NCBI GenBank assembly: GCA_017409205.1
Contig: JAFQTF010000012.1
Span: 1-57,542 of the forward strand
Length of the DNA: 57,542 bases
Source: Oscillospiraceae bacterium
Lineage (GTDB): Bacteria; Bacillota; Clostridia; Oscillospirales; Oscillospiraceae
Direction: 5' to 3'
Positions within the stretch are counted from its first letter, which is position 1. The number at the start of each line of letters is the position of its first letter. Made by a program: the position numbers and the translations under genes. The notes below the pieces were generated by a model. That model saw only the letters and a list, made by a program, of their open reading frames with translations, made no database searches and was not told the DNA's origin. Of this stretch, positions 1 to 57,542 are shown piece by piece.

Positions 1-209
1 CTCATCCCAGATCTCCCTGGGAAAGACCCACCAACGAAAACACAAACGGCCTGATCCGCCAGTTTGTTCCCAAGAGAAGTAAAGTATCCGCACTTACCGA
101 TGAAGATGTCAGCAGATTTATTGTTGCGCTTAATTTCAGACCAAGAAAATGTCTTGGCTGGAAAACTCCCTATGAAGTTGCTTTCAATCAAGTGTTGCAC
201 TTGACTTGA
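1..209 (+). CDS. IS30-family transposase, C-terminal fragment (5' end outside window)
   Basis: The open frame enters from the left edge (codons start at base 3) and stops with TGA at 207-209. The visible 68 residues read as the conserved tail of IS30-family transposases: a 'SPWER..NENTNGLIRQF' stretch, then 'LTDEDV' and 'LNFRPRKCLGWKTPYEV'. In this family the glutamate of the SPWE-type segment is the last acidic residue of the DDE catalytic triad. The element's right terminal inverted repeat should lie just after the stop, roughly within 209-300, but I cannot delimit it without the left end. It marks an insertion sequence next to nrdG. Only the tail is visible, so I cannot say whether the copy is intact. 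Confidence 0.85.
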   Translation, partial: HPRSPWERPTNENTNGLIRQFVPKRSKVSALTDEDVSRFIVALNFRPRKCLGWKTPYEVAFNQVLHLT

Positions 210-310
210 CAAACCGCCCCTGCAAGAAAAGTACAGGCAGAACCTTCGTAAGCGAAACGATCATTTATCTTAGCACTGTCAATGCTTTTCACATAGGTGT
301 TCTGTGCACA

Positions 311-346
311 AAAAAACGGTTCAACCAATTGGTTGAACCGTTTTTT
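311..346. terminator. Perfect palindromic bidirectional terminator
   Basis: A 36-base perfect palindrome: six A, a 12-bp stem half CGGTTCAACCAA, its complement, then six T. It can end transcription from both sides: the nrdD-nrdG operon (minus, stop at 352) and the IS30 transposase side (plus). Confidence 0.9.
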
Positions 347-351
347 GATGC

Positions 352-864
352 TTAATATTCGCCCAGCCAGCGCAGGGAGGCGGTGGGGACGGCGCGTCCT
401 TCGGCAAGGCTTTTGGGTACATCCAGGATCCGCTGGTTGCGGCTGCCCCGGAAGGCAATTTCCAGACTCTTCTCAGCCATCAGGAAGGGGCCATCAATGA
501 GAATATCAATGACGGACAGCAGTTCCTTCTGGTCCTCGGAGCCGCTGAGCAGTTCCTCAAAGGTGTAGCCGGAATAGGAGGCAACCTCATAGCCCTTCTC
601 TTTCAGAAGCCGTGCCAGCTTTGCAAAGCCCCTGGCTTGGGCGAAGGGCTCGCCGCCGGAAAAGGTGACGCCCCGACACAGGGGATTGCTGCGGACGATA
701 TCCACGATATCCTCTACAGGGACCATGGTGCCGCAGCCAAAATCCCAGGTCTCCGGATTGTGGCAGCCGGGGCAGTGATGGGGGCAGCCCTGACAAAAGA
801 CGGTGGTGCGGATGCCCGGGCCGTCCACGATGCTGTCACCCACGATGCCGGATAGATCAAGCAT
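352..864 (-). CDS. nrdG: Anaerobic ribonucleotide reductase activating protein (radical SAM)
   Basis: NrdG uses an S-adenosylmethionine-bound 4Fe-4S cluster to place the glycyl radical on class III ribonucleotide reductase. The 170-residue protein has the cluster motif CxxxCxxC as CPHHCPGC (Cys27, Cys31, Cys34), followed by the NrdG-typical 'HNPETW'. The 'SGGEP' motif for SAM binding is also present. Its length is normal for the family. The ATG (862-864) overlaps the end of the upstream 53-codon gene by 8 bases, so the two are very likely translationally coupled. It is the last gene of the nrdD operon and is followed by a strong terminator at 311-346. Confidence 0.95.
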   Translation of the reverse strand: MLDLSGIVGDSIVDGPGIRTTVFCQGCPHHCPGCHNPETWDFGCGTMVPVEDIVDIVRSNPLCRGVTFSGGEPFAQARGFAKLARLLKEKGYEVASYSGYTFEELLSGSEDQKELLSVIDILIDGPFLMAEKSLEIAFRGSRNQRILDVPKSLAEGRAVPTASLRWLGEY

Positions 865-1018
865 TGCCGTTCAAACCGTGCTTCACACGATCCCGCTCCT
901 CGGCACGCTTGGCATCGTTCCACTTATCCATGGTGCCCACCAGATAACCGGTGATGCGGCGGATGCGCTCAAAGCCAACACCCTGACCCAGCTTTTCGCT
1001 CTTGCTCTTAACAGTCAT
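857..1018 (-). CDS. Separately encoded glycyl-radical segment of class III ribonucleotide reductase
   Basis: A 53-codon gene starting at ATG 1016-1018 behind a strong GGAGGA site. The product contains 'FERIRRITGYLVGT' followed by 'AKRAEERDRVKHG'. This matches the extreme C-terminus of full-length NrdD proteins, where the glycine of the RRxxGYL motif carries the radical. The large nrdD product upstream ends after a zinc-ribbon-like part (CPRC) and contains no RRxxGYL motif, so the catalytic radical site appears to be supplied in trans by this small protein. The stop overlaps the nrdG start by 8 bases. Seen directly: the ORF, its RBS and the motif. Inferred: that it docks on NrdD and is activated by NrdG. 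Confidence 0.8.
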   Translation of the reverse strand: MTVKSKSEKLGQGVGFERIRRITGYLVGTMDKWNDAKRAEERDRVKHGLNGNA

Positions 1019-1192
1019 AGTATATTCCTCCTTGGAATCTTGGAATGTATCGGGAAATCCACAAGATCATTTCCCTGATACCATTATGTCAGAATATCTG
1101 TTATTCATCTGTGATATTATCACCGAGGTATCGAACCCGGCAGGCCCAAAGGAAGTGCTTAAGGCCCGCATTGGCTTCCGGCCTTGGCCGGC
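1019..1192 (-). other. Structured spacer between nrdD and the radical-segment gene
   Basis: There is no gene in this 174-base gap. Directly after the nrdD stop the minus strand can form a GCCGG/CCGGC-type hairpin, then a longer stem pairing GCGGGCC with GGCCTGC. The short palindrome GTGATATTATCAC lies at 1111-1123. There is no T-run, so it is not an obvious terminator. It might stabilise or process the message between the two NrdD parts (inference). Confidence 0.4.
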
Positions 1193-3478
1193 TTATTCAA
1201 TGCCCTGGAAGGCAGGCATTTCGGGGTACATCCGCTTCAGCTCTTCCACGCGTTCAGGAGCGATCTCCTCGCCCTCCCGGCGGCCGCAGCGGGGGCAGAC
1301 ATCACCGATGATGCCAACATAGCCGCAGATGGGGTCGCGGTCGACAGGGTGGTTGATGGAGCCGTAGCCCACACCGCAGTCATGCATGTGGCGGACGACA
1401 GTCTCGAAGGCTTCCACGTTCCGGGCAGTGTCGCCGTCCAGCTCCACATAGCTGATATGACCGGCGTTGCACAGAGCATGGTAGGGGCCTTCCAGACGGA
1501 TCTTGTCGTAGACGGAAATGGGGTACCAGACGGGGATATGGAAAGAGTTGGTGTAGTACTCCCGGTCGGTGACGCCCTTGATCTTGCCATAGCGCTTTTT
1601 GTCCATGCGGATGAAGCGTCCGGACAGGCCTTCGGCGGGGGTGGCCAGCAGGGTGATGTTCATCTGCATTTCCTGAGACTTGTTGTCACAGTACTTGCGC
1701 ATAAAGCTGAGGATCTCCAGACCCTTGGCCTGAATATCTTCGCTTTCGCCATGATGATGACCGTACAGGCAGGTCAGAGTCTCGGCCAGGCCGATGAAGC
1801 CGATGGACAGGGTGCCGTGCTTCAGCACTTCCCGCAGATCATCCTGCAATGTCAGATGGTCGCTGTCCAGCCATACGCCCTGACCCATCAGGAAGGGGTA
1901 GTTATAGATGTGCTTGTTTGCCTGGATCTCAAAGCGGTCCAGCAGCTGCTGGGTCACCAGTTCCAGCATGGCCTGCAGCTTTTCATAGAATACCTTTTCA
2001 TCACCATTGGATTCAATGGCAAGCCGGGGCAGATTGATGGAGGTGAAGGAGAGGTTGCCCCGGGAGTAGGCGATCTGGCGGGTGGGGTCATAGACATTGC
2101 CCATGACGCGGGTACGGCAGCCCATGGTGGCGACTTCGGTTTCGGGACGGCCGGGAACATAGTACTGCAGGTTGTAGGGAGCGTCCAGGAAGGTGTAGTT
2201 GGGGAACAGGCGCTTGGCGCTGACCCGGCAGCTCAGCCGGAACAGATCGTAGTTGGGATCGCCCTCGTTGTAGTTGACACCTTCCTTGACCTTGAAGATG
2301 TGGATGGGGAAGATGCAGGTCTCGCCGTGTCCCAGACCGGCTTCCAGAGCCAGCAGGATGTTGCGGATGACCATGCGGCCTTCGGGGCTCACATCGGTAC
2401 CATAGTTGATGGAGGAGAAGGGGGTCTGGGCGCCAGCACGGGAGTGCATGGTGTTCAGATTGTGGACAAAGCCCTCCATGGCCTGGTAGGTATCCCGTTC
2501 AGCCTTCTTCAGGGCACGCTTTCTGGCCCGGGCAATGAGGCTGCTGGCTGCATCCTGAGACAGAGCATATTTCTCTATCAGACCCTGGGCAACGGAGCAG
2601 TCAAAAGCGGCTGCATTTTCGATCCGGGCGGTCTCACCGCAGCTATCCTCTGAAGCATGGACAATGGCTTTTACGACATCCGCTTCGTTTTCCAGATCCA
2701 GCCGGTCCTCCAGGGCCTCGGTCAGCAGACGGATGTAGGCCTTGCGGTAGGTCTTGGCAACGCCCTCGGCCATGCCGTAGTCGAAGTTGGGGATGGACTG
2801 GCCGCCGTGCTGGTCATTCTGGTTGGACTGGATGGCGATGGCAGCCAGGGCGGCATAGCTCTGGATGCTCTGAGGCTCTCTCAGATAGCCGTGGCCGGTG
2901 GAGAAGCCACCGTGGAACAGCTTCAGAATGTCGATCTGGCAGCAGGTAGTGGTGAGGGAGTAGAAGTCGAAATCATGGATGTGGATATCGCCTTCCCGGT
3001 AAGCCTTGGCATGTTCAGGCCGCAGCAGATACATTTCGTTGTAGGCCTTGGCACCGGCGGCGCCGATCTGCAGCATGGAGCCCATGGCGGTGTTGCCATC
3101 GATGTTGGCGTTGTCGCGCTTCATGTCAGAGATCCGGGCATCGATGTTGGTGATCTCATCGATGGTCTTCATAAGGCTGGTGTTGGCCTCTCTGGCCCGG
3201 GTACGGTTGGCACGGTAGAGAATATAGGCCTTGGCGGCGGCGCTGAAGCCGTGGTTCATCAGCTGGCGCTCCACGGTGTCCTGAATGGCTTCGATATCAG
3301 GGGACTTCTGAGCGGAGAACTGGCTTTCCAGATCCCGCTGAACGTCATTGGCAACTCTTGCGGCATCAGCGGCATTGCCGTCACCGGAAACTTCCAGTGC
3401 CCGCAGAATGGCGGAAGCGATCTTGGCCTGATCATACAGCATGACGCGTCCGTCACGCTTGATAATACTCTGAATCAT
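1193..3478 (-). CDS. nrdD: Anaerobic ribonucleoside-triphosphate reductase, large part without the radical glycine motif
   Basis: This is the catalytic subunit of class III ribonucleotide reductase, which makes deoxynucleotides without oxygen. It has 761 residues from the ATG at 3476-3478; an upstream in-frame ATG at 3556 lies inside regulatory DNA and is not preferred. The N-terminus 'MIQSIIKRDGRVMLYD' begins an ATP-cone allosteric domain (about 1-95). The ten-stranded barrel follows, and the C-terminus holds Cys residues in 'DPICGYVG' and 'CPRCGRREG' resembling the zinc site. The usual RRxxGYL radical segment is absent here and is found in the small gene at 857-1018. The operon is transcribed from the promoter at 3577-3605 under two NrdR-box-like palindromes. 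Confidence 0.93.
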   Translation of the reverse strand: MIQSIIKRDGRVMLYDQAKIASAILRALEVSGDGNAADAARVANDVQRDLESQFSAQKSPDIEAIQDTVERQLMNHGFSAAAKAYILYRANRTRAREANTSLMKTIDEITNIDARISDMKRDNANIDGNTAMGSMLQIGAAGAKAYNEMYLLRPEHAKAYREGDIHIHDFDFYSLTTTCCQIDILKLFHGGFSTGHGYLREPQSIQSYAALAAIAIQSNQNDQHGGQSIPNFDYGMAEGVAKTYRKAYIRLLTEALEDRLDLENEADVVKAIVHASEDSCGETARIENAAAFDCSVAQGLIEKYALSQDAASSLIARARKRALKKAERDTYQAMEGFVHNLNTMHSRAGAQTPFSSINYGTDVSPEGRMVIRNILLALEAGLGHGETCIFPIHIFKVKEGVNYNEGDPNYDLFRLSCRVSAKRLFPNYTFLDAPYNLQYYVPGRPETEVATMGCRTRVMGNVYDPTRQIAYSRGNLSFTSINLPRLAIESNGDEKVFYEKLQAMLELVTQQLLDRFEIQANKHIYNYPFLMGQGVWLDSDHLTLQDDLREVLKHGTLSIGFIGLAETLTCLYGHHHGESEDIQAKGLEILSFMRKYCDNKSQEMQMNITLLATPAEGLSGRFIRMDKKRYGKIKGVTDREYYTNSFHIPVWYPISVYDKIRLEGPYHALCNAGHISYVELDGDTARNVEAFETVVRHMHDCGVGYGSINHPVDRDPICGYVGIIGDVCPRCGRREGEEIAPERVEELKRMYPEMPAFQGIE

Positions 3479-3537
3479 AGTGCTAGTCCTGTCTTTCCTT
3501 TGAAATTGAGGCAAGGGGAGTCGGCTCCCGGCACAGG

Positions 3538-3585
3538 ACACAATATGTTGTGTCATATCTCAAAAACCTCCACAATATATTGCCA
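3538..3585 (-). promoter_or_regulatory. Tandem NrdR boxes
   Basis: Two palindromes match the NrdR-box pattern acaCwAtATaTwGtgt: ACACAATATGTTGTGT at 3538-3553 and the core CAATATATTG at 3573-3582. Their centres are 32 bases apart, about three helical turns, as is usual for NrdR pairs. The distal box overlaps the -10 region, so binding should repress nrdD expression when ATP/dATP-loaded NrdR is present. The nrdR gene itself is not in the window. Confidence 0.85.
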
Positions 3586-3605
3586 CAGTCATTCCTTTTT
3601 GTCAA
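3577..3605 (-). promoter_or_regulatory. nrdD promoter
   Basis: On the minus strand TTGACA (3605-3600) is followed after 17 bases by CAATAT (3582-3577), which lies within the second NrdR box. This is the only good sigma-A-type promoter upstream of nrdD. Confidence 0.7.
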
Positions 3606-3807
3606 GCTACAAAACGGTTACAGAATCTCCCGGGTGGAGAGAAAACCGAAAAACAAAAGCTTTTTCTGAGGCTAATGGGAGGATAACATATATTGAGGGG
3701 TATAAACCGGACTTTTCCGGGGAATGTAAAAATTCGGAAAACTTTTTTGCTGTTTACATAGATGGGAAGTTATGGTAAACCCTTCCTGAAACATCCATAA
3801 AAGAAAA
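3606..3807. other. Intergenic region between nrdD promoter and symporter terminator
   Basis: About 200 bases, AT-richer than the genes around it. I see no convincing ORF, RNA or repeat in it. Confidence 0.5.
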
Positions 3808-3836
3808 GCAGATGATGCCCGGAGGACATCATCTGC
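3808..3836 (-). terminator. Terminator of the GH3-symporter operon
   Basis: GCAGATGATG pairs with CATCATCTGC around a 9-base loop; on the minus strand the stem is followed by TTTTCTTTT. It lies 15 bases past the symporter stop. Confidence 0.85.
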
Positions 3837-3850
3837 TGAAAAATCTGAAA

Positions 3851-5269
3851 TCAGTATTCTCTGGAAAGCAGGGCTTTTGCTTCTTCCCGTGTGATCTCAC
3901 CGGCGTTGCATTTTGCCATGATCTGCACATCCTTGTCGTTGAGCTTGTAGCCCAGATAGAAGAATGTGGAAATAATCATACCGATGACCGGCACCAGAGC
4001 ATAGACGATCCACAGGCCGTTCAGAGCTGCGGCGCTCTGGGTGATACCCAGAGCTTCCAGCTCGGCAAAGCTTTCCGCTTCCACGGTGATCCAGCCGAAG
4101 AGGCCCAGCAGGAACAATGCCAGAGAAGAGGAGATGGCGCCGGTGATCTTCACAGAGAAGGTCTGGATGGCGAAGGTGATACCCTTTGCGCTGATACCGG
4201 ATTTGTATTCGCCGTACTCAGCGCAGTCCGGGGTGAACATGAAGGCCAGAATACCCACAATGCTCATGGGGATGGTACGGATACAGGTCAGGGTCAGGAA
4301 AACGCCCTTGCTGTCATAGCCTGTGAAGTAGATCACAAGACCCAGCACGATGCAGACGATGTTGCACCAGAACAGCGTCTTAAACTTATCGAACCGCTTC
4401 AGAAGGGTGGGCATGGCCATGGCGGCAAAGACACCGGGAACCATGTTCAGAATGTTCAGCACGATAGAGAACAGGGAATCGTTGAACAGGAAGAAGGAGA
4501 CAAACAGCAGCACCGCATTGAAGGTCTTCAGGGCATCGGTGGCCATATAGCCACAGTAGTAGATCAGCAGGTATTTGTTGCTCTTTAAGTAGGTGAACAT
4601 TTGCCTGGGGGTGAAGTTTTCTTCTGCCTCACTGGGCTTGTAGTTCCGCTCCTTGCACTTGAGACACAGGGGTACCATGGTGATGGCGCTGAAGATGGAC
4701 ATAACGGCGATGGCCATGCTGGAGCTCATACCCACCTGTTCGCTGATCAGCAGAGGCAGCACCACGCCGTAGATCAGCACACCGCCGCCGGAGAATACCC
4801 GGTTGACGGAAAGCAGCAGATTCCGCTCCTGAAGGTTGTCGGTCATGGTGTTCAGCATGGCGTAGGCCGGCACATCCGTCAGGGTGTAGACCGTGTCCCA
4901 CAGCAGATAGGCGATGCCGAACCACAGCAGCTTGCCGGTTTCACTGAGTCCGGAGGGAATGGAAAACAGGATGATGGTAACAATGGGGATCAGCAGCACT
5001 GCGACCCGGAGCCAGGGCAGGCTTTTCTGACCGTTTTTGAATTTCACCTTGTCGAAAATGAAGCCGAAAATGGGATCGTTGACAGCGTCCCAGATCTTCA
5101 CGATCAGCAGTACCGTTGCCACCTTGGCAAGGGAGATGCCCTGCATGGCCAGGTAGGTGGAAATGAATGCCGCGGTGATATTATAGTAGATGTTCTGGCC
5201 TACGAAATAGGTCCAGTAGGAAAGCCGCTCAATGGGTTTCGTCATATATTCCGGGTGCTTGGTTGTCAT
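3851..5269 (-). CDS. GPH-family sugar:cation symporter (MFS, MelB/UidB-like)
   Basis: A polytopic inner-membrane transporter of 472 residues. The N-terminal part shows typical glycoside-pentoside-hexuronide symporter sequence: 'ERLSYWTYFVGQNIYYN', then 'KIWDAVNDPIFGFIFDK', where the Asp residues of the MelB family contribute to cation binding. About twelve hydrophobic helices are visible. The start is taken at the ATG at 5267-5269 after AGAGGAG; the frame stays open upstream through the end of the GH3 gene. It follows the GH3 glycosidase by 35 bases in the same operon, so it probably imports the sugar or oligosaccharide that the glycosidase cuts. The substrate cannot be read from sequence. 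Confidence 0.9.
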   Translation of the reverse strand: MTTKHPEYMTKPIERLSYWTYFVGQNIYYNITAAFISTYLAMQGISLAKVATVLLIVKIWDAVNDPIFGFIFDKVKFKNGQKSLPWLRVAVLLIPIVTIILFSIPSGLSETGKLLWFGIAYLLWDTVYTLTDVPAYAMLNTMTDNLQERNLLLSVNRVFSGGGVLIYGVVLPLLISEQVGMSSSMAIAVMSIFSAITMVPLCLKCKERNYKPSEAEENFTPRQMFTYLKSNKYLLIYYCGYMATDALKTFNAVLLFVSFFLFNDSLFSIVLNILNMVPGVFAAMAMPTLLKRFDKFKTLFWCNIVCIVLGLVIYFTGYDSKGVFLTLTCIRTIPMSIVGILAFMFTPDCAEYGEYKSGISAKGITFAIQTFSVKITGAISSSLALFLLGLFGWITVEAESFAELEALGITQSAAALNGLWIVYALVPVIGMIISTFFYLGYKLNDKDVQIMAKCNAGEITREEAKALLSREY

Positions 5270-5304
5270 GATTTTCTCCTCTTTTCTGTTGGATAAACGA
5301 TCAT

Positions 5305-7692
5305 TTACAGTTTTTTCAATCCCATCACGCACTTGAGTACGTTCTTTGCCATCAGCTGCAGCTCACCAAGGGTGATGCCGTCCTCTTTTTTATAGGTGGC
5401 CAGCAGGCTGCCGTCAGGGGTACGTTTGGGATCCGCAAAGCTGCGGGCGCCGGGCATCAGCACATCCACCCGGGAGCGGACCCGGTAGGCATTGTCCTTC
5501 AGCCGGGGGAATTCCGGACTGGCGGCATACTGCATCCACCAGTCGGTGATGACGCAGCCCTCAAAGCCCCATTCGTCCCGGAGGATGGTCTTTACCAGCT
5601 CATAATGATAGTGGCCCCAGACACCGTTGATCTGGTTGTAGCTGGTCATGATGGTTTTGGGGGCAGCCTCCTTGACGCAGATCTCAAAGCCCCGGAGATA
5701 GATCTCCCGCAGAGCACGCTCCGAGAGGATGCTGTCGTTTTTATTCCGGTTGGTCTCCTGATTGTTGCAGGCAAAATGCTTGGGGCAGGCAGCTACACCG
5801 GCAGACTGGATGCCCCGGACATAGGCGGCAGCGATCCGGCCAGTGAGGAGGGGATCCTCGGAGAAGTATTCAAAGTTCCGCCCGCAGAGGGGATTGCGGT
5901 GGATGTTCATGCCCGGCGCCAGCAGCACATCGCTGCCCCGGTCCACCATTTCCCGTCCAAGGCTGGCACAAAGTTCTTCCACCAGCTCTGTATCAAAGGT
6001 GGAAGCCAGAGCGGTGCCGATGGGCATCAGGGAGCAGGAATCATACAGCCGGATGCCGGAGGGACCATCGGTGGTGGTGATGGGAGGGATCCCTTTGGCC
6101 CGGAGAGATTCGGTGACACCGCCGAAAATACCGGCGTTTCCCTTGGCACCCAGAGGGTGGTTCATGATATAGCCGCCCCGGGACAGGGCTTCCATTTCCT
6201 CAGTGCTGAGCTGGGCGACAAAGGCGTCCAGTGTGGCTCTTCCTTCCTGCACATCCTTCAGCTTCAGACCCCGGTCACCGGTGATGAACAGTTCCTCCGG
6301 CAGAGCGTCCAGAATGATCTGCTTCAGATCGGTGGTTTTGGTGGAAGCGGTGCGCTCCGTGGGGCTGCCATTCTGGTTAACAAGGACAGGGAAGGGCCGG
6401 ACGGGTGCGGCTGCTTCCGACAGCCGGGCCACGATCAGCAGCTGCTCCACCTGAAGCGTGCCCACATGGACTGCATCCCGGACATTTTCGCCCAGATAGA
6501 ACCGGTAATCACCGGGCTGGATCACATAGCTGGATTTGTTGCCGGTGATGCCGCTGTCATCGTAGGAACTGATCTGATAGGCGGAACATTCCAGCGTTAG
6601 GCTCTGGGTATCTCCAGGAGCCAGCTCCCGGGTCTTGGCGAAGGCCACCAGTTCCCGGGCGGGATTGCCAAGGACACCGCAGGGCTTCTCTACAAACAGC
6701 ATCAGGGTGTCCTTGCCGGAACGGCTGCCGGTATTGGTGACGCTGACCTGATAGATCAGTGGATCCTGAGAGTCCACTTCGGTGTGAAAGGTAGTGTAGG
6801 AAAGACCGTAGCCAAAGGGATAGAGTACCTTCTCTTTGCCGAAGGACTCAAACCAGCGGTAGCCTACATAGATGTCTTCCCGGTATTCGTTGGCATTTTT
6901 GTCGCCGAAGCAGCCGGAGGACGGATAGTCTTCATAATTCCGGGCGATGGTGTCGGTCAGGCGGCCCGAGGGAGTGACCCGGCCCAGCAGCAGATCCACG
7001 GCAGCATTGCCGCTTTCCATGCCGCCTTGCCACAGGATCAGCACTGCGCCCAGGCTGTATTCCTCCAGGAAGGAAAGATCCATTACCGCACCGATGTTCA
7101 GCAGCAGTATGGCATCAGGGAAGGCGGCGGTGACTTGCCGGAGCATTTCCTTTTCCTCTTCTGTCAGATAAAAGCTGCCGGGCGCCAGAGCAGCTTCCCG
7201 GTCCTCGCCGGAGGAGCGGCCGATGACGATGACGGCCTGATCGGAATGTTTCCGGGTCTGCCGCACCAGCTCCGGTGTGACTGCCATTTCCGGATGGCTC
7301 CGGGGCCATTTGCCCCAGACACCGTGGTTGACAGGATTCTCCACGCAGTACCGTTCGTAGGTCTGAGCCAGCGCTTCGTTGATATGGATCCCGTCACAGC
7401 TGCGAAGGGCTTCCAGCAGATTCACGATATATGGGGTGTTCACATCGCCGCCGGAGCCATAGCCCGTGGCGAACCAGTCGATCTGCACCCGTCCGAAAAC
7501 GGATATCCTGGTGCCGGATTCCAGCGGCAGCACCTGGTTTTTCAGCAGCACAGCACCCTGGGCTGCCACACTGCGCAGCAGCTCCGGCATACCGGGGGTG
7601 ATGATCTTATCCGGGTTGTGATGGGCTTCGCTCTGGGCCAGGGTATTGATAACAGCAGAGCCTGTTTTGGCGATTTTCTTTAGAAAATTCAT
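5305..7692 (-). CDS. GH3 beta-glycosidase with swapped domain order
   Basis: A 795-residue glycoside hydrolase family 3 enzyme. The usual order is reversed: the alpha/beta sandwich domain comes first (about 30-250, with 'RISVFGRV' and the acid/base-type Glu near 163 in 'SSGEDRE'). A fibronectin-III-like domain follows (about 310-400). The TIM barrel is last (about 510-770), with 'GPSGIRL', 'KHFACNNQE' and the nucleophile Asp near 717 in 'CVITDWWM'. This permuted order is known from ruminal clostridial beta-glucosidases. No signal peptide is visible, so it probably acts on imported sugars in the cytoplasm together with the symporter downstream. Beta-glucosidase is the likeliest activity; others occur in the family. 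Confidence 0.92.
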   Translation of the reverse strand: MNFLKKIAKTGSAVINTLAQSEAHHNPDKIITPGMPELLRSVAAQGAVLLKNQVLPLESGTRISVFGRVQIDWFATGYGSGGDVNTPYIVNLLEALRSCDGIHINEALAQTYERYCVENPVNHGVWGKWPRSHPEMAVTPELVRQTRKHSDQAVIVIGRSSGEDREAALAPGSFYLTEEEKEMLRQVTAAFPDAILLLNIGAVMDLSFLEEYSLGAVLILWQGGMESGNAAVDLLLGRVTPSGRLTDTIARNYEDYPSSGCFGDKNANEYREDIYVGYRWFESFGKEKVLYPFGYGLSYTTFHTEVDSQDPLIYQVSVTNTGSRSGKDTLMLFVEKPCGVLGNPARELVAFAKTRELAPGDTQSLTLECSAYQISSYDDSGITGNKSSYVIQPGDYRFYLGENVRDAVHVGTLQVEQLLIVARLSEAAAPVRPFPVLVNQNGSPTERTASTKTTDLKQIILDALPEELFITGDRGLKLKDVQEGRATLDAFVAQLSTEEMEALSRGGYIMNHPLGAKGNAGIFGGVTESLRAKGIPPITTTDGPSGIRLYDSCSLMPIGTALASTFDTELVEELCASLGREMVDRGSDVLLAPGMNIHRNPLCGRNFEYFSEDPLLTGRIAAAYVRGIQSAGVAACPKHFACNNQETNRNKNDSILSERALREIYLRGFEICVKEAAPKTIMTSYNQINGVWGHYHYELVKTILRDEWGFEGCVITDWWMQYAASPEFPRLKDNAYRVRSRVDVLMPGARSFADPKRTPDGSLLATYKKEDGITLGELQLMAKNVLKCVMGLKKL

Positions 7693-7727
7693 GCTGCTTC
7701 CTCCAGAATCCTAAAGTGTTTTTTCTC

Positions 7728-7733
7728 ATTATA
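7728..7733 (-). promoter_or_regulatory. -10 element for the GH3 operon
   Basis: TATAAT on the minus strand, 36 bases before the GH3 start codon, whose RBS is GGAGGAAG. No good -35 matches 17 bases upstream, so activator dependence is possible. It is divergent to the SOS-type promoter at 7782-7810. Confidence 0.5.
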
Positions 7734-7781
7734 CAGGAGATTTTTCAGAATTACCATCCCCAGTTTGGGAAAAATCCAAAC

Positions 7782-7810
7782 TTGACATTATAGAACAGTT
7801 GTTCTATAAT
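7782..7810 (+). promoter_or_regulatory. Consensus promoter of the Y-polymerase cassette
   Basis: TTGACA (7782-7787), a 17-base spacer and TATAAT (7805-7810): a perfect sigma-A consensus promoter. Such a strong promoter would need repression, and the operator at 7787-7810 fills the spacer. Confidence 0.9.
7787..7810. promoter_or_regulatory. LexA-type operator (GAAC-N4-GTTC) inside a 24-base palindrome
   Basis: The core GAACAGTTGTTC (7793-7804) fits the Gram-positive LexA/DinR pattern GAAC-N4-GTTC. Complementarity extends outwards to 7787 and 7810 with only the central two bases unpaired. It fills the -35/-10 spacer and covers the -10, the ideal place for a repressor. The downstream genes (Y-family polymerase, YolD-like) are classic SOS targets. 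A different repressor with a similar site cannot be excluded. Confidence 0.8.
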
Positions 7811-7828
7811 GGGATTGAGGTGATGGGT

Positions 7829-8197
7829 ATGGAGATTGCCGAATATTGGTCTGCCGTTTTGGAACAGGACAGGGAAGCAATGGCGGAATATTTCTGCCCC
7901 GATGCTAAAGTTTTCTGGCACAATACCAATGAATGTTTTACGGTACCGGAACTTATCCGGGTCAACTGCGATTATCCCGGCGCCTGGGCAGGAGAAATAG
8001 AGCATGTTGCAGAAACCGGAGACCAGATCATCACAGCGGTTCGTATATGGGAAAAGGACGGCGCCGCTTCTTTCCATGCGGTATCGTTTTTCTCTCTTCA
8101 GGACGGCAGGATTCAGACCATACAGGAATACTGGGGTGATGACGGTGAACCGCCCCGGTGGCGTCAGGAAATGGGCGTTGGAAAACCCATCCGGTAA
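7829..8197 (+). CDS. SnoaL-like / NTF2-fold protein
   Basis: About 122 residues. It begins 'MEIAEYWSAVLEQDREAMAEYF' in nature (helix with a pattern typical of SnoaL-like domains), then 'FWHNTNECFTVPELIR' and a C-terminal sheet with 'GRIQTIQEYWGDD', characteristic of the NTF2-like cone fold. I chose the ATG at 7829 over 7823 because the GAGG site at 7817-7820 is then properly spaced. The leader is very short given the -10 at 7805-7810. It is the first gene of the LexA-box cassette. NTF2-fold proteins are enzymes or small-ligand binders; the ligand is unknown and its role in a DNA-damage cassette is unexplained. Confidence 0.75.
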   Translation: MEIAEYWSAVLEQDREAMAEYFCPDAKVFWHNTNECFTVPELIRVNCDYPGAWAGEIEHVAETGDQIITAVRIWEKDGAASFHAVSFFSLQDGRIQTIQEYWGDDGEPPRWRQEMGVGKPIR

Positions 8198-8206
8198 GGA
8201 GAAAAT

Positions 8207-8839
8207 ATGGCTTTCGATTTTAAAAAAGAGTATAAGGAATTTTATATGCCGCCCTTAAAACCCCGGATCGTAACAGTACCCAGGGCGAATTACATTGCTG
8301 TCCGGGGAATGGGCGATCCAAACGAGGAGGGCGGCACCTACCAGCAGGCCATTTCCGTGCTGTATGCCATTGCCTATACCATCAAAATGAGCAAGCTGGG
8401 AGAACACCGGATGGCAGGCTACTTTGATTTCGTGGTGCCGCCTCTGGAGGGCTTTTGGTGGCAGGATGGGGTGGAGCATGTCGACTTTGTCAACAAGGCC
8501 GCTTTCCGATGGATATCTGTGATCCGCCTGCCGGACTTTGTAACCGAGAGCGAATTTCAGTGGGCTGCAGCTGAGGCATCCCGGAAGAAAAAGCTGGACT
8601 GCTCCCGGGCAGAATTCCTGACCATTGATGAGGGATTGTGCGTTCAGTGCATGCACTTGGGTGCCTTTGATACGGAACCTGCCACAGTGGCTCTGATGGA
8701 TGCATATCTGAAAGAGAACGGCTATCGCAGCGATTTTTCCCCCACCCGCCGCCATCATGAGATCTATTTGTCCGATGCCCGGAAGGTCGCTCCGGAAAAG
8801 TGGAAAACGGTCATCCGGCATCCCATTGCCAAACGGTAA
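8207..8839 (+). CDS. GyrI-like small-molecule-binding domain protein
   Basis: A 210-residue protein of the GyrI-like family, whose fold (shared with the effector domain of BmrR/Rob) binds small hydrophobic or cationic ligands; E. coli GyrI/SbmC is an SOS-induced gyrase modulator. The start ATG 8207 has an AGGAG site. Recognisable parts are 'ANYIAVRGMGDPNEEGG' near residue 28 and a C-terminal 'YRSDFSPTRRHHEIYLSD' typical of stand-alone GyrI-like proteins of Firmicutes. It lies 9 bases after the SnoaL-like gene and 3 bases before the radical SAM gene, so it is co-transcribed. Toxin sequestration or gyrase protection is an inference. Confidence 0.85.
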   Translation: MAFDFKKEYKEFYMPPLKPRIVTVPRANYIAVRGMGDPNEEGGTYQQAISVLYAIAYTIKMSKLGEHRMAGYFDFVVPPLEGFWWQDGVEHVDFVNKAAFRWISVIRLPDFVTESEFQWAAAEASRKKKLDCSRAEFLTIDEGLCVQCMHLGAFDTEPATVALMDAYLKENGYRSDFSPTRRHHEIYLSDARKVAPEKWKTVIRHPIAKR

Positions 8840-8842
8840 GAT

Positions 8843-9706
8843 ATGCACTATACAACTGCCAAAACCATCCTTTCAGCCAGAAACGGCATGAATCTGTACC
8901 GTGGCTGCCAGCATGGCTGCATTTACTGTGATTCCCGGAGCTGCTGCTACGGCATGGCCCATCCCTTTGAGGATATTGAAGTGAAAGAAAACGCCCTCCG
9001 GCTTCTGGAAACAGCCTTGCAGTGCAAACGGCAGCTCTGCATGATCGGCACCGGCTCCATGTCCGATCCCTATATGCCGTTGGAAAAAGAACTGGGTATG
9101 ACCCGGCAGGCTCTGGAGTGCATCGAAAAATACGGCTTCGGAGCCACCCTGCACACGAAGTCGGATCTGGTGCTCCGGGATCTGGAGCTTCTGCAGCGGA
9201 TCAACAGCAAAACCAAGGCCGTGGTACAGATGACCCTGACCACGGCGGATGAAACCCTGTGCCGGATCCTGGAACCCAATGTAGCCTCCACTGCCCGCCG
9301 GGTGGCAGCGCTGAAGCAGCTGCGGCAGGCGGGGATCCCTACAGTGGTGTGGCTGTGCCCCATTCTCCCGTTTCTGAATGATACGGAGGAGAATATCCGC
9401 AGCATCGTAGGCTTCTGCGCAGAGGCCGGGGTGAAGGGGATCATTCACTTCGGCATGGGAATGACGCTGCGGGAGGGAAACAGGGAATACTTTTACAGAC
9501 AGCTGGACCGGCATTTTCCGGGAATGAAGGAACGGTATATCCGCACCTACAGCAATGCCTATGAACTTCTCAGTCCCGCTTGGCGGAAGCTGGAACAGGT
9601 ATTCCGGGAAGAATGTGACAGATACGGAATCTGCCGTGACAATGACAAAATTTTTGGCTGGCTCTCCGCCTTTGAGGAAAAAACGGAACAGATCAGCCTG
9701 TTTTAG
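8843..9706 (+). CDS. Radical SAM protein of the SPL (spore photoproduct lyase-like) family
   Basis: 287 residues. The radical SAM cluster motif is CQHGCIYC (Cys22, Cys26, Cys29) in 'NLYRGCQHGCIYCDSRS', as in COG1533 proteins related to spore photoproduct lyase SplB. The N-terminal 'TAKTILSARNGMNLYRGC' also matches that group. True SplB is longer and repairs thymine dimers in spores; this shorter relative sits directly before a Y-family polymerase in a LexA-box operon, which makes a DNA-lesion or nucleotide substrate plausible but unproven. The 3-base gap to the GyrI-like gene suggests translational coupling. Confidence 0.85.
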   Translation: MHYTTAKTILSARNGMNLYRGCQHGCIYCDSRSCCYGMAHPFEDIEVKENALRLLETALQCKRQLCMIGTGSMSDPYMPLEKELGMTRQALECIEKYGFGATLHTKSDLVLRDLELLQRINSKTKAVVQMTLTTADETLCRILEPNVASTARRVAALKQLRQAGIPTVVWLCPILPFLNDTEENIRSIVGFCAEAGVKGIIHFGMGMTLREGNREYFYRQLDRHFPGMKERYIRTYSNAYELLSPAWRKLEQVFREECDRYGICRDNDKIFGWLSAFEEKTEQISLF

Positions 9707-9724
9707 AAAGAAAGGAGGCGTGGA

Positions 9725-11236
9725 ATGAAGCAGAAATACTATGCTGCCATCGATCTGAAATCCTTCTATGCCTCCGTGGAGTGCATCCAGCGGGGACTGG
9801 ATCCCCTGACCACAAACCTTCTGGTGGCAGATGCCAGCCGGACGGAAAAAACCATCTGCCTGGCGGTGTCCCCCAGTTTGAAGTCCTATGGCATCCCGGG
9901 CCGTCCCCGGCTTTTTGAGGCGGTGCAGAAAGTCAGCGAGGCCAATGCCCTGCGGAAAATGCAAAACCGCAACCGGGAATTCTGGGGCAAAAGCTGGGAT
10001 GCCACGCAGCTGAACCGGGATCCGTCCCTGGCCATCGACTATATCACCGCCCCGCCCCAGATGGCCCTGTATATGGAGACCAGCACGAAGATCTACGAGA
10101 TCTATCTCAAATATGTGGCTCCGGAGGATATGCACGTCTACTCTGTGGATGAGGTGTTTCTGGATATCACGCCCTATCTGCGCAGCAGCGGTCTGAGCCC
10201 CCACAACTTTGTTCAGCGGATCATCAAGGACATTCTGAAGACCACCGGCATCACTGCGGCGGCAGGCATCGGCACCAATCTGTATCTGTGCAAGGTGGCT
10301 ATGGACATCGTAGCCAAGCACGTGGAGGCCGATGCCGATGGTGTCCGCATTGCCCAGCTGGACGAGATGACCTACCGGCGGCTTTTGTGGGAGCATCAGC
10401 CCCTGACGGACTTCTGGCGGGTGGGCCGGGGCTATGCGCGGAAGCTTCAGAAGCACGGCATTTACACTATGGGAGATATTGCCCGCTGTTCACTGGGGCA
10501 CCCCAATGGGTTTTACAGTGAGGATTTGCTGTACAGGCTGTTTGGCGTCAATGCAGAACTGCTGATCGACCACGCCTGGGGATACGAGCCCTGTACCATT
10601 GCCGATATCAAGGCCTACAGGCCGGAATCCAACAGCCTAAGCTCCGGACAGGTGCTCCACTGCGCCTATACCGCTCAAAAGGCGCGGCTGGTGGCCCGGG
10701 AAATGACGGACCTGCTGGTGCTGGAACTGGTGGACAAGGGGCTGGTGACGGATCAGATGGTGCTGACTGTGGGGTACGATATTGACAATCTGCTGGATCC
10801 GCAGCGGCGGAAAAATTATACCGGTCCGGTGGTAACGGACCATTATGGCAGAAAGATACCAAAACATGCCCACGGTACTGCCAATCTGCCGGGGCATACC
10901 TCCTCCACCAGGGAGATTGTGGATGCGGTGATACAGCTGTATGACCGCATCGTGGATCCGGAACTGCTGGTGCGGCGGCTGACCATCGCCGCCTGCCATG
11001 TGCTGCGGGAGACAGATGTGGTGCCATCCGGCGTACCGGCGCAGCTTGACCTGTTTGAGCAGCAGAAGGACCCGAAGGAGATCGAAGAGGCCCGCCGGCG
11101 GGAAAAGCGCCGCCAGCAGGCCGTCATTGAGATCAAGAAACGGTATGGGAAAAATGCCATTTTAAAGGGCATGAATCTGGAAGAAGGGGCCACGGCCCGG
11201 GATCGGAACCGCCAGATCGGCGGCCACAAGGCGTGA
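9725..11236 (+). CDS. Y-family (UmuC/UvrX-type) translesion DNA polymerase
   Basis: A 503-residue error-prone polymerase. The palm has the metal-binding Asp in 'AAIDLKSFYASVEC' and the SxDE motif in 'YSVDEVFLDIT'. The little-finger region follows at about 300-420. The sliding-clamp binding motif QLDLF is at 440-444, followed by a basic helical tail. The arrangement with a YolD-like gene overlapping its end resembles B. subtilis yqjW/yqjX and uvrX/yolD, which are DNA-damage induced. Its RBS is AAAGGAGG. It is the core of a LexA-controlled mutagenic cassette. Confidence 0.93.
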   Translation: MKQKYYAAIDLKSFYASVECIQRGLDPLTTNLLVADASRTEKTICLAVSPSLKSYGIPGRPRLFEAVQKVSEANALRKMQNRNREFWGKSWDATQLNRDPSLAIDYITAPPQMALYMETSTKIYEIYLKYVAPEDMHVYSVDEVFLDITPYLRSSGLSPHNFVQRIIKDILKTTGITAAAGIGTNLYLCKVAMDIVAKHVEADADGVRIAQLDEMTYRRLLWEHQPLTDFWRVGRGYARKLQKHGIYTMGDIARCSLGHPNGFYSEDLLYRLFGVNAELLIDHAWGYEPCTIADIKAYRPESNSLSSGQVLHCAYTAQKARLVAREMTDLLVLELVDKGLVTDQMVLTVGYDIDNLLDPQRRKNYTGPVVTDHYGRKIPKHAHGTANLPGHTSSTREIVDAVIQLYDRIVDPELLVRRLTIAACHVLRETDVVPSGVPAQLDLFEQQKDPKEIEEARRREKRRQQAVIEIKKRYGKNAILKGMNLEEGATARDRNRQIGGHKA

Positions 11237-11661
11237 ATACCATGAAACTGAAAGAAACGCATAAATACGATGATATCATCCATCTTTCCCGGCCGGATAC
11301 CGGACGGCGGGCAAGGATGTCCAACTATGACCGGGCCGCCCAGTTTTCGCCCTTTGCAGCCCTGACGGGCTTCGAAGCTGCCATTGAAGAGACCGGGCGT
11401 CTGACAGATGCCCCCATTGAGCTGGACGAGGGAGGAAAGCAGCTGCTGGATGAACAGATGCGCGCGGTACTGGAAGCCATCGATATCCAGCCGGAGGTAA
11501 CTGTCACCTGGTTCCGGTATGACGAACGAAAGGCCGGCGGCGCGTATGTCCATACCACCGGATATGTAAAAAAGATCGATGGTTACACCGGGAGAATCCT
11601 ATTTACCGATGGACAGACCATCCCTCTGGGAGAAATTATTTCCATTACAATGGAACGGTAA
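11233..11661 (+). CDS. YolD-like protein
   Basis: About 140 residues, starting at GTG 11233 or ATG 11242, overlapping the polymerase stop (11234-11236). It contains the YolD-family hallmark 'DRAAQFSPFAALTGF' near residue 32, a 'YDDIIHLSRP' start and a C-terminal sheet ending 'GEIISITME'. YolD proteins accompany Gram-positive UmuC homologues and are thought to act like UmuD as polymerase accessory factors. The overlap with the polymerase gene fits stoichiometric co-expression. Confidence 0.9.
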   Translation: MNTMKLKETHKYDDIIHLSRPDTGRRARMSNYDRAAQFSPFAALTGFEAAIEETGRLTDAPIELDEGGKQLLDEQMRAVLEAIDIQPEVTVTWFRYDERKAGGAYVHTTGYVKKIDGYTGRILFTDGQTIPLGEIISITMER

Positions 11662-11682
11662 CGGATCGTTTGCCGATAAAAA

Positions 11683-11710
11683 ACAAGGGACGGCGGAGGC
11701 CGTCCCTTGT
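11683..11710. terminator. Terminator between converging YolD-like and M20 peptidase genes
   Basis: A 12-bp stem ACAAGGGACGGC/GCCGTCCCTTGT with a 4-base loop. The T-run is strong on the minus strand and weak on the plus strand, so it mainly ends the M20 operon while possibly serving both. Confidence 0.85.
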
Positions 11711-11715
11711 GCTGT

Positions 11716-13149
11716 TTAGAATTTCTTCATCAAGCGGATGTAAAATTCCACCGTCTGGCGGATACAGTCCAGTCGGATCCGCTCGTTGTTGCCATGGATC
11801 GTTGCCCGCTCTTCGTTGGACATTTCCATGGGACAGAACCGGTATACCTTGTCAGAGATGCGGCCCCAGTGACGGGAGTCGGAGCAGGCTACCATCAGAT
11901 AGGGGGTCACGATGCAGCCGGGCCAGGTCTCGGCCACGGTGGAGGAAAGCTTTTCCCAGGCCTCACCATCGGTGACAGAGACACGGCTGGGCTCAAAGGC
12001 ACCGGTGGTGGTGATCTCCACAGTGGGGTCCCCAACGGTTTTCTTCAGATATTCCAGAGCAGATGCCACAGAATCTGCAGGATTCAGACGCATGTTGGCT
12101 ACCATGCTGGCTTCCGGGGGGATCACGTTGGGGGCGCTGCTGCCTTCCATCTGGGTAAAGGCAGAGGTGGTGCGAAGCAGCGCATTCATTTCGCCGCCGC
12201 TCTTTCTGCCCAGCAGATCCAGCACCCAGCTGAAGCACCACAGATTGGCGAAGATCACCCGGTACAGCAGTGTGGAATGTCGGCCCAAAGTGTCGAACAT
12301 TTCCGCAGCGGGTTTGGTCAGATGCATGGGGAAGGGATGATCCTCCACTTTTTTACAGGCGGCGGCCAGTGTACCGACGGGAGTGTGGGCCTTGGGGGCA
12401 GAGGCATGGCCGCCGGCGGAGACGGCGCGATATCTGGCGTTCATCATGCCCTTTTCTGCAATGCCGATGACGGCACAGGGTTCTTTTACGCCGGGGAAGA
12501 CCTTTTCCACCACAGCGCCGCCTTCGTCCACAACGATGGAAGGCTCCAGACCGTGATCTGCAAAATACTGGACGATATTGGGGGCGCCGTTGCCGTTGAC
12601 CTCCTCGCCGCCGGAGAAGGCGAAGTACATATCATGCTCCGGCTGGAAGCCCTGGGCAATCAGGTGATTGGCGGAGAACAGCACGCCGTTGATGGTGGCC
12701 TTGGTGTCCAGTGTGCCCCGGCCCCAGAGGATGCCGTCTTCAATGATGGCGTCAAAGGGGGGCTTGTCCCAGTTTTCTTCATTCACAGGCACCACGTCAT
12801 AGTGGGCCATCATGACAGAGGGCTTGCCGGGGGTCTTGCCGGGCCAGCGGAAGAGAAGGGCTCTGTCAGGCAGCCGCTCAAAGGAGCAGGCTGCAAACAC
12901 ATGGGGGTACAGCTCCGGCAGCAGAGCAATGAGCTTTTCAAACTCGGCATCGTCCTCTTTGGTGTGATCGTAATAGGAAATGGTCTTGCAGCGGATCAGC
13001 TGAGCCAGGGCATCCACGGCGGCATCCTTGTCAAAGTCAACGATTTCTTCAGAAACAGGAGGCTGTGGCTTGGGGGTGAACCGGGCAGTGCGGACTGCAA
13101 TAACGGCGATGAAAACTGCAAGCACAGCGAGAATCAGAAAACCTGCCAT
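11716..13149 (-). CDS. M20 family metallopeptidase (carboxypeptidase S/PM20D1-like)
   Basis: 477 residues with an N-terminal hydrophobic helix (about 3-20) that should act as membrane anchor. Zinc-binding and catalytic motifs of M20 enzymes are intact: 'MMAHYDVVP' (His116), 'WGRGTLDTK' (Asp148) and 'GGEEVNG' (Glu182/183). The C-terminal metal His is in 'ATIHGNNERI'. It follows immediately on the two membrane-protein genes (start at 13149, neighbour stop at 13150), so it is in the same operon. A peptidase or N-acyl-amino-acid hydrolase that works on what the membrane pair moves is a reasonable inference. Confidence 0.88.
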   Translation of the reverse strand: MAGFLILAVLAVFIAVIAVRTARFTPKPQPPVSEEIVDFDKDAAVDALAQLIRCKTISYYDHTKEDDAEFEKLIALLPELYPHVFAACSFERLPDRALLFRWPGKTPGKPSVMMAHYDVVPVNEENWDKPPFDAIIEDGILWGRGTLDTKATINGVLFSANHLIAQGFQPEHDMYFAFSGGEEVNGNGAPNIVQYFADHGLEPSIVVDEGGAVVEKVFPGVKEPCAVIGIAEKGMMNARYRAVSAGGHASAPKAHTPVGTLAAACKKVEDHPFPMHLTKPAAEMFDTLGRHSTLLYRVIFANLWCFSWVLDLLGRKSGGEMNALLRTTSAFTQMEGSSAPNVIPPEASMVANMRLNPADSVASALEYLKKTVGDPTVEITTTGAFEPSRVSVTDGEAWEKLSSTVAETWPGCIVTPYLMVACSDSRHWGRISDKVYRFCPMEMSNEERATIHGNNERIRLDCIRQTVEFYIRLMKKF

Positions 13150-13815
13150 TTACAGCACCCCTCTCTTATACAGGATCCGGGCAACACCAATGGTAAACAG
13201 CACGGAGACAGGCACCATGATGCCCACGGTTCCGGAATTCAGGGCAGGAACAAAGATGAACAGGATCAGCATCAGAACCACAGGCGCCACGGCGATCTTC
13301 CAGTTCTTGCTGACGAAGGCCACACCCAGGCCGCCGAAGAGAGCGGGCAGCATCTGGGCAAAGGCGGGTTCCAGAACGGGAGCCTCCAGAATGGGGGTCA
13401 GGGGCACGATGCAGATGACGCCGATGATGATAATGATGGTGGTGACGATGGAGGAGGTGGCAATGGCGATGGTGGAGATGATTTCGCCTTCCTCACTGCT
13501 GGCACTGACGCCGTTCTGTTCCAGGGCATTGATGGCGCAGGGCAGCTTCAGGTTGGAGATATTGCCGGTGACGAAGCTCAGGTAGGAGCCACCGGCGCCC
13601 AGCATGGGCACGAAGGTAATGGTTTCGATCACGCCTACGGCCCAGTACATGGGGGCGGTGGCGATGAGGCCTACCAGCAGAGCGCCCCAATCAGGAGCGG
13701 CACCAAAAAGAAAGGCCACCGTCAGGGGAAAGGCGATCAGCAGAAGCATGACGCCGATGTTCCAGATCCGGCCGTCCCGGTGGACGGAGTCGATATAGCT
13801 CAGATTCTTTTTCAT
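13150..13815 (-). CDS. Small polytopic membrane protein, partner of DUF5058-like protein
   Basis: 221 residues with about six hydrophobic helices and a cytosolic-type start 'MKKNLSYIDSVHRDGRIWN'. The middle has 'MLGAGGSYLSFVTGNISNLK'. I do not recognise a functional family. It has an RBS GGAGGAACG, lies 13 bases after the DUF5058-like gene, and touches the M20 peptidase gene. The three-gene arrangement suggests a two-subunit membrane transporter or channel with a peptidase. Confidence 0.7.
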   Translation of the reverse strand: MKKNLSYIDSVHRDGRIWNIGVMLLLIAFPLTVAFLFGAAPDWGALLVGLIATAPMYWAVGVIETITFVPMLGAGGSYLSFVTGNISNLKLPCAINALEQNGVSASSEEGEIISTIAIATSSIVTTIIIIIGVICIVPLTPILEAPVLEPAFAQMLPALFGGLGVAFVSKNWKIAVAPVVLMLILFIFVPALNSGTVGIMVPVSVLFTIGVARILYKRGVL

Positions 13816-13828
13816 GGCACGTTCCTCC

Positions 13829-14581
13829 TTAACCCAGAATGGCGGTAATGGGAATGGCAGCGGCCATACCCAGAATCAGGCTGATAGGCAAGGCATAGTC
13901 ACCCAGCCACTTCAGCCTCGGTTTGCGCATCAGAAGTCCAAGAATCACCATCACCAGGGCGGAAACTGCCATGGTGCACACCGGGATCAGGCCGGAGGTG
14001 GCGCTGTAGCCCTCCACAGGTGCCCACAGCCGGGAAATATCACAGAACACATAGCCCAGAAAAGCGGAGATCATACCGATGAACATGGCGTTCTGGAAAA
14101 TATCTGCCCACTTGGCGTCTTTGGCGCCCAGATTGGACATACCGCTCAGAAGCTTCTTGCCGATGAGGGGTACCAGCCAGATGCCCACCAGAATGGAGAT
14201 GGTCATGACCAGGGTGATATTGACATACTGCTGTGCGGTCAGACTGGAGATTCTGCCCAGAGACAGGCCCATGGCGCTGACGGCATTTTCGGCGGCAATG
14301 GCTTCATAACTCAGAGAGCCCACCACGCTGAGCCGCAGCCAGGGAAGGGGAAGACCCAGACTTTTGCTCAGGGCAATGACGCTGATGACAATGGATACAG
14401 CAGGGGCAACTGTAAAAATAGCGGCAGTTTGAATGGTTTTCCGGATCTTCGTCTGATCCATGCCGATCTGACGGCTGCGGCGCAGTGCTTTTACCAGAAA
14501 ATACACGGACTGGCCCAGCACCACGGCGATTAGAATACCGGCGAGGACAAAGAGAATCGGATGGTTGACATGAAATTCCAT
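13829..14581 (-). CDS. DUF5058-like membrane protein
   Basis: 250 residues, six or seven hydrophobic helices. The N-terminus 'NHPILFVLAGILIAVVLGQS' and the segment 'WLRLSVVGSLSYEAIAAE' resemble DUF5058 proteins as I remember them; function unknown. First gene of the operon with the small membrane protein and the M20 peptidase. A TATAAT -10 is visible on the minus strand about 25 bases upstream of the start codon. The RBS is GGGAGG. Confidence 0.7.
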   Translation of the reverse strand: MEFHVNHPILFVLAGILIAVVLGQSVYFLVKALRRSRQIGMDQTKIRKTIQTAAIFTVAPAVSIVISVIALSKSLGLPLPWLRLSVVGSLSYEAIAAENAVSAMGLSLGRISSLTAQQYVNITLVMTISILVGIWLVPLIGKKLLSGMSNLGAKDAKWADIFQNAMFIGMISAFLGYVFCDISRLWAPVEGYSATSGLIPVCTMAVSALVMVILGLLMRKPRLKWLGDYALPISLILGMAAAIPITAILG

Positions 14582-14696
14582 GGAGCACCTCCCAGAAAAT
14601 GGTTGCTCCTATTATATCACGCCGATCCAGCCAAGACAAGAAAAAGCGTGTAAAAGGGCCATGGATTTACAGAAAATGATTTTTTCAGAAAACACC

Positions 14697-14725
14697 TTGC
14701 TATTTTTTCATTTTCCTGATAAACT
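14697..14725 (+). promoter_or_regulatory. Promoter of the DUF1846 gene
   Basis: TTGCTA (14697-14702), 17-base spacer, TAAACT (14720-14725), 38 bases before the start codon. Confidence 0.6.
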
Positions 14726-14762
14726 AAAAGGTAGTTTTTTTATTGTGAAAGGGATGGAATGA

Positions 14763-16229
14763 ATGGCAAATGCAGCTTTTGACAATGATAAATACCTTCA
14801 GACCCAGTCTGCTCATATCCGGGAGCGCATCGATGCTTTCGGCGGCAAGCTGTATCTGGAATTCGGCGGCAAGCTCTATGATGATAACCATGCATCCCGT
14901 GTGCTGCCCGGCTTCCAGCCCGACAGCAAGCTGCGTATGCTGCTGCAGCTGAAGGATCAGGTGGAGATGGTCATTGCCATCAATGCCGATGACATTGAAA
15001 AGAATAAAATCCGGGGTGATCTGGGCATCACCTATGACCGGGACGTGATCCGGCTCATCGATGTGTTCCGGGGCTTCGGCCTGTATGTGTCCAGCGTGGT
15101 GCTGACCCGGTTCCAGGGCCGTGCGCTGGCAAGAGCTTTCCAGTCCCGTCTGGAGGGTATGGGCATCAAAGTCTACCATCACTATGACATTGCCGGCTAT
15201 CCCAATGACACTGCCCACATCGTCAGCCCTGAGGGTTTCGGAAGGAATGACTATATCGAGACGACCCGCTCTCTGGTGGTGGTTACGGCCCCCGGTCCCG
15301 GCAGCGGTAAGCTGGCCACCTGTCTGAGCCAGCTGTACCATGAGCATATCCGGGGCAATACCGCAGGCTATGCCAAGTTTGAGACTTTCCCCATCTGGAA
15401 TCTTTCCATCAATCATCCGGTGAACCTGGCATATGAGGCAGCCACCGCCGACCTGAACGATGTGAATATGATCGATCCCTTCCATCTGGATGCCTACGGT
15501 GTCACCACCGTCAACTATAACCGGGACGTGGAGGCGTATCCCGTTCTGGTGGCTATCTTTGAGAAGATCCTGGGCGAGTGCCCCTACAAGTCTCCCACGG
15601 ATATGGGCGTCAACATGGTGGGCAATTGCATCGTGGATGACGAGGCAGCCCGGTACGCTTCCCGTCAGGAGATCCTCCGCCGGTATTATGTGGCCCTGTG
15701 CGATCTGAAGCAGGGTAAGGGCCGGGAGGAAACGGTCCGGAAGCTGGAACTGCTGATGAAGAAGGCCAATGTGGAAGCCAGCGAGCGGAAGGTGGTGGCT
15801 CCGGCTCTGGCCCGGGCAGAGGAGACTGCCGATGCGGCTGCGGCCATAGAGCTGCCCGATGGTACCATCGTCACCGGTCGCACCACTGATCTGCTGGGTG
15901 CGTCCTCTGCGCTGCTGCTGAATGCCCTGAAGAAGCTGGCAGGCCTGCCGGACGAACTGCACATGATCTCTCCCGTGGTACTGGATCCTATCCAGCATCT
16001 GAAGGTGGATCATCTGGGCAACCGGAATCCCCGGCTCCACACCGATGAGACTTTGATTGCGCTGTCTATCTGCGCAGCCACCAACCCCATGGCAGAAATG
16101 GCTATGCAGCAGCTGGGCAAGCTCCGGGGCTGCGATGTCCACTCCACGGTGATCCTGTCTCAGGTGGATGAGCGCACCTTCAAGCGGCTGGGCTGCAACC
16201 TGACCTGCGAGCCCCGGTACGCAGGCTAA
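14763..16229 (+). CDS. DUF1846 / UPF0371 family protein
   Basis: 488 residues, the full length of the UPF0371 family. The start 'FDNDKYLQTQSAHIRERI' and the segment 'FGGKLYDDNHASRVLPGF' are diagnostic. Family members are homohexameric proteins of unknown biological role, with an N-terminal nucleotide-binding-like domain; 'VVTAPGPGSGKLATCLSQ' (about 178-195) looks like a phosphate-binding loop. Start ATG at 14763 behind GGGATGGA. Codon use is strongly biased, suggesting good expression. The DDAH-like gene follows after a hairpin at 16242-16268. Confidence 0.9.
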   Translation: MANAAFDNDKYLQTQSAHIRERIDAFGGKLYLEFGGKLYDDNHASRVLPGFQPDSKLRMLLQLKDQVEMVIAINADDIEKNKIRGDLGITYDRDVIRLIDVFRGFGLYVSSVVLTRFQGRALARAFQSRLEGMGIKVYHHYDIAGYPNDTAHIVSPEGFGRNDYIETTRSLVVVTAPGPGSGKLATCLSQLYHEHIRGNTAGYAKFETFPIWNLSINHPVNLAYEAATADLNDVNMIDPFHLDAYGVTTVNYNRDVEAYPVLVAIFEKILGECPYKSPTDMGVNMVGNCIVDDEAARYASRQEILRRYYVALCDLKQGKGREETVRKLELLMKKANVEASERKVVAPALARAEETADAAAAIELPDGTIVTGRTTDLLGASSALLLNALKKLAGLPDELHMISPVVLDPIQHLKVDHLGNRNPRLHTDETLIALSICAATNPMAEMAMQQLGKLRGCDVHSTVILSQVDERTFKRLGCNLTCEPRYAG

Positions 16230-16241
16230 AGAAACCAACAG

Positions 16242-16268
16242 ACCACCGCAGAGCCCTTCTGCGGTGGT
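16242..16268 (+). terminator. Hairpin after the DUF1846 gene
   Basis: An 11-bp stem ACCACCGCAGA/TCTGCGGTGGT with a 5-base loop. Only three T follow, so it may attenuate rather than stop transcription into the DDAH-like gene. Confidence 0.6.
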
Positions 16269-16298
16269 TTCCCATAAAATCAGAAAAGAGGATTTTTT

Positions 16299-17069
16299 AT
16301 GTTCCAGAATGTGATCGTCCGGCGGCCCTGTAAGGCCATGGTGGAGGGCATCACCTCCAATCCCCAACTGGGCAAACCCGATTACGAAAAGGCATTGCGG
16401 CAGCATGACACCTATATCGAGGCCCTGAAGCAGTGCGGCGTGAAGGTTACCGTATTGCCCGCCGATGAGCGCTATCCTGATTCCTGCTTTGTGGAGGACC
16501 CGGCTGTCATCACCCGCAAGTGCGCCATCATCACCAATCCCGGTGCTGCTTCACGGAACGGTGAGAAGGATGAGATCATCGGTGCCATTCGTGAATTTTT
16601 CTCCGAGGACAAAATCGAGTATATCAAAGCCCCCGGCACTCTGGAGGGCGGCGATGTGATGATGGTGGGGGACCACTTCTATGTGGGCCGCTCTGCCCGG
16701 ACCAATGAAGAGGGCATCCGCCAGTTTATTGCCATTCTGGAGAAGCATGGCCTTTCCGGCAGTGAAGTGACCCTGGAAGAGGTGCTGCATCTGAAGACCG
16801 GTGTCAATTATCTGGAGAATAACAATATGCTGGTGTCCGGTGAATTTGTCACCAAGCCGGAGTTTGCAAAGTATAACCGAGTGGAGATCCCGGAGGAAGA
16901 GGCCTACGCTGCCAACTGTATCTGGGTCAACGGCACCGTCATTGTGCCCATGGGCTTCCCGGCTGTTGAGAAGGCCGTCCGGGATCTGGGTTACCCCGTG
17001 ATCCTGGTAGATACCTCCGAATACCGGAAGCTGGACGGCGGCCTGTCCTGCCTGTCCCTGCGGTTCTAA
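16299..17069 (+). CDS. Dimethylarginine dimethylaminohydrolase-like amidinohydrolase
   Basis: 256 residues of the guanidino-group-modifying superfamily, DDAH branch. Visible residues are 'DSCFVEDPAV' (substrate-binding Glu/Asp, about 61-70), 'GTLEGGDVM' (about 113-121), catalytic His164 in 'LHLKTG' and catalytic Cys251 in 'GGLSCLSLRF'. Family members hydrolyse methylated arginine to citrulline and a methylamine, or use related guanidines. RBS AGAGGA. The VanZ-like gene starts one base after its stop. Confidence 0.88.
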   Translation: MFQNVIVRRPCKAMVEGITSNPQLGKPDYEKALRQHDTYIEALKQCGVKVTVLPADERYPDSCFVEDPAVITRKCAIITNPGAASRNGEKDEIIGAIREFFSEDKIEYIKAPGTLEGGDVMMVGDHFYVGRSARTNEEGIRQFIAILEKHGLSGSEVTLEEVLHLKTGVNYLENNNMLVSGEFVTKPEFAKYNRVEIPEEEAYAANCIWVNGTVIVPMGFPAVEKAVRDLGYPVILVDTSEYRKLDGGLSCLSLRF

Positions 17070-17070
17070 G

Positions 17071-17607
17071 ATGATTGCAATTTCTTATGGCACCATGGTG
17101 GCTTTCATCAGTGCCATCTGGCTGTTGGTGAGAGGCTATTTTGCGATTCGGACAAGGGCAGTCTGCTGGAAGCGGGAAGCCCAGCTGCTTTTGGTGTATA
17201 TCTGCCTGATTGTGGTGGTACGGTTTACTTTTTGCCCCTTTGGGAAAGTGGACGGGCAGATCCAGCCCCTGCTGTTTGATCCGGCGCAGATGTTCCCACC
17301 CCGGATCAATCTTGTGCCGCTTAAGTATCTGCTGGATTATCTGATTATGGGCGAAGCGGTGCTGAATACGGTGGGGAATACAGCTATGTTTATTCCCATT
17401 GGTATCATCTGGCCTGCAGTGTTTAAAAGACTGGACAGTCACAAAAAGGTTATTGCGGCAGGAGTGGGATTTTCCCTCTGCATTGAGATTTTGCAGCTGC
17501 CCTTTTTGGACCGGGTCACGGATATCGATGACCTGATCCTCAATTCTCTGGGCTTTTTGATGGGCTACGGCATTTTCCTGCTGATGAAAAAATGCAGGAA
17601 GAAATAA
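17071..17607 (+). CDS. VanZ-family membrane protein
   Basis: 178 residues with four or five hydrophobic helices and the VanZ signature: an early Arg-rich loop, 'NLVPLKYLLDYLI', 'NTVGNTAMFIPIGII', and 'DIDDLILNSLGFLMGYGIF' at the end. VanZ proteins are small integral membrane proteins; some confer low-level teicoplanin tolerance, most are uncharacterised. The ATG follows one base after the previous stop, so it is translationally coupled. A terminator follows at 17613-17639. Confidence 0.88.
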   Translation: MIAISYGTMVAFISAIWLLVRGYFAIRTRAVCWKREAQLLLVYICLIVVVRFTFCPFGKVDGQIQPLLFDPAQMFPPRINLVPLKYLLDYLIMGEAVLNTVGNTAMFIPIGIIWPAVFKRLDSHKKVIAAGVGFSLCIEILQLPFLDRVTDIDDLILNSLGFLMGYGIFLLMKKCRKK

Positions 17608-17612
17608 ACAAC

Positions 17613-17639
17613 AGGCACGGCAGTTTGATTGCCGTGCCT
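17613..17639 (+). terminator. Terminator after VanZ
   Basis: AGGCACGGC/GCCGTGCCT stem with a 9-base loop, followed by TTTCTT. Confidence 0.8.
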
Positions 17640-17673
17640 TTCTTGCGTATCGTCTGTTCAATCTATATTAGGA

Positions 17674-17831
17674 GTTACTTTCTTGTTGCTGAACAAGAAA
17701 GTAACCAAAGAAGTCAGCGCCTCCCCCAGCCGCTTTCTTTGGTTCATTTCTTGTGCGGACACAAGAAATGAACACCTATCAAGTAGGGACAACGGTTCGT
17801 TGTCCGGGGGCGAACACAGTTCGCCCCTACG
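17674..17831. repeat. Cluster of stacked palindromic repeats
   Basis: Four hairpins in a row without a gene. (1) GTTACTTTCTTGTT (17674-17687) with its complement at 17692-17705. (2) ACCAAAGAA with TCTTTGGT further right. (3) TTCATTTCTTGTG (17743-17755) with its complement at 17760-17772. (4) GGACAACG..CGTTGTCC, then GGGGCGAAC..GTTCGCCCC, framed by GTAGGG and CCCTAC. This looks like REP/MITE-type interspersed DNA between converging operons. Other copies are needed to define unit ends. Confidence 0.7.
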
Positions 17832-17857
17832 TCCGCAAGATATGGAATAATAATGAG

Positions 17858-17888
17858 GGCGTGTTGCAGCATTTTGCAACACGCCCTT
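17858..17888 (-). terminator. Terminator of the pyrimidine operon
   Basis: GGGCGTGTTGCA pairs with TGCAACACGCCC around a short loop. It lies a few bases past the pyrI stop on the minus strand. Confidence 0.75.
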
Positions 17889-17896
17889 TAACTTGT

Positions 17897-18316
17897 TTAC
17901 TTGGTAGCCTGATGCTCGCAGTAGATGCAGCGGTAAATCTTCCTTTCCCGGTCCGTCAGCTTGAACTCGTGGACGATTTCACGCTCCACAGAGGTAATGC
18001 AGCGGGGATTCTTGCACTTGATAACGCCGACTACCTTCTCAGGCAGTTCCACATGGCGCTGCTCCACAACCTCGCCGTCATGGATGATGTTGACGGTGAT
18101 GCCGGGGTCCAGATAACCCAGAATATCCAGGTCGATGTCCAGATGGGTGCTGATCTTGATGATGTCCTTCTTGCCCATCTTGGGGCTGTCGGCATTCTTG
18201 ATCAGAGCCACGGTGCAGTCCAGCTCACCCAGCTTCAGAACATTGTAGATGTTCATGCCGTTGCCGGCGGTGATGTGGTCCAGGACAATGCCGTTTTCAA
18301 TGTGTCCGATTCTCAT
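17897..18316 (-). CDS. pyrI: Aspartate carbamoyltransferase regulatory subunit
   Basis: 139 residues. PyrI binds CTP/ATP and holds PyrB trimers together. The N-terminal allosteric domain starts '[15 protein letters not shown]'; the C-terminal zinc domain has four Cys as CKNPRC (about 101-106) and CIYC (about 129-132). The start overlaps the pyrB stop by 4 bases. Its presence predicts the allosteric class of aspartate transcarbamoylase. Last gene of the operon. Confidence 0.95.
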
Positions 18317-19230
18317 ACTTTTACCTCCAGCATCTTCAGGATCAGGGCCATGCGGATGAACATGCCGTTCTTGGCCTGGGGGAAGTACATGGCTCTGGGA
18401 TCATCGTCCACGGCAACAGAAATTTCGTTGACGCGGGGTAGGGGGTGCATGATGGCCAGATCCTTCTTGGCAGGCACCAGCTTGTCGGGGGTCAGGATAT
18501 AGGTGTCCTTCAGGCGGATGTAGTCAGCTTCGTTGAAGAAACGCTCCTTCTGCACACGGGTCATGTACAGGATGTCCAGCTCGGGCATGGCCTCTTCCAT
18601 GGTGGAAACTTCCTTGTACTCAATTCCCCGGCTCTCCAGTTCGTCCTCAATGATGTACCGGGGGAACTTCAGCTCCTCAGGAGCGATGAACACGAACTTG
18701 ATGCCGGAGTAGCGGGCCATGGCGCCCACCAGGGAGTGGACGGTACGGCCGAACTTCAGGTCGCCGCACAGACCGATGGTCAGGTTGTTCAGACGCTTCT
18801 TGGCACGCCAGATGGTCAGCAGATCCGTCAGGGTCTGGGTGGGATGGTTGTGGGCACCGTCACCTGCATTGATGATGGGAACGCCGGCACGACGGGCAGC
18901 CACCACGGGAGCGCCTTCCTTGGGATGGCGCATGGCGATGATATCGGCATAGCAGCCCACGGTCTGCACGGTGTCAGACAGGCTCTCACCCTTGGCAGAG
19001 GAGGAGGAACCAGCCTCGCTGAAGCCCACCACAGCGCCGCCCAGGCGGTGCATGGCAGATTCAAAACTGAGACGGGTACGGGTGGAGGGCTCGAAGAACA
19101 GGGTGGCCAGCAGCTTGTGGCGGCAGGCATCCTGATACTTTTCAGGATTTGCGATAATGTCTTCTGCCACAGCGATCAGCTCGTCGATCTCTTCGACGGT
19201 CAGATCGGTAATGTTCATCAGATTCTTCAT
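18313..19230 (-). CDS. pyrB: Aspartate carbamoyltransferase catalytic subunit
   Basis: 305 residues. It transfers the carbamoyl group to aspartate, the committed step of pyrimidine synthesis. Key motifs are '[13 protein letters not shown]' (carbamoyl-phosphate binding) and '[15 protein letters not shown]', with 'HPLPRVNEI' near residue 260. Normal length. Its ATG shares a base with the pyrE stop region, so the genes are coupled; it is followed by pyrI with a 4-base overlap. Confidence 0.97.
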
Positions 19231-19883
19231 TACTTTGCTCCGTTTACAGCCAGATAGTTCTTGATCCGGGTGACGTTCTCCTCGTTGGCAGGATCCTCTT
19301 CCAGATATTCGATGATGTCGTAGACGTCAACAACGGAGTAGACGGGGAAGCCGAAGGTCTCCTCGATCTCCTGCATGGCGCCCTTCTCGCCCTGTCCCTT
19401 TTCCTTCCGGTCAACCATGATGAAGGTGGCGACGACCTTGGTGCCTTCCAGATGCTTCAGGATCTCCATGGACTCGCGGATGGCGGTGCCGGCGGTGATG
19501 ACGTCCTCGATGATGACGATCTCTTCGCCTGCCTGGGGAACATAGCCAACGAAGGAGCCGCCTTCACCGTGGTCCTTGACTTCCTTCCGGTTGAAGAAGA
19601 AGGGAACATTCAGGCCGTTCTTGCTCAGAGCAACGGCAGCGGAGATGGACAGGGAAATGCCCTTGTAGGCGGGGCCATACAGAACAGCCTGCTTCTTGCC
19701 CAGCTTGTCAAAGTAAGCCTTGGCATAGAACTCGCCCATCTTGGTGATCTGATCGCCGGTCTTGATCATACCGGCATTGATGAAGTAGGGGATCTTGCGG
19801 CCGGACTTGGCGGTGAAGTCACCGAACTTCAGAACACCGGCACCCTGCAGGAATTCAATAAACTCTCTCTTGTAAGCTTCCAT
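19230..19883 (-). CDS. pyrE: Orotate phosphoribosyltransferase
   Basis: 217 residues. It converts orotate and PRPP to OMP. The PRPP-binding motif '[15 protein letters not shown]' (about 123-137) is intact, and '[10 protein letters not shown]' supplies the orotate/PRPP pocket. The start is ATG at 19881-19883 behind an AAAGGAAAT site, 15 bases after the small FakA-tail-like gene. Confidence 0.97.
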
Positions 19884-19898
19884 ATCAATTTCCTTTCT

Positions 19899-20147
19899 TT
19901 ATCCGTGGAGACCTCTGGCCTGCCGGTCCATATCCTCGACGACAATATCAAAAATCTCGCCCAGTGTGGAGCAGTATTCCAGAACCTTCCAGGGTTCATT
20001 TGTGTGGTAATGGATTTTAATCAACGCTTCATCACCAACTGCCAGAAGGCAATCACCTCTGAAGTTTTCAACAAAATAATCGTTGATTGTGTCTTCATCC
20101 AGACCGGTTCCTTCAATCAGCAGTTGGGTGTCGTAACGGTATTCCAT
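19899..20147 (-). CDS. Stand-alone FakA/DAK C-terminal-like small protein
   Basis: 82 residues from the ATG at 20145-20147, which has a strong GGAGGAAT site; the frame remains open upstream only because it reads through a repeat. The sequence 'YDTQLLIEGTGLDEDTI', 'GDCLLAVGDEALIKIHYHTN', 'PWKVLEYCSTLGEIFDI' and 'VEDMDRQ' matches the last domain of fatty-acid kinase FakA / DAK-like proteins, where it follows the kinase domain. Here there is no kinase. It sits inside the pyr operon between pyrF and pyrE. Its partner is unknown; two DegV (FakB-like) genes exist in the window at 30977 and 39978. Confidence 0.7.
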   Translation of the reverse strand: MEYRYDTQLLIEGTGLDEDTINDYFVENFRGDCLLAVGDEALIKIHYHTNEPWKVLEYCSTLGEIFDIVVEDMDRQARGLHG

Positions 20148-20175
20148 TTTGGATTCCTCCTGTTGTACTGGCGTG

Positions 20176-20312
20176 GGAGCACCCCTTGCCTCTCCCTTTG
20201 GGAGAGGTGCCCAGTGTGTACACTGGGCGGAGAGGGCGAACATCGCAGACTGTCAGTTTACACCCTCTCAGTCAGCCCTTTGGGCTGCCAGCTCTCCCAT
20301 AGGGAGAGCCAA
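20176..20312. repeat. Interspersed hairpin repeat in the pyr operon
   Basis: This gene-free segment holds consecutive palindromes: CCTCTCCCTTTGGGAGAGG (20189-20207), GCCCAGTGT..ACACTGGGC (20209-20228), CAGCCC..GGGCTG (20274-20287) and GCTCTCCCATAGGGAGAGC (20291-20309). The outer arms (CTCTCCC/GGGAGAG) recur in both halves. It resembles mobile non-coding repeats of gut Clostridia and separates pyrF from the FakA-tail-like gene. Confidence 0.75.
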
Positions 20313-20318
20313 GTGGCT

Positions 20319-21023
20319 TTAGTCGCAGAACTCAGCAACGCAGCGCTGGTAAGCGGCAACGGGATCGGCAGCGGCAGTGATGGGACGGCCAACCACGATG
20401 TAGTCGGAGCCGATCTCCTTGGCAGCGGCGGGAGTCATGACCCGCTTCTGGTCGCCGATGTCGCCGTCAGCAAAGCGGACACCGGGGGTAATGGTCAGGA
20501 AGTTCTCACCGCAGCGGCCATGGACCTTGCCGGCTTCCAGGGGGGAGCAGACGATGCCGTCCAGACCGGCATTCTTGGCGGTCTCAGCGTAGTGCATGAC
20601 GACTTCATCGATGGGTTCCTTGATGAGGATATCCCGCTCCATGCTTTCCTGATCGGTGGAGGTCAGCTGGGTGACGGCAATCAGCAGGGGACGGGTGCCG
20701 TCGGGACGGGTCAGGCCTTCCAGGGCGCCCTTCATCATGGCGGTGGTACCGGCAGCATGCAGATTGGTGATGTCCACATCCAGACGGCTGAGAACAGCCA
20801 TAGCCTTCTTGACGGTGTTGGGGATGTCATGCAGCTTCAGATCCAGGAAGATCTTGTGGCCGCGGGCCTTGATCTCACGGACGATGGAGGGGCCTTCTGC
20901 GTAGTACAGCTCCATGCCGATCTTCAGGAAAGGCTTGCGCTCGCAATCAGCGAACTTGTCCAGAAATGCAAAGGTTGCTTCGGCGGAAGCAAAGTCACAT
21001 GCTACGATTACGTCTTTACCCAT
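20319..21023 (-). CDS. pyrF: Orotidine 5'-phosphate decarboxylase
   Basis: 234 residues. It removes CO2 from OMP to give UMP. The catalytic Lys-Asp motif is seen as 'FLDLKLHDIPNTV' (about 59-71); the phosphate-binding end is 'SDYIVVGRPIT' (about 208-218). Its ATG overlaps the pyrD stop. Class I OMP decarboxylase, normal length. Confidence 0.97.
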   Translation of the reverse strand: MGKDVIVACDFASAEATFAFLDKFADCERKPFLKIGMELYYAEGPSIVREIKARGHKIFLDLKLHDIPNTVKKAMAVLSRLDVDITNLHAAGTTAMMKGALEGLTRPDGTRPLLIAVTQLTSTDQESMERDILIKEPIDEVVMHYAETAKNAGLDGIVCSPLEAGKVHGRCGENFLTITPGVRFADGDIGDQKRVMTPAAAKEIGSDYIVVGRPITAAADPVAAYQRCVAEFCD

Positions 21024-21934
21024 TATTTTGCGCCTCCAATAATTTCATTTAAGTTGTTGATTCCGTATTTTTCCATAACGCGGGGAAGATCGCGAACGAT
21101 GTCGCGGCATACATAGGGATTCACCAGATTGGCGGCACCTACCTCAACGGCAGTGGCGCCGGCCAGCATCATTTCGATGACATCCTCGGCAGAGCTGACG
21201 CCGCCCATACCCACCACAGGGATGGAAACGGCGTTGGCTACCTGATAGACCATCCGCACAGCCACAGGGAAGATGGCAGGGCCGGAGAAGCCGCCCATCT
21301 TGTTGGCGATGACGGGCTTCCGGGTCCGCAGATTGATGCGCATACCCAGCATGGTGTTGATCAGGCTGATGCCGTCAGCGCCTGCATCCTCGCAGGCCTT
21401 GGCGATGGAAACGATGTCGGTGACATTGGGAGAAAGCTTGATGATGACAGGCTTGGTGGTGACGGCCTTGACAGCACGGGTCACAGCCGCAGCGGCTTCC
21501 GGCTGGGTGCCGAAGCTCATGCCGCCGCCGTGAACATTGGGGCAGGAAACGTTGACTTCCAGCCAGCCTACCTGCTCTTCCTTGTCAAGCCGTTCGCAGG
21601 TGTAGGCATAATCCTCAATGGAGAAGCCGGAGACATTGGCCATGACCGGCTTGTTAAAGCAGGCTTTCAGCTTGGGCAGCTCTTCAGAGATGACCTTTTC
21701 CACACCGGGATTCTGCAGGCCCACGGCATTGATCATGCCGGCATAGCACTCTGCAATTCTGGGGGTGGGGTTGCCGAACCGGGGATCTTTCGTGGTGCCC
21801 TTGAAGGAGAAGGTGCCCAGTTCATTGATATCATACAGTTCGGCATACTCATAGCCATAGCCGAAGGTGCCGGAGGCAGGGATAATGGGGTTGCTGAGCT
21901 CAATGCCGCAGAGATTAACCTTTAAGCTTCCCAT
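21023..21934 (-). CDS. pyrD: Dihydroorotate dehydrogenase B, catalytic subunit
   Basis: 303 residues. It oxidises dihydroorotate with FMN and works with PyrK to use NAD+. Class 1B marker: the active-site Cys in 'NVSCPNVHGGG' (about 129-139). The FMN site is 'VVGMGGVSSAEDVIEM' (about 240-255). The start overlaps the end of pyrK by 13 bases, as expected for subunits of one complex. Confidence 0.97.
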   Translation of the reverse strand: MGSLKVNLCGIELSNPIIPASGTFGYGYEYAELYDINELGTFSFKGTTKDPRFGNPTPRIAECYAGMINAVGLQNPGVEKVISEELPKLKACFNKPVMANVSGFSIEDYAYTCERLDKEEQVGWLEVNVSCPNVHGGGMSFGTQPEAAAAVTRAVKAVTTKPVIIKLSPNVTDIVSIAKACEDAGADGISLINTMLGMRINLRTRKPVIANKMGGFSGPAIFPVAVRMVYQVANAVSIPVVGMGGVSSAEDVIEMMLAGATAVEVGAANLVNPYVCRDIVRDLPRVMEKYGINNLNEIIGGAK

Positions 21935-22656
21935 AAGATCTCCTCCTTCTTCATAACGGGGCCGTCCTTGCAGATGCGCTTGTAACCGGTGAGGGTCTTG
22001 CAGCTGCAGCCCATGCAGGCGCCGAAGCCGCAGCCCATCCGCTCTTCAAAGCTCATCTGGCCGGAGGTTTTGGATGCCCGGTACACAGCCTTCAGCATGG
22101 GTTCGGGACCGCAGGTGTAGAAATATGTATAGTCTTCCGGCAGGGCATCGGTGACGAAGCCCTTGGTGCCGTAGCTGCCGTCCACGGTGGTGACGGTGAC
22201 ATCGCAGCCCAGTGCCTTGAATTCCTCTTCGTAGAAGATCTCGCTCTTGACATTGAAGCCCAGAATGACCTTGACTTCCTTGCCCAGTTCACGCAGCTTC
22301 TTTGCCAGATTGTACATGGGGGGCACGCCCACGCCGCCGCCCAGCAGCACAGGCTTGTCGCCGGAGAGGGTCAGGTCATAGCCATTGCCCAGACCTGTGA
22401 GGATGTCCAGCTTCACACCTGCACCCATGGCGCTCATGGCTTCGGTGCCCTTGCCCACCACCTTATAGACAATGGTGAGAGTCTCGTCGTCATAGTCACA
22501 GACGGAGATGGGGCGGCGCAGATACATACCGTCCAGCTGGATATTGACGAACTGGCCGCAATTGGTGATATCAGAGGTATCACCGGCCAGGATCATTTTG
22601 TAGACAGAATCTGTCAGCGCTTCATTGCTGACGATGGTGAAAATGCTTTGCTTCAT
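21922..22656 (-). CDS. pyrK: Dihydroorotate dehydrogenase B, electron transfer subunit
   Basis: 244 residues. It carries FAD and a 2Fe-2S cluster and passes electrons from PyrD to NAD+. FAD motif 'YLRRPISVCDYD' (about 47-58), NAD-binding 'LLGGGVGVPPMYNLAKKL' (about 108-125), and cluster cysteines in 'GCGFGACMGCSC' (about 217-228), with a further Cys near 238. ATG 22654-22656 with an AGGAGA site. Confidence 0.95.
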   Translation of the reverse strand: MKQSIFTIVSNEALTDSVYKMILAGDTSDITNCGQFVNIQLDGMYLRRPISVCDYDDETLTIVYKVVGKGTEAMSAMGAGVKLDILTGLGNGYDLTLSGDKPVLLGGGVGVPPMYNLAKKLRELGKEVKVILGFNVKSEIFYEEEFKALGCDVTVTTVDGSYGTKGFVTDALPEDYTYFYTCGPEPMLKAVYRASKTSGQMSFEERMGCGFGACMGCSCKTLTGYKRICKDGPVMKKEEILWEA

Positions 22657-22822
22657 AATTTCTCCTCAGCAGTTGAAATAATGGAACTTATTGCATGGGA
22701 AGGTCATTGACCTTCCTGGATTCAGCGCGGGTATTGCGTGGCATCGGACCGGACTGCCCAGCCGGAGATGTTGGATGACTGCCGGACGGAAGCCACGCCA
22801 TTGCCTGCCGGTGGATACCGGC
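22657..22822 (-). other. Structured spacer between carB and pyrK
   Basis: Right after the carB stop the minus strand forms GCCGG..CCGGC, then GCGTGGC pairs with GCCACGC about 45 bases later, and GGAAGGTCA..TGACCTTCC forms a third hairpin. There is no T-run. A 37-codon frame starting at the ATG of 'MAWLPSGSH' lies inside but has no good RBS. The first two hairpins resemble those after nrdD (1019-1192). Confidence 0.45.
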
Positions 22823-25800
22823 TTAGGCGTCAATGGTGGAAATGGTCAGAGTGGTCTCTTCCAGAACATCCAGCAGAACCTTGACGGTGTCCAGAGCGGT
22901 GAACATGGTCACATTGTACTCGGTTGCCACCTGACGGAGCTTTGCACCGTCATTTTCACCGGCACCGGGATCCTTGGTGTTGATGAAGTAGGCGATGTGG
23001 CCCTGACGCAGTGCATTGGGGATCTCATCGCTGCCGTCGCTGATCTTGGTCAGTGCGTGGGTACGGATGCCATGGCGCTTCAGGAAGGTGGCGGTGCCCA
23101 CGGTGGCTTCGATGTTGAAGCCCAGCTGATAGAACCGGCGGATCAGGGGCAGAGCCTCTTCCTTATCCTTGTCGGCGATGGTGGCAAAGACGGTGCCGTA
23201 GTTCTGCAGGTGCATGCCGGAGGCCTGCAGGGCCTTGTACAGGGCACGGTTCATGGTGCGGTCGTAGCCGATGGCTTCGCCGGTGGACTTCATTTCGGGG
23301 GACAGGTAGGCATCCAGACCACGGATCTTGTTGAAGGAGAACACGGGAGCCTTGACGTAGCAGCGGTCCTTCTCATCGGGATAAATGTCGAAAAAGCCCT
23401 GCTCCTTCAGGCTCTTGCCCAGAATGACCTCGGTGGCGATGTCGGCCAGAGAGTAGCCGGTGGCCTTGCTGAGGAAAGGAACGGTACGGGAAGAACGGGG
23501 GTTGACCTCGATGATATAGACATTGTCCTCAGAGTCGACGATGAACTGGATGTTAAAGAGGCCCACGATGCCGATGCCCAGACCCAGCTTCTTGGCGTAC
23601 TGCAGGATGATGCCCTTGACCTTGTTGGAAATGGAGAAGGGAGGATAGACGGAGATGGAGTCACCGGAGTGGACGCCGGTCCGTTCTACCAGTTCCATGA
23701 TGCCGGGGACGAACACATCCCGGCCATCGCAGATGGCGTCGATCTCCACCTCGCGGCCCTGGATATACTTGTCAACCAGAACGGGCTTGTCCTCGTCGAT
23801 CTCAACAGCGGTGCGCAGATAGTGGCGCAGCTGCTTTTCGTTGGCGACGATCTGCATGGCCCGGCCGCCCAGCACGAAGGAGGGACGGACCAGGACAGGG
23901 TAGCCGATTTCTGCGGCGGCGGCAATACCGTCTTCCAGCTTGGTGACAGCCTTGCCCTTTGCCCGGGGGATGTTCAGCTCGTTCAGCAGATTTTCGAAGG
24001 CATTGCGGTCCTCAGCCCGGTCGATGGCTGCGCAGTCGGTGCCGATGATCTTTACGCCGCGGTCTGTCAGGGGCTGTGCCAGGTTGATGGCAGTCTGGCC
24101 GCCCAGAGAGGCAATGACGCCCTCGGGCTTTTCGAATTCAATGATGTTCATCACATCTTCGGGGGTCAGAGGCTCGAAGTACAGCTTGTCAGCGGTGGTG
24201 TAGTCGGTGGAAACCGTCTCGGGGTTATTGTTGATGATGATGGCTTCGTAACCGGCGTTCTTGATGGTCATGACGGAGTGAACGGTGGAGTAGTCAAATT
24301 CCACGCCCTGACCGATACGGATGGGGCCTGCACCCAGCACGATGATCTTTTTCTTGTTCGTCAGGCGGGAAGCGTTCTCGCCAGTGTAGGAGGAGTAGAA
24401 GTAGGGGATATAGGCGCCGGTGTGGCAGGTGTCCACCATCTTGAACACGGGGAACAGGCCCAGCTCCTTGCGCATATTGTAGACATCCAGCTCGGCGCAC
24501 TTCCACAGTCTTGCGATATACTTATCGCCGAAGCCCATCTTCTTGGCGGCAGTCAGGATCTCGGCATCCTTGCGGACCCGCAGCTGCTCTTCCATGTCGA
24601 TGATGTTTTTGATGGCTTCCAGGAAGTAGGGAGTGATCTGGGTGATCTCGTGGATCTTTTCAATGGTAACGCCATGATAGATCAGCTCAGCAATGGCGAA
24701 GATGTTGTCAGAGCGGAATTCAGAGATGTATTCCAGCAGCTCCTCCACACTCATATTGTCGAACTTGCTCAGATATACATGGTTGGCGCCGATCTCCAGA
24801 GAGCGGATGCCCTTCAGCAGAGCTTCTTCCAGATTGGAGCCGATGCCCATGACTTCGCCGGTGGCCTTCATCTGGGTGCCCAGCTTATTGGTGGCAGAGG
24901 TGAACTTGTCGAAGGGGAACCGGGGCAGCTTGGCGATAACGTAGTCCAGCTTGGGCTCAAAGGCAGCGTTGGTGTTGGCGATCTTGATGTCTTCCAGAGC
25001 CATACCCACGGCGATCTTGGCGGTGACCCGTGCAATGGGGTAACCGGAAGCCTTGGAGGCCAGTGCGGAAGAACGGGATACTCTGGGGTTGACCTCGATG
25101 AGGTAGTATTCGGAGGAATGGGGATTCAGTGCAAACTGAACATTGCAGCCGCCTTCGATCTTCAGCTCCTTGATGAGCTTGATGGCGGAGTCATTCAGCA
25201 TTTTTTCGTGCTCTTTAGACAGGGTCATGATGGGAGCCACCACCAGAGAGTCGCCGGTGTGGACGCCCACAGGATCGATGTTTTCCATGCCGCAGATGGT
25301 GATGGCATGGTCGTTGGTATCACGCATGACCTCAAATTCGATCTCCTTGTAGCCCTTGACGGACTTCTCGATCAGGACCTGATGGACAGGGGACAGATTG
25401 AAGGCGTTGACGCCGATCTCCATCAGTTCCTCATCGTTGTAGGCGAAGCCGCCGCCGGTGCCGCCCAGAGTAAAGGCAGGACGCAGGACAACGGGATAGC
25501 CGATACGGTTGGCTGCTTCCCTGGCCTCTTCCAGAGAGTAGGTGATCTCGGAGGGGATAACAGGCTCGCCGATGGACTGGCACAGTTCCTTGAACAGCTC
25601 GCGGTCCTCAGCTCGTTCGATGGATTCGCTGGAGGTGCCCAGCAGCTTGACGCGGCACTCCTTCAGGATGCCCTTCTTTTCCAGCTGCATGGCCAGGTTC
25701 AGACCGGTCTGGCCGCCGATGCCGGGGATGATGGCGTCAGGACGCTCATAGCGGATGATCTTTGCCACATATTCCAGGGTCAGGGGCTCCATATAGACCT

Positions 25801-25987
25801 TGTCGGCGATGATGGTGTCGGTCATGATGGTGGCGGGATTGGAGTTGCACAGAACGACCTCATAGCCTTCTTCCTTCAGAGCCAGGCAGGCCTGGGTGCC
25901 GGCATAGTCGAATTCAGCAGCCTGGCCGATGACGATGGGGCCGGAGCCGATGATCAGGATCTTTTTGATATCTGTTCTCTTTGCCAT
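22823..25987 (-). CDS. carB: Carbamoyl-phosphate synthase large subunit
   Basis: 1054 residues. It makes carbamoyl phosphate from bicarbonate, ammonia and two ATP. The N-terminal half starts 'KKILIIGSGPIVIGQAAEFDY'-like and the second ATP-grasp half repeats 'IVLGAGPIRIGQGVEFDYS' near residue 560, showing the known internal duplication. The C-terminal MGS-like allosteric domain covers about 930-1054. The glutaminase subunit CarA, normally the neighbour, is absent from the operon: either it is elsewhere on the chromosome or the enzyme uses ammonia directly. Confidence 0.97.
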   Translation of the reverse strand: MAKRTDIKKILIIGSGPIVIGQAAEFDYAGTQACLALKEEGYEVVLCNSNPATIMTDTIIADKVYMEPLTLEYVAKIIRYERPDAIIPGIGGQTGLNLAMQLEKKGILKECRVKLLGTSSESIERAEDRELFKELCQSIGEPVIPSEITYSLEEAREAANRIGYPVVLRPAFTLGGTGGGFAYNDEELMEIGVNAFNLSPVHQVLIEKSVKGYKEIEFEVMRDTNDHAITICGMENIDPVGVHTGDSLVVAPIMTLSKEHEKMLNDSAIKLIKELKIEGGCNVQFALNPHSSEYYLIEVNPRVSRSSALASKASGYPIARVTAKIAVGMALEDIKIANTNAAFEPKLDYVIAKLPRFPFDKFTSATNKLGTQMKATGEVMGIGSNLEEALLKGIRSLEIGANHVYLSKFDNMSVEELLEYISEFRSDNIFAIAELIYHGVTIEKIHEITQITPYFLEAIKNIIDMEEQLRVRKDAEILTAAKKMGFGDKYIARLWKCAELDVYNMRKELGLFPVFKMVDTCHTGAYIPYFYSSYTGENASRLTNKKKIIVLGAGPIRIGQGVEFDYSTVHSVMTIKNAGYEAIIINNNPETVSTDYTTADKLYFEPLTPEDVMNIIEFEKPEGVIASLGGQTAINLAQPLTDRGVKIIGTDCAAIDRAEDRNAFENLLNELNIPRAKGKAVTKLEDGIAAAAEIGYPVLVRPSFVLGGRAMQIVANEKQLRHYLRTAVEIDEDKPVLVDKYIQGREVEIDAICDGRDVFVPGIMELVERTGVHSGDSISVYPPFSISNKVKGIILQYAKKLGLGIGIVGLFNIQFIVDSEDNVYIIEVNPRSSRTVPFLSKATGYSLADIATEVILGKSLKEQGFFDIYPDEKDRCYVKAPVFSFNKIRGLDAYLSPEMKSTGEAIGYDRTMNRALYKALQASGMHLQNYGTVFATIADKDKEEALPLIRRFYQLGFNIEATVGTATFLKRHGIRTHALTKISDGSDEIPNALRQGHIAYFINTKDPGAGENDGAKLRQVATEYNVTMFTALDTVKVLLDVLEETTLTISTIDA

Positions 25988-26045
25988 TTGTTGATATCCT
26001 CCTAAATGCTATATCAAAATCAAAATTGATGGATTTACGATGTTG

Positions 26046-27260
26046 TTATGCTTTGTAGACGATCTTGCCGTCGCAGACAGTGGCGAGACATTTTCCGCAG
26101 ACCTTCCAGCCTTCAAAGGGTGTTGCCTTGCCCATGGAGAGGAAGTCTTTGGGATCGATCTCATATTCTTCTTCCAGATCCCATACGGAGTAATCGCAGC
26201 CCAGGGAAATGCCGAACCGCTTCCGGGGATTTACGACCAGCAGATCGATCAGACGATCCATGCTGAGGATTCCGGGCTTTACCAGATAAGTGTAGAGGAT
26301 GGGGAAGGCGGTTTCGATGCCGACAACACCGAAGGCACTTTTTTCCAGTCCTCTGGACTTTTCCTCGGCAGAGTGGGGGGCGTGGTCAGTGGCGATCATG
26401 TCGATGGTGCCGTCCAGAATACCAGCTACCAGTGCTTCCCGGTCTTCGCGGCTCCGCAGAGGGGGATTCATCTTGAACCGGCCCTCTTCCTGCAGGTCGC
26501 TGTCATCCATTACCAGATAGTGTGGTCCGGTTTCGCAGGTCACATTCAGGCCTTCGGCCTTGGCTCTGCGGATCAGCTCCACACTTTCCTTTGTGGAGAT
26601 ATGGCAGACATGGTAGGCGCAGCCGGTTTCCCGGATCAGTTCCAGATCTCTGGCGATCTGTGCCCATTCGCTTTCGGAGCAAATGCCCCGGTGGCCATGG
26701 GCAACTGCGTATTCACCGTCGTGGATGTAGCCGCCCCGCAGCAGATCGTTGACCTCGCAGTGAGCTACGATCATTTTGCCCAGAGCTTTGGCCCGGAGCA
26801 TGGCCTGTTTCATCATGTCGTCACTCTGGACGCCACGGCCGTCATCGGAGAAAGCGATGACGTTGGGCGCCATACCTTCCAGATCGGCAAGTGCCTCGCC
26901 CTTTTCCTCCACAGTGATGGAACCGTAGGGATAGACGTGGATGCAGGCGGAATCCTCAATGATGTCCAGCTGCAGCTTCAGGTTCGGCACGGAATCGGGT
27001 ACCGGCTTCAGATTGGGCATGGTGCATACGGCGGTGTAACCGCCCCGGGCGGAAGCGAGGCTTCCGGATGCCATGGTCTCCTTGTAAGAAAAACCCGGCT
27101 CTCTGAAATGCACATGCACGTCACAAAAGCCGGGAAAAATTGCGTATTTGGGAGAATTGAAAACAGAAAGCGCAGCACAGGAAACAGAGGCACCAATGCT
27201 GTCTTCAAATGCAGTATCCAGGGAACCGGAAATAACCTTGGCCATGATCTGCTTTGTCAT
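26046..27260 (-). CDS. pyrC: Dihydroorotase
   Basis: 404 residues of the class I dihydroorotase (amidohydrolase) type. It closes carbamoyl aspartate to dihydroorotate. Metal ligands are seen in 'DVHVHFREPG' (His49, His51), with 'CHIST' and 'ATDHAPH' later. The ATG at 27258-27260 has AAGGAG at the right distance; the frame extends upstream through the leader terminator and that part is not used. First gene of the pyr operon. Confidence 0.95.
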   Translation of the reverse strand: MTKQIMAKVISGSLDTAFEDSIGASVSCAALSVFNSPKYAIFPGFCDVHVHFREPGFSYKETMASGSLASARGGYTAVCTMPNLKPVPDSVPNLKLQLDIIEDSACIHVYPYGSITVEEKGEALADLEGMAPNVIAFSDDGRGVQSDDMMKQAMLRAKALGKMIVAHCEVNDLLRGGYIHDGEYAVAHGHRGICSESEWAQIARDLELIRETGCAYHVCHISTKESVELIRRAKAEGLNVTCETGPHYLVMDDSDLQEEGRFKMNPPLRSREDREALVAGILDGTIDMIATDHAPHSAEEKSRGLEKSAFGVVGIETAFPILYTYLVKPGILSMDRLIDLLVVNPRKRFGISLGCDYSVWDLEEEYEIDPKDFLSMGKATPFEGWKVCGKCLATVCDGKIVYKA

Positions 27261-27284
27261 AAGGGACTCCTTTCTGCCTAAAAA

Positions 27285-27315
27285 AATGCCCTGCCGTTTA
27301 CGCGGCAAGACGATG
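27285..27315 (-). terminator. Leader terminator (possible attenuator) before pyrC
   Basis: On the minus strand CTTGCCG pairs with CGGCAGG around CGTAAA, followed by GCATTTTTTT, between the promoter and the pyrC start. A terminator in the leader implies transcription attenuation of the pyrimidine operon. I do not see the PyrR loop consensus, so the sensing mechanism is open. Confidence 0.65.
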
Positions 27316-27378
27316 GAAAATTGGGGGGCGAGCAATATGATCGGTACCCCAGCGGGATGCGCCGCATTTATCTTTGAG

Positions 27379-27408
27379 ATTATAGCACGGTTCGAGTGAT
27401 ATTGTCAA
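27379..27408 (-). promoter_or_regulatory. Promoter of the pyrimidine operon
   Basis: Minus strand TTGACA (27408-27403), 18-base spacer, TATAAT (27384-27379). The resulting leader before pyrC is about 110 bases. Confidence 0.85.
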
Positions 27409-27423
27409 TAGAAAAATAAAGAA

Positions 27424-27454
27424 AATGCGCGCATCCTTCCGGGATGCGCGCATT
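27424..27454 (-). terminator. Terminator of the trkA-trkH operon
   Basis: A 13-bp stem AATGCGCGCATCC/GGATGCGCGCATT with a 5-base loop, followed on the minus strand by TTTCTTTATTTTT. Confidence 0.9.
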
Positions 27455-27461
27455 GCGCTGA

Positions 27462-28910
27462 TCAGTCGTTTTTCCAGGTGTAGTGGGAGAACAGGACAAG
27501 AATGGGGAAGATCTCCAGACGGCCTGCCAGCATATCCACGATCAGCACCAGCTTGCTGAAGTCACTGAAGGCGCTGTAGTTGCAGGTGGGACCCACGGCC
27601 TCCAGACCGGGGCCGATATTGTTGAAGCAGGCGAGGATGGCGGAGAAATTGGTTCCGGTGGAGAACCCGTCCAGAGAGATCAGCAGGAAGCTGAAGAACA
27701 GAATGATGATATAGGCGGAAAGATAGGCGTTGGTGTTGTCCAGCACCTTCTCCGGAACCACCAGTCCGTTGTTCCGGACGGCCATGACCTTCCGGGGCTT
27801 CATGACCTGACGGATGTTCCGGCCCAGGCTCTTGAAGATCAGCATGGCACGGCCGACCTTCAGACCGCCGCCGGTGGAGCCGGCGCAGGCACCCACAACC
27901 ATCAGGCACAGCAGGATGGTCTTGGAGAAGCTGGGCCACAGATCAAAGTCTGCGGTGGCATAGCCGGTGGTGGTCATCAGACTGGCTACCTGGAAGGCGG
28001 CATGGCGGATGGTTTCCTCCAGTGTGCCATACAGCCCACGGGTGTTCCAGACGATCAGAGCCACGCTGGCCAGAATGATGCAGAAATAGGTCCGCAGCTC
28101 TTCATCCCGAATAACAGACTTCCACTCCCGGATCAGCAGCAGATAGTAGCAGCTGAAGTTTACACCGAAGAGGATCATGAATACCGTGGTCACATTCTGC
28201 AGGTAAGGGCTGTAGCTTGTGAAGGAATCGTTCTTGATGCCGAAGCCGCCGGTGCCGGCAGTGCCGAAGGCATGGCAGACGGAATCAAACAAGGGCATAT
28301 CGCCCATCCACAGAAACAGAATGTTCAGAATGGTCAGAATTACATATATAATGTAGAGAATGGCAGCAGTGGTGCGCATTTTGGGCACCAGCTTGCCCAC
28401 ATTGGGGCCGGGGCTTTCCGCCCGCAGCAGGTGCATGGTGAAGCCCTGTCCCTTGCCGCCGGTAAAAGCCAGCAGGAATACCAGAACACCCATGCCGCCC
28501 AGCCAGTGGCTGAAGCTGCGCCAGTAGAGTATGCCTTTGCTCAGACTCTCCACTTCCGGCAGGATGGAAGCGCCGGTGGTGGTGAAGCCGGAGACGATCT
28601 CAAAAAAAGCATCGATGAAAACGGGGATCTCCCGGGAGACCCAGAAGGGAAGACAGCCGGCCAGACTCATGGCGATCCAGCTGGCGCCCACACATACCAG
28701 ACCTTCCTTGGCATAGAAGGCGCTGGGAGCACCCCGGCAGATCAGGGAAAGGCTCAGCACACCGACGCCGATGGCTGCCAGAGCCACGAGAAAGCCCTTC
28801 ACCGCCATGTCTTCCCCGTGGGACAGGCTGATGAGCAGCGCAGGGAGCATGAAGAAGCCTTCAATGGAAAGGATCTGGGCGATAAAACGCCCCATCATTT
28901 TGAAATTCAC
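27462..28910 (-). CDS. trkH: Potassium uptake channel subunit TrkH/KtrB
   Basis: 482 residues. Integral membrane K+ channel subunit with four M1-P-M2 repeats; selectivity-filter-like segments include 'TTTGASI' (about 110-116), 'FGTAGTGGFG' (about 216-225) and 'TTGYATAD', 'CAGSTGGG' further on. The start ATG follows a GGAGG-type site 14 bases after the TrkA stop, so the regulator-channel pair is co-transcribed. Normal length. Confidence 0.95.
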   Translation of the reverse strand: MNFKMMGRFIAQILSIEGFFMLPALLISLSHGEDMAVKGFLVALAAIGVGVLSLSLICRGAPSAFYAKEGLVCVGASWIAMSLAGCLPFWVSREIPVFIDAFFEIVSGFTTTGASILPEVESLSKGILYWRSFSHWLGGMGVLVFLLAFTGGKGQGFTMHLLRAESPGPNVGKLVPKMRTTAAILYIIYVILTILNILFLWMGDMPLFDSVCHAFGTAGTGGFGIKNDSFTSYSPYLQNVTTVFMILFGVNFSCYYLLLIREWKSVIRDEELRTYFCIILASVALIVWNTRGLYGTLEETIRHAAFQVASLMTTTGYATADFDLWPSFSKTILLCLMVVGACAGSTGGGLKVGRAMLIFKSLGRNIRQVMKPRKVMAVRNNGLVVPEKVLDNTNAYLSAYIIILFFSFLLISLDGFSTGTNFSAILACFNNIGPGLEAVGPTCNYSAFSDFSKLVLIVDMLAGRLEIFPILVLFSHYTWKND

Positions 28911-28924
28911 AGGTGATCCTCCCT

Positions 28925-30286
28925 TTAGGCGAAGATATCATTCAGCTGGCGGATGATCTCCCGGCTGTTGGTATCCACCACCACGACAGTATCGCCCTGA
29001 CGGAAGAAGGAATCACCGTTGGGGATCTCAGGGGTGGCGCCGTGGGAAATGCTGACCAGCAGGATATTGGGCTTCAGCCGGATCTCCTTCAGAGGCTTGC
29101 CGATGTTGAGCGTATGCTCATCCACCAAAAACTCCAGAGCCTCGGCCTGACCGTCGGCAATGGTATGGACGGACAGGGCGGCGCCGGTCTGATTCTCCAT
29201 GGCCCGGACATAGCGGACGATGTTGTTGCAGACCAGGTCGCGGGGACAGATCACGCTGCCCAGATTCAGACTGTCGATGATGCTGCGGTTGCCGGTATGG
29301 CCCAGCTTGGTAATGACCTGGGGCACGCCCTGAGAGGCGGCATACAGGGACACGATCATGTTCATCTCATCAATACCGGTCAGGGTCACCAGGGCATCGG
29401 TTTTGCCCAGGGCTTCACTTTCCAGCAACTCCTGATTGCTGATATCACCGTGGATGATCTCGGTATCCGGCAGAAGCGCGCACAGCTCCCGACAGCGGGC
29501 ATAGTCCTTTTCGATGATCCGGGAGGAAATGCCGGACTTTTTCAGGCGGCTGGCCAGATAGTAGCTGATCTTACTGCCGCCGCAGATGGTGACACTGCGG
29601 ACCCGGCGGGTCAGGATGCCCAGATTTTTCAGCAGTGTGGTCAGATTCTGGGAAAGGGCAGTGAAGAACACCCGGTCACCCTCCCGCAGAACAAAATCGC
29701 CTCTGGGGGCGGAGGCGCTGCCGTCCCGGAGGACGGCGCAGACCAGAACCTTGCAGCGGACAATGGACTCCAGATCCATCAGCCGGACATTGCACAGCTT
29801 GCTGCCGGCACCCACCCGTAGCTCCACGATCTCGGTGCGGCCCTTGGCGAAGGTATCCCGGCGCAGGAAGCCGGGGTATTTCAGCAGCCGGTCGATCTCG
29901 GTGGCTGCCTGATTTTCCGGATTGATTACCATGGAAAGACCGAAAATATTGCGCATCCGGTAGATCTGCTCAGTGTATTCCGGGTTGCGGATCCGGCCGA
30001 TGGTGTGCAGCTTGGGATTCAGAGCATGGGCGGTGGTGCAGCACAGCAGATTCACCTCGTCCTCACTTGTGGCGGCGATGAGCAGATCGGCATCCTTGAC
30101 ACCGGCCTGCAGCAGCACATCCATGGAGGCGCAGTTGCCGTGAACGGCGAAAACATCGTAACGTTCTACAGTGCTTTCCAGAACGCTGGAATTGGAATCG
30201 ATGACAGTGATATCATGGCCCTCGGAAGAGAGCTGGCGGGTCAGCATGGAACCGACCTTTCCGTCGCCTGCAATGATAATGTTCAT
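28925..30286 (-). CDS. trkA: Trk potassium uptake regulator TrkA
   Basis: 453 residues with two RCK units. The first NAD-binding fold starts 'MNIIIAGDGKVGSML'; the second begins near residue 230 with 'VTICGGSKISYYLASRL'. Each is followed by a ligand-binding RCK_C part. It forms a cytoplasmic ring that gates TrkH in response to nucleotides. It is upstream of trkH in one operon. Confidence 0.95.
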   Translation of the reverse strand: MNIIIAGDGKVGSMLTRQLSSEGHDITVIDSNSSVLESTVERYDVFAVHGNCASMDVLLQAGVKDADLLIAATSEDEVNLLCCTTAHALNPKLHTIGRIRNPEYTEQIYRMRNIFGLSMVINPENQAATEIDRLLKYPGFLRRDTFAKGRTEIVELRVGAGSKLCNVRLMDLESIVRCKVLVCAVLRDGSASAPRGDFVLREGDRVFFTALSQNLTTLLKNLGILTRRVRSVTICGGSKISYYLASRLKKSGISSRIIEKDYARCRELCALLPDTEIIHGDISNQELLESEALGKTDALVTLTGIDEMNMIVSLYAASQGVPQVITKLGHTGNRSIIDSLNLGSVICPRDLVCNNIVRYVRAMENQTGAALSVHTIADGQAEALEFLVDEHTLNIGKPLKEIRLKPNILLVSISHGATPEIPNGDSFFRQGDTVVVVDTNSREIIRQLNDIFA

Positions 30287-30331
30287 AAAATCCTCCTGAA
30301 TGAAGAGAATGATAATTCGGTAATTGGTGGT

Positions 30332-30360
30332 ATTATATCACTGTTTTTGGGGAAAGACAA
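30332..30360 (-). promoter_or_regulatory. Promoter of trkA-trkH
   Basis: Minus strand TTGTCT (30360-30355), 17-base spacer, TATAAT (30337-30332), 45 bases before the trkA start. Confidence 0.75.
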
Positions 30361-30442
30361 CAACGAAATAGAAAAGATCAGGCAAATGAAGGAATCTGTG
30401 ACAAAAAACAATAATGTAATCCAATTTTGTAAAAGAAAATGG

Positions 30443-30471
30443 TTGACAAAACAACAATTTGCGGGTATGAT
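30443..30471 (+). promoter_or_regulatory. Promoter of the MarR-DegV pair
   Basis: TTGACA (30443-30448), 17-base spacer, TATGAT (30466-30471), followed by a short leader and AGAGGAG before the start at 30508. Confidence 0.8.
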
Positions 30472-30507
30472 ATGAACCGTTGATTTTTCGACAAAAAGAG
30501 GAGCATA

Positions 30508-30969
30508 ATGATGATCAGCAAATATGAATTGTTTTCCACCTTTGTTTCCGGCATGTATCACGACATCCAGCGGATCGAACGGATGGAGATGGCAAAATAT
30601 AATCTCAAGGGTTCCTATGCCCAGTTTCTTGTGACCATGTCCCGGTATCCGGAGGGCATCACAGCTTCCCAGCTGTGCGGGATCTGTGAAAAGGATAAGG
30701 CAGCGGTCTCCCGCACCATGGCCGAGCTGGAGCAGGCAGGATTGGTGCAGCGCCGGGAAAACGGCGGTGCGCATTACCGGGTGCCGCTGGTGCTGACAGA
30801 GTCCGGCCGAACTGCTGCAGAGCAGGTAAAGAGACGGGCGGCGATAGCTGTGGAACAGGCCGGCGAAGGACTGGAAGACAGCCAGCGGGACAGTTTCTAT
30901 CAGATTATGGAGCATATCGTCCAGAATCTGCATACCATCAGCAAGGATGGACTGAAAGAAAAGGAGTAA
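30508..30969 (+). CDS. MarR-family transcriptional regulator
   Basis: 153 residues; a dimeric winged-helix regulator. The wHTH covers about 45-105, with recognition-helix part 'GICEKDKAAVSRTMAELEQAGLV' and the MarR wing 'RRENGGAHYRVPLVLTESG'. It is the first gene of a two-gene unit with a DegV protein (7-base gap), so it may control fatty-acid handling and its own promoter, as FabT-like MarR regulators do (inference). An ATG-ATG start gives a choice of 30508 or 30511. Confidence 0.88.
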   Translation: MMISKYELFSTFVSGMYHDIQRIERMEMAKYNLKGSYAQFLVTMSRYPEGITASQLCGICEKDKAAVSRTMAELEQAGLVQRRENGGAHYRVPLVLTESGRTAAEQVKRRAAIAVEQAGEGLEDSQRDSFYQIMEHIVQNLHTISKDGLKEKE

Positions 30970-30976
30970 TACAGTT

Positions 30977-31831
30977 ATGCGTGTCAGGATCATTGTGGAT
31001 TCCACCGCGGATCTGCTCCCCGGAGTGCGCAGCCGGGTGGATGTGGTCCCTCTGACCATCCATTTTGGAGAGGAAGAATTTATTGATGGCGTCACCATCG
31101 ACAGCAGAACGTTCTATGAAAAGCTGACCGAAAGTGACATTCTGCCTACCACCAGTCAGGCAACGCCCTTTGCATTTGAAGAGTGCTTCCGCAGTGCGGT
31201 GGAGGGGGGCTTTCAGGTAGTCTGCATTACCTGCTCTTCCAAACTGTCCGGCACATATCAGAGCGCTGTGATCGCAGCCGGGGAATTCCCGGATCAGGTA
31301 TTTGTGGTGGACAGCCGTACCATTGCCCTGGGCAGCGCCATTCTGACAGAATATGCACTGAGCCTTGCAGACCGGGGAATGGATGCAGAGGCCATTGCCT
31401 GGGATCTGGAAGAAAAAAGAAAAGACGTCCGGCTCCTTGCCGTGCTGGATACACTGGAATATCTGAAAAAGGGCGGCCGAATTTCTGCGGCAGTTGCGCT
31501 GGCAGGGGGTATTCTGAATATCAAGCCTGTGATCTGCATCGAGAATGGTGAGATCCGGATGCTGGGCAAAGCCCGGGGCAGCCGTCAGGCCAACAACCTT
31601 CTGAAGCAGGAGATCGGAAAGGCAGGCGGCCTGGACTTCTCCATGCCGCTGATGCTGGGCTATACCGGAATCAGCGATGAGCTGCTGCACAAGTACATTC
31701 AGGACAGCGCAGATCTCTGGGAAGGCTGCCGGGAATCGCTCCCCTATGAAACGGTGGGCAGCGTTGTGGGTACACATGCCGGCCCGGGCGCGGTCGCGGT
31801 TGCATTTTTTGCGGAAAACCGGGGATATTAA
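30977..31831 (+). CDS. DegV family (FakB-like) fatty-acid-binding protein
   Basis: 284 residues. DegV/FakB proteins bind one fatty acid for phosphorylation by FakA kinase. The N-terminal 'VRIIVDSTADLL' and 'DVVPLTIHFGEEEFIDG' are typical. The ligand-phosphate Thr/Ser region 'PTTSQATPF' is at about 56-64, 'CSSKLSGTYQSA' follows, and 'LEYLKKGGRIS' lies near 160. It is the partner of the MarR gene. A second DegV lies at 39978-40847. Confidence 0.92.
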   Translation: MRVRIIVDSTADLLPGVRSRVDVVPLTIHFGEEEFIDGVTIDSRTFYEKLTESDILPTTSQATPFAFEECFRSAVEGGFQVVCITCSSKLSGTYQSAVIAAGEFPDQVFVVDSRTIALGSAILTEYALSLADRGMDAEAIAWDLEEKRKDVRLLAVLDTLEYLKKGGRISAAVALAGGILNIKPVICIENGEIRMLGKARGSRQANNLLKQEIGKAGGLDFSMPLMLGYTGISDELLHKYIQDSADLWEGCRESLPYETVGSVVGTHAGPGAVAVAFFAENRGY

Positions 31832-31898
31832 GAAAACATAACACAGCGAAGGAAAACCCTGTTTTCCTCGCGGCAGGCCATGAAGGGCAGTTTTATCA

Positions 31899-31928
31899 CA
31901 TACCGGACAGGGACGCCTGTCCGGTATG
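31899..31928 (+). terminator. Terminator after DegV
   Basis: A 13-bp stem CATACCGGACAGG/CCTGTCCGGTATG with a 4-base loop; a T-run follows about 15 bases later. Confidence 0.75.
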
Positions 31929-32042
31929 CGCTGTTATGGGTAGTTTTTTTGTCGAACAGAGAACCCTGTGCGCCGAAGAACGGGGGAAGGATTGTGAATT
32001 ATGACAATTCTTTTCTGAGTAGATAATTTTACAAAATAATTA

Positions 32043-32071
32043 TTGAAAAATCAAAAAACTTGCGGTATAAC
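32043..32071 (+). promoter_or_regulatory. Promoter of the CofE-like gene
   Basis: TTGAAA (32043-32048), 17-base spacer, TATAAC (32066-32071); start codon at 32140 after a 60-base leader. Confidence 0.75.
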
Positions 32072-32139
32072 TATTGTGTCAAGTTGTTTATTCTATTCCG
32101 ACCCGGAAACATTCCCGGCCGGGGAAACGAGGTAACTAT

Positions 32140-33327
32140 ATGGAAAGAAAAGTCGGAACAATCTCCCGCGGCATTCGCTGCCCCATTATCCGTGAGGGCG
32201 ATGACCTGGTTGAGATCACTGTCAGCAGCGTTCTGGAAGCTGCCGAGAGTGAGGGCTATGAGCTGCGCAACCGCGATGTGGTGGCGCTGACTGAGTCCAT
32301 CGTGGCCCGTGCCCAGGGCAATTACGCATCTGTTGATGCCATTGCCAAGGATGTCCGTGAGAAGCTGGGCGGCGAGACTGTGGGCGTTATTTTCCCCATT
32401 CTGTCCCGTAACCGCTTCGCCATCTGCCTGCGCGGCATCGCACGGGGCTGCAAGAAGATCGTGCTGATGCTGAGCTATCCCTCCGACGAGGTGGGCAATG
32501 AGCTGGTATCTCTGGACAAGCTGGATGAGGCTAAGGTCAATCCTTATTCCGATGTTCTGACTCTGGAGCGGTACCGCGCCCTGTTTGGTGAGAACCTGCA
32601 TCCTTTCACCCTGGTGGACTATGTGCAGTACTATTCCGACCTGATCCGGGAAGAGGGCTGCGATGTGGAAGTCATCTTCGCCAATGACTGCCGCGTGATT
32701 CTGGACTACACCAAGAATGTTCTGACCTGTGATATTCACAGCCGTGCCCGTTCCAAGCGGCTGCTGTGGGGCGCCGGCGCTGAGCGTGTCTGCGGCATGG
32801 ACGATATCCTGACTGCTCCTGTGGATGGCAGCGGCTGCAACGAGAAGTACGGCCTGCTGGGTTCCAATAAGTCCACCGAAGGCATGGTCAAGCTCTTCCC
32901 CAGAGATTGCAATGCTCTGGTCAAGGATATCCAGAACAAGTTCCTGGAAAAGACCGGCAAGCTGGTGGAAGTCATGGTCTATGGCGACGGTGCATTCAAG
33001 GATCCCGTTGGCAAGATCTGGGAGCTGGCTGACCCCGTGGTTTCTCCTGCCTATACTTCCGGTCTGGAGGGCACTCCCAACGAGCTGAAGCTGAAGTACC
33101 TGGCTGACAACGAATTTGCAAACCTCTCCGGCGCTGACCTGAAGGCTGCCATCGAAGGCGCTATCCGGGCCAAGGGCGACCTGGCCGGTTCCATGGCCTC
33201 CCAGGGTACTACCCCCCGCCGCCTGACGGATCTGATCGGCTCCCTGTGCGACCTGACCTCCGGCTCCGGCGACAAGGGAACTCCCATCATCCACATTCAG
33301 GGCTATTTCGACAACTACACCAACTAA
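32140..33327 (+). CDS. Coenzyme F420-0:L-glutamate ligase (CofE)-like protein
   Basis: 395 residues resembling the F420 ligase family: N-terminal 'ISRGIRCPIIREGDDLVE' and 'LRNRDVVALTESIVARAQG' (about 42-60), where family members bind GTP and metal. Start ATG with GAGGTAAC. It is longer than archaeal CofE and has no other F420 genes nearby; such stand-alone homologues occur in Clostridia that are not known to make F420. Probably an amide-bond ligase acting on another cofactor or metabolite (inference). Codon use is like highly expressed genes, and it has its own promoter and terminator. Confidence 0.82.
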   Translation: MERKVGTISRGIRCPIIREGDDLVEITVSSVLEAAESEGYELRNRDVVALTESIVARAQGNYASVDAIAKDVREKLGGETVGVIFPILSRNRFAICLRGIARGCKKIVLMLSYPSDEVGNELVSLDKLDEAKVNPYSDVLTLERYRALFGENLHPFTLVDYVQYYSDLIREEGCDVEVIFANDCRVILDYTKNVLTCDIHSRARSKRLLWGAGAERVCGMDDILTAPVDGSGCNEKYGLLGSNKSTEGMVKLFPRDCNALVKDIQNKFLEKTGKLVEVMVYGDGAFKDPVGKIWELADPVVSPAYTSGLEGTPNELKLKYLADNEFANLSGADLKAAIEGAIRAKGDLAGSMASQGTTPRRLTDLIGSLCDLTSGSGDKGTPIIHIQGYFDNYTN

Positions 33328-33338
33328 GCATTGTAAGG

Positions 33339-33366
33339 AAGGCGGCGCAGCAGCGCCGCCTTTTTT
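33339..33366 (+). terminator. Terminator of the CofE-like gene
   Basis: GGCGGCGC/GCGCCGCC with loop AGCA, preceded by AA and followed by six T. Confidence 0.92.
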
Positions 33367-33464
33367 GCGGCGGAAGGGCAAGTGTGTATTGACCGGATCA
33401 TGCGATTGTGACTGTAGGAGCGGATGACGTCCACTCACACAGTGGGCAATGCACATGATACCGC

Positions 33465-33479
33465 GAAACGATTCGTTTC
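33465..33479. promoter_or_regulatory. Perfect 15-base palindrome upstream of a membrane-protein gene
   Basis: GAAACGA-T-TCGTTTC, 16 bases before the -35 at 33496. A possible operator; the cognate regulator is unknown. Confidence 0.4.
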
Positions 33480-33495
33480 AACCCGATTTGTTTGG

Positions 33496-33524
33496 TTGCA
33501 ATTTGTCGGCATTTGTGGTAAACT
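33496..33524 (+). promoter_or_regulatory. Promoter of the membrane-protein gene at 33558
   Basis: TTGCAA (33496-33501), 17-base spacer, TAAACT (33519-33524). Confidence 0.65.
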
Positions 33525-33557
33525 GTCCCCAACTATAGAAACAAAGGAGTTTTTCTC

Positions 33558-34253
33558 ATGGCAATGCATCCTGAAACCATGATGATCGAAGAAGTGATCT
33601 TTTCTCTGATCCCCATGCTGGCATCCGGAATTCCCGGCACCCTGCTGAGTATTGCATCCTATGTCCTGACTTCCATGGCACTGTATACCGTTGCTACCCG
33701 CCGGGGGATCGGTCATGCCTGGCTCAGCTGGATCCCGCTGCTGAATGTGTGGATCATCGGTTCCCTGTCCGACCAGTACCGGTATGTGGTGAAGGGCAAG
33801 TATAAATCCAAGCGGAAGTGGCTGCTGATCCTGACGCTGCTGAACGTGCTGTGTGGTATCTGCGCTGTTGTTGGCATCGCTGGCATTGCGCTGGATGTGG
33901 CAGGGACCATGGTTTACGGTATCCATGACAAAGCAGTGATGCGGCTGATCATGGGGCCGGTTATGGGAATCGCCGGTCTGGCCCTGCCCATTGCAGGGTT
34001 GTCCATTGCGGTCACCGTGATCCGTTTTATGGCGATGTATGATCTTTATTCCTCTATGGATCCCGCTAACAGCGTGATGTTCCTGGTGCTGAGCATTTTG
34101 TTTCCCTTTACGGAACCTTTCTTCCTGTTTTTCAGCCGGAACAAGGACGAGGGTATGCCGCCCCGCAGGCAGGAGCCTGTCTATGAGCAGCCCCAGTGGC
34201 AGCCTCAGGAGCCTGCCGCTGATCCCTGGGAAGAAAACAAGGATTATCTGTAA
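33558..34253 (+). CDS. Polytopic membrane protein of unknown function
   Basis: 231 residues, RBS AAAGGAG. About four or five hydrophobic helices. The segment 'GIGHAWLSWIPLLNVWIIGS' (about 49-68) is of a kind seen in many small bacterial membrane proteins. A hydrophilic tail rich in Pro, Gln and Glu follows ('RRQEPVYEQPQWQPQEP'). I recognise no functional family. Single-gene unit between its own promoter and a bidirectional terminator. Confidence 0.8.
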   Translation: MAMHPETMMIEEVIFSLIPMLASGIPGTLLSIASYVLTSMALYTVATRRGIGHAWLSWIPLLNVWIIGSLSDQYRYVVKGKYKSKRKWLLILTLLNVLCGICAVVGIAGIALDVAGTMVYGIHDKAVMRLIMGPVMGIAGLALPIAGLSIAVTVIRFMAMYDLYSSMDPANSVMFLVLSILFPFTEPFFLFFSRNKDEGMPPRRQEPVYEQPQWQPQEPAADPWEENKDYL

Positions 34254-34258
34254 CAGCA

Positions 34259-34292
34259 AGAACCCGGATGCAAAGCATCCGGGTTCTTTTTT
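34259..34292. terminator. Bidirectional terminator
   Basis: AGAACCCGGATGC/GCATCCGGGTTCT with loop AAA and a T-run on the plus strand; it sits between converging genes ending at 34253 and 34297. Confidence 0.9.
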
Positions 34293-34296
34293 ATGG

Positions 34297-35427
34297 TTAT
34301 TTCAGCAGAGTGGCAGGGATCTCCTGGGCCATCCGTTTGTAGCCGGCGGCGCTGGGGTGGAGATGGTCGCCGGAATCGTATTCCGGGAAGAAATAGTCCG
34401 GCATGACCGGATCGCGCAGGGCCTTGTCAAAATCGATGCAGCCATCGATCAGGTCGGTGGTGCGGATGAACTCGTTGTAGGCGTGGCGCATTTCCTGCCG
34501 GAAGGGGGCGTCGGTGCGCCAGCCGCCCATGGGCAGCAGGGTGCCCACATAGACCTTGTAGCCATAGCTCCTGGCTTGGGCGATGTAGCTCTTCAGACCG
34601 TTTATCAGCTCCTCTACAGTGGGCAGATCGCTCATGGGCCGGAAGATGTTTTTGTCGGTGCCTACAGGATGGATGATGTCATTGATACCCTGCTGGATGA
34701 TGACGGTGTCGGCGCCTTCCGTGGGTACTTCATGATGGAACCGGTGCTCACCGGAAAGACCGTAGGACTCATATTGCAGGCAGTGGTATTCCCGCAGGAT
34801 CCGGGAGCCGGAGGTCGCCCGGCGGATGATGGCGGTTTTGTCGTAGCCCTCCACGAAGCAGCGGACAGCCAGCTCATCAGGCCAGTCCTGGGCGGTGATG
34901 GAGTCGCCGTAGCAGACGATGGCCCGGTTTTCCGCGCCGGTCAGCACGGAAACATTGCACAGGAAATAGCACAGGTGGGTGGTGCGGCAGTTGTCTGCGG
35001 AGATGTCTGCGTTTTCCGTCTGGTCGCCGTTGGCATAGAGACCTTCAGACAGGGGACCGCAGGTATAGACCACACTGCGCATCAGGGTGAAGTCCTTCAG
35101 ATAGAAGCTGACCTGCATCAGCTCACCGCCATGGATGCAGACCGGCAGGGGATCGGAGACTGTGTTTTCGCCGGCGGGAATGGTGACGGCCCGCTGACCA
35201 CCGAAGTGGACGGGGTAGAAACAGCCGTCATAAAGCACAGTGACCTTCTCCAGAGAGATGGGCTCGGTTCCGCAGTAATTGTCAAAGGTGAGCCGGACGG
35301 CGCTGCAGGTGAAGGATGAAATGATGGGATAGCGCAGTGTAATATCCTTGGCATACCGCTCCGGACGGTTTTCTGCCACAGAAACGGCGTTGCCCCACAC
35401 GCTGACCCATTTTGTGTTCTGCTCCAT
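34297..35427 (-). CDS. SGNH/GDSL-family esterase
   Basis: 376 residues. An N-terminal beta-sandwich (about 1-165) precedes the SGNH hydrolase domain. Catalytic Ser176 lies in 'CYGDSIT', the Asn block in 'IIQQGINDI', and the Asp-His pair in 'SGDHLHPSAAGY' near residue 350. No signal peptide is visible, so it is probably cytoplasmic. Two-domain SGNH enzymes of this type de-esterify sugars or polysaccharide fragments. RBS AGAGGAGAG. Monocistronic, divergent from the aldo/keto reductase gene. Confidence 0.88.
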   Translation of the reverse strand: MEQNTKWVSVWGNAVSVAENRPERYAKDITLRYPIISSFTCSAVRLTFDNYCGTEPISLEKVTVLYDGCFYPVHFGGQRAVTIPAGENTVSDPLPVCIHGGELMQVSFYLKDFTLMRSVVYTCGPLSEGLYANGDQTENADISADNCRTTHLCYFLCNVSVLTGAENRAIVCYGDSITAQDWPDELAVRCFVEGYDKTAIIRRATSGSRILREYHCLQYESYGLSGEHRFHHEVPTEGADTVIIQQGINDIIHPVGTDKNIFRPMSDLPTVEELINGLKSYIAQARSYGYKVYVGTLLPMGGWRTDAPFRQEMRHAYNEFIRTTDLIDGCIDFDKALRDPVMPDYFFPEYDSGDHLHPSAAGYKRMAQEIPATLLK

Positions 35428-35577
35428 GATGTTCTCTCCTCTTTGTTGATTACTGATATCATACGATAATCCGGCAGAAAAAGCCAGTATTTTCTTTTGA
35501 TGCGTTGGACTTTTCTTGCGTTCTTTTGAATTTTATGCTACCATAAACCCATTCTATGAAATACGAGGGGGATCCCT

Positions 35578-36756
35578 ATGCAGTACCGCAATGACAAATA
35601 CGGCAATCCGCTGTCGGTTCTGGGCTTCGGCTGTATGCGCTTTCAGCGAAAAGCCGGCGCCATCGACATGGCTGAGGCGGAAAAGGAGATCATGCTGGCC
35701 TATGAGAACGGCGTGAACTACTTCGATACCGCTTACATTTACCCCGGCAGCGAGGCTGCCATCGGTGAGATCTTTGAGCGCAACGGCATCCGCAAAAATA
35801 TCCACATCGCCACCAAGCTGCCCCACTACCTTATCAAAAGTGTGGCGGGGATCGAAAAGCTGTTTCAGGAGGAACTGAAGCGGCTGCGCACTGATTATGT
35901 GGATTACTATCTGATGCACATGCTGAACGATGCCGATACCTGGCAGCGGCTTCTGGACATGGGCGTAGGGGAGTGGATCGCCGAAAAGAAACGCAGCGGC
36001 GCCATCCGGCAGATCGGCTTCTCTTATCACGGCAACTCCGAAATGTTTTGCAGGATCGTGGATGCCTATGACTGGGATTTCTGCCAGATCCAGTACAATT
36101 ATCTGGACGAACATTCCCAGGCAGGCCGCCGGGGACTGAACCATGCCTATGAAAAGGGTATCCCCGTCATCATTATGGAGCCTCTGCGGGGCGGCAAGCT
36201 GGTGAATATGCTGCCGGAGGAGGCAAGGAAGATCATCCGCGGCTGTGATCCTGCCCACACCCCTGCCCAGTGGGCCTTCCGCTGGCTGTGGGATCAGGAG
36301 GCTGTAACGGTGGTGCTTTCCGGCATGAATACCCAGGAAATGGTGCTGGATAACATAAAAACCGCTTCTGAAACAGAGGTGGGTTCCCTGACGGATGCGG
36401 ACCAGGCCATGCTGCAGCAGGTGGTTCAGGCCATCCGGCGGGGTATGAAAGTGGGCTGCACCGGCTGCGGTTACTGTATGCCCTGCCCCAAGGGTGTGGA
36501 CATTCCCGGTACTTTCGCTGCCTGGAACCAGTACTATGCGGAAAGTAAATTCAGCGGTTTCCGGGAGTATCTGATGTGTACCGCTCTGCGGAAAAATACC
36601 GCCTCCGCATCCCAGTGTATCGGCTGCGGCAAATGCGAAAAGCACTGCCCCCAGAATATCCAGATCCGGGACATGCTGAAGCAGGCGGGAAAGGATCTGG
36701 AGAATCCTGCGTATAAAGTCGTTAAGAAAGCGGCAGGCTGGTTCGTCCATTTTTAA
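35578..36756 (+). CDS. Aldo/keto reductase with C-terminal ferredoxin-like domain
   Basis: 392 residues. The aldo/keto reductase barrel starts 'GNPLSVLGFGCMRF', with the catalytic Asp-Tyr pair in 'NYFDTAYIYPGSE' (about 44-56). The C-terminus adds iron-sulfur Cys groups: CTGCGYCMPC (294-303) and CIGCGKCEKHC (347-357). This Fe-S subgroup is common in anaerobes and may pass electrons between ferredoxin and NAD(P)H-type substrates. The substrate is unknown. RBS GAGGGGGAT. The DMT exporter gene follows 11 bases later. Confidence 0.9.
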   Translation: MQYRNDKYGNPLSVLGFGCMRFQRKAGAIDMAEAEKEIMLAYENGVNYFDTAYIYPGSEAAIGEIFERNGIRKNIHIATKLPHYLIKSVAGIEKLFQEELKRLRTDYVDYYLMHMLNDADTWQRLLDMGVGEWIAEKKRSGAIRQIGFSYHGNSEMFCRIVDAYDWDFCQIQYNYLDEHSQAGRRGLNHAYEKGIPVIIMEPLRGGKLVNMLPEEARKIIRGCDPAHTPAQWAFRWLWDQEAVTVVLSGMNTQEMVLDNIKTASETEVGSLTDADQAMLQQVVQAIRRGMKVGCTGCGYCMPCPKGVDIPGTFAAWNQYYAESKFSGFREYLMCTALRKNTASASQCIGCGKCEKHCPQNIQIRDMLKQAGKDLENPAYKVVKKAAGWFVHF

Positions 36757-36767
36757 GAGGTAGCGCG

Positions 36768-37646
36768 ATGAAGTATTTTGAGAAGCGCCCTATGGTGCTG
36801 ATCCTCGTGGGCATTCTGGGCATTTCCATGTCCTCCATCCTGATCCGCTACTCCACGGCCCCTTCGGCGGTCACCGCTTCCTGGCGGCTGCTGTGGACGG
36901 TGATCCTGATGAGTCCTGTGGTGCTGGGCAAAAAGCAGGTGCGGCAGGAACTGTTTTCCGTGGAGAAAAGGACTGCTGCCCTGAGTCTGCTCAGCGGCGT
37001 ATTCCTGGCAGTGCATTTCTGGTTCTGGTTTGAATCCCTGCGTATGACTACCGTTTCCAGCGCTACTACCATCGTCAGCACGGAAGTGATCTGGGTCTCC
37101 ATCGGCTTTTTCCTGTTCCTGAAGGGCAGACTCTCCCGGAAAGCGGTGGCGGCCATTGCAGTAGCCTTCACAGGAAGTGCCTGCATTGCCTTTGCCGATT
37201 CCGGAGCAGGAGGCACCCATCTCCGGGGCGACATTCTGGCACTGCTGGCAGCCATTGCCGTGGCGGTGTATATGCTGCTGGGCCGTATCGTCCGGGCGAA
37301 GGTTTCCAATTCGGTGTATACCTATCTGGTGTACATCGCCTGTGGTGCGGGACTGGTGCTGATGAGCGTTTTTCAGGGTCAGGGTCTCTTTGTCTATGGC
37401 CTCAACGGTATTCTCATCGGCCTTGCGCTGGCGGTTTTCTCCACCATTCTGGGCCACAGTGTGTTCAGCTGGTGCCTGAAATATTTTTCGCCCTCTTTTG
37501 TTTCCGCCTGTAAACTCTGTGAGCCGGTGGTATCCTCCATCCTGGCGGCATTTCTGTTCCGGGAGATCCCCGGCCCGGTGCAGCTTGTGGGCTGTCTGCT
37601 GATCCTTGGCAGCGTGCTGTACTATTCCAGACTGGAAGAAAAGTGA
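36768..37646 (+). CDS. EamA/DMT-family transporter
   Basis: 292 residues with ten hydrophobic helices in two EamA repeats. Visible markers are 'SMSSILIRYSTAPSAVTASW' (N-terminal repeat) and 'AIAVAVYMLLGRIVRAKV' (start of the second). Drug/metabolite exporters of this kind move amino acids, sugars or small toxic compounds. Probably co-transcribed with the aldo/keto reductase, so it may export that enzyme's product (inference). Confidence 0.9.
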   Translation: MKYFEKRPMVLILVGILGISMSSILIRYSTAPSAVTASWRLLWTVILMSPVVLGKKQVRQELFSVEKRTAALSLLSGVFLAVHFWFWFESLRMTTVSSATTIVSTEVIWVSIGFFLFLKGRLSRKAVAAIAVAFTGSACIAFADSGAGGTHLRGDILALLAAIAVAVYMLLGRIVRAKVSNSVYTYLVYIACGAGLVLMSVFQGQGLFVYGLNGILIGLALAVFSTILGHSVFSWCLKYFSPSFVSACKLCEPVVSSILAAFLFREIPGPVQLVGCLLILGSVLYYSRLEEK

Positions 37647-37725
37647 TCCGGGGCAGGAGCGCCGCTGTGCATATTCCCGGCAAGCAGAGCCCCAGTGGAT
37701 GCCCGGCCTGATAATACAGAAAAAA

Positions 37726-37751
37726 ACCGGCAGGCCATTCAGCCTGCCGGT
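37726..37751. terminator. Bidirectional terminator
   Basis: ACCGGCAGGC/GCCTGCCGGT with a 6-base loop. It is preceded by seven A on the plus strand (T-run for the minus gene ending at 37804). Confidence 0.85.
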
Positions 37752-37803
37752 AAATTTATGGAATTCTTACGAAGGAACAGCCCGCGGTTCCTTACGGTTT
37801 TTG

Positions 37804-38223
37804 TCAGAAGGAAGCTTCAAAATAATACCATCTGTCCAGAAGCCGGATGGTGATACCATGATTGTCACCACCAGCATTCCATGTCCATTGCCCGGCGCTT
37901 CTTTCCGTGAGGGAAACATCGGTGTTCTGAAAAGCAAGAGGGACATCATCGGGAGAATAGTAGCAGCCATAGTAGGTATCGCCCAGAGCGGACAGGATAA
38001 ACTCTGTCATGGGGTGATCTCTGTTCCAACTGTTGACGGCTTTGTAACCAAAGAGAACTGCGTCATCTGCCGGAACACCGTGTCCGGCGGCCAGACTTTC
38101 TTCCACCTGGCTGTGATAAAGCCCCACAAATAACCGGACACGGTTTTTGGGGAGGGATAGCGCGGTGATACAAACCAACAGCAGTATCGTGAGGATCAGA
38201 AAAACGGATCTGCGATTTTTCAA
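37804..38223 (-). CDS. Small membrane-anchored protein of unknown function
   Basis: 139 residues if translation starts at TTG 38221-38223, chosen because AAGGAGGGATC sits at the right distance; no ATG fits. The N-terminus 'KNRRSVFLILTILLLVCITAL' is basic then hydrophobic: a signal anchor or uncleaved signal peptide. The rest is a small extracytoplasmic domain with 'SLTERSAGQWTW' and 'RWYYFEASF' at the end. I recognise no family. It lies downstream of the NagZ-like lipoprotein gene on the same strand and may share its transcript. Confidence 0.7.
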   Translation of the reverse strand: MKNRRSVFLILTILLLVCITALSLPKNRVRLFVGLYHSQVEESLAAGHGVPADDAVLFGYKAVNSWNRDHPMTEFILSALGDTYYGCYYSPDDVPLAFQNTDVSLTERSAGQWTWNAGGDNHGITIRLLDRWYYFEASF

Positions 38224-38300
38224 AAGGATCCCTCCTTTATGATGGTGATTCCACCATAGCACGAAATAAGGAATATACTGTAGGAAACATTTGGATTCTT

Positions 38301-39443
38301 CTAAAAAATCAACCCAAGGTCCTTTTTCCACTGCAGGATTCGCATGACTGAGGCGTCCAGCTGTGCCATGGGGATGCGTCCATCCTGAACGGCTTCCAGC
38401 ACAGCGGGGTACTGCACATGGTATTCCGAACTGCACAGCAGGTCATTTCCTGCCAGAACTGCCAATACGGCAGCCTCCTCCGGGCCGTAGATATCGGAAA
38501 TGGCCTCCATCGCCAGATCATCGGTGATGATGACACCGCTGAAGCCCATGGTATTGCGAAGATAGTCATGCACCGCAGGGGAGAGGGAGGCGGGCAGCTC
38601 TTCATCGAAGGCCGCAACGATGGTATGGCTTACCAGAATGGCATCGGCGCCTGCCCGGATGCCCTCTGCGAAGGGGATCAGATCGGCGTTCTCCAGTTCT
38701 TCCAGCGGCCGGTCATCCAGAACCAAACCAACATGGGTGTCATCGTTGTTGCCATAGCCGGGAAAGTGCTTCAGAACGCTGCCCAGACGGTGCTGCTGAT
38801 AGATCTGCAGCGTATTGGCGGCGAAGCGGCCGGTTACCTCCGGGCTTTCCCCCAGAGAGCGGTCATACATAAACGCATCGAAGCGTGTGGTCACATCGCA
38901 GACCGGCCCCATGGCTACATTGACGCCCAGACTGTGCAGCAGGGAAGCTTTTTCCGTTTCTGCTGCCAGCACGGATTCCATGCCGCCCCGGGTATAGCTT
39001 TCCCGGGGGGAAGGGAACCGGGAATGGCGGAAGGCAGGGTGACTGCTGACCCGGCAGACGCTGCCGCCTTCTTCATCCACCGCGATCAGAAGGGGAATGG
39101 GAGAAGAAAACTGCCACAGGGCGATTTTCTCTTCCATGGAATCCGGTGTTTCATTGTCGAAATCCTGGCCAAACAGGAGATATCCGCCCAGATGAAAGCG
39201 CGTGATGTCATCTGCTGCACCGGAATCCGGACACCGGGCCAGAAACAGCTGTCCTGTCTTTTCCTCCGTGGTCATGGCATCAAGCAGATTCTGCATGGGA
39301 TCTGCAGAGGAAGGCACAGCTGGGGACAGGGAAACGGACTGAGTGGCGGGAGGGATGGAAGATATGGTCATTTCCGGCTGGGGCTGGCTGCTGCAGCCTG
39401 CCAGCAGGAAAGAAATCATCAGAAGCAGGGAAATAAGTCGCAT
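38301..39443 (-). CDS. GH3 beta-N-acetylhexosaminidase-like lipoprotein
   Basis: 380 residues. A lipoprotein signal peptide with lipobox LAGC (Cys17) and a Ser/Pro-rich linker (18-48) lead to a single GH3 barrel. The NagZ-type motif is 'KHFPGYGNNDDTHVGL' (225-240), giving the His/Asp pair, and the nucleophile Asp lies in 'IITDDLAM' (about 308). A surface-anchored enzyme that removes N-acetylglucosamine from muropeptides or related glycans is likely. The Gly of the usual KHFPGHG is Tyr-shifted (KHFPGYG), a mild deviation. Confidence 0.88.
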   Translation of the reverse strand: MRLISLLLMISFLLAGCSSQPQPEMTISSIPPATQSVSLSPAVPSSADPMQNLLDAMTTEEKTGQLFLARCPDSGAADDITRFHLGGYLLFGQDFDNETPDSMEEKIALWQFSSPIPLLIAVDEEGGSVCRVSSHPAFRHSRFPSPRESYTRGGMESVLAAETEKASLLHSLGVNVAMGPVCDVTTRFDAFMYDRSLGESPEVTGRFAANTLQIYQQHRLGSVLKHFPGYGNNDDTHVGLVLDDRPLEELENADLIPFAEGIRAGADAILVSHTIVAAFDEELPASLSPAVHDYLRNTMGFSGVIITDDLAMEAISDIYGPEEAAVLAVLAGNDLLCSSEYHVQYPAVLEAVQDGRIPMAQLDASVMRILQWKKDLGLIF

Positions 39444-39528
39444 GTCGTCACCTCCCGGGTATTATAGCGGAAAAAGCTGCGTTGGGCAAGAAAAAAGAGC
39501 CTTCAGGCCCACCAAAAGCAAAAAGAAA

Positions 39529-39573
39529 TGACCCTTGACTGAAGTTTCTTTCAAAATCTTCAATCAAGGGTCA
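39529..39573 (-). terminator. Strong terminator with no protein gene in front
   Basis: A 16-bp stem (one mismatch): TGACCCTTGA.TGAAG at 39529-39544 with its complement at 39558-39573. On the minus strand TTTCTTTTTGC follows. It ends a minus-strand transcript coming from 39574-39810, where no protein gene is seen. Confidence 0.8.
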
Positions 39574-39805
39574 CTTCTGTTCAATCTTGGTATCTAACAT
39601 CATTGGTTAACCTCTCTTTCTACGGAATAGACATCTGCTTTCTTCTAAATCCGTTCCCTTACCACGTTCTCTTTTGTCACAGACCCTTCAGCGGGTTATT
39701 CTTATGTGTGGGAGTATTTTATCGGAAACAAATGTCCTTAGCCCAGTTTATAACTTATGGCATTTTAAGAGTTACCTTGTACATTGGTATCACCCTTTCT
39801 GACTA
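39574..39805 (-). ncRNA. Candidate rod-shaped non-coding RNA (6S-like architecture)
   Basis: This AT-richer stretch has no plausible protein gene but folds on paper into one long interrupted hairpin. The outer stem is 39605-39618 with 39767-39776. The middle stem is 39630-39637 plus 39639-39642 with 39725-39736 (12 bp with one bulge). The tip is ACCC 39683-39686 with GGGT 39693-39696. A wide internal loop separates outer and middle stems. A weak minus-strand promoter (TTGCAT 39835-39830, 16 bases, TTAAAT 39813-39808) and the terminator at 39529-39573 bracket it. A closing stem, large bubble and long apical arm recall 6S RNA, but I cannot confirm the family. Confidence 0.4.
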
Positions 39806-39910
39806 TAATTTAACACAGTCCAGGGAAAGATGCAAGATGGAAAACTGGACAAAATGACGGGAAGAGTGTGGTGCAAAAGGTAAAAAATGGACATTTCGAC
39901 GAAAAAGGAG

Positions 39911-39940
39911 TTGACTTTCCAGGGAAGAATATAGTATAAT
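39911..39940 (+). promoter_or_regulatory. Promoter facing directly into a terminator
   Basis: TTGACT (39911-39916), 18-base spacer, TATAAT (39935-39940). The predicted start is only a few bases before the terminator hairpin at 39951. Confidence 0.6.
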
Positions 39941-39950
39941 AAATTTGTTC

Positions 39951-39977
39951 GGCGGGCCGTATGGCCCGCCGGTTTTT
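39951..39977 (+). terminator. Terminator just after the promoter at 39911
   Basis: GGCGGGCC/GGCCCGCC with loop GTAT, then GG and seven T on the plus strand. On the minus strand it lies just past the DegV stop but has no T-run there. Confidence 0.8.
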
Positions 39978-40847
39978 TTATCTTTTTTCGCCGAAAAAGA
40001 ACAATGCCAGCATGCCGGGGCCCACATGGGCGCCGGTGAAGGGCTCATGGGCGCAGACGATCAGCTCTCTGGGACGGCAGATCTCGCAGATCCGCTCCGC
40101 CAGCAGCTCTGCCTCTTCCGGGCAGTCGCCATGGGAAATGGCGATGCGCTGATTTTCCGGATGGATGGCGCGGGTGCGGTACAGCTCCACGATCTCGTCC
40201 ATGGCTTTCTTCCGGCCGCGGCATTTTTTGAGAGCAACGATATGTCCCGTGGGATCGCCCCACAACAGGGGCTTGATATTCAGAACGGTTCCGATGGCGG
40301 CAGTTGCGCCGCTGACCCGACCGGTGCGTTTCAGGAAGTTCAGATCGTCCACAGTGAAATACTGCAGCAGATGGGGAACCGCGTCATCCAGAATGTCTGC
40401 AGCCTCCCGGGCGGTCTTGCCCTCTGCCCGCAGCTCAGAAGCGCGGCAGGCCAGCAGACCGGGGCCGAAGCCGGCGCCCAGAGAGTCCACTACCCGGACA
40501 GTGCGCTCCGGAAACGCCTCCTGCAGCTCCTCTGCAGCGATCCGGGCAGCCTGAATGGTGCCGCTGATGCCGGAGGACATGCCGACATAGATCACATCCC
40601 GGCCCTGCTCCAGTTCCGGCTGGAAGTGGGTCATGAACAGATGGGTATTCAGCAGACTGGTCTTCATTTCGGAGCCGCTGCGCAGTTTGTCATAATACCC
40701 ATGGGCATCGAAGGCGTCGATATCTCCTTCGTAGATACCCGGTTCTCCGTCCAGAACATAGCTGCAGGGCAGAACCCGGATCTCCAGCTGACGAAGCAGG
40801 CTTCCCGGCAGATTGGAGCAGCCATCGGTAAAAACAGTAAATTGCAT
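39978..40847 (-). CDS. DegV family (FakB-like) fatty-acid-binding protein
   Basis: 289 residues from ATG 40845-40847 with ACGGAGGA. N-terminal 'FTVFTDGCSNLPGSLL' and 'LEIRVLPCSYVLDGEPG' follow the DegV pattern. The pocket segment is 'MKTSLLNTHLFMTHF', then 'GMSSGISGTIQAARIAAEEL' and 'LNFLKRTGRVSGATA'. It differs clearly from the DegV at 30977 (for example Ser-Gly-Ile-Ser in place of Ser-Lys-Leu-Ser), so the two may prefer different fatty acids. Monocistronic. Confidence 0.9.
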   Translation of the reverse strand: MQFTVFTDGCSNLPGSLLRQLEIRVLPCSYVLDGEPGIYEGDIDAFDAHGYYDKLRSGSEMKTSLLNTHLFMTHFQPELEQGRDVIYVGMSSGISGTIQAARIAAEELQEAFPERTVRVVDSLGAGFGPGLLACRASELRAEGKTAREAADILDDAVPHLLQYFTVDDLNFLKRTGRVSGATAAIGTVLNIKPLLWGDPTGHIVALKKCRGRKKAMDEIVELYRTRAIHPENQRIAISHGDCPEEAELLAERICEICRPRELIVCAHEPFTGAHVGPGMLALFFFGEKR

Positions 40848-41007
40848 AGTGTTCCTCCGTGTTATATTATTTATCAAATAACATAAAAGATTTGTGGGGT
40901 CCTGTAAAGAAACCTTGCCAAAACGGAAGAAACAGGAGAGAGAAATCCGGAATTCTACCGCCGGTAGAGAAGAAAAACCGGAGATGCCGCCTGCATCTCC
41001 GGTTTTT

Positions 41008-43395
41008 TTATCGGGGCAGGGAAGCGAAGATCGCTTCAGCACAGCGGACAGCCTCCATGGCGTCCTTGGTATAGTGGTCGGCGCCGATGGCGGCGGCATA
41101 TTCCGGATTCAGCACGGCACCGCCCACCATGATCCTGCACCAGGGGGCATGGATGCGCAGCTGGCGGATGGTCTCTTCCATGGCAGGCACTGTGGTGGTC
41201 ATCAGGGCGCTGAGGCCGACAATAGGCGCGCGAAGCTCCGTCACCTTCCGGACGATCACTTCCGGAGCCACATCCCGGCCCAGATCACAGACATCAAAGC
41301 CATAGTTTTCCAGCAGCAGCCTGACGATATTTTTGCCGATGTCATGGATATCGCCCTGGACAGTGGCCAGCACAAAGCTGCATTTTCCGCCATTGCTGTC
41401 TGCGGGCATGGCGGCTTTGATCTGTTCAAAAGCAGCCTTCGCGGCTTCAGCGCTCATCAGCAGCTGGGGAAGGTAGACGGTTTTGCTTTCAAAACCCATA
41501 CCTACCGCATTGAGTGCGGGGATGATCTCCTCCTGTACCAGATCCAGCGGCTTCCGGGAGGACAGCAGCTGAACGGTGGCGGCGGCTGCCGGCTCTTTCA
41601 GGCCCTTTACAATGGCCCTGTGCAGATCAGAGCCGGAGACAGAAGGGGCGGCGGCTGCGGGGATATCGGTATTCTTTTGGGCAAAGGCAATGTAGTTCTG
41701 GCAGTTTTCATCCAGCCCCATCAGAGCGCAGTAGCCATGGTATGCCTTCTGTATTTCCTGAGAGAAGGGATTGGCAATGGCAGCGGACAGACCATTGGCC
41801 AGCGCCAGGGTGAAGAAGCTTCCGTTTAGAATGTCCCGCTGGGGCAGGCCGAAGGAAACATTGGATACGCCCAGAGAGGTGTGGCATCCCAGTTCCCGGC
41901 GGATCCGGCGGACCGCCTCCAGCGTCTGAAGAGCCGCCTGAGGATCGGCGCTGACAGTCAGGGCCAGGGGATCAAAGATGATATCCTTCCCGGAAATGCC
42001 GTAGCTTTCCGCAGTTTCCAGAATGGAGCGGGCAATGGAAAGACGGCCATCGGCGGTCTCGGGGATGCCGGACGCATCCAGCGTCAGAGCCACCACCAGA
42101 CCACCGTATTTCTTTACCAGGGGGAATACGGCATCCATGCTTTCCCGCTTGCCGTTTACGGAGTTGACCATGGCCTTGCCGTTGTAACGGCGCAGGGCAG
42201 ATTCCATGGCAGTGGGATCGCTGGTATCGATCTGCAGCGGCAAATTGGAGATGGCCTGCAGTGCGCAGACGGCATTGGTCAGCATGGTGGTTTCGTCAAT
42301 TTCCGGCAGACCCACGTTTACATCCAGAATATGGGCGCCCTGTTCCTCCTGGGCAATGCCCTCTTTCAGAATGTAATCCATATCTCCGGCACGGAGGGCT
42401 TCCCGGAACCGCTTTTTGCCGGTGGGATTGATCCGTTCGCCGATAAAGACAGGCTTATCACCGAAGACTACTGCGTGGGTATAGGAGGAAGCCATAGTGA
42501 AATGCTTCACAGTTACCGGCACAGGCACAACATCTGCGGCAGCGGCAGTCAGTGCGTAAAGATAGGCAGGCGTGGTGCCGCAGCAGCCACCTGCGATCCG
42601 GACACCTTTGCGGAGCAGCTCTGCCACATCATCCGCAAATTCATCAGGCGTCACGTCAAAAACGGTTTGTTCGCCCACAGCCCTGGGCAGACCGGCATTG
42701 GGCTTCAGCAGGACAGGAACAGAAGCGTATTTCAGATACTCCTCCACCACAGGAGCCAGGGCTTTGGGGCCCAGAGAGCAGTTGACACCGATGGCATCGG
42801 CGCCCATACCCTCCAGCATGGCGATCATGGCGGCGGGGCTGGCGCCGGTCATCAGCTTACCATCCTCACCGTAGGCATTGGAGACGAAAACGGGAAGGGA
42901 GCTGTTCTCCTTTGCAGAGAGCAGCGCAGCCTTGGTCTCATAGCTGTCGTTCATGGTCTCAATGAAGATCAGATCCGCGCCGTATTTTGTACCCAGCCGG
43001 ACGGTTTCAGCGAAAACGGAAACAGCTTCCTCAAAGTCCAGATCGCCGTAGGGCTTCAGCAGCCGTCCCAGAGGGCCGATATCCAGGGCCACCCATTTGG
43101 GCTGGGTGCCGGTGCTCTCCCGGGCGGCTTTCCGGGCATTTTCCACGGCAGCACGGACAATGGAATCCAGTTCCTCCCGGGAGAATTTCAGGCAGCTGGC
43201 GCCGAAGGTGTTGGTGTTTACAACATTGCTTCCGGCGTCGAAATAGTCCCGGTGGATCCGGGTGATGATTTCCGGATGGGTCAGATTCCAGGTTTCCGGC
43301 AGTTCACCGGGCTTCAGCCCCTGGCTTTGGAGCAGGGTGCCCATACCGCCGTCCAGAAACAGCAGATTGTCTTTTGTAAATTCCAGAATATTCAT
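41008..43395 (-). CDS. metH: Cobalamin-dependent methionine synthase without reactivation domain
   Basis: 795 residues from ATG 43393-43395. It transfers the methyl group of methyl-tetrahydrofolate through cobalamin to homocysteine. Domains: homocysteine-binding (about 1-290, zinc Cys in 'AGGCCGTTPAY'), pterin-binding (about 320-560, 'GERINPTGKKRFREAL'), cobalamin-binding (about 590-795, DxHxxG as 'GDIHDIGKN', axial His near 684). The usual C-terminal AdoMet-binding reactivation domain is missing and is encoded by the upstream gene, whose stop overlaps this start by 4 bases. Confidence 0.95.
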   Translation of the reverse strand: MNILEFTKDNLLFLDGGMGTLLQSQGLKPGELPETWNLTHPEIITRIHRDYFDAGSNVVNTNTFGASCLKFSREELDSIVRAAVENARKAARESTGTQPKWVALDIGPLGRLLKPYGDLDFEEAVSVFAETVRLGTKYGADLIFIETMNDSYETKAALLSAKENSSLPVFVSNAYGEDGKLMTGASPAAMIAMLEGMGADAIGVNCSLGPKALAPVVEEYLKYASVPVLLKPNAGLPRAVGEQTVFDVTPDEFADDVAELLRKGVRIAGGCCGTTPAYLYALTAAAADVVPVPVTVKHFTMASSYTHAVVFGDKPVFIGERINPTGKKRFREALRAGDMDYILKEGIAQEEQGAHILDVNVGLPEIDETTMLTNAVCALQAISNLPLQIDTSDPTAMESALRRYNGKAMVNSVNGKRESMDAVFPLVKKYGGLVVALTLDASGIPETADGRLSIARSILETAESYGISGKDIIFDPLALTVSADPQAALQTLEAVRRIRRELGCHTSLGVSNVSFGLPQRDILNGSFFTLALANGLSAAIANPFSQEIQKAYHGYCALMGLDENCQNYIAFAQKNTDIPAAAAPSVSGSDLHRAIVKGLKEPAAAATVQLLSSRKPLDLVQEEIIPALNAVGMGFESKTVYLPQLLMSAEAAKAAFEQIKAAMPADSNGGKCSFVLATVQGDIHDIGKNIVRLLLENYGFDVCDLGRDVAPEVIVRKVTELRAPIVGLSALMTTTVPAMEETIRQLRIHAPWCRIMVGGAVLNPEYAAAIGADHYTKDAMEAVRCAEAIFASLPR

Positions 43396-44069
43396 GGTAT
43401 TCTCCTGTGGATGCAGTCGGTTTTGGGGCAGCTGGGGCATCCGGTAGTAGGATGGCCAGCGGCTTCGGGGCCAAGACCCACAATGGCTGTGACGGACTTG
43501 GAGGGTGACATCAGAAGACTGTCGTTCAGGGTCAGGCCGATCCGCCGGGCACAGTCAAGACTTTGGAAAATATCCCGCTGCAATTCAAGCGGCAGATCCC
43601 CGTAGCCGGGGCTGAACCGGGGCGCGGTGCGAAGACCTGCGCAGAGGGCTTCCTGCCGGATATGATCGCAGAAAACATCGCAGAGGGCTTCAATCCGTTC
43701 TGCGCCGATGGCCTGCAGCATAAGTCCCTTTGCCGGGGAAAGAATACCGTACCGGGCGATGAGCCGGTCCAGCGGAAGTCCCACTGTGGCGGCAAAAAGG
43801 ATGATCCGGTCACAGCCGGCAAGGTTTTTTTCCAGCGAGGCAGACTGAACTTGAGCAAAGCCCAGATCCAGGTGATCTGGCCTCCGGACAATGGGGAATT
43901 CCTGCCAGCACACCTTGCCGCTGAGAGCCGGTGCAGCTTCTGCCAGCGCCTCTTCCAGCAGGGCAGTCAGTTCCGGGGCATGGGTTCTGGCCCCGGCATA
44001 GCGCAGGATCTCCCGGCGGCAGGGCTCCGGCAGGGGAAAGATCCCGCTCAGAACAGTGTGCGGCATCAT
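43392..44069 (-). CDS. Stand-alone methionine synthase reactivation domain protein
   Basis: 225 residues. The C-terminal half carries the MetH activation-domain signature: 'RFSPGYGDLPLELQRDIF', 'GLTLNDSLLMSPSKSVTAI'. In E. coli this domain binds AdoMet and remethylates oxidised cobalamin; here it is a separate subunit. A Cys-rich end 'TTGCPSCPKTDCIHR' (about 207-221) could hold a metal or Fe-S cluster for the electron needed. ATGA-type 4-base overlaps connect it to metF before and metH after, implying tight coupling. Confidence 0.9.
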   Translation of the reverse strand: MMPHTVLSGIFPLPEPCRREILRYAGARTHAPELTALLEEALAEAAPALSGKVCWQEFPIVRRPDHLDLGFAQVQSASLEKNLAGCDRIILFAATVGLPLDRLIARYGILSPAKGLMLQAIGAERIEALCDVFCDHIRQEALCAGLRTAPRFSPGYGDLPLELQRDIFQSLDCARRIGLTLNDSLLMSPSKSVTAIVGLGPEAAGHPTTGCPSCPKTDCIHRRIP

Positions 44070-44938
44070 TTCAGCATTTCGGATACGTTGCTCTGGATCT
44101 GCTCCGCGACTTCCGGCTTGTTCATGGAGTAGACATGGACATTGTTGATGCCATTGGCATACAGGTCAATGATCTGGTCGGTGGCATAGATGATGCCGGC
44201 CTGCTTCATGGCAAAGGGATCGGAGCCAAACTTGTCCACCAGAGCCTTGAACCGCTGGGGAATGAAGGAGCCGGACAGTTTGATGGCCCGGTCGATCTGC
44301 TTGGCATTGGTGATGGGCATGATGCCGGCCACCACGGGAACGGTAATACCTGCTTCCCGGATCTTATACAGGAAGTTGTACAGCAGATTGTTGTCGAAGA
44401 ACATCTGAGTGGTCAGGAAGGAAACACCTGCATCCACTTTTTCCTTCAGGTGGAGAATGTCCTCTTTCTGATTGGCGCTTTCGGGATGCACTTCCGGATA
44501 GCAGGCGCCGCCGATGCAGAAATCGCCGCTGGCTTTCAGCTCATGGATCAGATCCACGGCATGGCGGTAGTGCCAGTTGCTGCGGTCGGCGCCGATCTGC
44601 TCCGGGGTCAGATCGCCCCGGAGGGCCATCACATTTTCGATTCCGGCCTCCTTCAGTTCTGTGATGCGCTGCCGCACGGTTTCCCGGGTGGAGGAAACGC
44701 AGGTCAGATGGGCGACAGTGGGGATGCCGTAATCCTGCTCGATGTGGCGGGCGATCTCCAGGGTGTACTTGCTGGTACCGCCGCCGGCACCGTAGGTGAC
44801 GCTCATAAAGGCGGGGTGCAGCAGCGCCATGGCTTCTGTGGCGTGGGTAACTGTTTCGATGGAAGAGTCCGTTTTGGGCGGGAACACCTCAAAGGACATG
44901 GACAGTTTGTTTTTTGCAAAATGTTCGGTAAGTTTCAT
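44066..44938 (-). CDS. metF: 5,10-methylenetetrahydrofolate reductase
   Basis: 290 residues. It makes 5-methyl-tetrahydrofolate for MetH. The barrel begins 'LSMSFEVFPPKTDSS' with the catalytic Glu, and FAD/folate residues appear in 'MSVTYGAGGGTS' and 'ALRGDLTPEQ'. I chose the ATG at 44936-44938 rather than 44944 because GGGGAG is 8 bases from the former and only 2 from the latter. First gene of the metF-reactivation-metH operon. Confidence 0.95.
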   Translation of the reverse strand: MKLTEHFAKNKLSMSFEVFPPKTDSSIETVTHATEAMALLHPAFMSVTYGAGGGTSKYTLEIARHIEQDYGIPTVAHLTCVSSTRETVRQRITELKEAGIENVMALRGDLTPEQIGADRSNWHYRHAVDLIHELKASGDFCIGGACYPEVHPESANQKEDILHLKEKVDAGVSFLTTQMFFDNNLLYNFLYKIREAGITVPVVAGIMPITNAKQIDRAIKLSGSFIPQRFKALVDKFGSDPFAMKQAGIIYATDQIIDLYANGINNVHVYSMNKPEVAEQIQSNVSEMLK

Positions 44939-44972
44939 AGCCATTTCTCCCCATAATAAATGTATAAAATCT

Positions 44973-45001
44973 ATCATAGCACAGAAAAAAAGCAATGTAA
45001 A
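44973..45001 (-). promoter_or_regulatory. Promoter of the metF operon
   Basis: Minus strand TTTACA (45001-44996), 17-base spacer, TATGAT (44978-44973). The leader to metF is only about 30 bases, so there is no room for an S-box or T-box riboswitch. Confidence 0.75.
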
Positions 45002-45081
45002 CATGAACACCCGAAAAAACAGTGAAACCCCCTGGTTTTCGGAAAAAATACAAGAATGGCAAAGAAACAGAAAAGAAAAGA

Positions 45082-45110
45082 TTGTGTTTCGCCTCGGCTT
45101 GTATTATAAT
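45082..45110 (+). promoter_or_regulatory. Promoter of the permuted NlpC/P60 gene
   Basis: TTGTGT (45082-45087), 17-base spacer, TATAAT (45105-45110), 31 bases before the start. Confidence 0.75.
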
Positions 45111-45141
45111 TACTTTATCTGCGCTTTCAGGGAGCAAAAAC

Positions 45142-45687
45142 ATGAAGACGATCTATATTCTGCTGACCAGAACCCAGTCCATTCTGTCCCGGACGGTTCG
45201 GTTTATGACCCATGATACCTATACCCATGCGGCCATCGCCTTCGATGAGGATATGCATGTACTCTACAGCTCTGCCCGGTGGGACGGAAACAATATGTTC
45301 CCCTGCGGTCCCTGCCGGGAGTATCTGCACAAGGGATTCTATGCCCGGCACAAGACTCCCTGCGCCGTTTATGCGCTGCAGGTGGAGGATGATGTCTATG
45401 ACCGGGCCAAAGCAGAGGTGGCGGAAATCATTGCCAATCAGCAGCAGTACCATTTCAACATCATCGGTCTGATGCTGTGCCGGATGCACATTCCCTTCCG
45501 CCGGAAGACCTACTTTTTCTGCTCCCAGTTTGTAGGGGAGATCCTGCACCGCAGCGGCGCCCTGGAACTGCCCCGGGATCCCTGCCTGATTCGTCCCAGT
45601 GACTATACCCGGCTGCCCCAGCTGAAATTCCGCTGGCAGGGCTATACCAGCCAGGTTAAGCGCGCATTCGGAGGTAACCTGATTTGA
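45142..45687 (+). CDS. Permuted NlpC/P60 (YiiX/YycO-like) hydrolase
   Basis: 181 residues from ATG 45142 behind GGGAG; the open frame upstream is not used. The circularly permuted papain-like fold puts His first ('DTYTHAAIAFDEDMHVLYS', His29) and the nucleophile Cys later ('YFFCSQFVGEIL', Cys127). Such proteins cleave amide or ester bonds in lipids or peptides; the exact substrate is not known. The next gene starts within its stop codon region (TTG 45684), so the two are translationally coupled and probably work together. Confidence 0.85.
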   Translation: MKTIYILLTRTQSILSRTVRFMTHDTYTHAAIAFDEDMHVLYSSARWDGNNMFPCGPCREYLHKGFYARHKTPCAVYALQVEDDVYDRAKAEVAEIIANQQQYHFNIIGLMLCRMHIPFRRKTYFFCSQFVGEILHRSGALELPRDPCLIRPSDYTRLPQLKFRWQGYTSQVKRAFGGNLI

Positions 45688-46925
45688 AGACTGCCCCATC
45701 CTATCCCATCGACAATTCTGCCATTTTGTATCTGGCCCAGATGGGGCCTGACCATACCAATGTTTACCGGTTTTCCCTGACGCTGGCAGAGCCGGTGTGC
45801 CCGGAACTGCTGCAGCAGGCGGCGGACCGGATATGTCCCCGGTTTCCCACAATCTTTGCGGGCTTCCGGGAGGGAATCTTTTCCTACGCCGTAATCCCGG
45901 CGGTGTCTGCGCCCCGGGTACAGGCAGACCCCGGTCTGCTGAAGACCATGACCCGGTCCGAAATGAACCGCTGCGCATACCGGATCTATTATGACAGCCA
46001 TGAGATCGCCATTGAAGCCTTCCATGCCCTGACCGACGGCTATGGCGCCATTGCTTCCTTCCGGACACTGGCAGCGGAGTATCTGTTCCTGCGCTATGGC
46101 ATCGACTCCCCCGAACGCAGCGGTATGCTGGAAAGCGGCGAACCGGACTGGCAGGAAGAACTGCGGGATGCCTATCTGGATCATGCCGGGGGAAAACCCT
46201 CCGGTGTGCCCAACCGGCAGGCCTATCAGCTCACCGGTGAAAACCGGGACTGGCGGGTGAAGGCATCCGTGGAACCCTTCTCCACCCGGCAGCTGCTGGA
46301 TGCCGCAAAGGAAAGCGGCATTTCCGTAACTGCCATGCTCTCCGGTATTATGGCAGAAGCCATTATGGAGCTGCAGCGAAAAAACAGCCCTTCCGGACGG
46401 GAGAAGCCGGTGCGGATCATGGTGCCCATTGACCTGCGGCGGAAGTTCCCCAGCAGGACGCTGCGGAACTTTATTCTCTATGCACTGCCCACCATGGAAC
46501 CGGAAGAAGCGCAGCTGCCCCGGCGGGAGCGGCTGCAGCGACTGCACCATCAGCTGCGGCAGCAGACGAGCCGGGATGCCCTGGCACCTCAGATCGCCCG
46601 GAATGTGCGGCTGCAGGCCAGCTGGTGTTTCCGCATGATCCCGCTGAAGCTGAAATGCTTTGCCATGCGGCTGGCCTACAGATTTTTCGGCGAGTGCAAT
46701 TCCAGCATCACCCTGACTAATCTGGGCCCGGTGCCGCTGTCGGAGGAGCTGAAACCCCATATCCAAAAGATCGAGGTCCATCTGACGCCCCGAAGAGGGT
46801 CACCCTATAACTGCGCCCTGATTTCCTGCGGGGATACCACCTGCATCAGCATCACCCGTTTCGGTGCAATGCCGGAGCTGGAAGAATTGTTCTTCAGCAA
46901 GCTGCGCAGCGTGCTGGAAGTGTAA
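45684..46925 (+). CDS. Condensation-fold acyltransferase (alcohol acetyltransferase-like)
   Basis: 413 residues starting at TTG 45684 after GGAGGTAACC, overlapping the previous stop by 4 bases. It carries the HxxxDG motif of the condensation/BAHD-like acyltransferase superfamily as 'FHALTDGYGA' (His114, Asp118). Near the end, 'ITLTNLGPVPL' matches the structural motif of that fold. It most likely transfers an acyl group to an alcohol or amine, perhaps in lipid or surface-glycolipid synthesis. A Leu/Arg-rich region at 340-360 could be membrane-associating. The acceptor is unknown. Confidence 0.82.
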   Translation: MKTAPSYPIDNSAILYLAQMGPDHTNVYRFSLTLAEPVCPELLQQAADRICPRFPTIFAGFREGIFSYAVIPAVSAPRVQADPGLLKTMTRSEMNRCAYRIYYDSHEIAIEAFHALTDGYGAIASFRTLAAEYLFLRYGIDSPERSGMLESGEPDWQEELRDAYLDHAGGKPSGVPNRQAYQLTGENRDWRVKASVEPFSTRQLLDAAKESGISVTAMLSGIMAEAIMELQRKNSPSGREKPVRIMVPIDLRRKFPSRTLRNFILYALPTMEPEEAQLPRRERLQRLHHQLRQQTSRDALAPQIARNVRLQASWCFRMIPLKLKCFAMRLAYRFFGECNSSITLTNLGPVPLSEELKPHIQKIEVHLTPRRGSPYNCALISCGDTTCISITRFGAMPELEELFFSKLRSVLEV

Positions 46926-46948
46926 ACAATCCTTTATCGCATGACGCT

Positions 46949-46981
46949 CTGCCCCTGTTTTCAGGGGCAGTTTTTCTTTTG
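46949..46981 (+). terminator. Terminator after the acyltransferase
   Basis: CTGCCCCTG/CAGGGGCAG with a 4-base loop, followed by TTTTTCTTTT. Confidence 0.9.
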
Positions 46982-47039
46982 CAAGTGATTGCATCCAACT
47001 GTGCTTTTCGGTATAATGGCAGAAAAAGGAGGGGATCTC

Positions 47040-48035
47040 ATGAAGGAAATCCGGCTGGGTACCATAGGTACCGGCGTCATTGTGGAGCAGTTTCTGGATC
47101 AGGTAGTCAGAACAGAAGGCATCTGCCTGAGGGCGGTCTATTCCAGAAAGTATGACAAGGGTTCTGCACTGGCGGAAAAATACGGCGCGGGGCAGGTATA
47201 TACAGATCTTGACAGCTTTTTTTATGCAGAGGAAATGGACTGCGTCTATATCGCCAGTCCCAATATCCTGCACTATCCCCAGACGAAGCAGGCGCTGCTT
47301 TCCGGCAAGCATGTCCTGTGCGAAAAGCCCTTCTGCACCACGGTAAAGCAGGCGGAAGAACTGTTTGCCCTGGCGGAGGAACGGGGACTTCTGCTGATGG
47401 AGGCGGTACCTACCGCGTTTCTGCCCAATTTGAATGTGATCCGGGAGCAGCTGCCCAAGATCGGAAAGCTGCGGCTGGTGCAGGGTAACTACAGCCAGTA
47501 TTCCAGCCGCTATGACGCCCTGCGGCAGGAACAGGCGCTGCCCAATGTATTCAATCCCGCTTTCGCAGGCGGCTGCCTGATGGATCTGAACTACTACAAC
47601 GTGTATCTGAATGTGGCTCTTTTCGGAAGTCCGGATCGGGTGCAGTACTGGCCAAATCTCCACAGCGGCGGCGTGGATACATCCGGTATCCTGATCCTGC
47701 AGTATCCCGGCTTTGTCAGCCAGGCTTCCGGCGCAAAGGACACCTGGTACGACAGCGTATTCACCATCCAGGGGGAGGACGGCTTCATCCAGATCCCCGG
47801 CGGCAGCAACGGTCTGCGGCAGGTGCGGGTGGTGACAAAGACCACGGATGAGACCTTCGACCTGCAGAGCGATCCTGCCCGGTTGTCCTATGAGGTGCGC
47901 AGAATGACGGACATCCTCCTGCGGGAAGACCGGGAGGCGATCAGCAGACTGCGCAGCACCACCCTTGCGGTGATAGCGGTGCTGGAAGCGGGCCGGAAGT
48001 CCGGCGGCATCCGGTTCCCCGGTGAAGAATGGTAA
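47040..48035 (+). CDS. Gfo/Idh/MocA-family oxidoreductase
   Basis: 331 residues from ATG 47040 behind AGGAGGGGA. The N-terminal NAD(P) fold has 'LGTIGTGVIVEQFLDQV' and the catalytic Lys lies in 'CEKPFCTT' (about 97-104). The C-terminal sheet domain has 'GGCLMDLNYYNVYLNVALFG', where family members carry the second catalytic motif. It probably oxidises or reduces a sugar or cyclitol derivative. It stands alone between terminator and LicT leader. Confidence 0.9.
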   Translation: MKEIRLGTIGTGVIVEQFLDQVVRTEGICLRAVYSRKYDKGSALAEKYGAGQVYTDLDSFFYAEEMDCVYIASPNILHYPQTKQALLSGKHVLCEKPFCTTVKQAEELFALAEERGLLLMEAVPTAFLPNLNVIREQLPKIGKLRLVQGNYSQYSSRYDALRQEQALPNVFNPAFAGGCLMDLNYYNVYLNVALFGSPDRVQYWPNLHSGGVDTSGILILQYPGFVSQASGAKDTWYDSVFTIQGEDGFIQIPGGSNGLRQVRVVTKTTDETFDLQSDPARLSYEVRRMTDILLREDREAISRLRSTTLAVIAVLEAGRKSGGIRFPGEEW

Positions 48036-48142
48036 CAGCGGGGCGGCCCATAAGCGGCCGCTCTGTTTTCGTCATTTTATACGACAAAAAGGAACTGAAA
48101 TTGGTACAGATGACGGTTTTTGGCTTGGAATGGCTGTAGCCC

Positions 48143-48171
48143 TTGACAAATAAACGTCAAAAAAGTATTAT
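48143..48171 (+). promoter_or_regulatory. Promoter of the LicT-EIICB-GH4 operon
   Basis: TTGACA (48143-48148), 17-base spacer, TATTAT (48166-48171). Confidence 0.8.
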
Positions 48172-48198
48172 AAATTACGTAATTATGAATATTCCGAC

Positions 48199-48260
48199 GT
48201 GTTACTGTTCGATCAGGCATGAGTTCCCCATTTTAACATGGTGAAGTCATGCCCTTTTTT
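48199..48260 (+). promoter_or_regulatory. RAT antiterminator overlapping a leader terminator
   Basis: The segment 48199-48222, GTTACTG then CAGGCATGA, resembles the RNA antiterminator (RAT) bound by LicT/SacY-type proteins. It overlaps the left arm of a terminator: GGCATGA (48216-48222) with TCATGCC (48247-48253), an inner CCAT/ATGG hairpin, then six T (48255-48260). LicT binding to the RAT would prevent the terminator, so the operon controls itself. Confidence 0.85.
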
Positions 48261-48322
48261 GTTATTTGGATGGAGAAAATGGGGAGAAAAGTTTGGTTTT
48301 CTCTGGAATTTGGGGTAACGGT

Positions 48323-49141
48323 ATGAAGGCGAACAAGGTTTATAACAACAATGCGGTGGCAGCGGTGGTTCCGGACGGCAGGGAAGCCATCCTGGTGGGC
48401 TCCGGCATCGGCTTCGGCAAGCGGCCCGGAGATGTCATCGATCAGAAAAAGATCCAGAAGATCTACTATATCCAGGACGAGCTGCAGTCCCGGTTCCTGC
48501 AGCTTCTGAAGGATGCCCGGCCGGAGGCGCTGCAGGCGGCGGAGGATATTCTCCACCATGCCAGAAGCCAGGGCCTGGAGCTGAAGAACCAGCTGATCCT
48601 GTCCCTGACGGATCACATCTGCTTTGCATTGGAGCGGGCGGAGCAGGGCACCCGGCTGCCCTATCTGATGCTGTCGGAAACCAAAATGATGTATCCCAAG
48701 GAGTTTGAGATTGGCCGCTGGGCTCTGGAGCGGATCGCTGCGCTGTGCGGCACAGAGCTTCCCCAGTACGAGGCGGGCTATATCGCATTGCAGCTGGCCT
48801 CCGCCGAAATGAACGGCGAAGAAGTTTACGACAGCCTGAAGCTGGTCAATGGCGTCATAGAGATCATCAAAGAGGTCTATGACATTGAACTGAACCCCGA
48901 CGATGTGGATACCATCCGGCTGACCACCCACCTGAAATTCCTGGCCCAGCGGATTCTCCGCCGCTCCCAGTGGAATGATGATGACATGGACGGCCTTTAC
49001 CAGATGCTGCTGTTCCGGCATGCCAAAAACCGGGACTGCATTGCCCGCATCACCGCTTACATTCGGAATCACTTTTCCTATGAGCTCAATCATCAGGAAA
49101 AAGTATATTTAATGATTCACCTCAGCAAAATATTAAATTAA
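48323..49141 (+). CDS. BglG/LicT-family transcriptional antiterminator
   Basis: 272 residues. The N-terminal RNA-binding CAT domain begins 'MKANKVYNNNAVAAV' and includes 'ILVGSGIGFGKRPGD' (about 22-36). Two PRD domains follow (about 65-170, 171-272), with His residues in 'DHICFALERA' and 'TTHLKFLAQR' for phosphorylation by the PTS. Phosphorylation by its EII inactivates it until the sugar is present. I chose ATG 48323 because the CAT domain starts there, though its RBS (GGGGTAAC) is modest. Just upstream of the PTS permease. Confidence 0.93.
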   Translation: MKANKVYNNNAVAAVVPDGREAILVGSGIGFGKRPGDVIDQKKIQKIYYIQDELQSRFLQLLKDARPEALQAAEDILHHARSQGLELKNQLILSLTDHICFALERAEQGTRLPYLMLSETKMMYPKEFEIGRWALERIAALCGTELPQYEAGYIALQLASAEMNGEEVYDSLKLVNGVIEIIKEVYDIELNPDDVDTIRLTTHLKFLAQRILRRSQWNDDDMDGLYQMLLFRHAKNRDCIARITAYIRNHFSYELNHQEKVYLMIHLSKILN

Positions 49142-49155
49142 AGGAGAAGAAACGT

Positions 49156-50706
49156 ATGAAGAAGATCATGAACACTCTGGAAGTGTTCGCCAAAGCAATG
49201 GTACAGCCCCTGATGTACCTGTCTGTTGCCGGTATGATTCTGGCAATCGGCTCCCTGCTCACCAACACCACCGTCACCGGCCTGCTGCCCTTCCTGGCCT
49301 GGGGCCCCTTCCAGGTGGTCGGCAAGCTGATGTATGAAACCATGATGATCCTGATCAACAATCTGGGTCTGCTGTTCGTCATCGGTATTCCCGCTGCTCT
49401 GGCAAAGCGGGACAAGCATCAGGCTGCTCTTATCGGCTTTATGTCCTACCTGATCTACCTGAAGACCTCCAACCTGATGCTGATCGAAACCGGCAAGCTG
49501 GCCGAAGCATCCGGCATGCTGGGCCTGTTCGGCACCGGTCAGGCTTCCATCCTGGGCATTCAGGTTGTCGATATGAGCGTCTTCGGCGGCATCCTGCTGG
49601 GCTGCCTGGTGGGCTGGGTCTTCAACAAGACCTGCGAAAAGAAGTTCGGCGGCGCTATGCAGATCTACTCCGGCGTTCGCTTCTCCTTTGCCTGCATGGT
49701 GGCCGTCTCCATCCTGTTCGGTGTGGTGTCCAACATTGTCTGGCCCGTTGTTCAGGGTGCAATCTCCGCCATGGCCAACTTCATCAAGAGCACCGATGTC
49801 TTCGGCCTGTTCGTCTACGGTTTCCTGGAGCGCTTCCTGATCCCCACCGGCCTGCATCACCTGGTTTACACTCCCTTCCAGTTCACGGACCTGGGCGGTG
49901 TTCTGAATCTGGGCGAGACGGTTGTGGCAGGTGCTTACCCCATCGTCATGACCGAGCTGCAGATGGGCGTTCCTTTCTCTGACTCCATCTACTACATGGC
50001 CATCGGCTTCACCAAGATGTTTGGCTACATCGGCATCGGCGCTGCCTTCATCCATACCGCATATCCCCATAACAAGAAGCGTACCGCTGCCACCATTATT
50101 CCTCTGGTGGTCACCGCCTGCCTGGCTTCCATCACCGAGCCCCTGGACTTCATGTTCATCTTCGTGGCTCCCGTTCTGTATGTCCTGCATGCCTGCATCG
50201 CCGGTCTGTTCATTGCTCTGCTGAAGATCTGCGGTGTCACCGCTTTCTGCGGCGGCAACATGCTGGCATCCATCCTGATGAACCTGTCCGCCGGTGTGGA
50301 GCGCACCCAGTGGCCCATCATGCTGGCTCTGGGCGTGGCTCAGATCCTGCTGTACTTCTTCCTGTTCAGCTTCCTGATCAAGAAGTTCAACTACAAGACC
50401 CCCGGCCGTGAGGACGACCTGTCCGAGACCAAGAACGACAAGACCCCTGAGAAGGTCTTCAACGGCAATGCTGATGCCAAGTTTGTGGTGGAAGGCCTGG
50501 GCGGCAAGGACAACATCAACACTGTTGAGAACTGCTTCACCCGTCTGCGTGTCAATGTCAAGGACGCTGCACTGGTCAACGACGAGCTGATTAACAAGAC
50601 TCCCAACTCCGGCATCATCAAGAAGGGCAATGATATCCAGGTTGTTTACGGCCTGCAGGTCGCCGATGTCCGCAAGAGCGTGGAAGACTACCTGAACATC
50701 CTGTAA
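49156..50706 (+). CDS. PTS EIICB permease for alpha-glucosides (glucose-maltose type)
   Basis: 516 residues. The EIIC part (about 1-410) has ten or so membrane segments and the sugar-binding 'ITEPLDFMFIF' motif. The EIIB part (about 430-516) has the phospho-Cys at 460 in 'TVENCFTRLRVNV'. There is no EIIA domain, so phosphate must come from a separate glucose-type EIIA elsewhere. The neighbour is a GH4 6-phospho-alpha-glucosidase, so maltose or a related alpha-glucoside is the likely substrate. Codon use is that of a highly expressed gene. Confidence 0.93.
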   Translation: MKKIMNTLEVFAKAMVQPLMYLSVAGMILAIGSLLTNTTVTGLLPFLAWGPFQVVGKLMYETMMILINNLGLLFVIGIPAALAKRDKHQAALIGFMSYLIYLKTSNLMLIETGKLAEASGMLGLFGTGQASILGIQVVDMSVFGGILLGCLVGWVFNKTCEKKFGGAMQIYSGVRFSFACMVAVSILFGVVSNIVWPVVQGAISAMANFIKSTDVFGLFVYGFLERFLIPTGLHHLVYTPFQFTDLGGVLNLGETVVAGAYPIVMTELQMGVPFSDSIYYMAIGFTKMFGYIGIGAAFIHTAYPHNKKRTAATIIPLVVTACLASITEPLDFMFIFVAPVLYVLHACIAGLFIALLKICGVTAFCGGNMLASILMNLSAGVERTQWPIMLALGVAQILLYFFLFSFLIKKFNYKTPGREDDLSETKNDKTPEKVFNGNADAKFVVEGLGGKDNINTVENCFTRLRVNVKDAALVNDELINKTPNSGIIKKGNDIQVVYGLQVADVRKSVEDYLNIL

Positions 50707-50761
50707 TTTGATTCTGCGCATACCTTTGTGCGTTACATACTATTAACGGAGGTATTTTATC

Positions 50762-52117
50762 ATGATTATCACTATTATCGGCGGCGGCAGCACCTTCACC
50801 CCCGGTATTGTCAAGTCCATCGCCCTGCGTAAGGAAGAGCTGGGTGTGGATGAGATCCGTCTGTTTGACCTGGACAAGGAACGCCAGGACAAGGTGGCTG
50901 TGGTTGTTAAGTGGATCCTGGACGAGGAACTGAAGTCCGGCATCAAGCTGACCGTCACCTATGATGTGGAGGAGGCCTACACCGACGCCGACTTCATCTT
51001 TGCACAGATGCGCGTGGGCAAGTACGCTCTGCGTGAACAGGACGAGAAGATCCCCCTGAAGCACGGCTGCGTGGGTCAGGAGACCTGCGGCTGCGGCGGT
51101 CTGGCCTACGGCCTGCGTACCATCTTCCCCATGATGGAAGTTATTGACTACGCTGAAAAGTACGCCAAGTCCTCCCACTGGATCCTGAATTATTCCAATC
51201 CCGCTTCCATTGTTTCCGAAGCCTGCCGTGTTCTGCGTCCCAAGGCAAGAATTATCAACATCTGCGATATGCCCATCGCCATCATTGATGTGGTTGCTGC
51301 CGCTCTGGAGATCAAGGACAAGGAAAACATCGTCTATGATTACTACGGCCTGAACCACTTCGGCTGGTTCACCTCTATCGAGTACAAGGGCGAGGACATG
51401 ATGCCCAAGCTGCGGGACTACATCATGGAGCATGAGATCCTGCTGCCCGCTGCCTACCTGAAGGACAAGGCAGCTCTGGCCGGCAAGAAGACCAACCGCC
51501 ACACCAAGGGCAGCTGGTACTATGTCTGGAAGGGCGTTTATGAGATCATGGCCAACTTCCCCGACACTCTGCCCAACACCTACCTGAACTACTATCTGCA
51601 GCAGAAGGAATTCGTGGAGCACTCCGATCCCACCCATACCCGCGCCAACGAGGTCATGGAGAGCCGCGAAAAGAATCTGTTCGACGGTATCGACGAGTAC
51701 CTGAAGACCGGCGAGGTCAAGGAGACCGTCTTCTATGCCGGCAGCCACGGCGACTGGATTGCTGACCTGGCCATCGCCCTGAAGAACGATACCAAGGCCC
51801 GCTTCCTGGTCATCACCGAAAACAAGGGCTGCATCCCCAACCTGCCCTATGACGCCATGGTGGAGGTTCCCGCCTACATCGGCAAGAACGGCCCCGAGGT
51901 TCTGACTCAGGATCCCGTGCCGCTGTTCCAGCAGGGTCTGATCATGCAGCAGCTGAACTCTGAGAAGCTGATCGTGCAGGCTGCCATTGAAGGCTCCTAT
52001 CAGAAGGCTCTGGAAGCCTTCACCCTGAGCAAGACCGTGCCCAGCATGAATGTGGCAAAGGCTGTTCTGGACGACATGATCGAAGCCAACAAGGGCTACT
52101 GGCCTGAACTGAAGTAA
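50762..52117 (+). CDS. GH4 6-phospho-alpha-glucosidase
   Basis: 451 residues; NAD+- and Mn2+-dependent glycosidase. The Rossmann start is 'MIITIIGGGSTFTPGIVKS'. The metal-site motif CDMP (168-171, in 'NICDMPIAII') marks the alpha-specific branch of GH4, against CNVP in beta-specific enzymes. 'GLNHFGWFTSI' supplies the second metal His. It hydrolyses the phosphorylated disaccharide delivered by the EIICB permease, giving glucose and glucose 6-phosphate. RBS GGAGG. Last gene of the operon, before a terminator. Confidence 0.95.
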   Translation: MIITIIGGGSTFTPGIVKSIALRKEELGVDEIRLFDLDKERQDKVAVVVKWILDEELKSGIKLTVTYDVEEAYTDADFIFAQMRVGKYALREQDEKIPLKHGCVGQETCGCGGLAYGLRTIFPMMEVIDYAEKYAKSSHWILNYSNPASIVSEACRVLRPKARIINICDMPIAIIDVVAAALEIKDKENIVYDYYGLNHFGWFTSIEYKGEDMMPKLRDYIMEHEILLPAAYLKDKAALAGKKTNRHTKGSWYYVWKGVYEIMANFPDTLPNTYLNYYLQQKEFVEHSDPTHTRANEVMESREKNLFDGIDEYLKTGEVKETVFYAGSHGDWIADLAIALKNDTKARFLVITENKGCIPNLPYDAMVEVPAYIGKNGPEVLTQDPVPLFQQGLIMQQLNSEKLIVQAAIEGSYQKALEAFTLSKTVPSMNVAKAVLDDMIEANKGYWPELK

Positions 52118-52129
52118 ATTCCTGAAAGA

Positions 52130-52162
52130 ACGCCCCGAACCTGATGGTTCGGGGCGTTTTTG
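52130..52162 (+). terminator. Terminator of the PTS operon
   Basis: ACGCCCCGAAC/GTTCGGGGCGT with a 6-base loop, followed by five T. Confidence 0.93.
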
Positions 52163-52199
52163 GGCATACTGGTGGTATCACGCAAAAAGGAGCGATTTT

Positions 52200-52634
52200 A
52201 TGATCGAACAGGATACCATCAAACTGCTGCGGGAGTGCGATGCCGGCATCAAAATGGGGATCACATCCATCGATGATGTGTTGAGTCATGTAAAAAACCA
52301 GAATTTTTATAACAAACTGTCGGACAGTCGGGAGGAGCACCAACGGCTGCAGTGTGAAATCATTCAGCTGCTTGGAAAGTATCAGGACGAAGGAAAGGAT
52401 CCAAATCCAATTGCCAAAAGCATGTCCTGGATGAAAACCAATGTAAAATTGGGTATAGAGGATTCCGACAATACAATTGCAGATCTGATGATCGATGGCT
52501 GCAACATGGGCGTCAAATCTCTAAACAGATATCTGAATCAATATCAGGCAGCTGATGAACAGTCCAAAGATATTGCAAAAAAGCTGAGCCATATAGAGTC
52601 CAGGCTGGCAGCGGAGCTAAGACAATACCTGTAA
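52200..52634 (+). CDS. Ferritin-like four-helix protein (DUF2383-like)
   Basis: 144 residues, RBS AAAGGAG. Entirely helical, with heptad-like patterns: 'DTIKLLRECDAGIKMGITSI', 'DSREEHQRLQCEIIQLLGK', 'LIDGCNMGVKSLNRYLNQY' in pieces. The Glu/His placement resembles PA2169/DUF2383-type four-helix bundles of the ferritin-like fold. No known catalytic role. GC content is lower than its neighbours. Monocistronic between two terminators. Confidence 0.75.
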   Translation: MIEQDTIKLLRECDAGIKMGITSIDDVLSHVKNQNFYNKLSDSREEHQRLQCEIIQLLGKYQDEGKDPNPIAKSMSWMKTNVKLGIEDSDNTIADLMIDGCNMGVKSLNRYLNQYQAADEQSKDIAKKLSHIESRLAAELRQYL

Positions 52635-52643
52635 TTTGATAAT

Positions 52644-52672
52644 CCCCGAAGACAGCCCTATGTCTTCGGGGA
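52644..52672. terminator. Bidirectional terminator
   Basis: CCCCGAAGACA/TGTCTTCGGGG hairpin between converging genes ending at 52634 and 52677. Confidence 0.88.
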
Positions 52673-52676
52673 TTAT

Positions 52677-53594
52677 TTAGTAAATACTGAGATTCAGTTC
52701 CTGGCTCAGAAGCTCCAGAGCACGGATGCCGGCCACGCTGTTGCCTTTTTTGTCCAGAGCGGGGGAGAATACACCAATGCCCATGCGTCCGGGAACCACG
52801 CCCAGAATACCGCCGCCAACACCGCTTTTGGCAGGGAAGCCCACACGGAGAGCAAATTCTCCGGAGCCGTCATACATGCCACAGGTGGCAAGGATTGCGT
52901 TGACATACCGGGCATGCTTTGCCGGGAACAGCTGCTGTCCGCTGCGGAAATCCCGGCCATGGTTGGCAAAGAGAAACGCGATGTTTGCCAGCTCCACGCA
53001 GTTGACCCGGATGGAGCAGGCCCGGAAATAGCAGTCCACAATGTCCTCCACCGGGTCATGGATCATGCCGTAGGCCTTCAGCATATAGGCCAATGCCCGG
53101 TTCTTGTTGCCGGTGGCCTTTTCGGAGTGATATACTGCCTCATCCACACCAAGTTCCGGATTTCCGGAGAGCTGACGGGCCAGTTCCAGCAGACGGCAGA
53201 ACCGTTCCTCATAGGTATCTCCATGGATCAGTGTGCACAGGGCGATGGCGCCGGTGTTGATCATGGGATTGATATGGGCACCGGTGAGTGCCTGATCGCT
53301 GTAATTGAAGGCGTCAAAGGGCTTGCCGGTGGCCTCCACACCCACAAGATTCCGTACGGCATCCTCACCGCTGTCCAGCAGAGCCTGCAGAAGAATCAAA
53401 GGTTTGACGATGCTCTGCATGGTGAACCGTTCCAGAAAGTCTCCGGCAAAGTTGGCATTTCCTCCGCCGGTATAGAGGCAGATGCCGAATTTTTCCGGGT
53501 CTGCCTTGGCAAGCTCCGGAATATAGTTGGCGACAGCCCCCAGTGCGGACAGTGGCGCACAATCGCGGCAGATCTGATGGAGAATGGCGTTCAT
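52677..53594 (-). CDS. glsA: Glutaminase
   Basis: 305 residues from ATG 53592-53594 behind GGGAGG. It hydrolyses glutamine to glutamate and ammonia. The serine-dependent active site is visible as SxxK in 'FTMQSIVKP' (Ser61, Lys64). 'NPMINTGAIA' and 'GVGGGILGVVPGRMGIGVFS' further confirm the family. Since carA is missing from the pyr operon, an ammonia source such as this could be relevant, but that link is speculative. Monocistronic. Confidence 0.95.
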   Translation of the reverse strand: MNAILHQICRDCAPLSALGAVANYIPELAKADPEKFGICLYTGGGNANFAGDFLERFTMQSIVKPLILLQALLDSGEDAVRNLVGVEATGKPFDAFNYSDQALTGAHINPMINTGAIALCTLIHGDTYEERFCRLLELARQLSGNPELGVDEAVYHSEKATGNKNRALAYMLKAYGMIHDPVEDIVDCYFRACSIRVNCVELANIAFLFANHGRDFRSGQQLFPAKHARYVNAILATCGMYDGSGEFALRVGFPAKSGVGGGILGVVPGRMGIGVFSPALDKKGNSVAGIRALELLSQELNLSIY

Positions 53595-53685
53595 GGGCAG
53601 TACCTCCCGGTTTCTTTTGATGAATGATATCATATTTTGGGGATGTGTGCAATGATTCATTCAGAAAATGCAGCAGGAATTCCTG

Positions 53686-53714
53686 TTGATTTTTTCCCTG
53701 GCATGGTGTATAAT
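53686..53714 (+). promoter_or_regulatory. Promoter of the disrupted tRNA-Pro gene
   Basis: TTGATT (53686-53691), 17-base spacer, TATAAT (53709-53714), 14 bases before the tRNA 5' end. It should still fire into the inserted element. Confidence 0.75.
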
Positions 53715-53727
53715 ACGTTTTCAGTAT

Positions 53728-53767
53728 CCGGGTGTAGCGCAGCTGGTAGCGCGCCTGCTTTGGGAGC
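53728..53767 (+). pseudogene. 5' half of tRNA-Pro(TGG), cut after the anticodon loop
   Basis: Acceptor 5' strand CCGGGTG (53728-53734), D arm GCGC..GCGC (53737-53752), anticodon stem CCTGC (53754-53758) and loop TTTGGGA with anticodon TGG (53761-53763) are normal. After GC (53766-53767) the expected AGG of the stem, the variable loop, T arm (TTCGA) and acceptor 3' strand are all absent. This is the left junction of an insertion, probably at the anticodon arm. The right half should lie beyond the window. Confidence 0.7.
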
Positions 53768-53836
53768 CGAGCGACCCGATGTTCCCGGAAAAAACCGCAA
53801 TCCGAAAAACCGTTGCGGCTCTAGCACTTTTCTCCC

Positions 53837-53865
53837 TTGACTTTTCAAAAACTGCGGTCTAAAAT
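53837..53865 (+). promoter_or_regulatory. Promoter of the element-borne tRNA-Pro
   Basis: TTGACT (53837-53842), 17-base spacer, TAAAAT (53860-53865), about 50 bases before the tRNA. Confidence 0.65.
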
Positions 53866-53869
53866 GGCT

Positions 53870-53892
53870 TTTGACCACATGTTTGACCACAT
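53870..53892 (+). repeat. Direct repeat TTTGACCACAT x2
   Basis: Two copies, 53870-53880 and 53882-53892, 12 bases apart, near the left junction. Direct repeats next to an attachment site are typical of arm-type binding sites for tyrosine integrases (inference). Confidence 0.5.
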
Positions 53893-53915
53893 CTGAAAAA
53901 TCTTTAACTGAATAT

Positions 53916-53992
53916 CCGGGCTTAGCGAAGTTTGGTATCGCGCTTGATTTGGGTTCAAGAGACCGTGGGTTCAAGTCCCGCAGCCCGGACCA
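53916..53992 (+). tRNA. tRNA-Pro(TGG), complete, element-borne
   Basis: A full cloverleaf: acceptor CCGGGCT/AGCCCGG, D stem GCGA/TCGC, anticodon stem CTTGA/TCAAG with loop TTTGGGT (anticodon TGG at 53950-53952), variable AGACC, T stem GTGGG/CCCGC with loop TTCAAGT, discriminator A and an encoded CCA at 53990-53992. It differs at many positions from the broken chromosomal copy 190 bases upstream, so it is not a simple duplication. It probably replaces the disrupted gene. Confidence 0.93.
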
Positions 53993-53993
53993 G

Positions 53994-54032
53994 AACGCAC
54001 CAGTTTTCATTCTGAAAACTGGTGCGTTTTCT
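53994..54032 (+). terminator. Terminator after tRNA-Pro
   Basis: A 15-bp stem AACGCACCAGTTTTC (53994-54008) with its complement at 54014-54028, then TTTTCTT. Confidence 0.9.
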
Positions 54033-54183
54033 TATAATCTATTACAAACCGAAAACATTTTATAGAAAAAGTGACTTCTGCTTTTTGAAATTCATTCAAA
54101 TCCGTTTAGTTTTCTATGTATTCCTTGACTTTTCAATGCTTGTATCATACATTATAAATAGTTTTCGGAAGGGAGTGATATTC

Positions 54184-55863
54184 ATGTCAAATTCTACATC
54201 AACCCAAGATCCTGCCATTTTCAATACAGCGCAAGAAGAAAAAATTCAGAAACTATTTTCCGCTGAATTGAAAAAGCATACTGACAAGGCCTATAAAAAT
54301 ACAACAATTATTGTATCTACATGTATTGTCATAACCCTTATGGTTGTTGTTTTCAGTATGCTCTATATGGCACAGTTAAAAAGCAGTATGATTATCGATA
54401 TTAAGGAAGCTGTGAAAAACATTAGTTCTTCCACCGCTGAAACAACAATCCACAGAGATTCCGCTGCTCCTTCTAATGCCATTACAGAACACTCTGTTTC
54501 CGTTGAATTAGAAAGCGCCAATCTTCTCAGTGCCGATTATCTTGCCATAGTTCTCTCTATTATAATCTCTCTTGCTGGTGCTTATGTTGTTTTTTTAGGC
54601 ATGAATCGCTTGAAAATGTACGATGAAAGAATTGATAGCAATCGTTCCGATCTGCTAAAAGAGCTTAATACAATGGTTATTAATCAGGTTTCTGCTGGTC
54701 AGGCACAACAACTCGATTCTTTCAAAGCCAAATTTGACAGTAACATCTCAGACTTTAATGACTCTGTCGCAACCGCCAAGAATGAGCTTGACATTCTTAA
54801 GCAAAAGCATCTGGATGATATTGAGCAAGCTGGTTCAGGTTTTAATTGGCTTAAAGCAACACTTGAGAACAAAGATATAGATTTAAACCTTCAAACTGTC
54901 TCCGACTCCCATAAACTTGTAGAGAAATTACACAATGAACGGCCTAAGAACTATATTGCTCAAATACAAGAAGTTGTACGGCGAGTGTGCGATTATACAC
55001 TATCTGGCGATGTTGCAGATTATCATAATCTTTCTGCCGAACTCGCTCGCGGAAATATGTATAAGGAAGCTATCGATGTTTTGAAAAAGGGTACAAACTT
55101 GTTCCCCAAAGATGCTGATTTGCTTGCTGATATAATTCAGTATGCTACCAAATGTGGTATGCTTGAAGAAGCCAAGGCTGCATATATTGACCTTAATGAT
55201 GAAAGTGTTAAGAAATCGTGGTCTTGGCGCGGGTATAGCTTCACCAGTGATTACTATCGGGCACAAGGTGATTATGAAAAAGCACTAAAAATGTGCAATG
55301 AAGCAATAGAGGTCTTCCCTAACGACGAACATGCATATCACGACAAAGCGGAACTCCTTAGAATTATTCATAGGAATCAAGCAGGCATTGATGAGAGCAT
55401 TAAAACATTACAAGAAGCGCTTGACCGCAATATCAATTGTCCTGCATGCGCTTTGATGCTTGGCCTTACTTATGCCGATGCTGGCCAGTATGTTGCTGCA
55501 ATTAATTGCTATAATAGAGCAATTCAGGAACTCGCTCAAGACCAGCCGCATACTTCTGATGCTGTTGTCTTTTTCAATCGAGCCATATGTTATGATCGTA
55601 TTTTCATGCAAAGCAATCATTCTAATTCGACTAAATTGGATTTTGCAATTCAGGCTTTCAAGGACTATCGAGTAGCATTAGCATTGGGAGAATTAGGTGA
55701 TTTCAGTATAGTAAACCAGCAACAAGCAATTCATCGCCTAACTATCCTAAGTCAGTATATTCCTGCCAATATTCTAAAGCAGTTTGAATCTGATTCGGAC
55801 ACTGCCGAACAGAAAAAGCTACCAAAAACCTTCTTTAAGCAACTATTCAAATCATCAAGATAA
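54184..55863 (+). CDS. Membrane-anchored coiled-coil/TPR protein, element cargo
   Basis: 559 residues from ATG 54184 with GGAAGGGAG. Two hydrophobic helices (about 41-62 and 118-140) bracket a polar, Ser/Thr-rich loop (63-117). A helical, coiled-coil-like stretch (about 145-235) and several TPR-like units follow (about 290-510: 'AELARGNMYKEAIDVLKKG', 'YYRAQGDYEKALKMCNEAIE', 'YADAGQYVAAINCYNRAIQE'). The gene is much more AT-rich than the chromosome, with different codon use, pointing to transfer. It has no recognisable enzyme domain. As the only visible cargo of an integrative element it may be a scaffold in defence or signalling; function unknown. Confidence 0.85.
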   Translation: MSNSTSTQDPAIFNTAQEEKIQKLFSAELKKHTDKAYKNTTIIVSTCIVITLMVVVFSMLYMAQLKSSMIIDIKEAVKNISSSTAETTIHRDSAAPSNAITEHSVSVELESANLLSADYLAIVLSIIISLAGAYVVFLGMNRLKMYDERIDSNRSDLLKELNTMVINQVSAGQAQQLDSFKAKFDSNISDFNDSVATAKNELDILKQKHLDDIEQAGSGFNWLKATLENKDIDLNLQTVSDSHKLVEKLHNERPKNYIAQIQEVVRRVCDYTLSGDVADYHNLSAELARGNMYKEAIDVLKKGTNLFPKDADLLADIIQYATKCGMLEEAKAAYIDLNDESVKKSWSWRGYSFTSDYYRAQGDYEKALKMCNEAIEVFPNDEHAYHDKAELLRIIHRNQAGIDESIKTLQEALDRNINCPACALMLGLTYADAGQYVAAINCYNRAIQELAQDQPHTSDAVVFFNRAICYDRIFMQSNHSNSTKLDFAIQAFKDYRVALALGELGDFSIVNQQQAIHRLTILSQYIPANILKQFESDSDTAEQKKLPKTFFKQLFKSSR

Positions 55864-55877
55864 TAATTACAACATCT

Positions 55878-55914
55878 GAAGAATCCCGCAGTCTTGTAAA
55901 CTGCGGGATTCTTC
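55878..55914. terminator. Hairpin after the TPR gene
   Basis: A 15-bp stem GAAGAATCCCGCAGT (55878-55892) with its complement at 55900-55914 and a 7-base loop; the T-run is poor. Confidence 0.75.
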
Positions 55915-56177
55915 AAATATATCTATTCTCAAAAGCAACTCCAATCAACGTTCTTTTCACTTTTAGTAACACATTTTATGAGATCGTTCTTAATAGTCAA
56001 CTTATACTATGGCTTTGCAACACACTCCATTCGCTTTCCATTCTCTTTCACAATTGTCCACTTCACTATATCGATCATGTGTGCCTATTTCCCCAACAAG
56101 ACAATTGCAATAACAACCAAGGCAACAGTCCAGTTCTAAACCTTAGTCCGCCGGAACCTCCGCCTGGCTTTCTTTGT
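55915..56177. other. AT-rich gene-free stretch inside the element
   Basis: About 260 bases. I see no convincing gene or RNA. A 23-codon minus-strand frame ('MIDIVKWTIVKENGKR...') is too short to support. Confidence 0.5.
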
Positions 56178-57542
56178 TTATTGCATCACCATTTCTGACT
56201 GGCTTTGCTGTTGGATTTTCTGCTTCTGCTGTTCAATCTCCCTTTTCACTTCCCCAATCATCACCGCTAGTTTTTCTTCGCATTCTTCCTTGGTTTTCGC
56301 GTAGACGTTCCGAGAAATCCGTTTGCCATCGGCGCCTTTGGGGGAATATTTTCCCTCCCAGAGGTGGTCGTTGATCTGGTACACGCAGCCGGTACCCCGC
56401 TTGCGGTGCTTGGGCTGGTAGGGCTGGAAGCCCCTCTGATCAGTGTGCTGTTTCTTCTCCTCCTGGGGCATCGGGGCATCGGTTTTGCCGATCTGGTGAT
56501 CGATTTTCACCGCCGCCTGCTTCTGCATGGTGTCGGTAACGTGGGAGTAAATGTCTAGGGTCGTTGCCGAGGAAACGTGGCCAATAATCGTGGACAGAGT
56601 CTTCACATCCATGCCGTGTTCCAGTGCCATCGTGGCGAAGGTGTGCCGCAGATCGTGGAACCGCACCACCTTGCACCCTGCCCTCTCCAGGGTCTGCTGC
56701 ATTCGCCGCCGTGCGTAGCTGGGCACGATAGGCGCATCCTCCTTCACCGGGGACGGGAACATCCACCGGGAATTTATCGTCTTCTTGTATTCCGACAGCA
56801 CTTTCAGGAGGCTCGGCGGCAGGATGATGGAGCGGATGGAGGACTTGGTTTTCGGCTCCGTAATGACCAGTTCTCTCTCGATAAAGGTAGCAGATTTCGT
56901 GATCCGCAGTTCCCCGGTGGTCAAGTTCAGATCCGTCCATTGCAGAGCTAGAATCTCCCCCAGCCGCAGCCCCGTGCCCAGCTCCAGCAGGAACAGTTCG
57001 TAGTACCCGTCCTGCTTCGCCTGGATCAGAAACCGCTGCATTTCCTCCTGGGTCAGGATCTGCATTTCGCCGCTTTTCTTGGGCGGCAGCTTGCATCCGG
57101 CGGCGGGATTGAACCGGATCAGCCCCTCCTGCACTGCCCGTTTCAGGGCGGCACTGCAGCTTGCGTGGCAGACCCGAACCATCCGGTCGGACAGTCCGGG
57201 GCCGTGCTGTTCTACGAAAATCAGCCGTCCGTTGGTCTTCAGCCGGGTGTAGAATTGCTGCAGGTCATTCTGGGTCAGCTTGTTCAGAGGAATCTGCCCA
57301 ATCTCCGGGATGATGTGCTTGTAGATCCGGTCTTCGTAGCCCACCTGGGTGCGGTAGCTTAGCTGGGGCTTGCAGTAGGTTTCGTACCAGAAAGCGATCC
57401 AGTCCCCGAAGGGCATATCCTCCTTACACTTGCGGATCGGTGGGGTGTATTGCTCCTGCAAAACCTTCAGCTTTTCCAGACATTCCTTCTTGGTTTTGCC
57501 CAGCACATTCTTGGTTTTCGGCAGGCCGTTGCCATCGTAGCC
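56178..57542 (-). CDS. Tyrosine recombinase/integrase with extra C-terminal domain (5' end outside window)
   Basis: At least 454 residues; the N-terminus lies beyond the right edge (the frame is open to the last base with 'GYDGNGLPKTKN'). The order is an N-terminal arm-type DNA-binding part, a SAM-like core-binding domain (from 'FGDWIAFWYETYCKP'), then the catalytic domain: Arg in 'GTGLRLGEIL', HxxR in 'HDLRHTFAT', His in 'GHVSSATT', and nucleophile Tyr in 'LDIYSHV'. After the Tyr there are about 110 more residues, including 'GCVYQINDHLWEGKYSPKGA' and 'VYAKTKEECEEKLA', which look like a second AP2/arm-type module and end in a Gln-rich helix. It mobilises the element. Confidence 0.93.
   Translation of the reverse strand, partial: GYDGNGLPKTKNVLGKTKKECLEKLKVLQEQYTPPIRKCKEDMPFGDWIAFWYETYCKPQLSYRTQVGYEDRIYKHIIPEIGQIPLNKLTQNDLQQFYTRLKTNGRLIFVEQHGPGLSDRMVRVCHASCSAALKRAVQEGLIRFNPAAGCKLPPKKSGEMQILTQEEMQRFLIQAKQDGYYELFLLELGTGLRLGEILALQWTDLNLTTGELRITKSATFIERELVITEPKTKSSIRSIILPPSLLKVLSEYKKTINSRWMFPSPVKEDAPIVPSYARRRMQQTLERAGCKVVRFHDLRHTFATMALEHGMDVKTLSTIIGHVSSATTLDIYSHVTDTMQKQAAVKIDHQIGKTDAPMPQEEKKQHTDQRGFQPYQPKHRKRGTGCVYQINDHLWEGKYSPKGADGKRISRNVYAKTKEECEEKLAVMIGEVKREIEQQKQKIQQQSQSEMVMQ

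Follow-up and report, generated by a model that had tools for sequence, protein, structure and literature searches.

The closest precedent for the locus described here is the tRNA-dependent lysogeny of actinobacteriophages, established by experiment for mycobacteriophages by Guerrero-Bustamante and Hatfull in 2024 (PMC10865867); the available portion of that paper also suggests a wider occurrence. A further case cited there, the Lj965 prophage of Lactobacillus johnsonii, resembles our locus in that, as reported there, its tRNA gene is not rebuilt and a cognate tRNA is encoded, and differs in being a prophage and a single case. Prophages residing in tRNA genes without tRNA-dependent lysogeny are described in the accessible part of PMC12429752. 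Among the matches listed in a search of the open-licence literature, there was no report of such a system in Oscillospiraceae, nor of the serial replacement of substitute tRNAs. Here we consider a stretch of 57,542 nucleotides from an Oscillospiraceae bacterium (hereafter the window) which, judging from its sequence, very probably contains the left end of a tRNA-replacing island: an element lodged in a tRNA-Pro(UGG) gene, carrying the substitute tRNA in its left attachment (att) arm and belonging to a kind whose members elsewhere stack serially.

The window is an entire contig (C57) of an assembly of 1.76 Mb in 62 contigs, 76.6% complete and with 29 tRNA matches. On its forward strand, positions 53728-53767 (CCGGGTGTAGCGCAGCTGGTAGCGCGCCTGC TTTGGGAGC) hold the opening 40 nt of a native tRNA-Pro(UGG) gene, which breaks off shortly after its anticodon loop. 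The intact tRNA-Pro(TGG) of a relative (genome G117, locus L194) agrees with it at all 40 of 40 nt and over 10 nt of leader, and the match to the native gene stops after TTTGGGAGC, 3 nt beyond the core TTTGGG (53759-53764) that lies inside the broken 5' part and forms the left junction (attL). The broken gene retains a native-type promoter, TTGATT-17-TATAAT (53686-53714, forward strand), similar to those before intact tRNA-Pro(TGG) genes of relatives and taken from a promoter scan that returned three promoter-like sites against 1.0 expected. No 3' half follows: neither ARAGORN nor Rfam calls a tRNA at 53728-53767, and each finds one tRNA in the window, at 53916-53992. The initial annotation, which had described a chromosomal tRNA-Pro ending after its anticodon loop with no restoring 3' half, is upheld on both points.

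The one tRNA called is a complete tRNA-Pro(UGG) of 77 nt with encoded CCA and a TTTGGG target of its own (53916-53992, forward strand), scoring 64.4 bits in Rfam over 53916-53989. The left end runs from the core through about 113 bp to paired TGACCACA repeats and on to this tRNA. In the window, the left att arm itself (53765-53869, forward strand), with the motif CCGTTGCGGCTCTAGCAC, is largely common to most of eight aligned relatives, and the paired repeats TTTGACCACATGTTTGACCACA (53870-53891, forward strand), 113 bp from the core, are putative arm-type integrase sites, similar repeats standing before the right core of relatives. A promoter-like site for this tRNA, TTGACT-17-TAAAAT (53837-53865, forward strand), was recovered by both the promoter scan and the alignment. 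Immediately downstream of the tRNA, a terminator-like hairpin (53993-54029, forward strand) comprises 17 bp and then a T-rich tail, with a folding energy of -25.1 kcal/mol and a shuffle z of -9.5; a simple terminator scan does not list it. These features substantiate the earlier description of an intact, divergent tRNA-Pro(TGG) with its own promoter and terminator. A possible second recombinase site is a motif like GTTGYGGCTCTA, found both at about 53810-53826 in the window's left arm and ahead of the first integrase gene in L103, L107, L108 and L214.

In the substitute, the 3' half (anticodon stem TCAAG, acceptor AGCCCGG) is complementary to the 5' half of the same gene but not to the broken half (CCTGC, CCGGGTG). 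Hence, the second tRNA is a different, complete gene rather than the first tRNA rebuilt. Because tRNAs of the same type exist in the genus as stand-alone genes (G006, G070, G022:C66 and G042), the substitute is, by its sequence, of a relative's type and neither exotic nor foreign. Beyond it lie a cargo gene (54184-55863, forward strand) for a 559-aa TPR protein whose N-terminal part, as read from the sequence, contains hydrophobic segments, and a tyrosine integrase gene (PF00589; 56178-57542, reverse strand), which faces the tRNA, is linked to the attachment site and is open at the contig end. The contig stops at 57542, before the right end of the element; the right junction therefore falls outside the window, and the tRNA 3' half sought near a right end is absent from this contig.

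In the mechanism that we propose, the island would insert by tyrosine-integrase recombination at a core of 6-9 bp (TTTGGG...) in the anticodon loop of the host tRNA-Pro(UGG). Such a core would be too short to rebuild the gene, leaving the 5' half at the left junction, with the 3' half expected at the right junction beyond the contig. Integration would be made survivable by a whole tRNA of the same isotype, furnished with promoter and terminator and placed in the left att arm beside the integrase arm sites. The unchanged anticodon loop of the substitute would in turn become the target of the next island; since that loop is kept, islands would stack, each breaking the tRNA of its predecessor and bringing another. 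What can be read directly from sequence is the break, the substitute, the fixed end layout and the linked integrase, together with, in relatives, the right ends, one element with both of its ends, the stacks and the single UGG copies of six near-complete genomes. Integrase specificity, the function of the arm sites, expression of the substitute and its necessity for survival are all four steps that we infer.

The arrangement of half, spacer and whole tRNA recurs in many relatives, and is thus not a product of chance. A half is separated from the tRNA that follows it by 70-71 or 171-255 bp, most often by 188-189 bp. A left-end query matches 27 of 136 genus genomes at E <= 1e-22, with 22 matches spanning part of the left arm and five covering only tRNA or terminator sequence, and the left end is common to the genus and other genera of the family. 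Among 56 distinct genus loci, defined as UGG loci with at least 400 nt upstream that match the search expression, 23 have a half with nearby arm repeats, 28 have neither, five have an arm without a recognisable half, and none has a half without an arm (Fisher p 6e-11, a value that is only indicative, the loci being related and fetched by similarity). One further locus, L284, lies outside the search expression and was read by eye. Counted from the first base of the left core, the TGACCAC repeats begin at 113 bp in most loci and at 111-121 bp in others. Conservation across nine aligned left ends, of which the G044 row begins within the arm, is highest in the repeats and the tRNA. The claim that the element brings a whole substitute instead of a homologous 3' piece is supported by this recurrence of half and whole tRNA.

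Several loci depart from the common layout. L206 and L207 (G133, G039) possess a different left-end family, with the tRNA loop CTTGGG behind a TTTGGG half. In L201 and L202 (G124, G125), the half and core are separated by only 31 nt from another tRNA copy without a promoter of its own, and steps of 70-71 bp divide tRNA copies in L274, L276 and L277; a shorter left arm may account for both. The tRNA-Pro copies of L186, L188 and L190 have small hairpin-rich inserts of roughly 140 bp within or close to the D-loop region. In L076, L080 and L087, the last 22 or so nt of tRNA-Pro, plus a hairpin, recur at least some 130 bp downstream, perhaps as traces left at the tRNA 3' end by a different type of insertion. 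The element left end near position 4590 of L103 (G058:C4) lies in sequence not recognisable as tRNA, and is possibly at a secondary site. Additionally, three contigs (G030:C47, G077:C66 and G106:C49) stop within 80 bases of a substitute or intact tRNA, as would be expected if strains in the samples carry different elements or copies.

The linkage to one integrase family extends well beyond the window. Six element loci of the genus (L103, L107, L108, L111, L188 and L214) encode integrases with 78-96% identity to that of the window across 429 residues or more, and a seventh, L184, encodes one with 61%. A second integrase adjoins in L103, L107, L108, L111, L214 and L184, and the L188 contig stops within the gene. 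No integrase match was found beyond the tRNA in L105/L106 (G085, over 34 kb) or L114 (G092:C19, over 11 kb), which indicates that some substitute tRNAs may outlive their own element. Across the family, integrase matches at E <= 1e-70 are present in 60 of 300 genomes and 31 of 106 genera. Twenty regions around integrase homologues were fetched, 19 of them in other genera: 14 contain a tRNA-Pro(UGG), and in every one of these at least one broken 5' half lies upstream when read by eye. Two more have right relics only (L278, L283), one adjoins an intact tRNA-Val (L288), and two have neither tRNA nor relic (L272, L279). L286 has, around 6656-6901, a broken tRNA-Ala(CGC) half, 170 bp, a whole tRNA-Ala(CGC) and a related integrase, with the left side only represented.

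The same family is also found in the restoring mode. In G262:C1 (about 1561594-1586842; L301, L312), a homologue of 55% identity lies beside an intact tRNA-Pro(CGG) with no broken half upstream, and a lone 3' half 25 kb away is identical to that of the intact gene, with a GACCA repeat 133 bp before its core. By these features, the G262 element belongs to the canonical mode, with its tRNA-Pro(CGG) made whole again at the left end; both modes thus occur within a single integrase family. An ARAGORN tRNA call on one G262 broken half joined to the left arm was taken as false.

The missing right junction can be approached through relatives. A search for core plus 3' half in the 136 genus genomes gave matches in 60, and the contexts fetched from among these were then read. 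Lone 3' halves right behind a core number seven within the genus (L177, L182, L184, L189, L192, L198 and L208) and six outside it (G208, G400, G259, G198, L278 and L283), and a human-gut scaffold, MT835887.1, supplies the fourteenth; this count leaves out a substitute-type 3' half without TTTGGG core in G019:C32 and a decayed one in G071:C16. A single or paired GACCA repeat precedes the core by 118-134 bp in 13 of the 14 right relics, L283 being the sole one without it, and two relics have mutated cores (TTTAGG in L177, TTTTGG in L189). Unpaired right relics alone prove little, because the integrase family works in both restoring and replacing modes and canonical islands would leave such relics too.

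Elements with both ends are more telling. In MT835887.1 (L336), a tRNA-Pro(CGG) is split at TTCGGG, with the left core at 2304, the right core at 15539 and 13,235 bp between them; ARAGORN calls the joined flanks as tRNA-Pro(CGG) and finds no tRNA at either end alone. A right junction of the kind that the initial annotation had looked for is thereby present on the same scaffold as its left partner in a relative, and joining the flanks rebuilds the tRNA. A tRNA-Pro(UGG) likewise results in G208 when the innermost half is joined to a 3' relic lying 35 kb away. Pairs of innermost half and relic were available in eight genomes: the anticodon stems match in four (G208, G400, G119 and G092, the last with weaker acceptor pairs) and are mismatched in the other four (G044, G040, G259 and G198). 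On the mismatched pairs, ARAGORN reports tRNA-Pro(TGG) in G044 and G198, no isotype in G259 and Gln in G040, where the core is mutated; by itself the program is a weak test of pairing, and in G119 it also accepts the outer, non-matching half. The mismatches would reflect later losses between cores in stacks. No end overlap of 20-199 nt, as looked for in a circular form, occurs in any of seven GenBank scaffolds. The tRNA-Pro carried by L336 (2466-2542) is of the same isotype as the broken target and has another anticodon, AGG vs CGG, and this substitute is without the TTCGGG target.

An alternative explanation would confine the mobile unit to the 188-bp stretch from core to core, which would bring a promoter and a new 5' half and reuse the old 3' half. 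The available part of the Islander paper lists 159 such cases, the 'island with 5' tDNA fragment', among 3919 islands (PMC4383910), and stacked halves lying 70-71 or 171-255 bp apart with no integrase between them, as well as the 31-nt interval between core and whole tRNA in L201 and L202, are in keeping with so small an insert. In the window, however, the 3' half of the second tRNA fails to pair with the broken 5' half in both the anticodon and acceptor stems, and an integrase and cargo lie beyond it; moreover, the partner of the half is 13.2 kb away in MT835887.1 and 35 kb away in G208, and the joined flanks form a tRNA. Stem pairing led us to reject the small insert for the window, and the distant partner halves to reject it for MT835887.1 and G208; we consider it very unlikely as an explanation.

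Tandem tRNA copies and tRNA pseudogenes are common, and some of the halves are visibly decaying, as would be seen if a tandem tRNA-Pro copy had become a pseudogene cut at the anticodon, with the nearby integrase a coincidence. Such decay is difficult to reconcile with breaks that all fall at one core, with arm repeats at a fixed distance at both ends, with partner 3' halves at distant right ends and with linkage to one integrase family. Indeed, the single scaffold with both element ends, MT835887.1, contradicts it, and we regard it as extremely improbable. Hardly any weight attaches either to the idea that the halves are still used, as a split tRNA joined in trans or with the 5' half as a small RNA, and that the second tRNA is accessory: the 5' half of the window is intact behind a native-type promoter and several right relics keep terminator-like hairpins, but the second tRNA is complete and scores well, the cores of L177 and L189 are mutated and stems are mismatched in four of the eight pairs.

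Integration of a tRNA-replacing island thus stands as the preferred reading, and the contents of its relatives bear on what kind of element this is. PADLOC and Pfam identify SIR2-pAgo in G058:C4 and RT type VI and Fic in G044; in G208, hsdRMS, pPIWI-RE-associated genes and helicases lie between both ends, and the MT835887.1 cargo includes a MobL relaxase. PADLOC gave no match for the 559-aa protein of the window, for five MT835887.1 proteins or for an 800-aa protein of G119. A type I restriction gene in L107 was left out of the cargo, as it lies beyond the integrases and no right end was found there. 'Defence island' is therefore a description that fits several members and not all. Phage structural genes were absent among the element proteins scanned, which are a subset of the ORFs, the window element being cut off. 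A phage origin was entertained and set aside: the substitute tRNA pattern has no match in viral contigs, none of ten viral-contig matches to the left-end pattern lies beside a tRNA half, and the one integrase relative is weak (25%). In the GenBank phage collection, integrase matches at E <= 1e-30 come from nine records, five of them unverified human-gut scaffolds and four Brevibacillus phage records, and plasmids gave one integrase match, at 39.5%.

Stacks are apparent in several places. Two halves stand in tandem in four genus loci under the strict expression (L083, L088, L170 and L195), and three in L270, L274, L276 and L282 of other genera; a further triple stack occurs on the human-gut scaffold MT839022.1, where a different left end comes after the outermost half. 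The natural reading would be serial insertion, with the TTTGGG-bearing tRNA of each element broken by the next. Direct support comes from L054, where a half of substitute type is itself followed by another left end.

An empty site offers a complementary view of the same event. Many genus members have an intact gene without a broken half, which answers this part of the initial annotation in general terms, but none was found with the window's own glsA flank: glsA (E <= 1e-60) is present in three of the 136 genus genomes, and the two others have no tRNA in the flanks fetched. A 95% identical gene in G117 lies ~7.5 kb from the intact tRNA of that genome, in an arrangement unlike the window, and was not accepted as an empty site.

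tRNA-Pro(UGG) is needed in bacteria. In the window genome (76.6% complete), no other tRNA-Pro was called and no other core-plus-3'-half was found. The copy count proposed at the outset gave a divided answer. The element's tRNA is the sole intact tRNA-Pro(UGG) found in six near-complete genomes (G126, whose completeness is given as 100%, G085, G208, G400, G259 and G198), under two queries, one for the divergent tRNA type, which can miss native-type genes, and one for core plus 3' half, both of which other variants could escape. A CGG gene is present in all six, and a GGG gene was found in G126, G085, G400 and G259, the four that the search covered. Multiple intact UGG genes are present in five further genomes (three in G005; two each in G022, G044, G058 and G262), one of those in G044 having a native-type promoter and no half. 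Replacement is, therefore, not always strictly necessary. We infer that the host of the window element would depend on the substitute. As long as neither relic half is damaged, precise excision should undo such dependence; in L177 and L189, with their mutated cores, this route back to the native gene has probably been lost.

It is tempting to take the argument one step further. On a broader reading, which we judge about evenly balanced between holding and failing, the presumably essential tRNA-Pro(UGG) of this family would be recurrently the property of islands that often carry defence genes. The substitute would be both the price of entry, as integration without it should kill, and the next landing pad; successive islands would swap each other's tRNA, and once either relic half had decayed there would be no return to the native gene. 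If this is true, such a ratchet would keep an essential tRNA gene turning over and anchor the cargo. Apart from that reading, the loci show one way for mobile DNA to replace a probably essential tRNA gene again and again, the relic halves recording past insertions in legible form. Furthermore, the occurrence of both modes in one integrase family opens the switch between restoring and replacing to study, and tools that presume restoration of the tRNA at a junction would overlook such islands or misplace their ends.

Measured against known systems, the islands share several traits with canonical tDNA islands as set out in the available part of the Islander paper (PMC4383910): a tyrosine integrase, a tRNA target, an anticodon-centred class of crossover and tandem arrays. 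In canonical islands, as in the G262 element, one junction carries a restored gene; the left junction of the window has none, nor has either junction of L336. Archaeal integrases such as IntSSV1 also cross over at the tRNA anticodon loop; in the accessible portion of PMC8371274, an intact tRNA gene is reconstituted afterwards, unlike in the window.

The likeness to tRNA-dependent lysogeny is closer. What is available of PMC10865867 describes a tyrosine integrase with arm-type sites, an attB in a tRNA gene, a carried tRNA of the same isotype, a core of 8-17 bp with the tRNA rebuilt at neither junction, and related integrases in both modes, as here, in addition to secondary attB sites. Our loci likewise have a linked tyrosine integrase and predicted arm-type sites flanking the core; L336 has no tRNA at either junction, and the window has none at the left junction, the only one visible. 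Temperate phages are where the two part: the elements of that paper are phages of Actinobacteria that target tRNA-Lys, -Ile2 or -Leu, whereas those described here are islands of Oscillospiraceae-type bacteria, among whose scanned proteins defence functions and one MobL relaxase take the place of phage structural ones. They usually have two tandem integrases and target tRNA-Pro(UGG), tRNA-Pro(CGG) or tRNA-Ala(CGC). The tRNA of Fionnbharth, as presented in the same source, shares sequence with gene 37, which is on the other strand; in our loci the tRNA lies in the att arm. The islands also stack serially into the substitute tRNA, for which the available part of PMC10865867 holds no description. 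The host group, the islands with defence genes in place of phages, the tRNA-Pro and tRNA-Ala targets, the position of the tRNA in the att arm and the stacks were not encountered among the open-licence papers listed and so are possibly new; they would extend the principle of tRNA-dependent integration described in 2024 from actinophages to gut-bacterial islands, several of which carry defence cargo.
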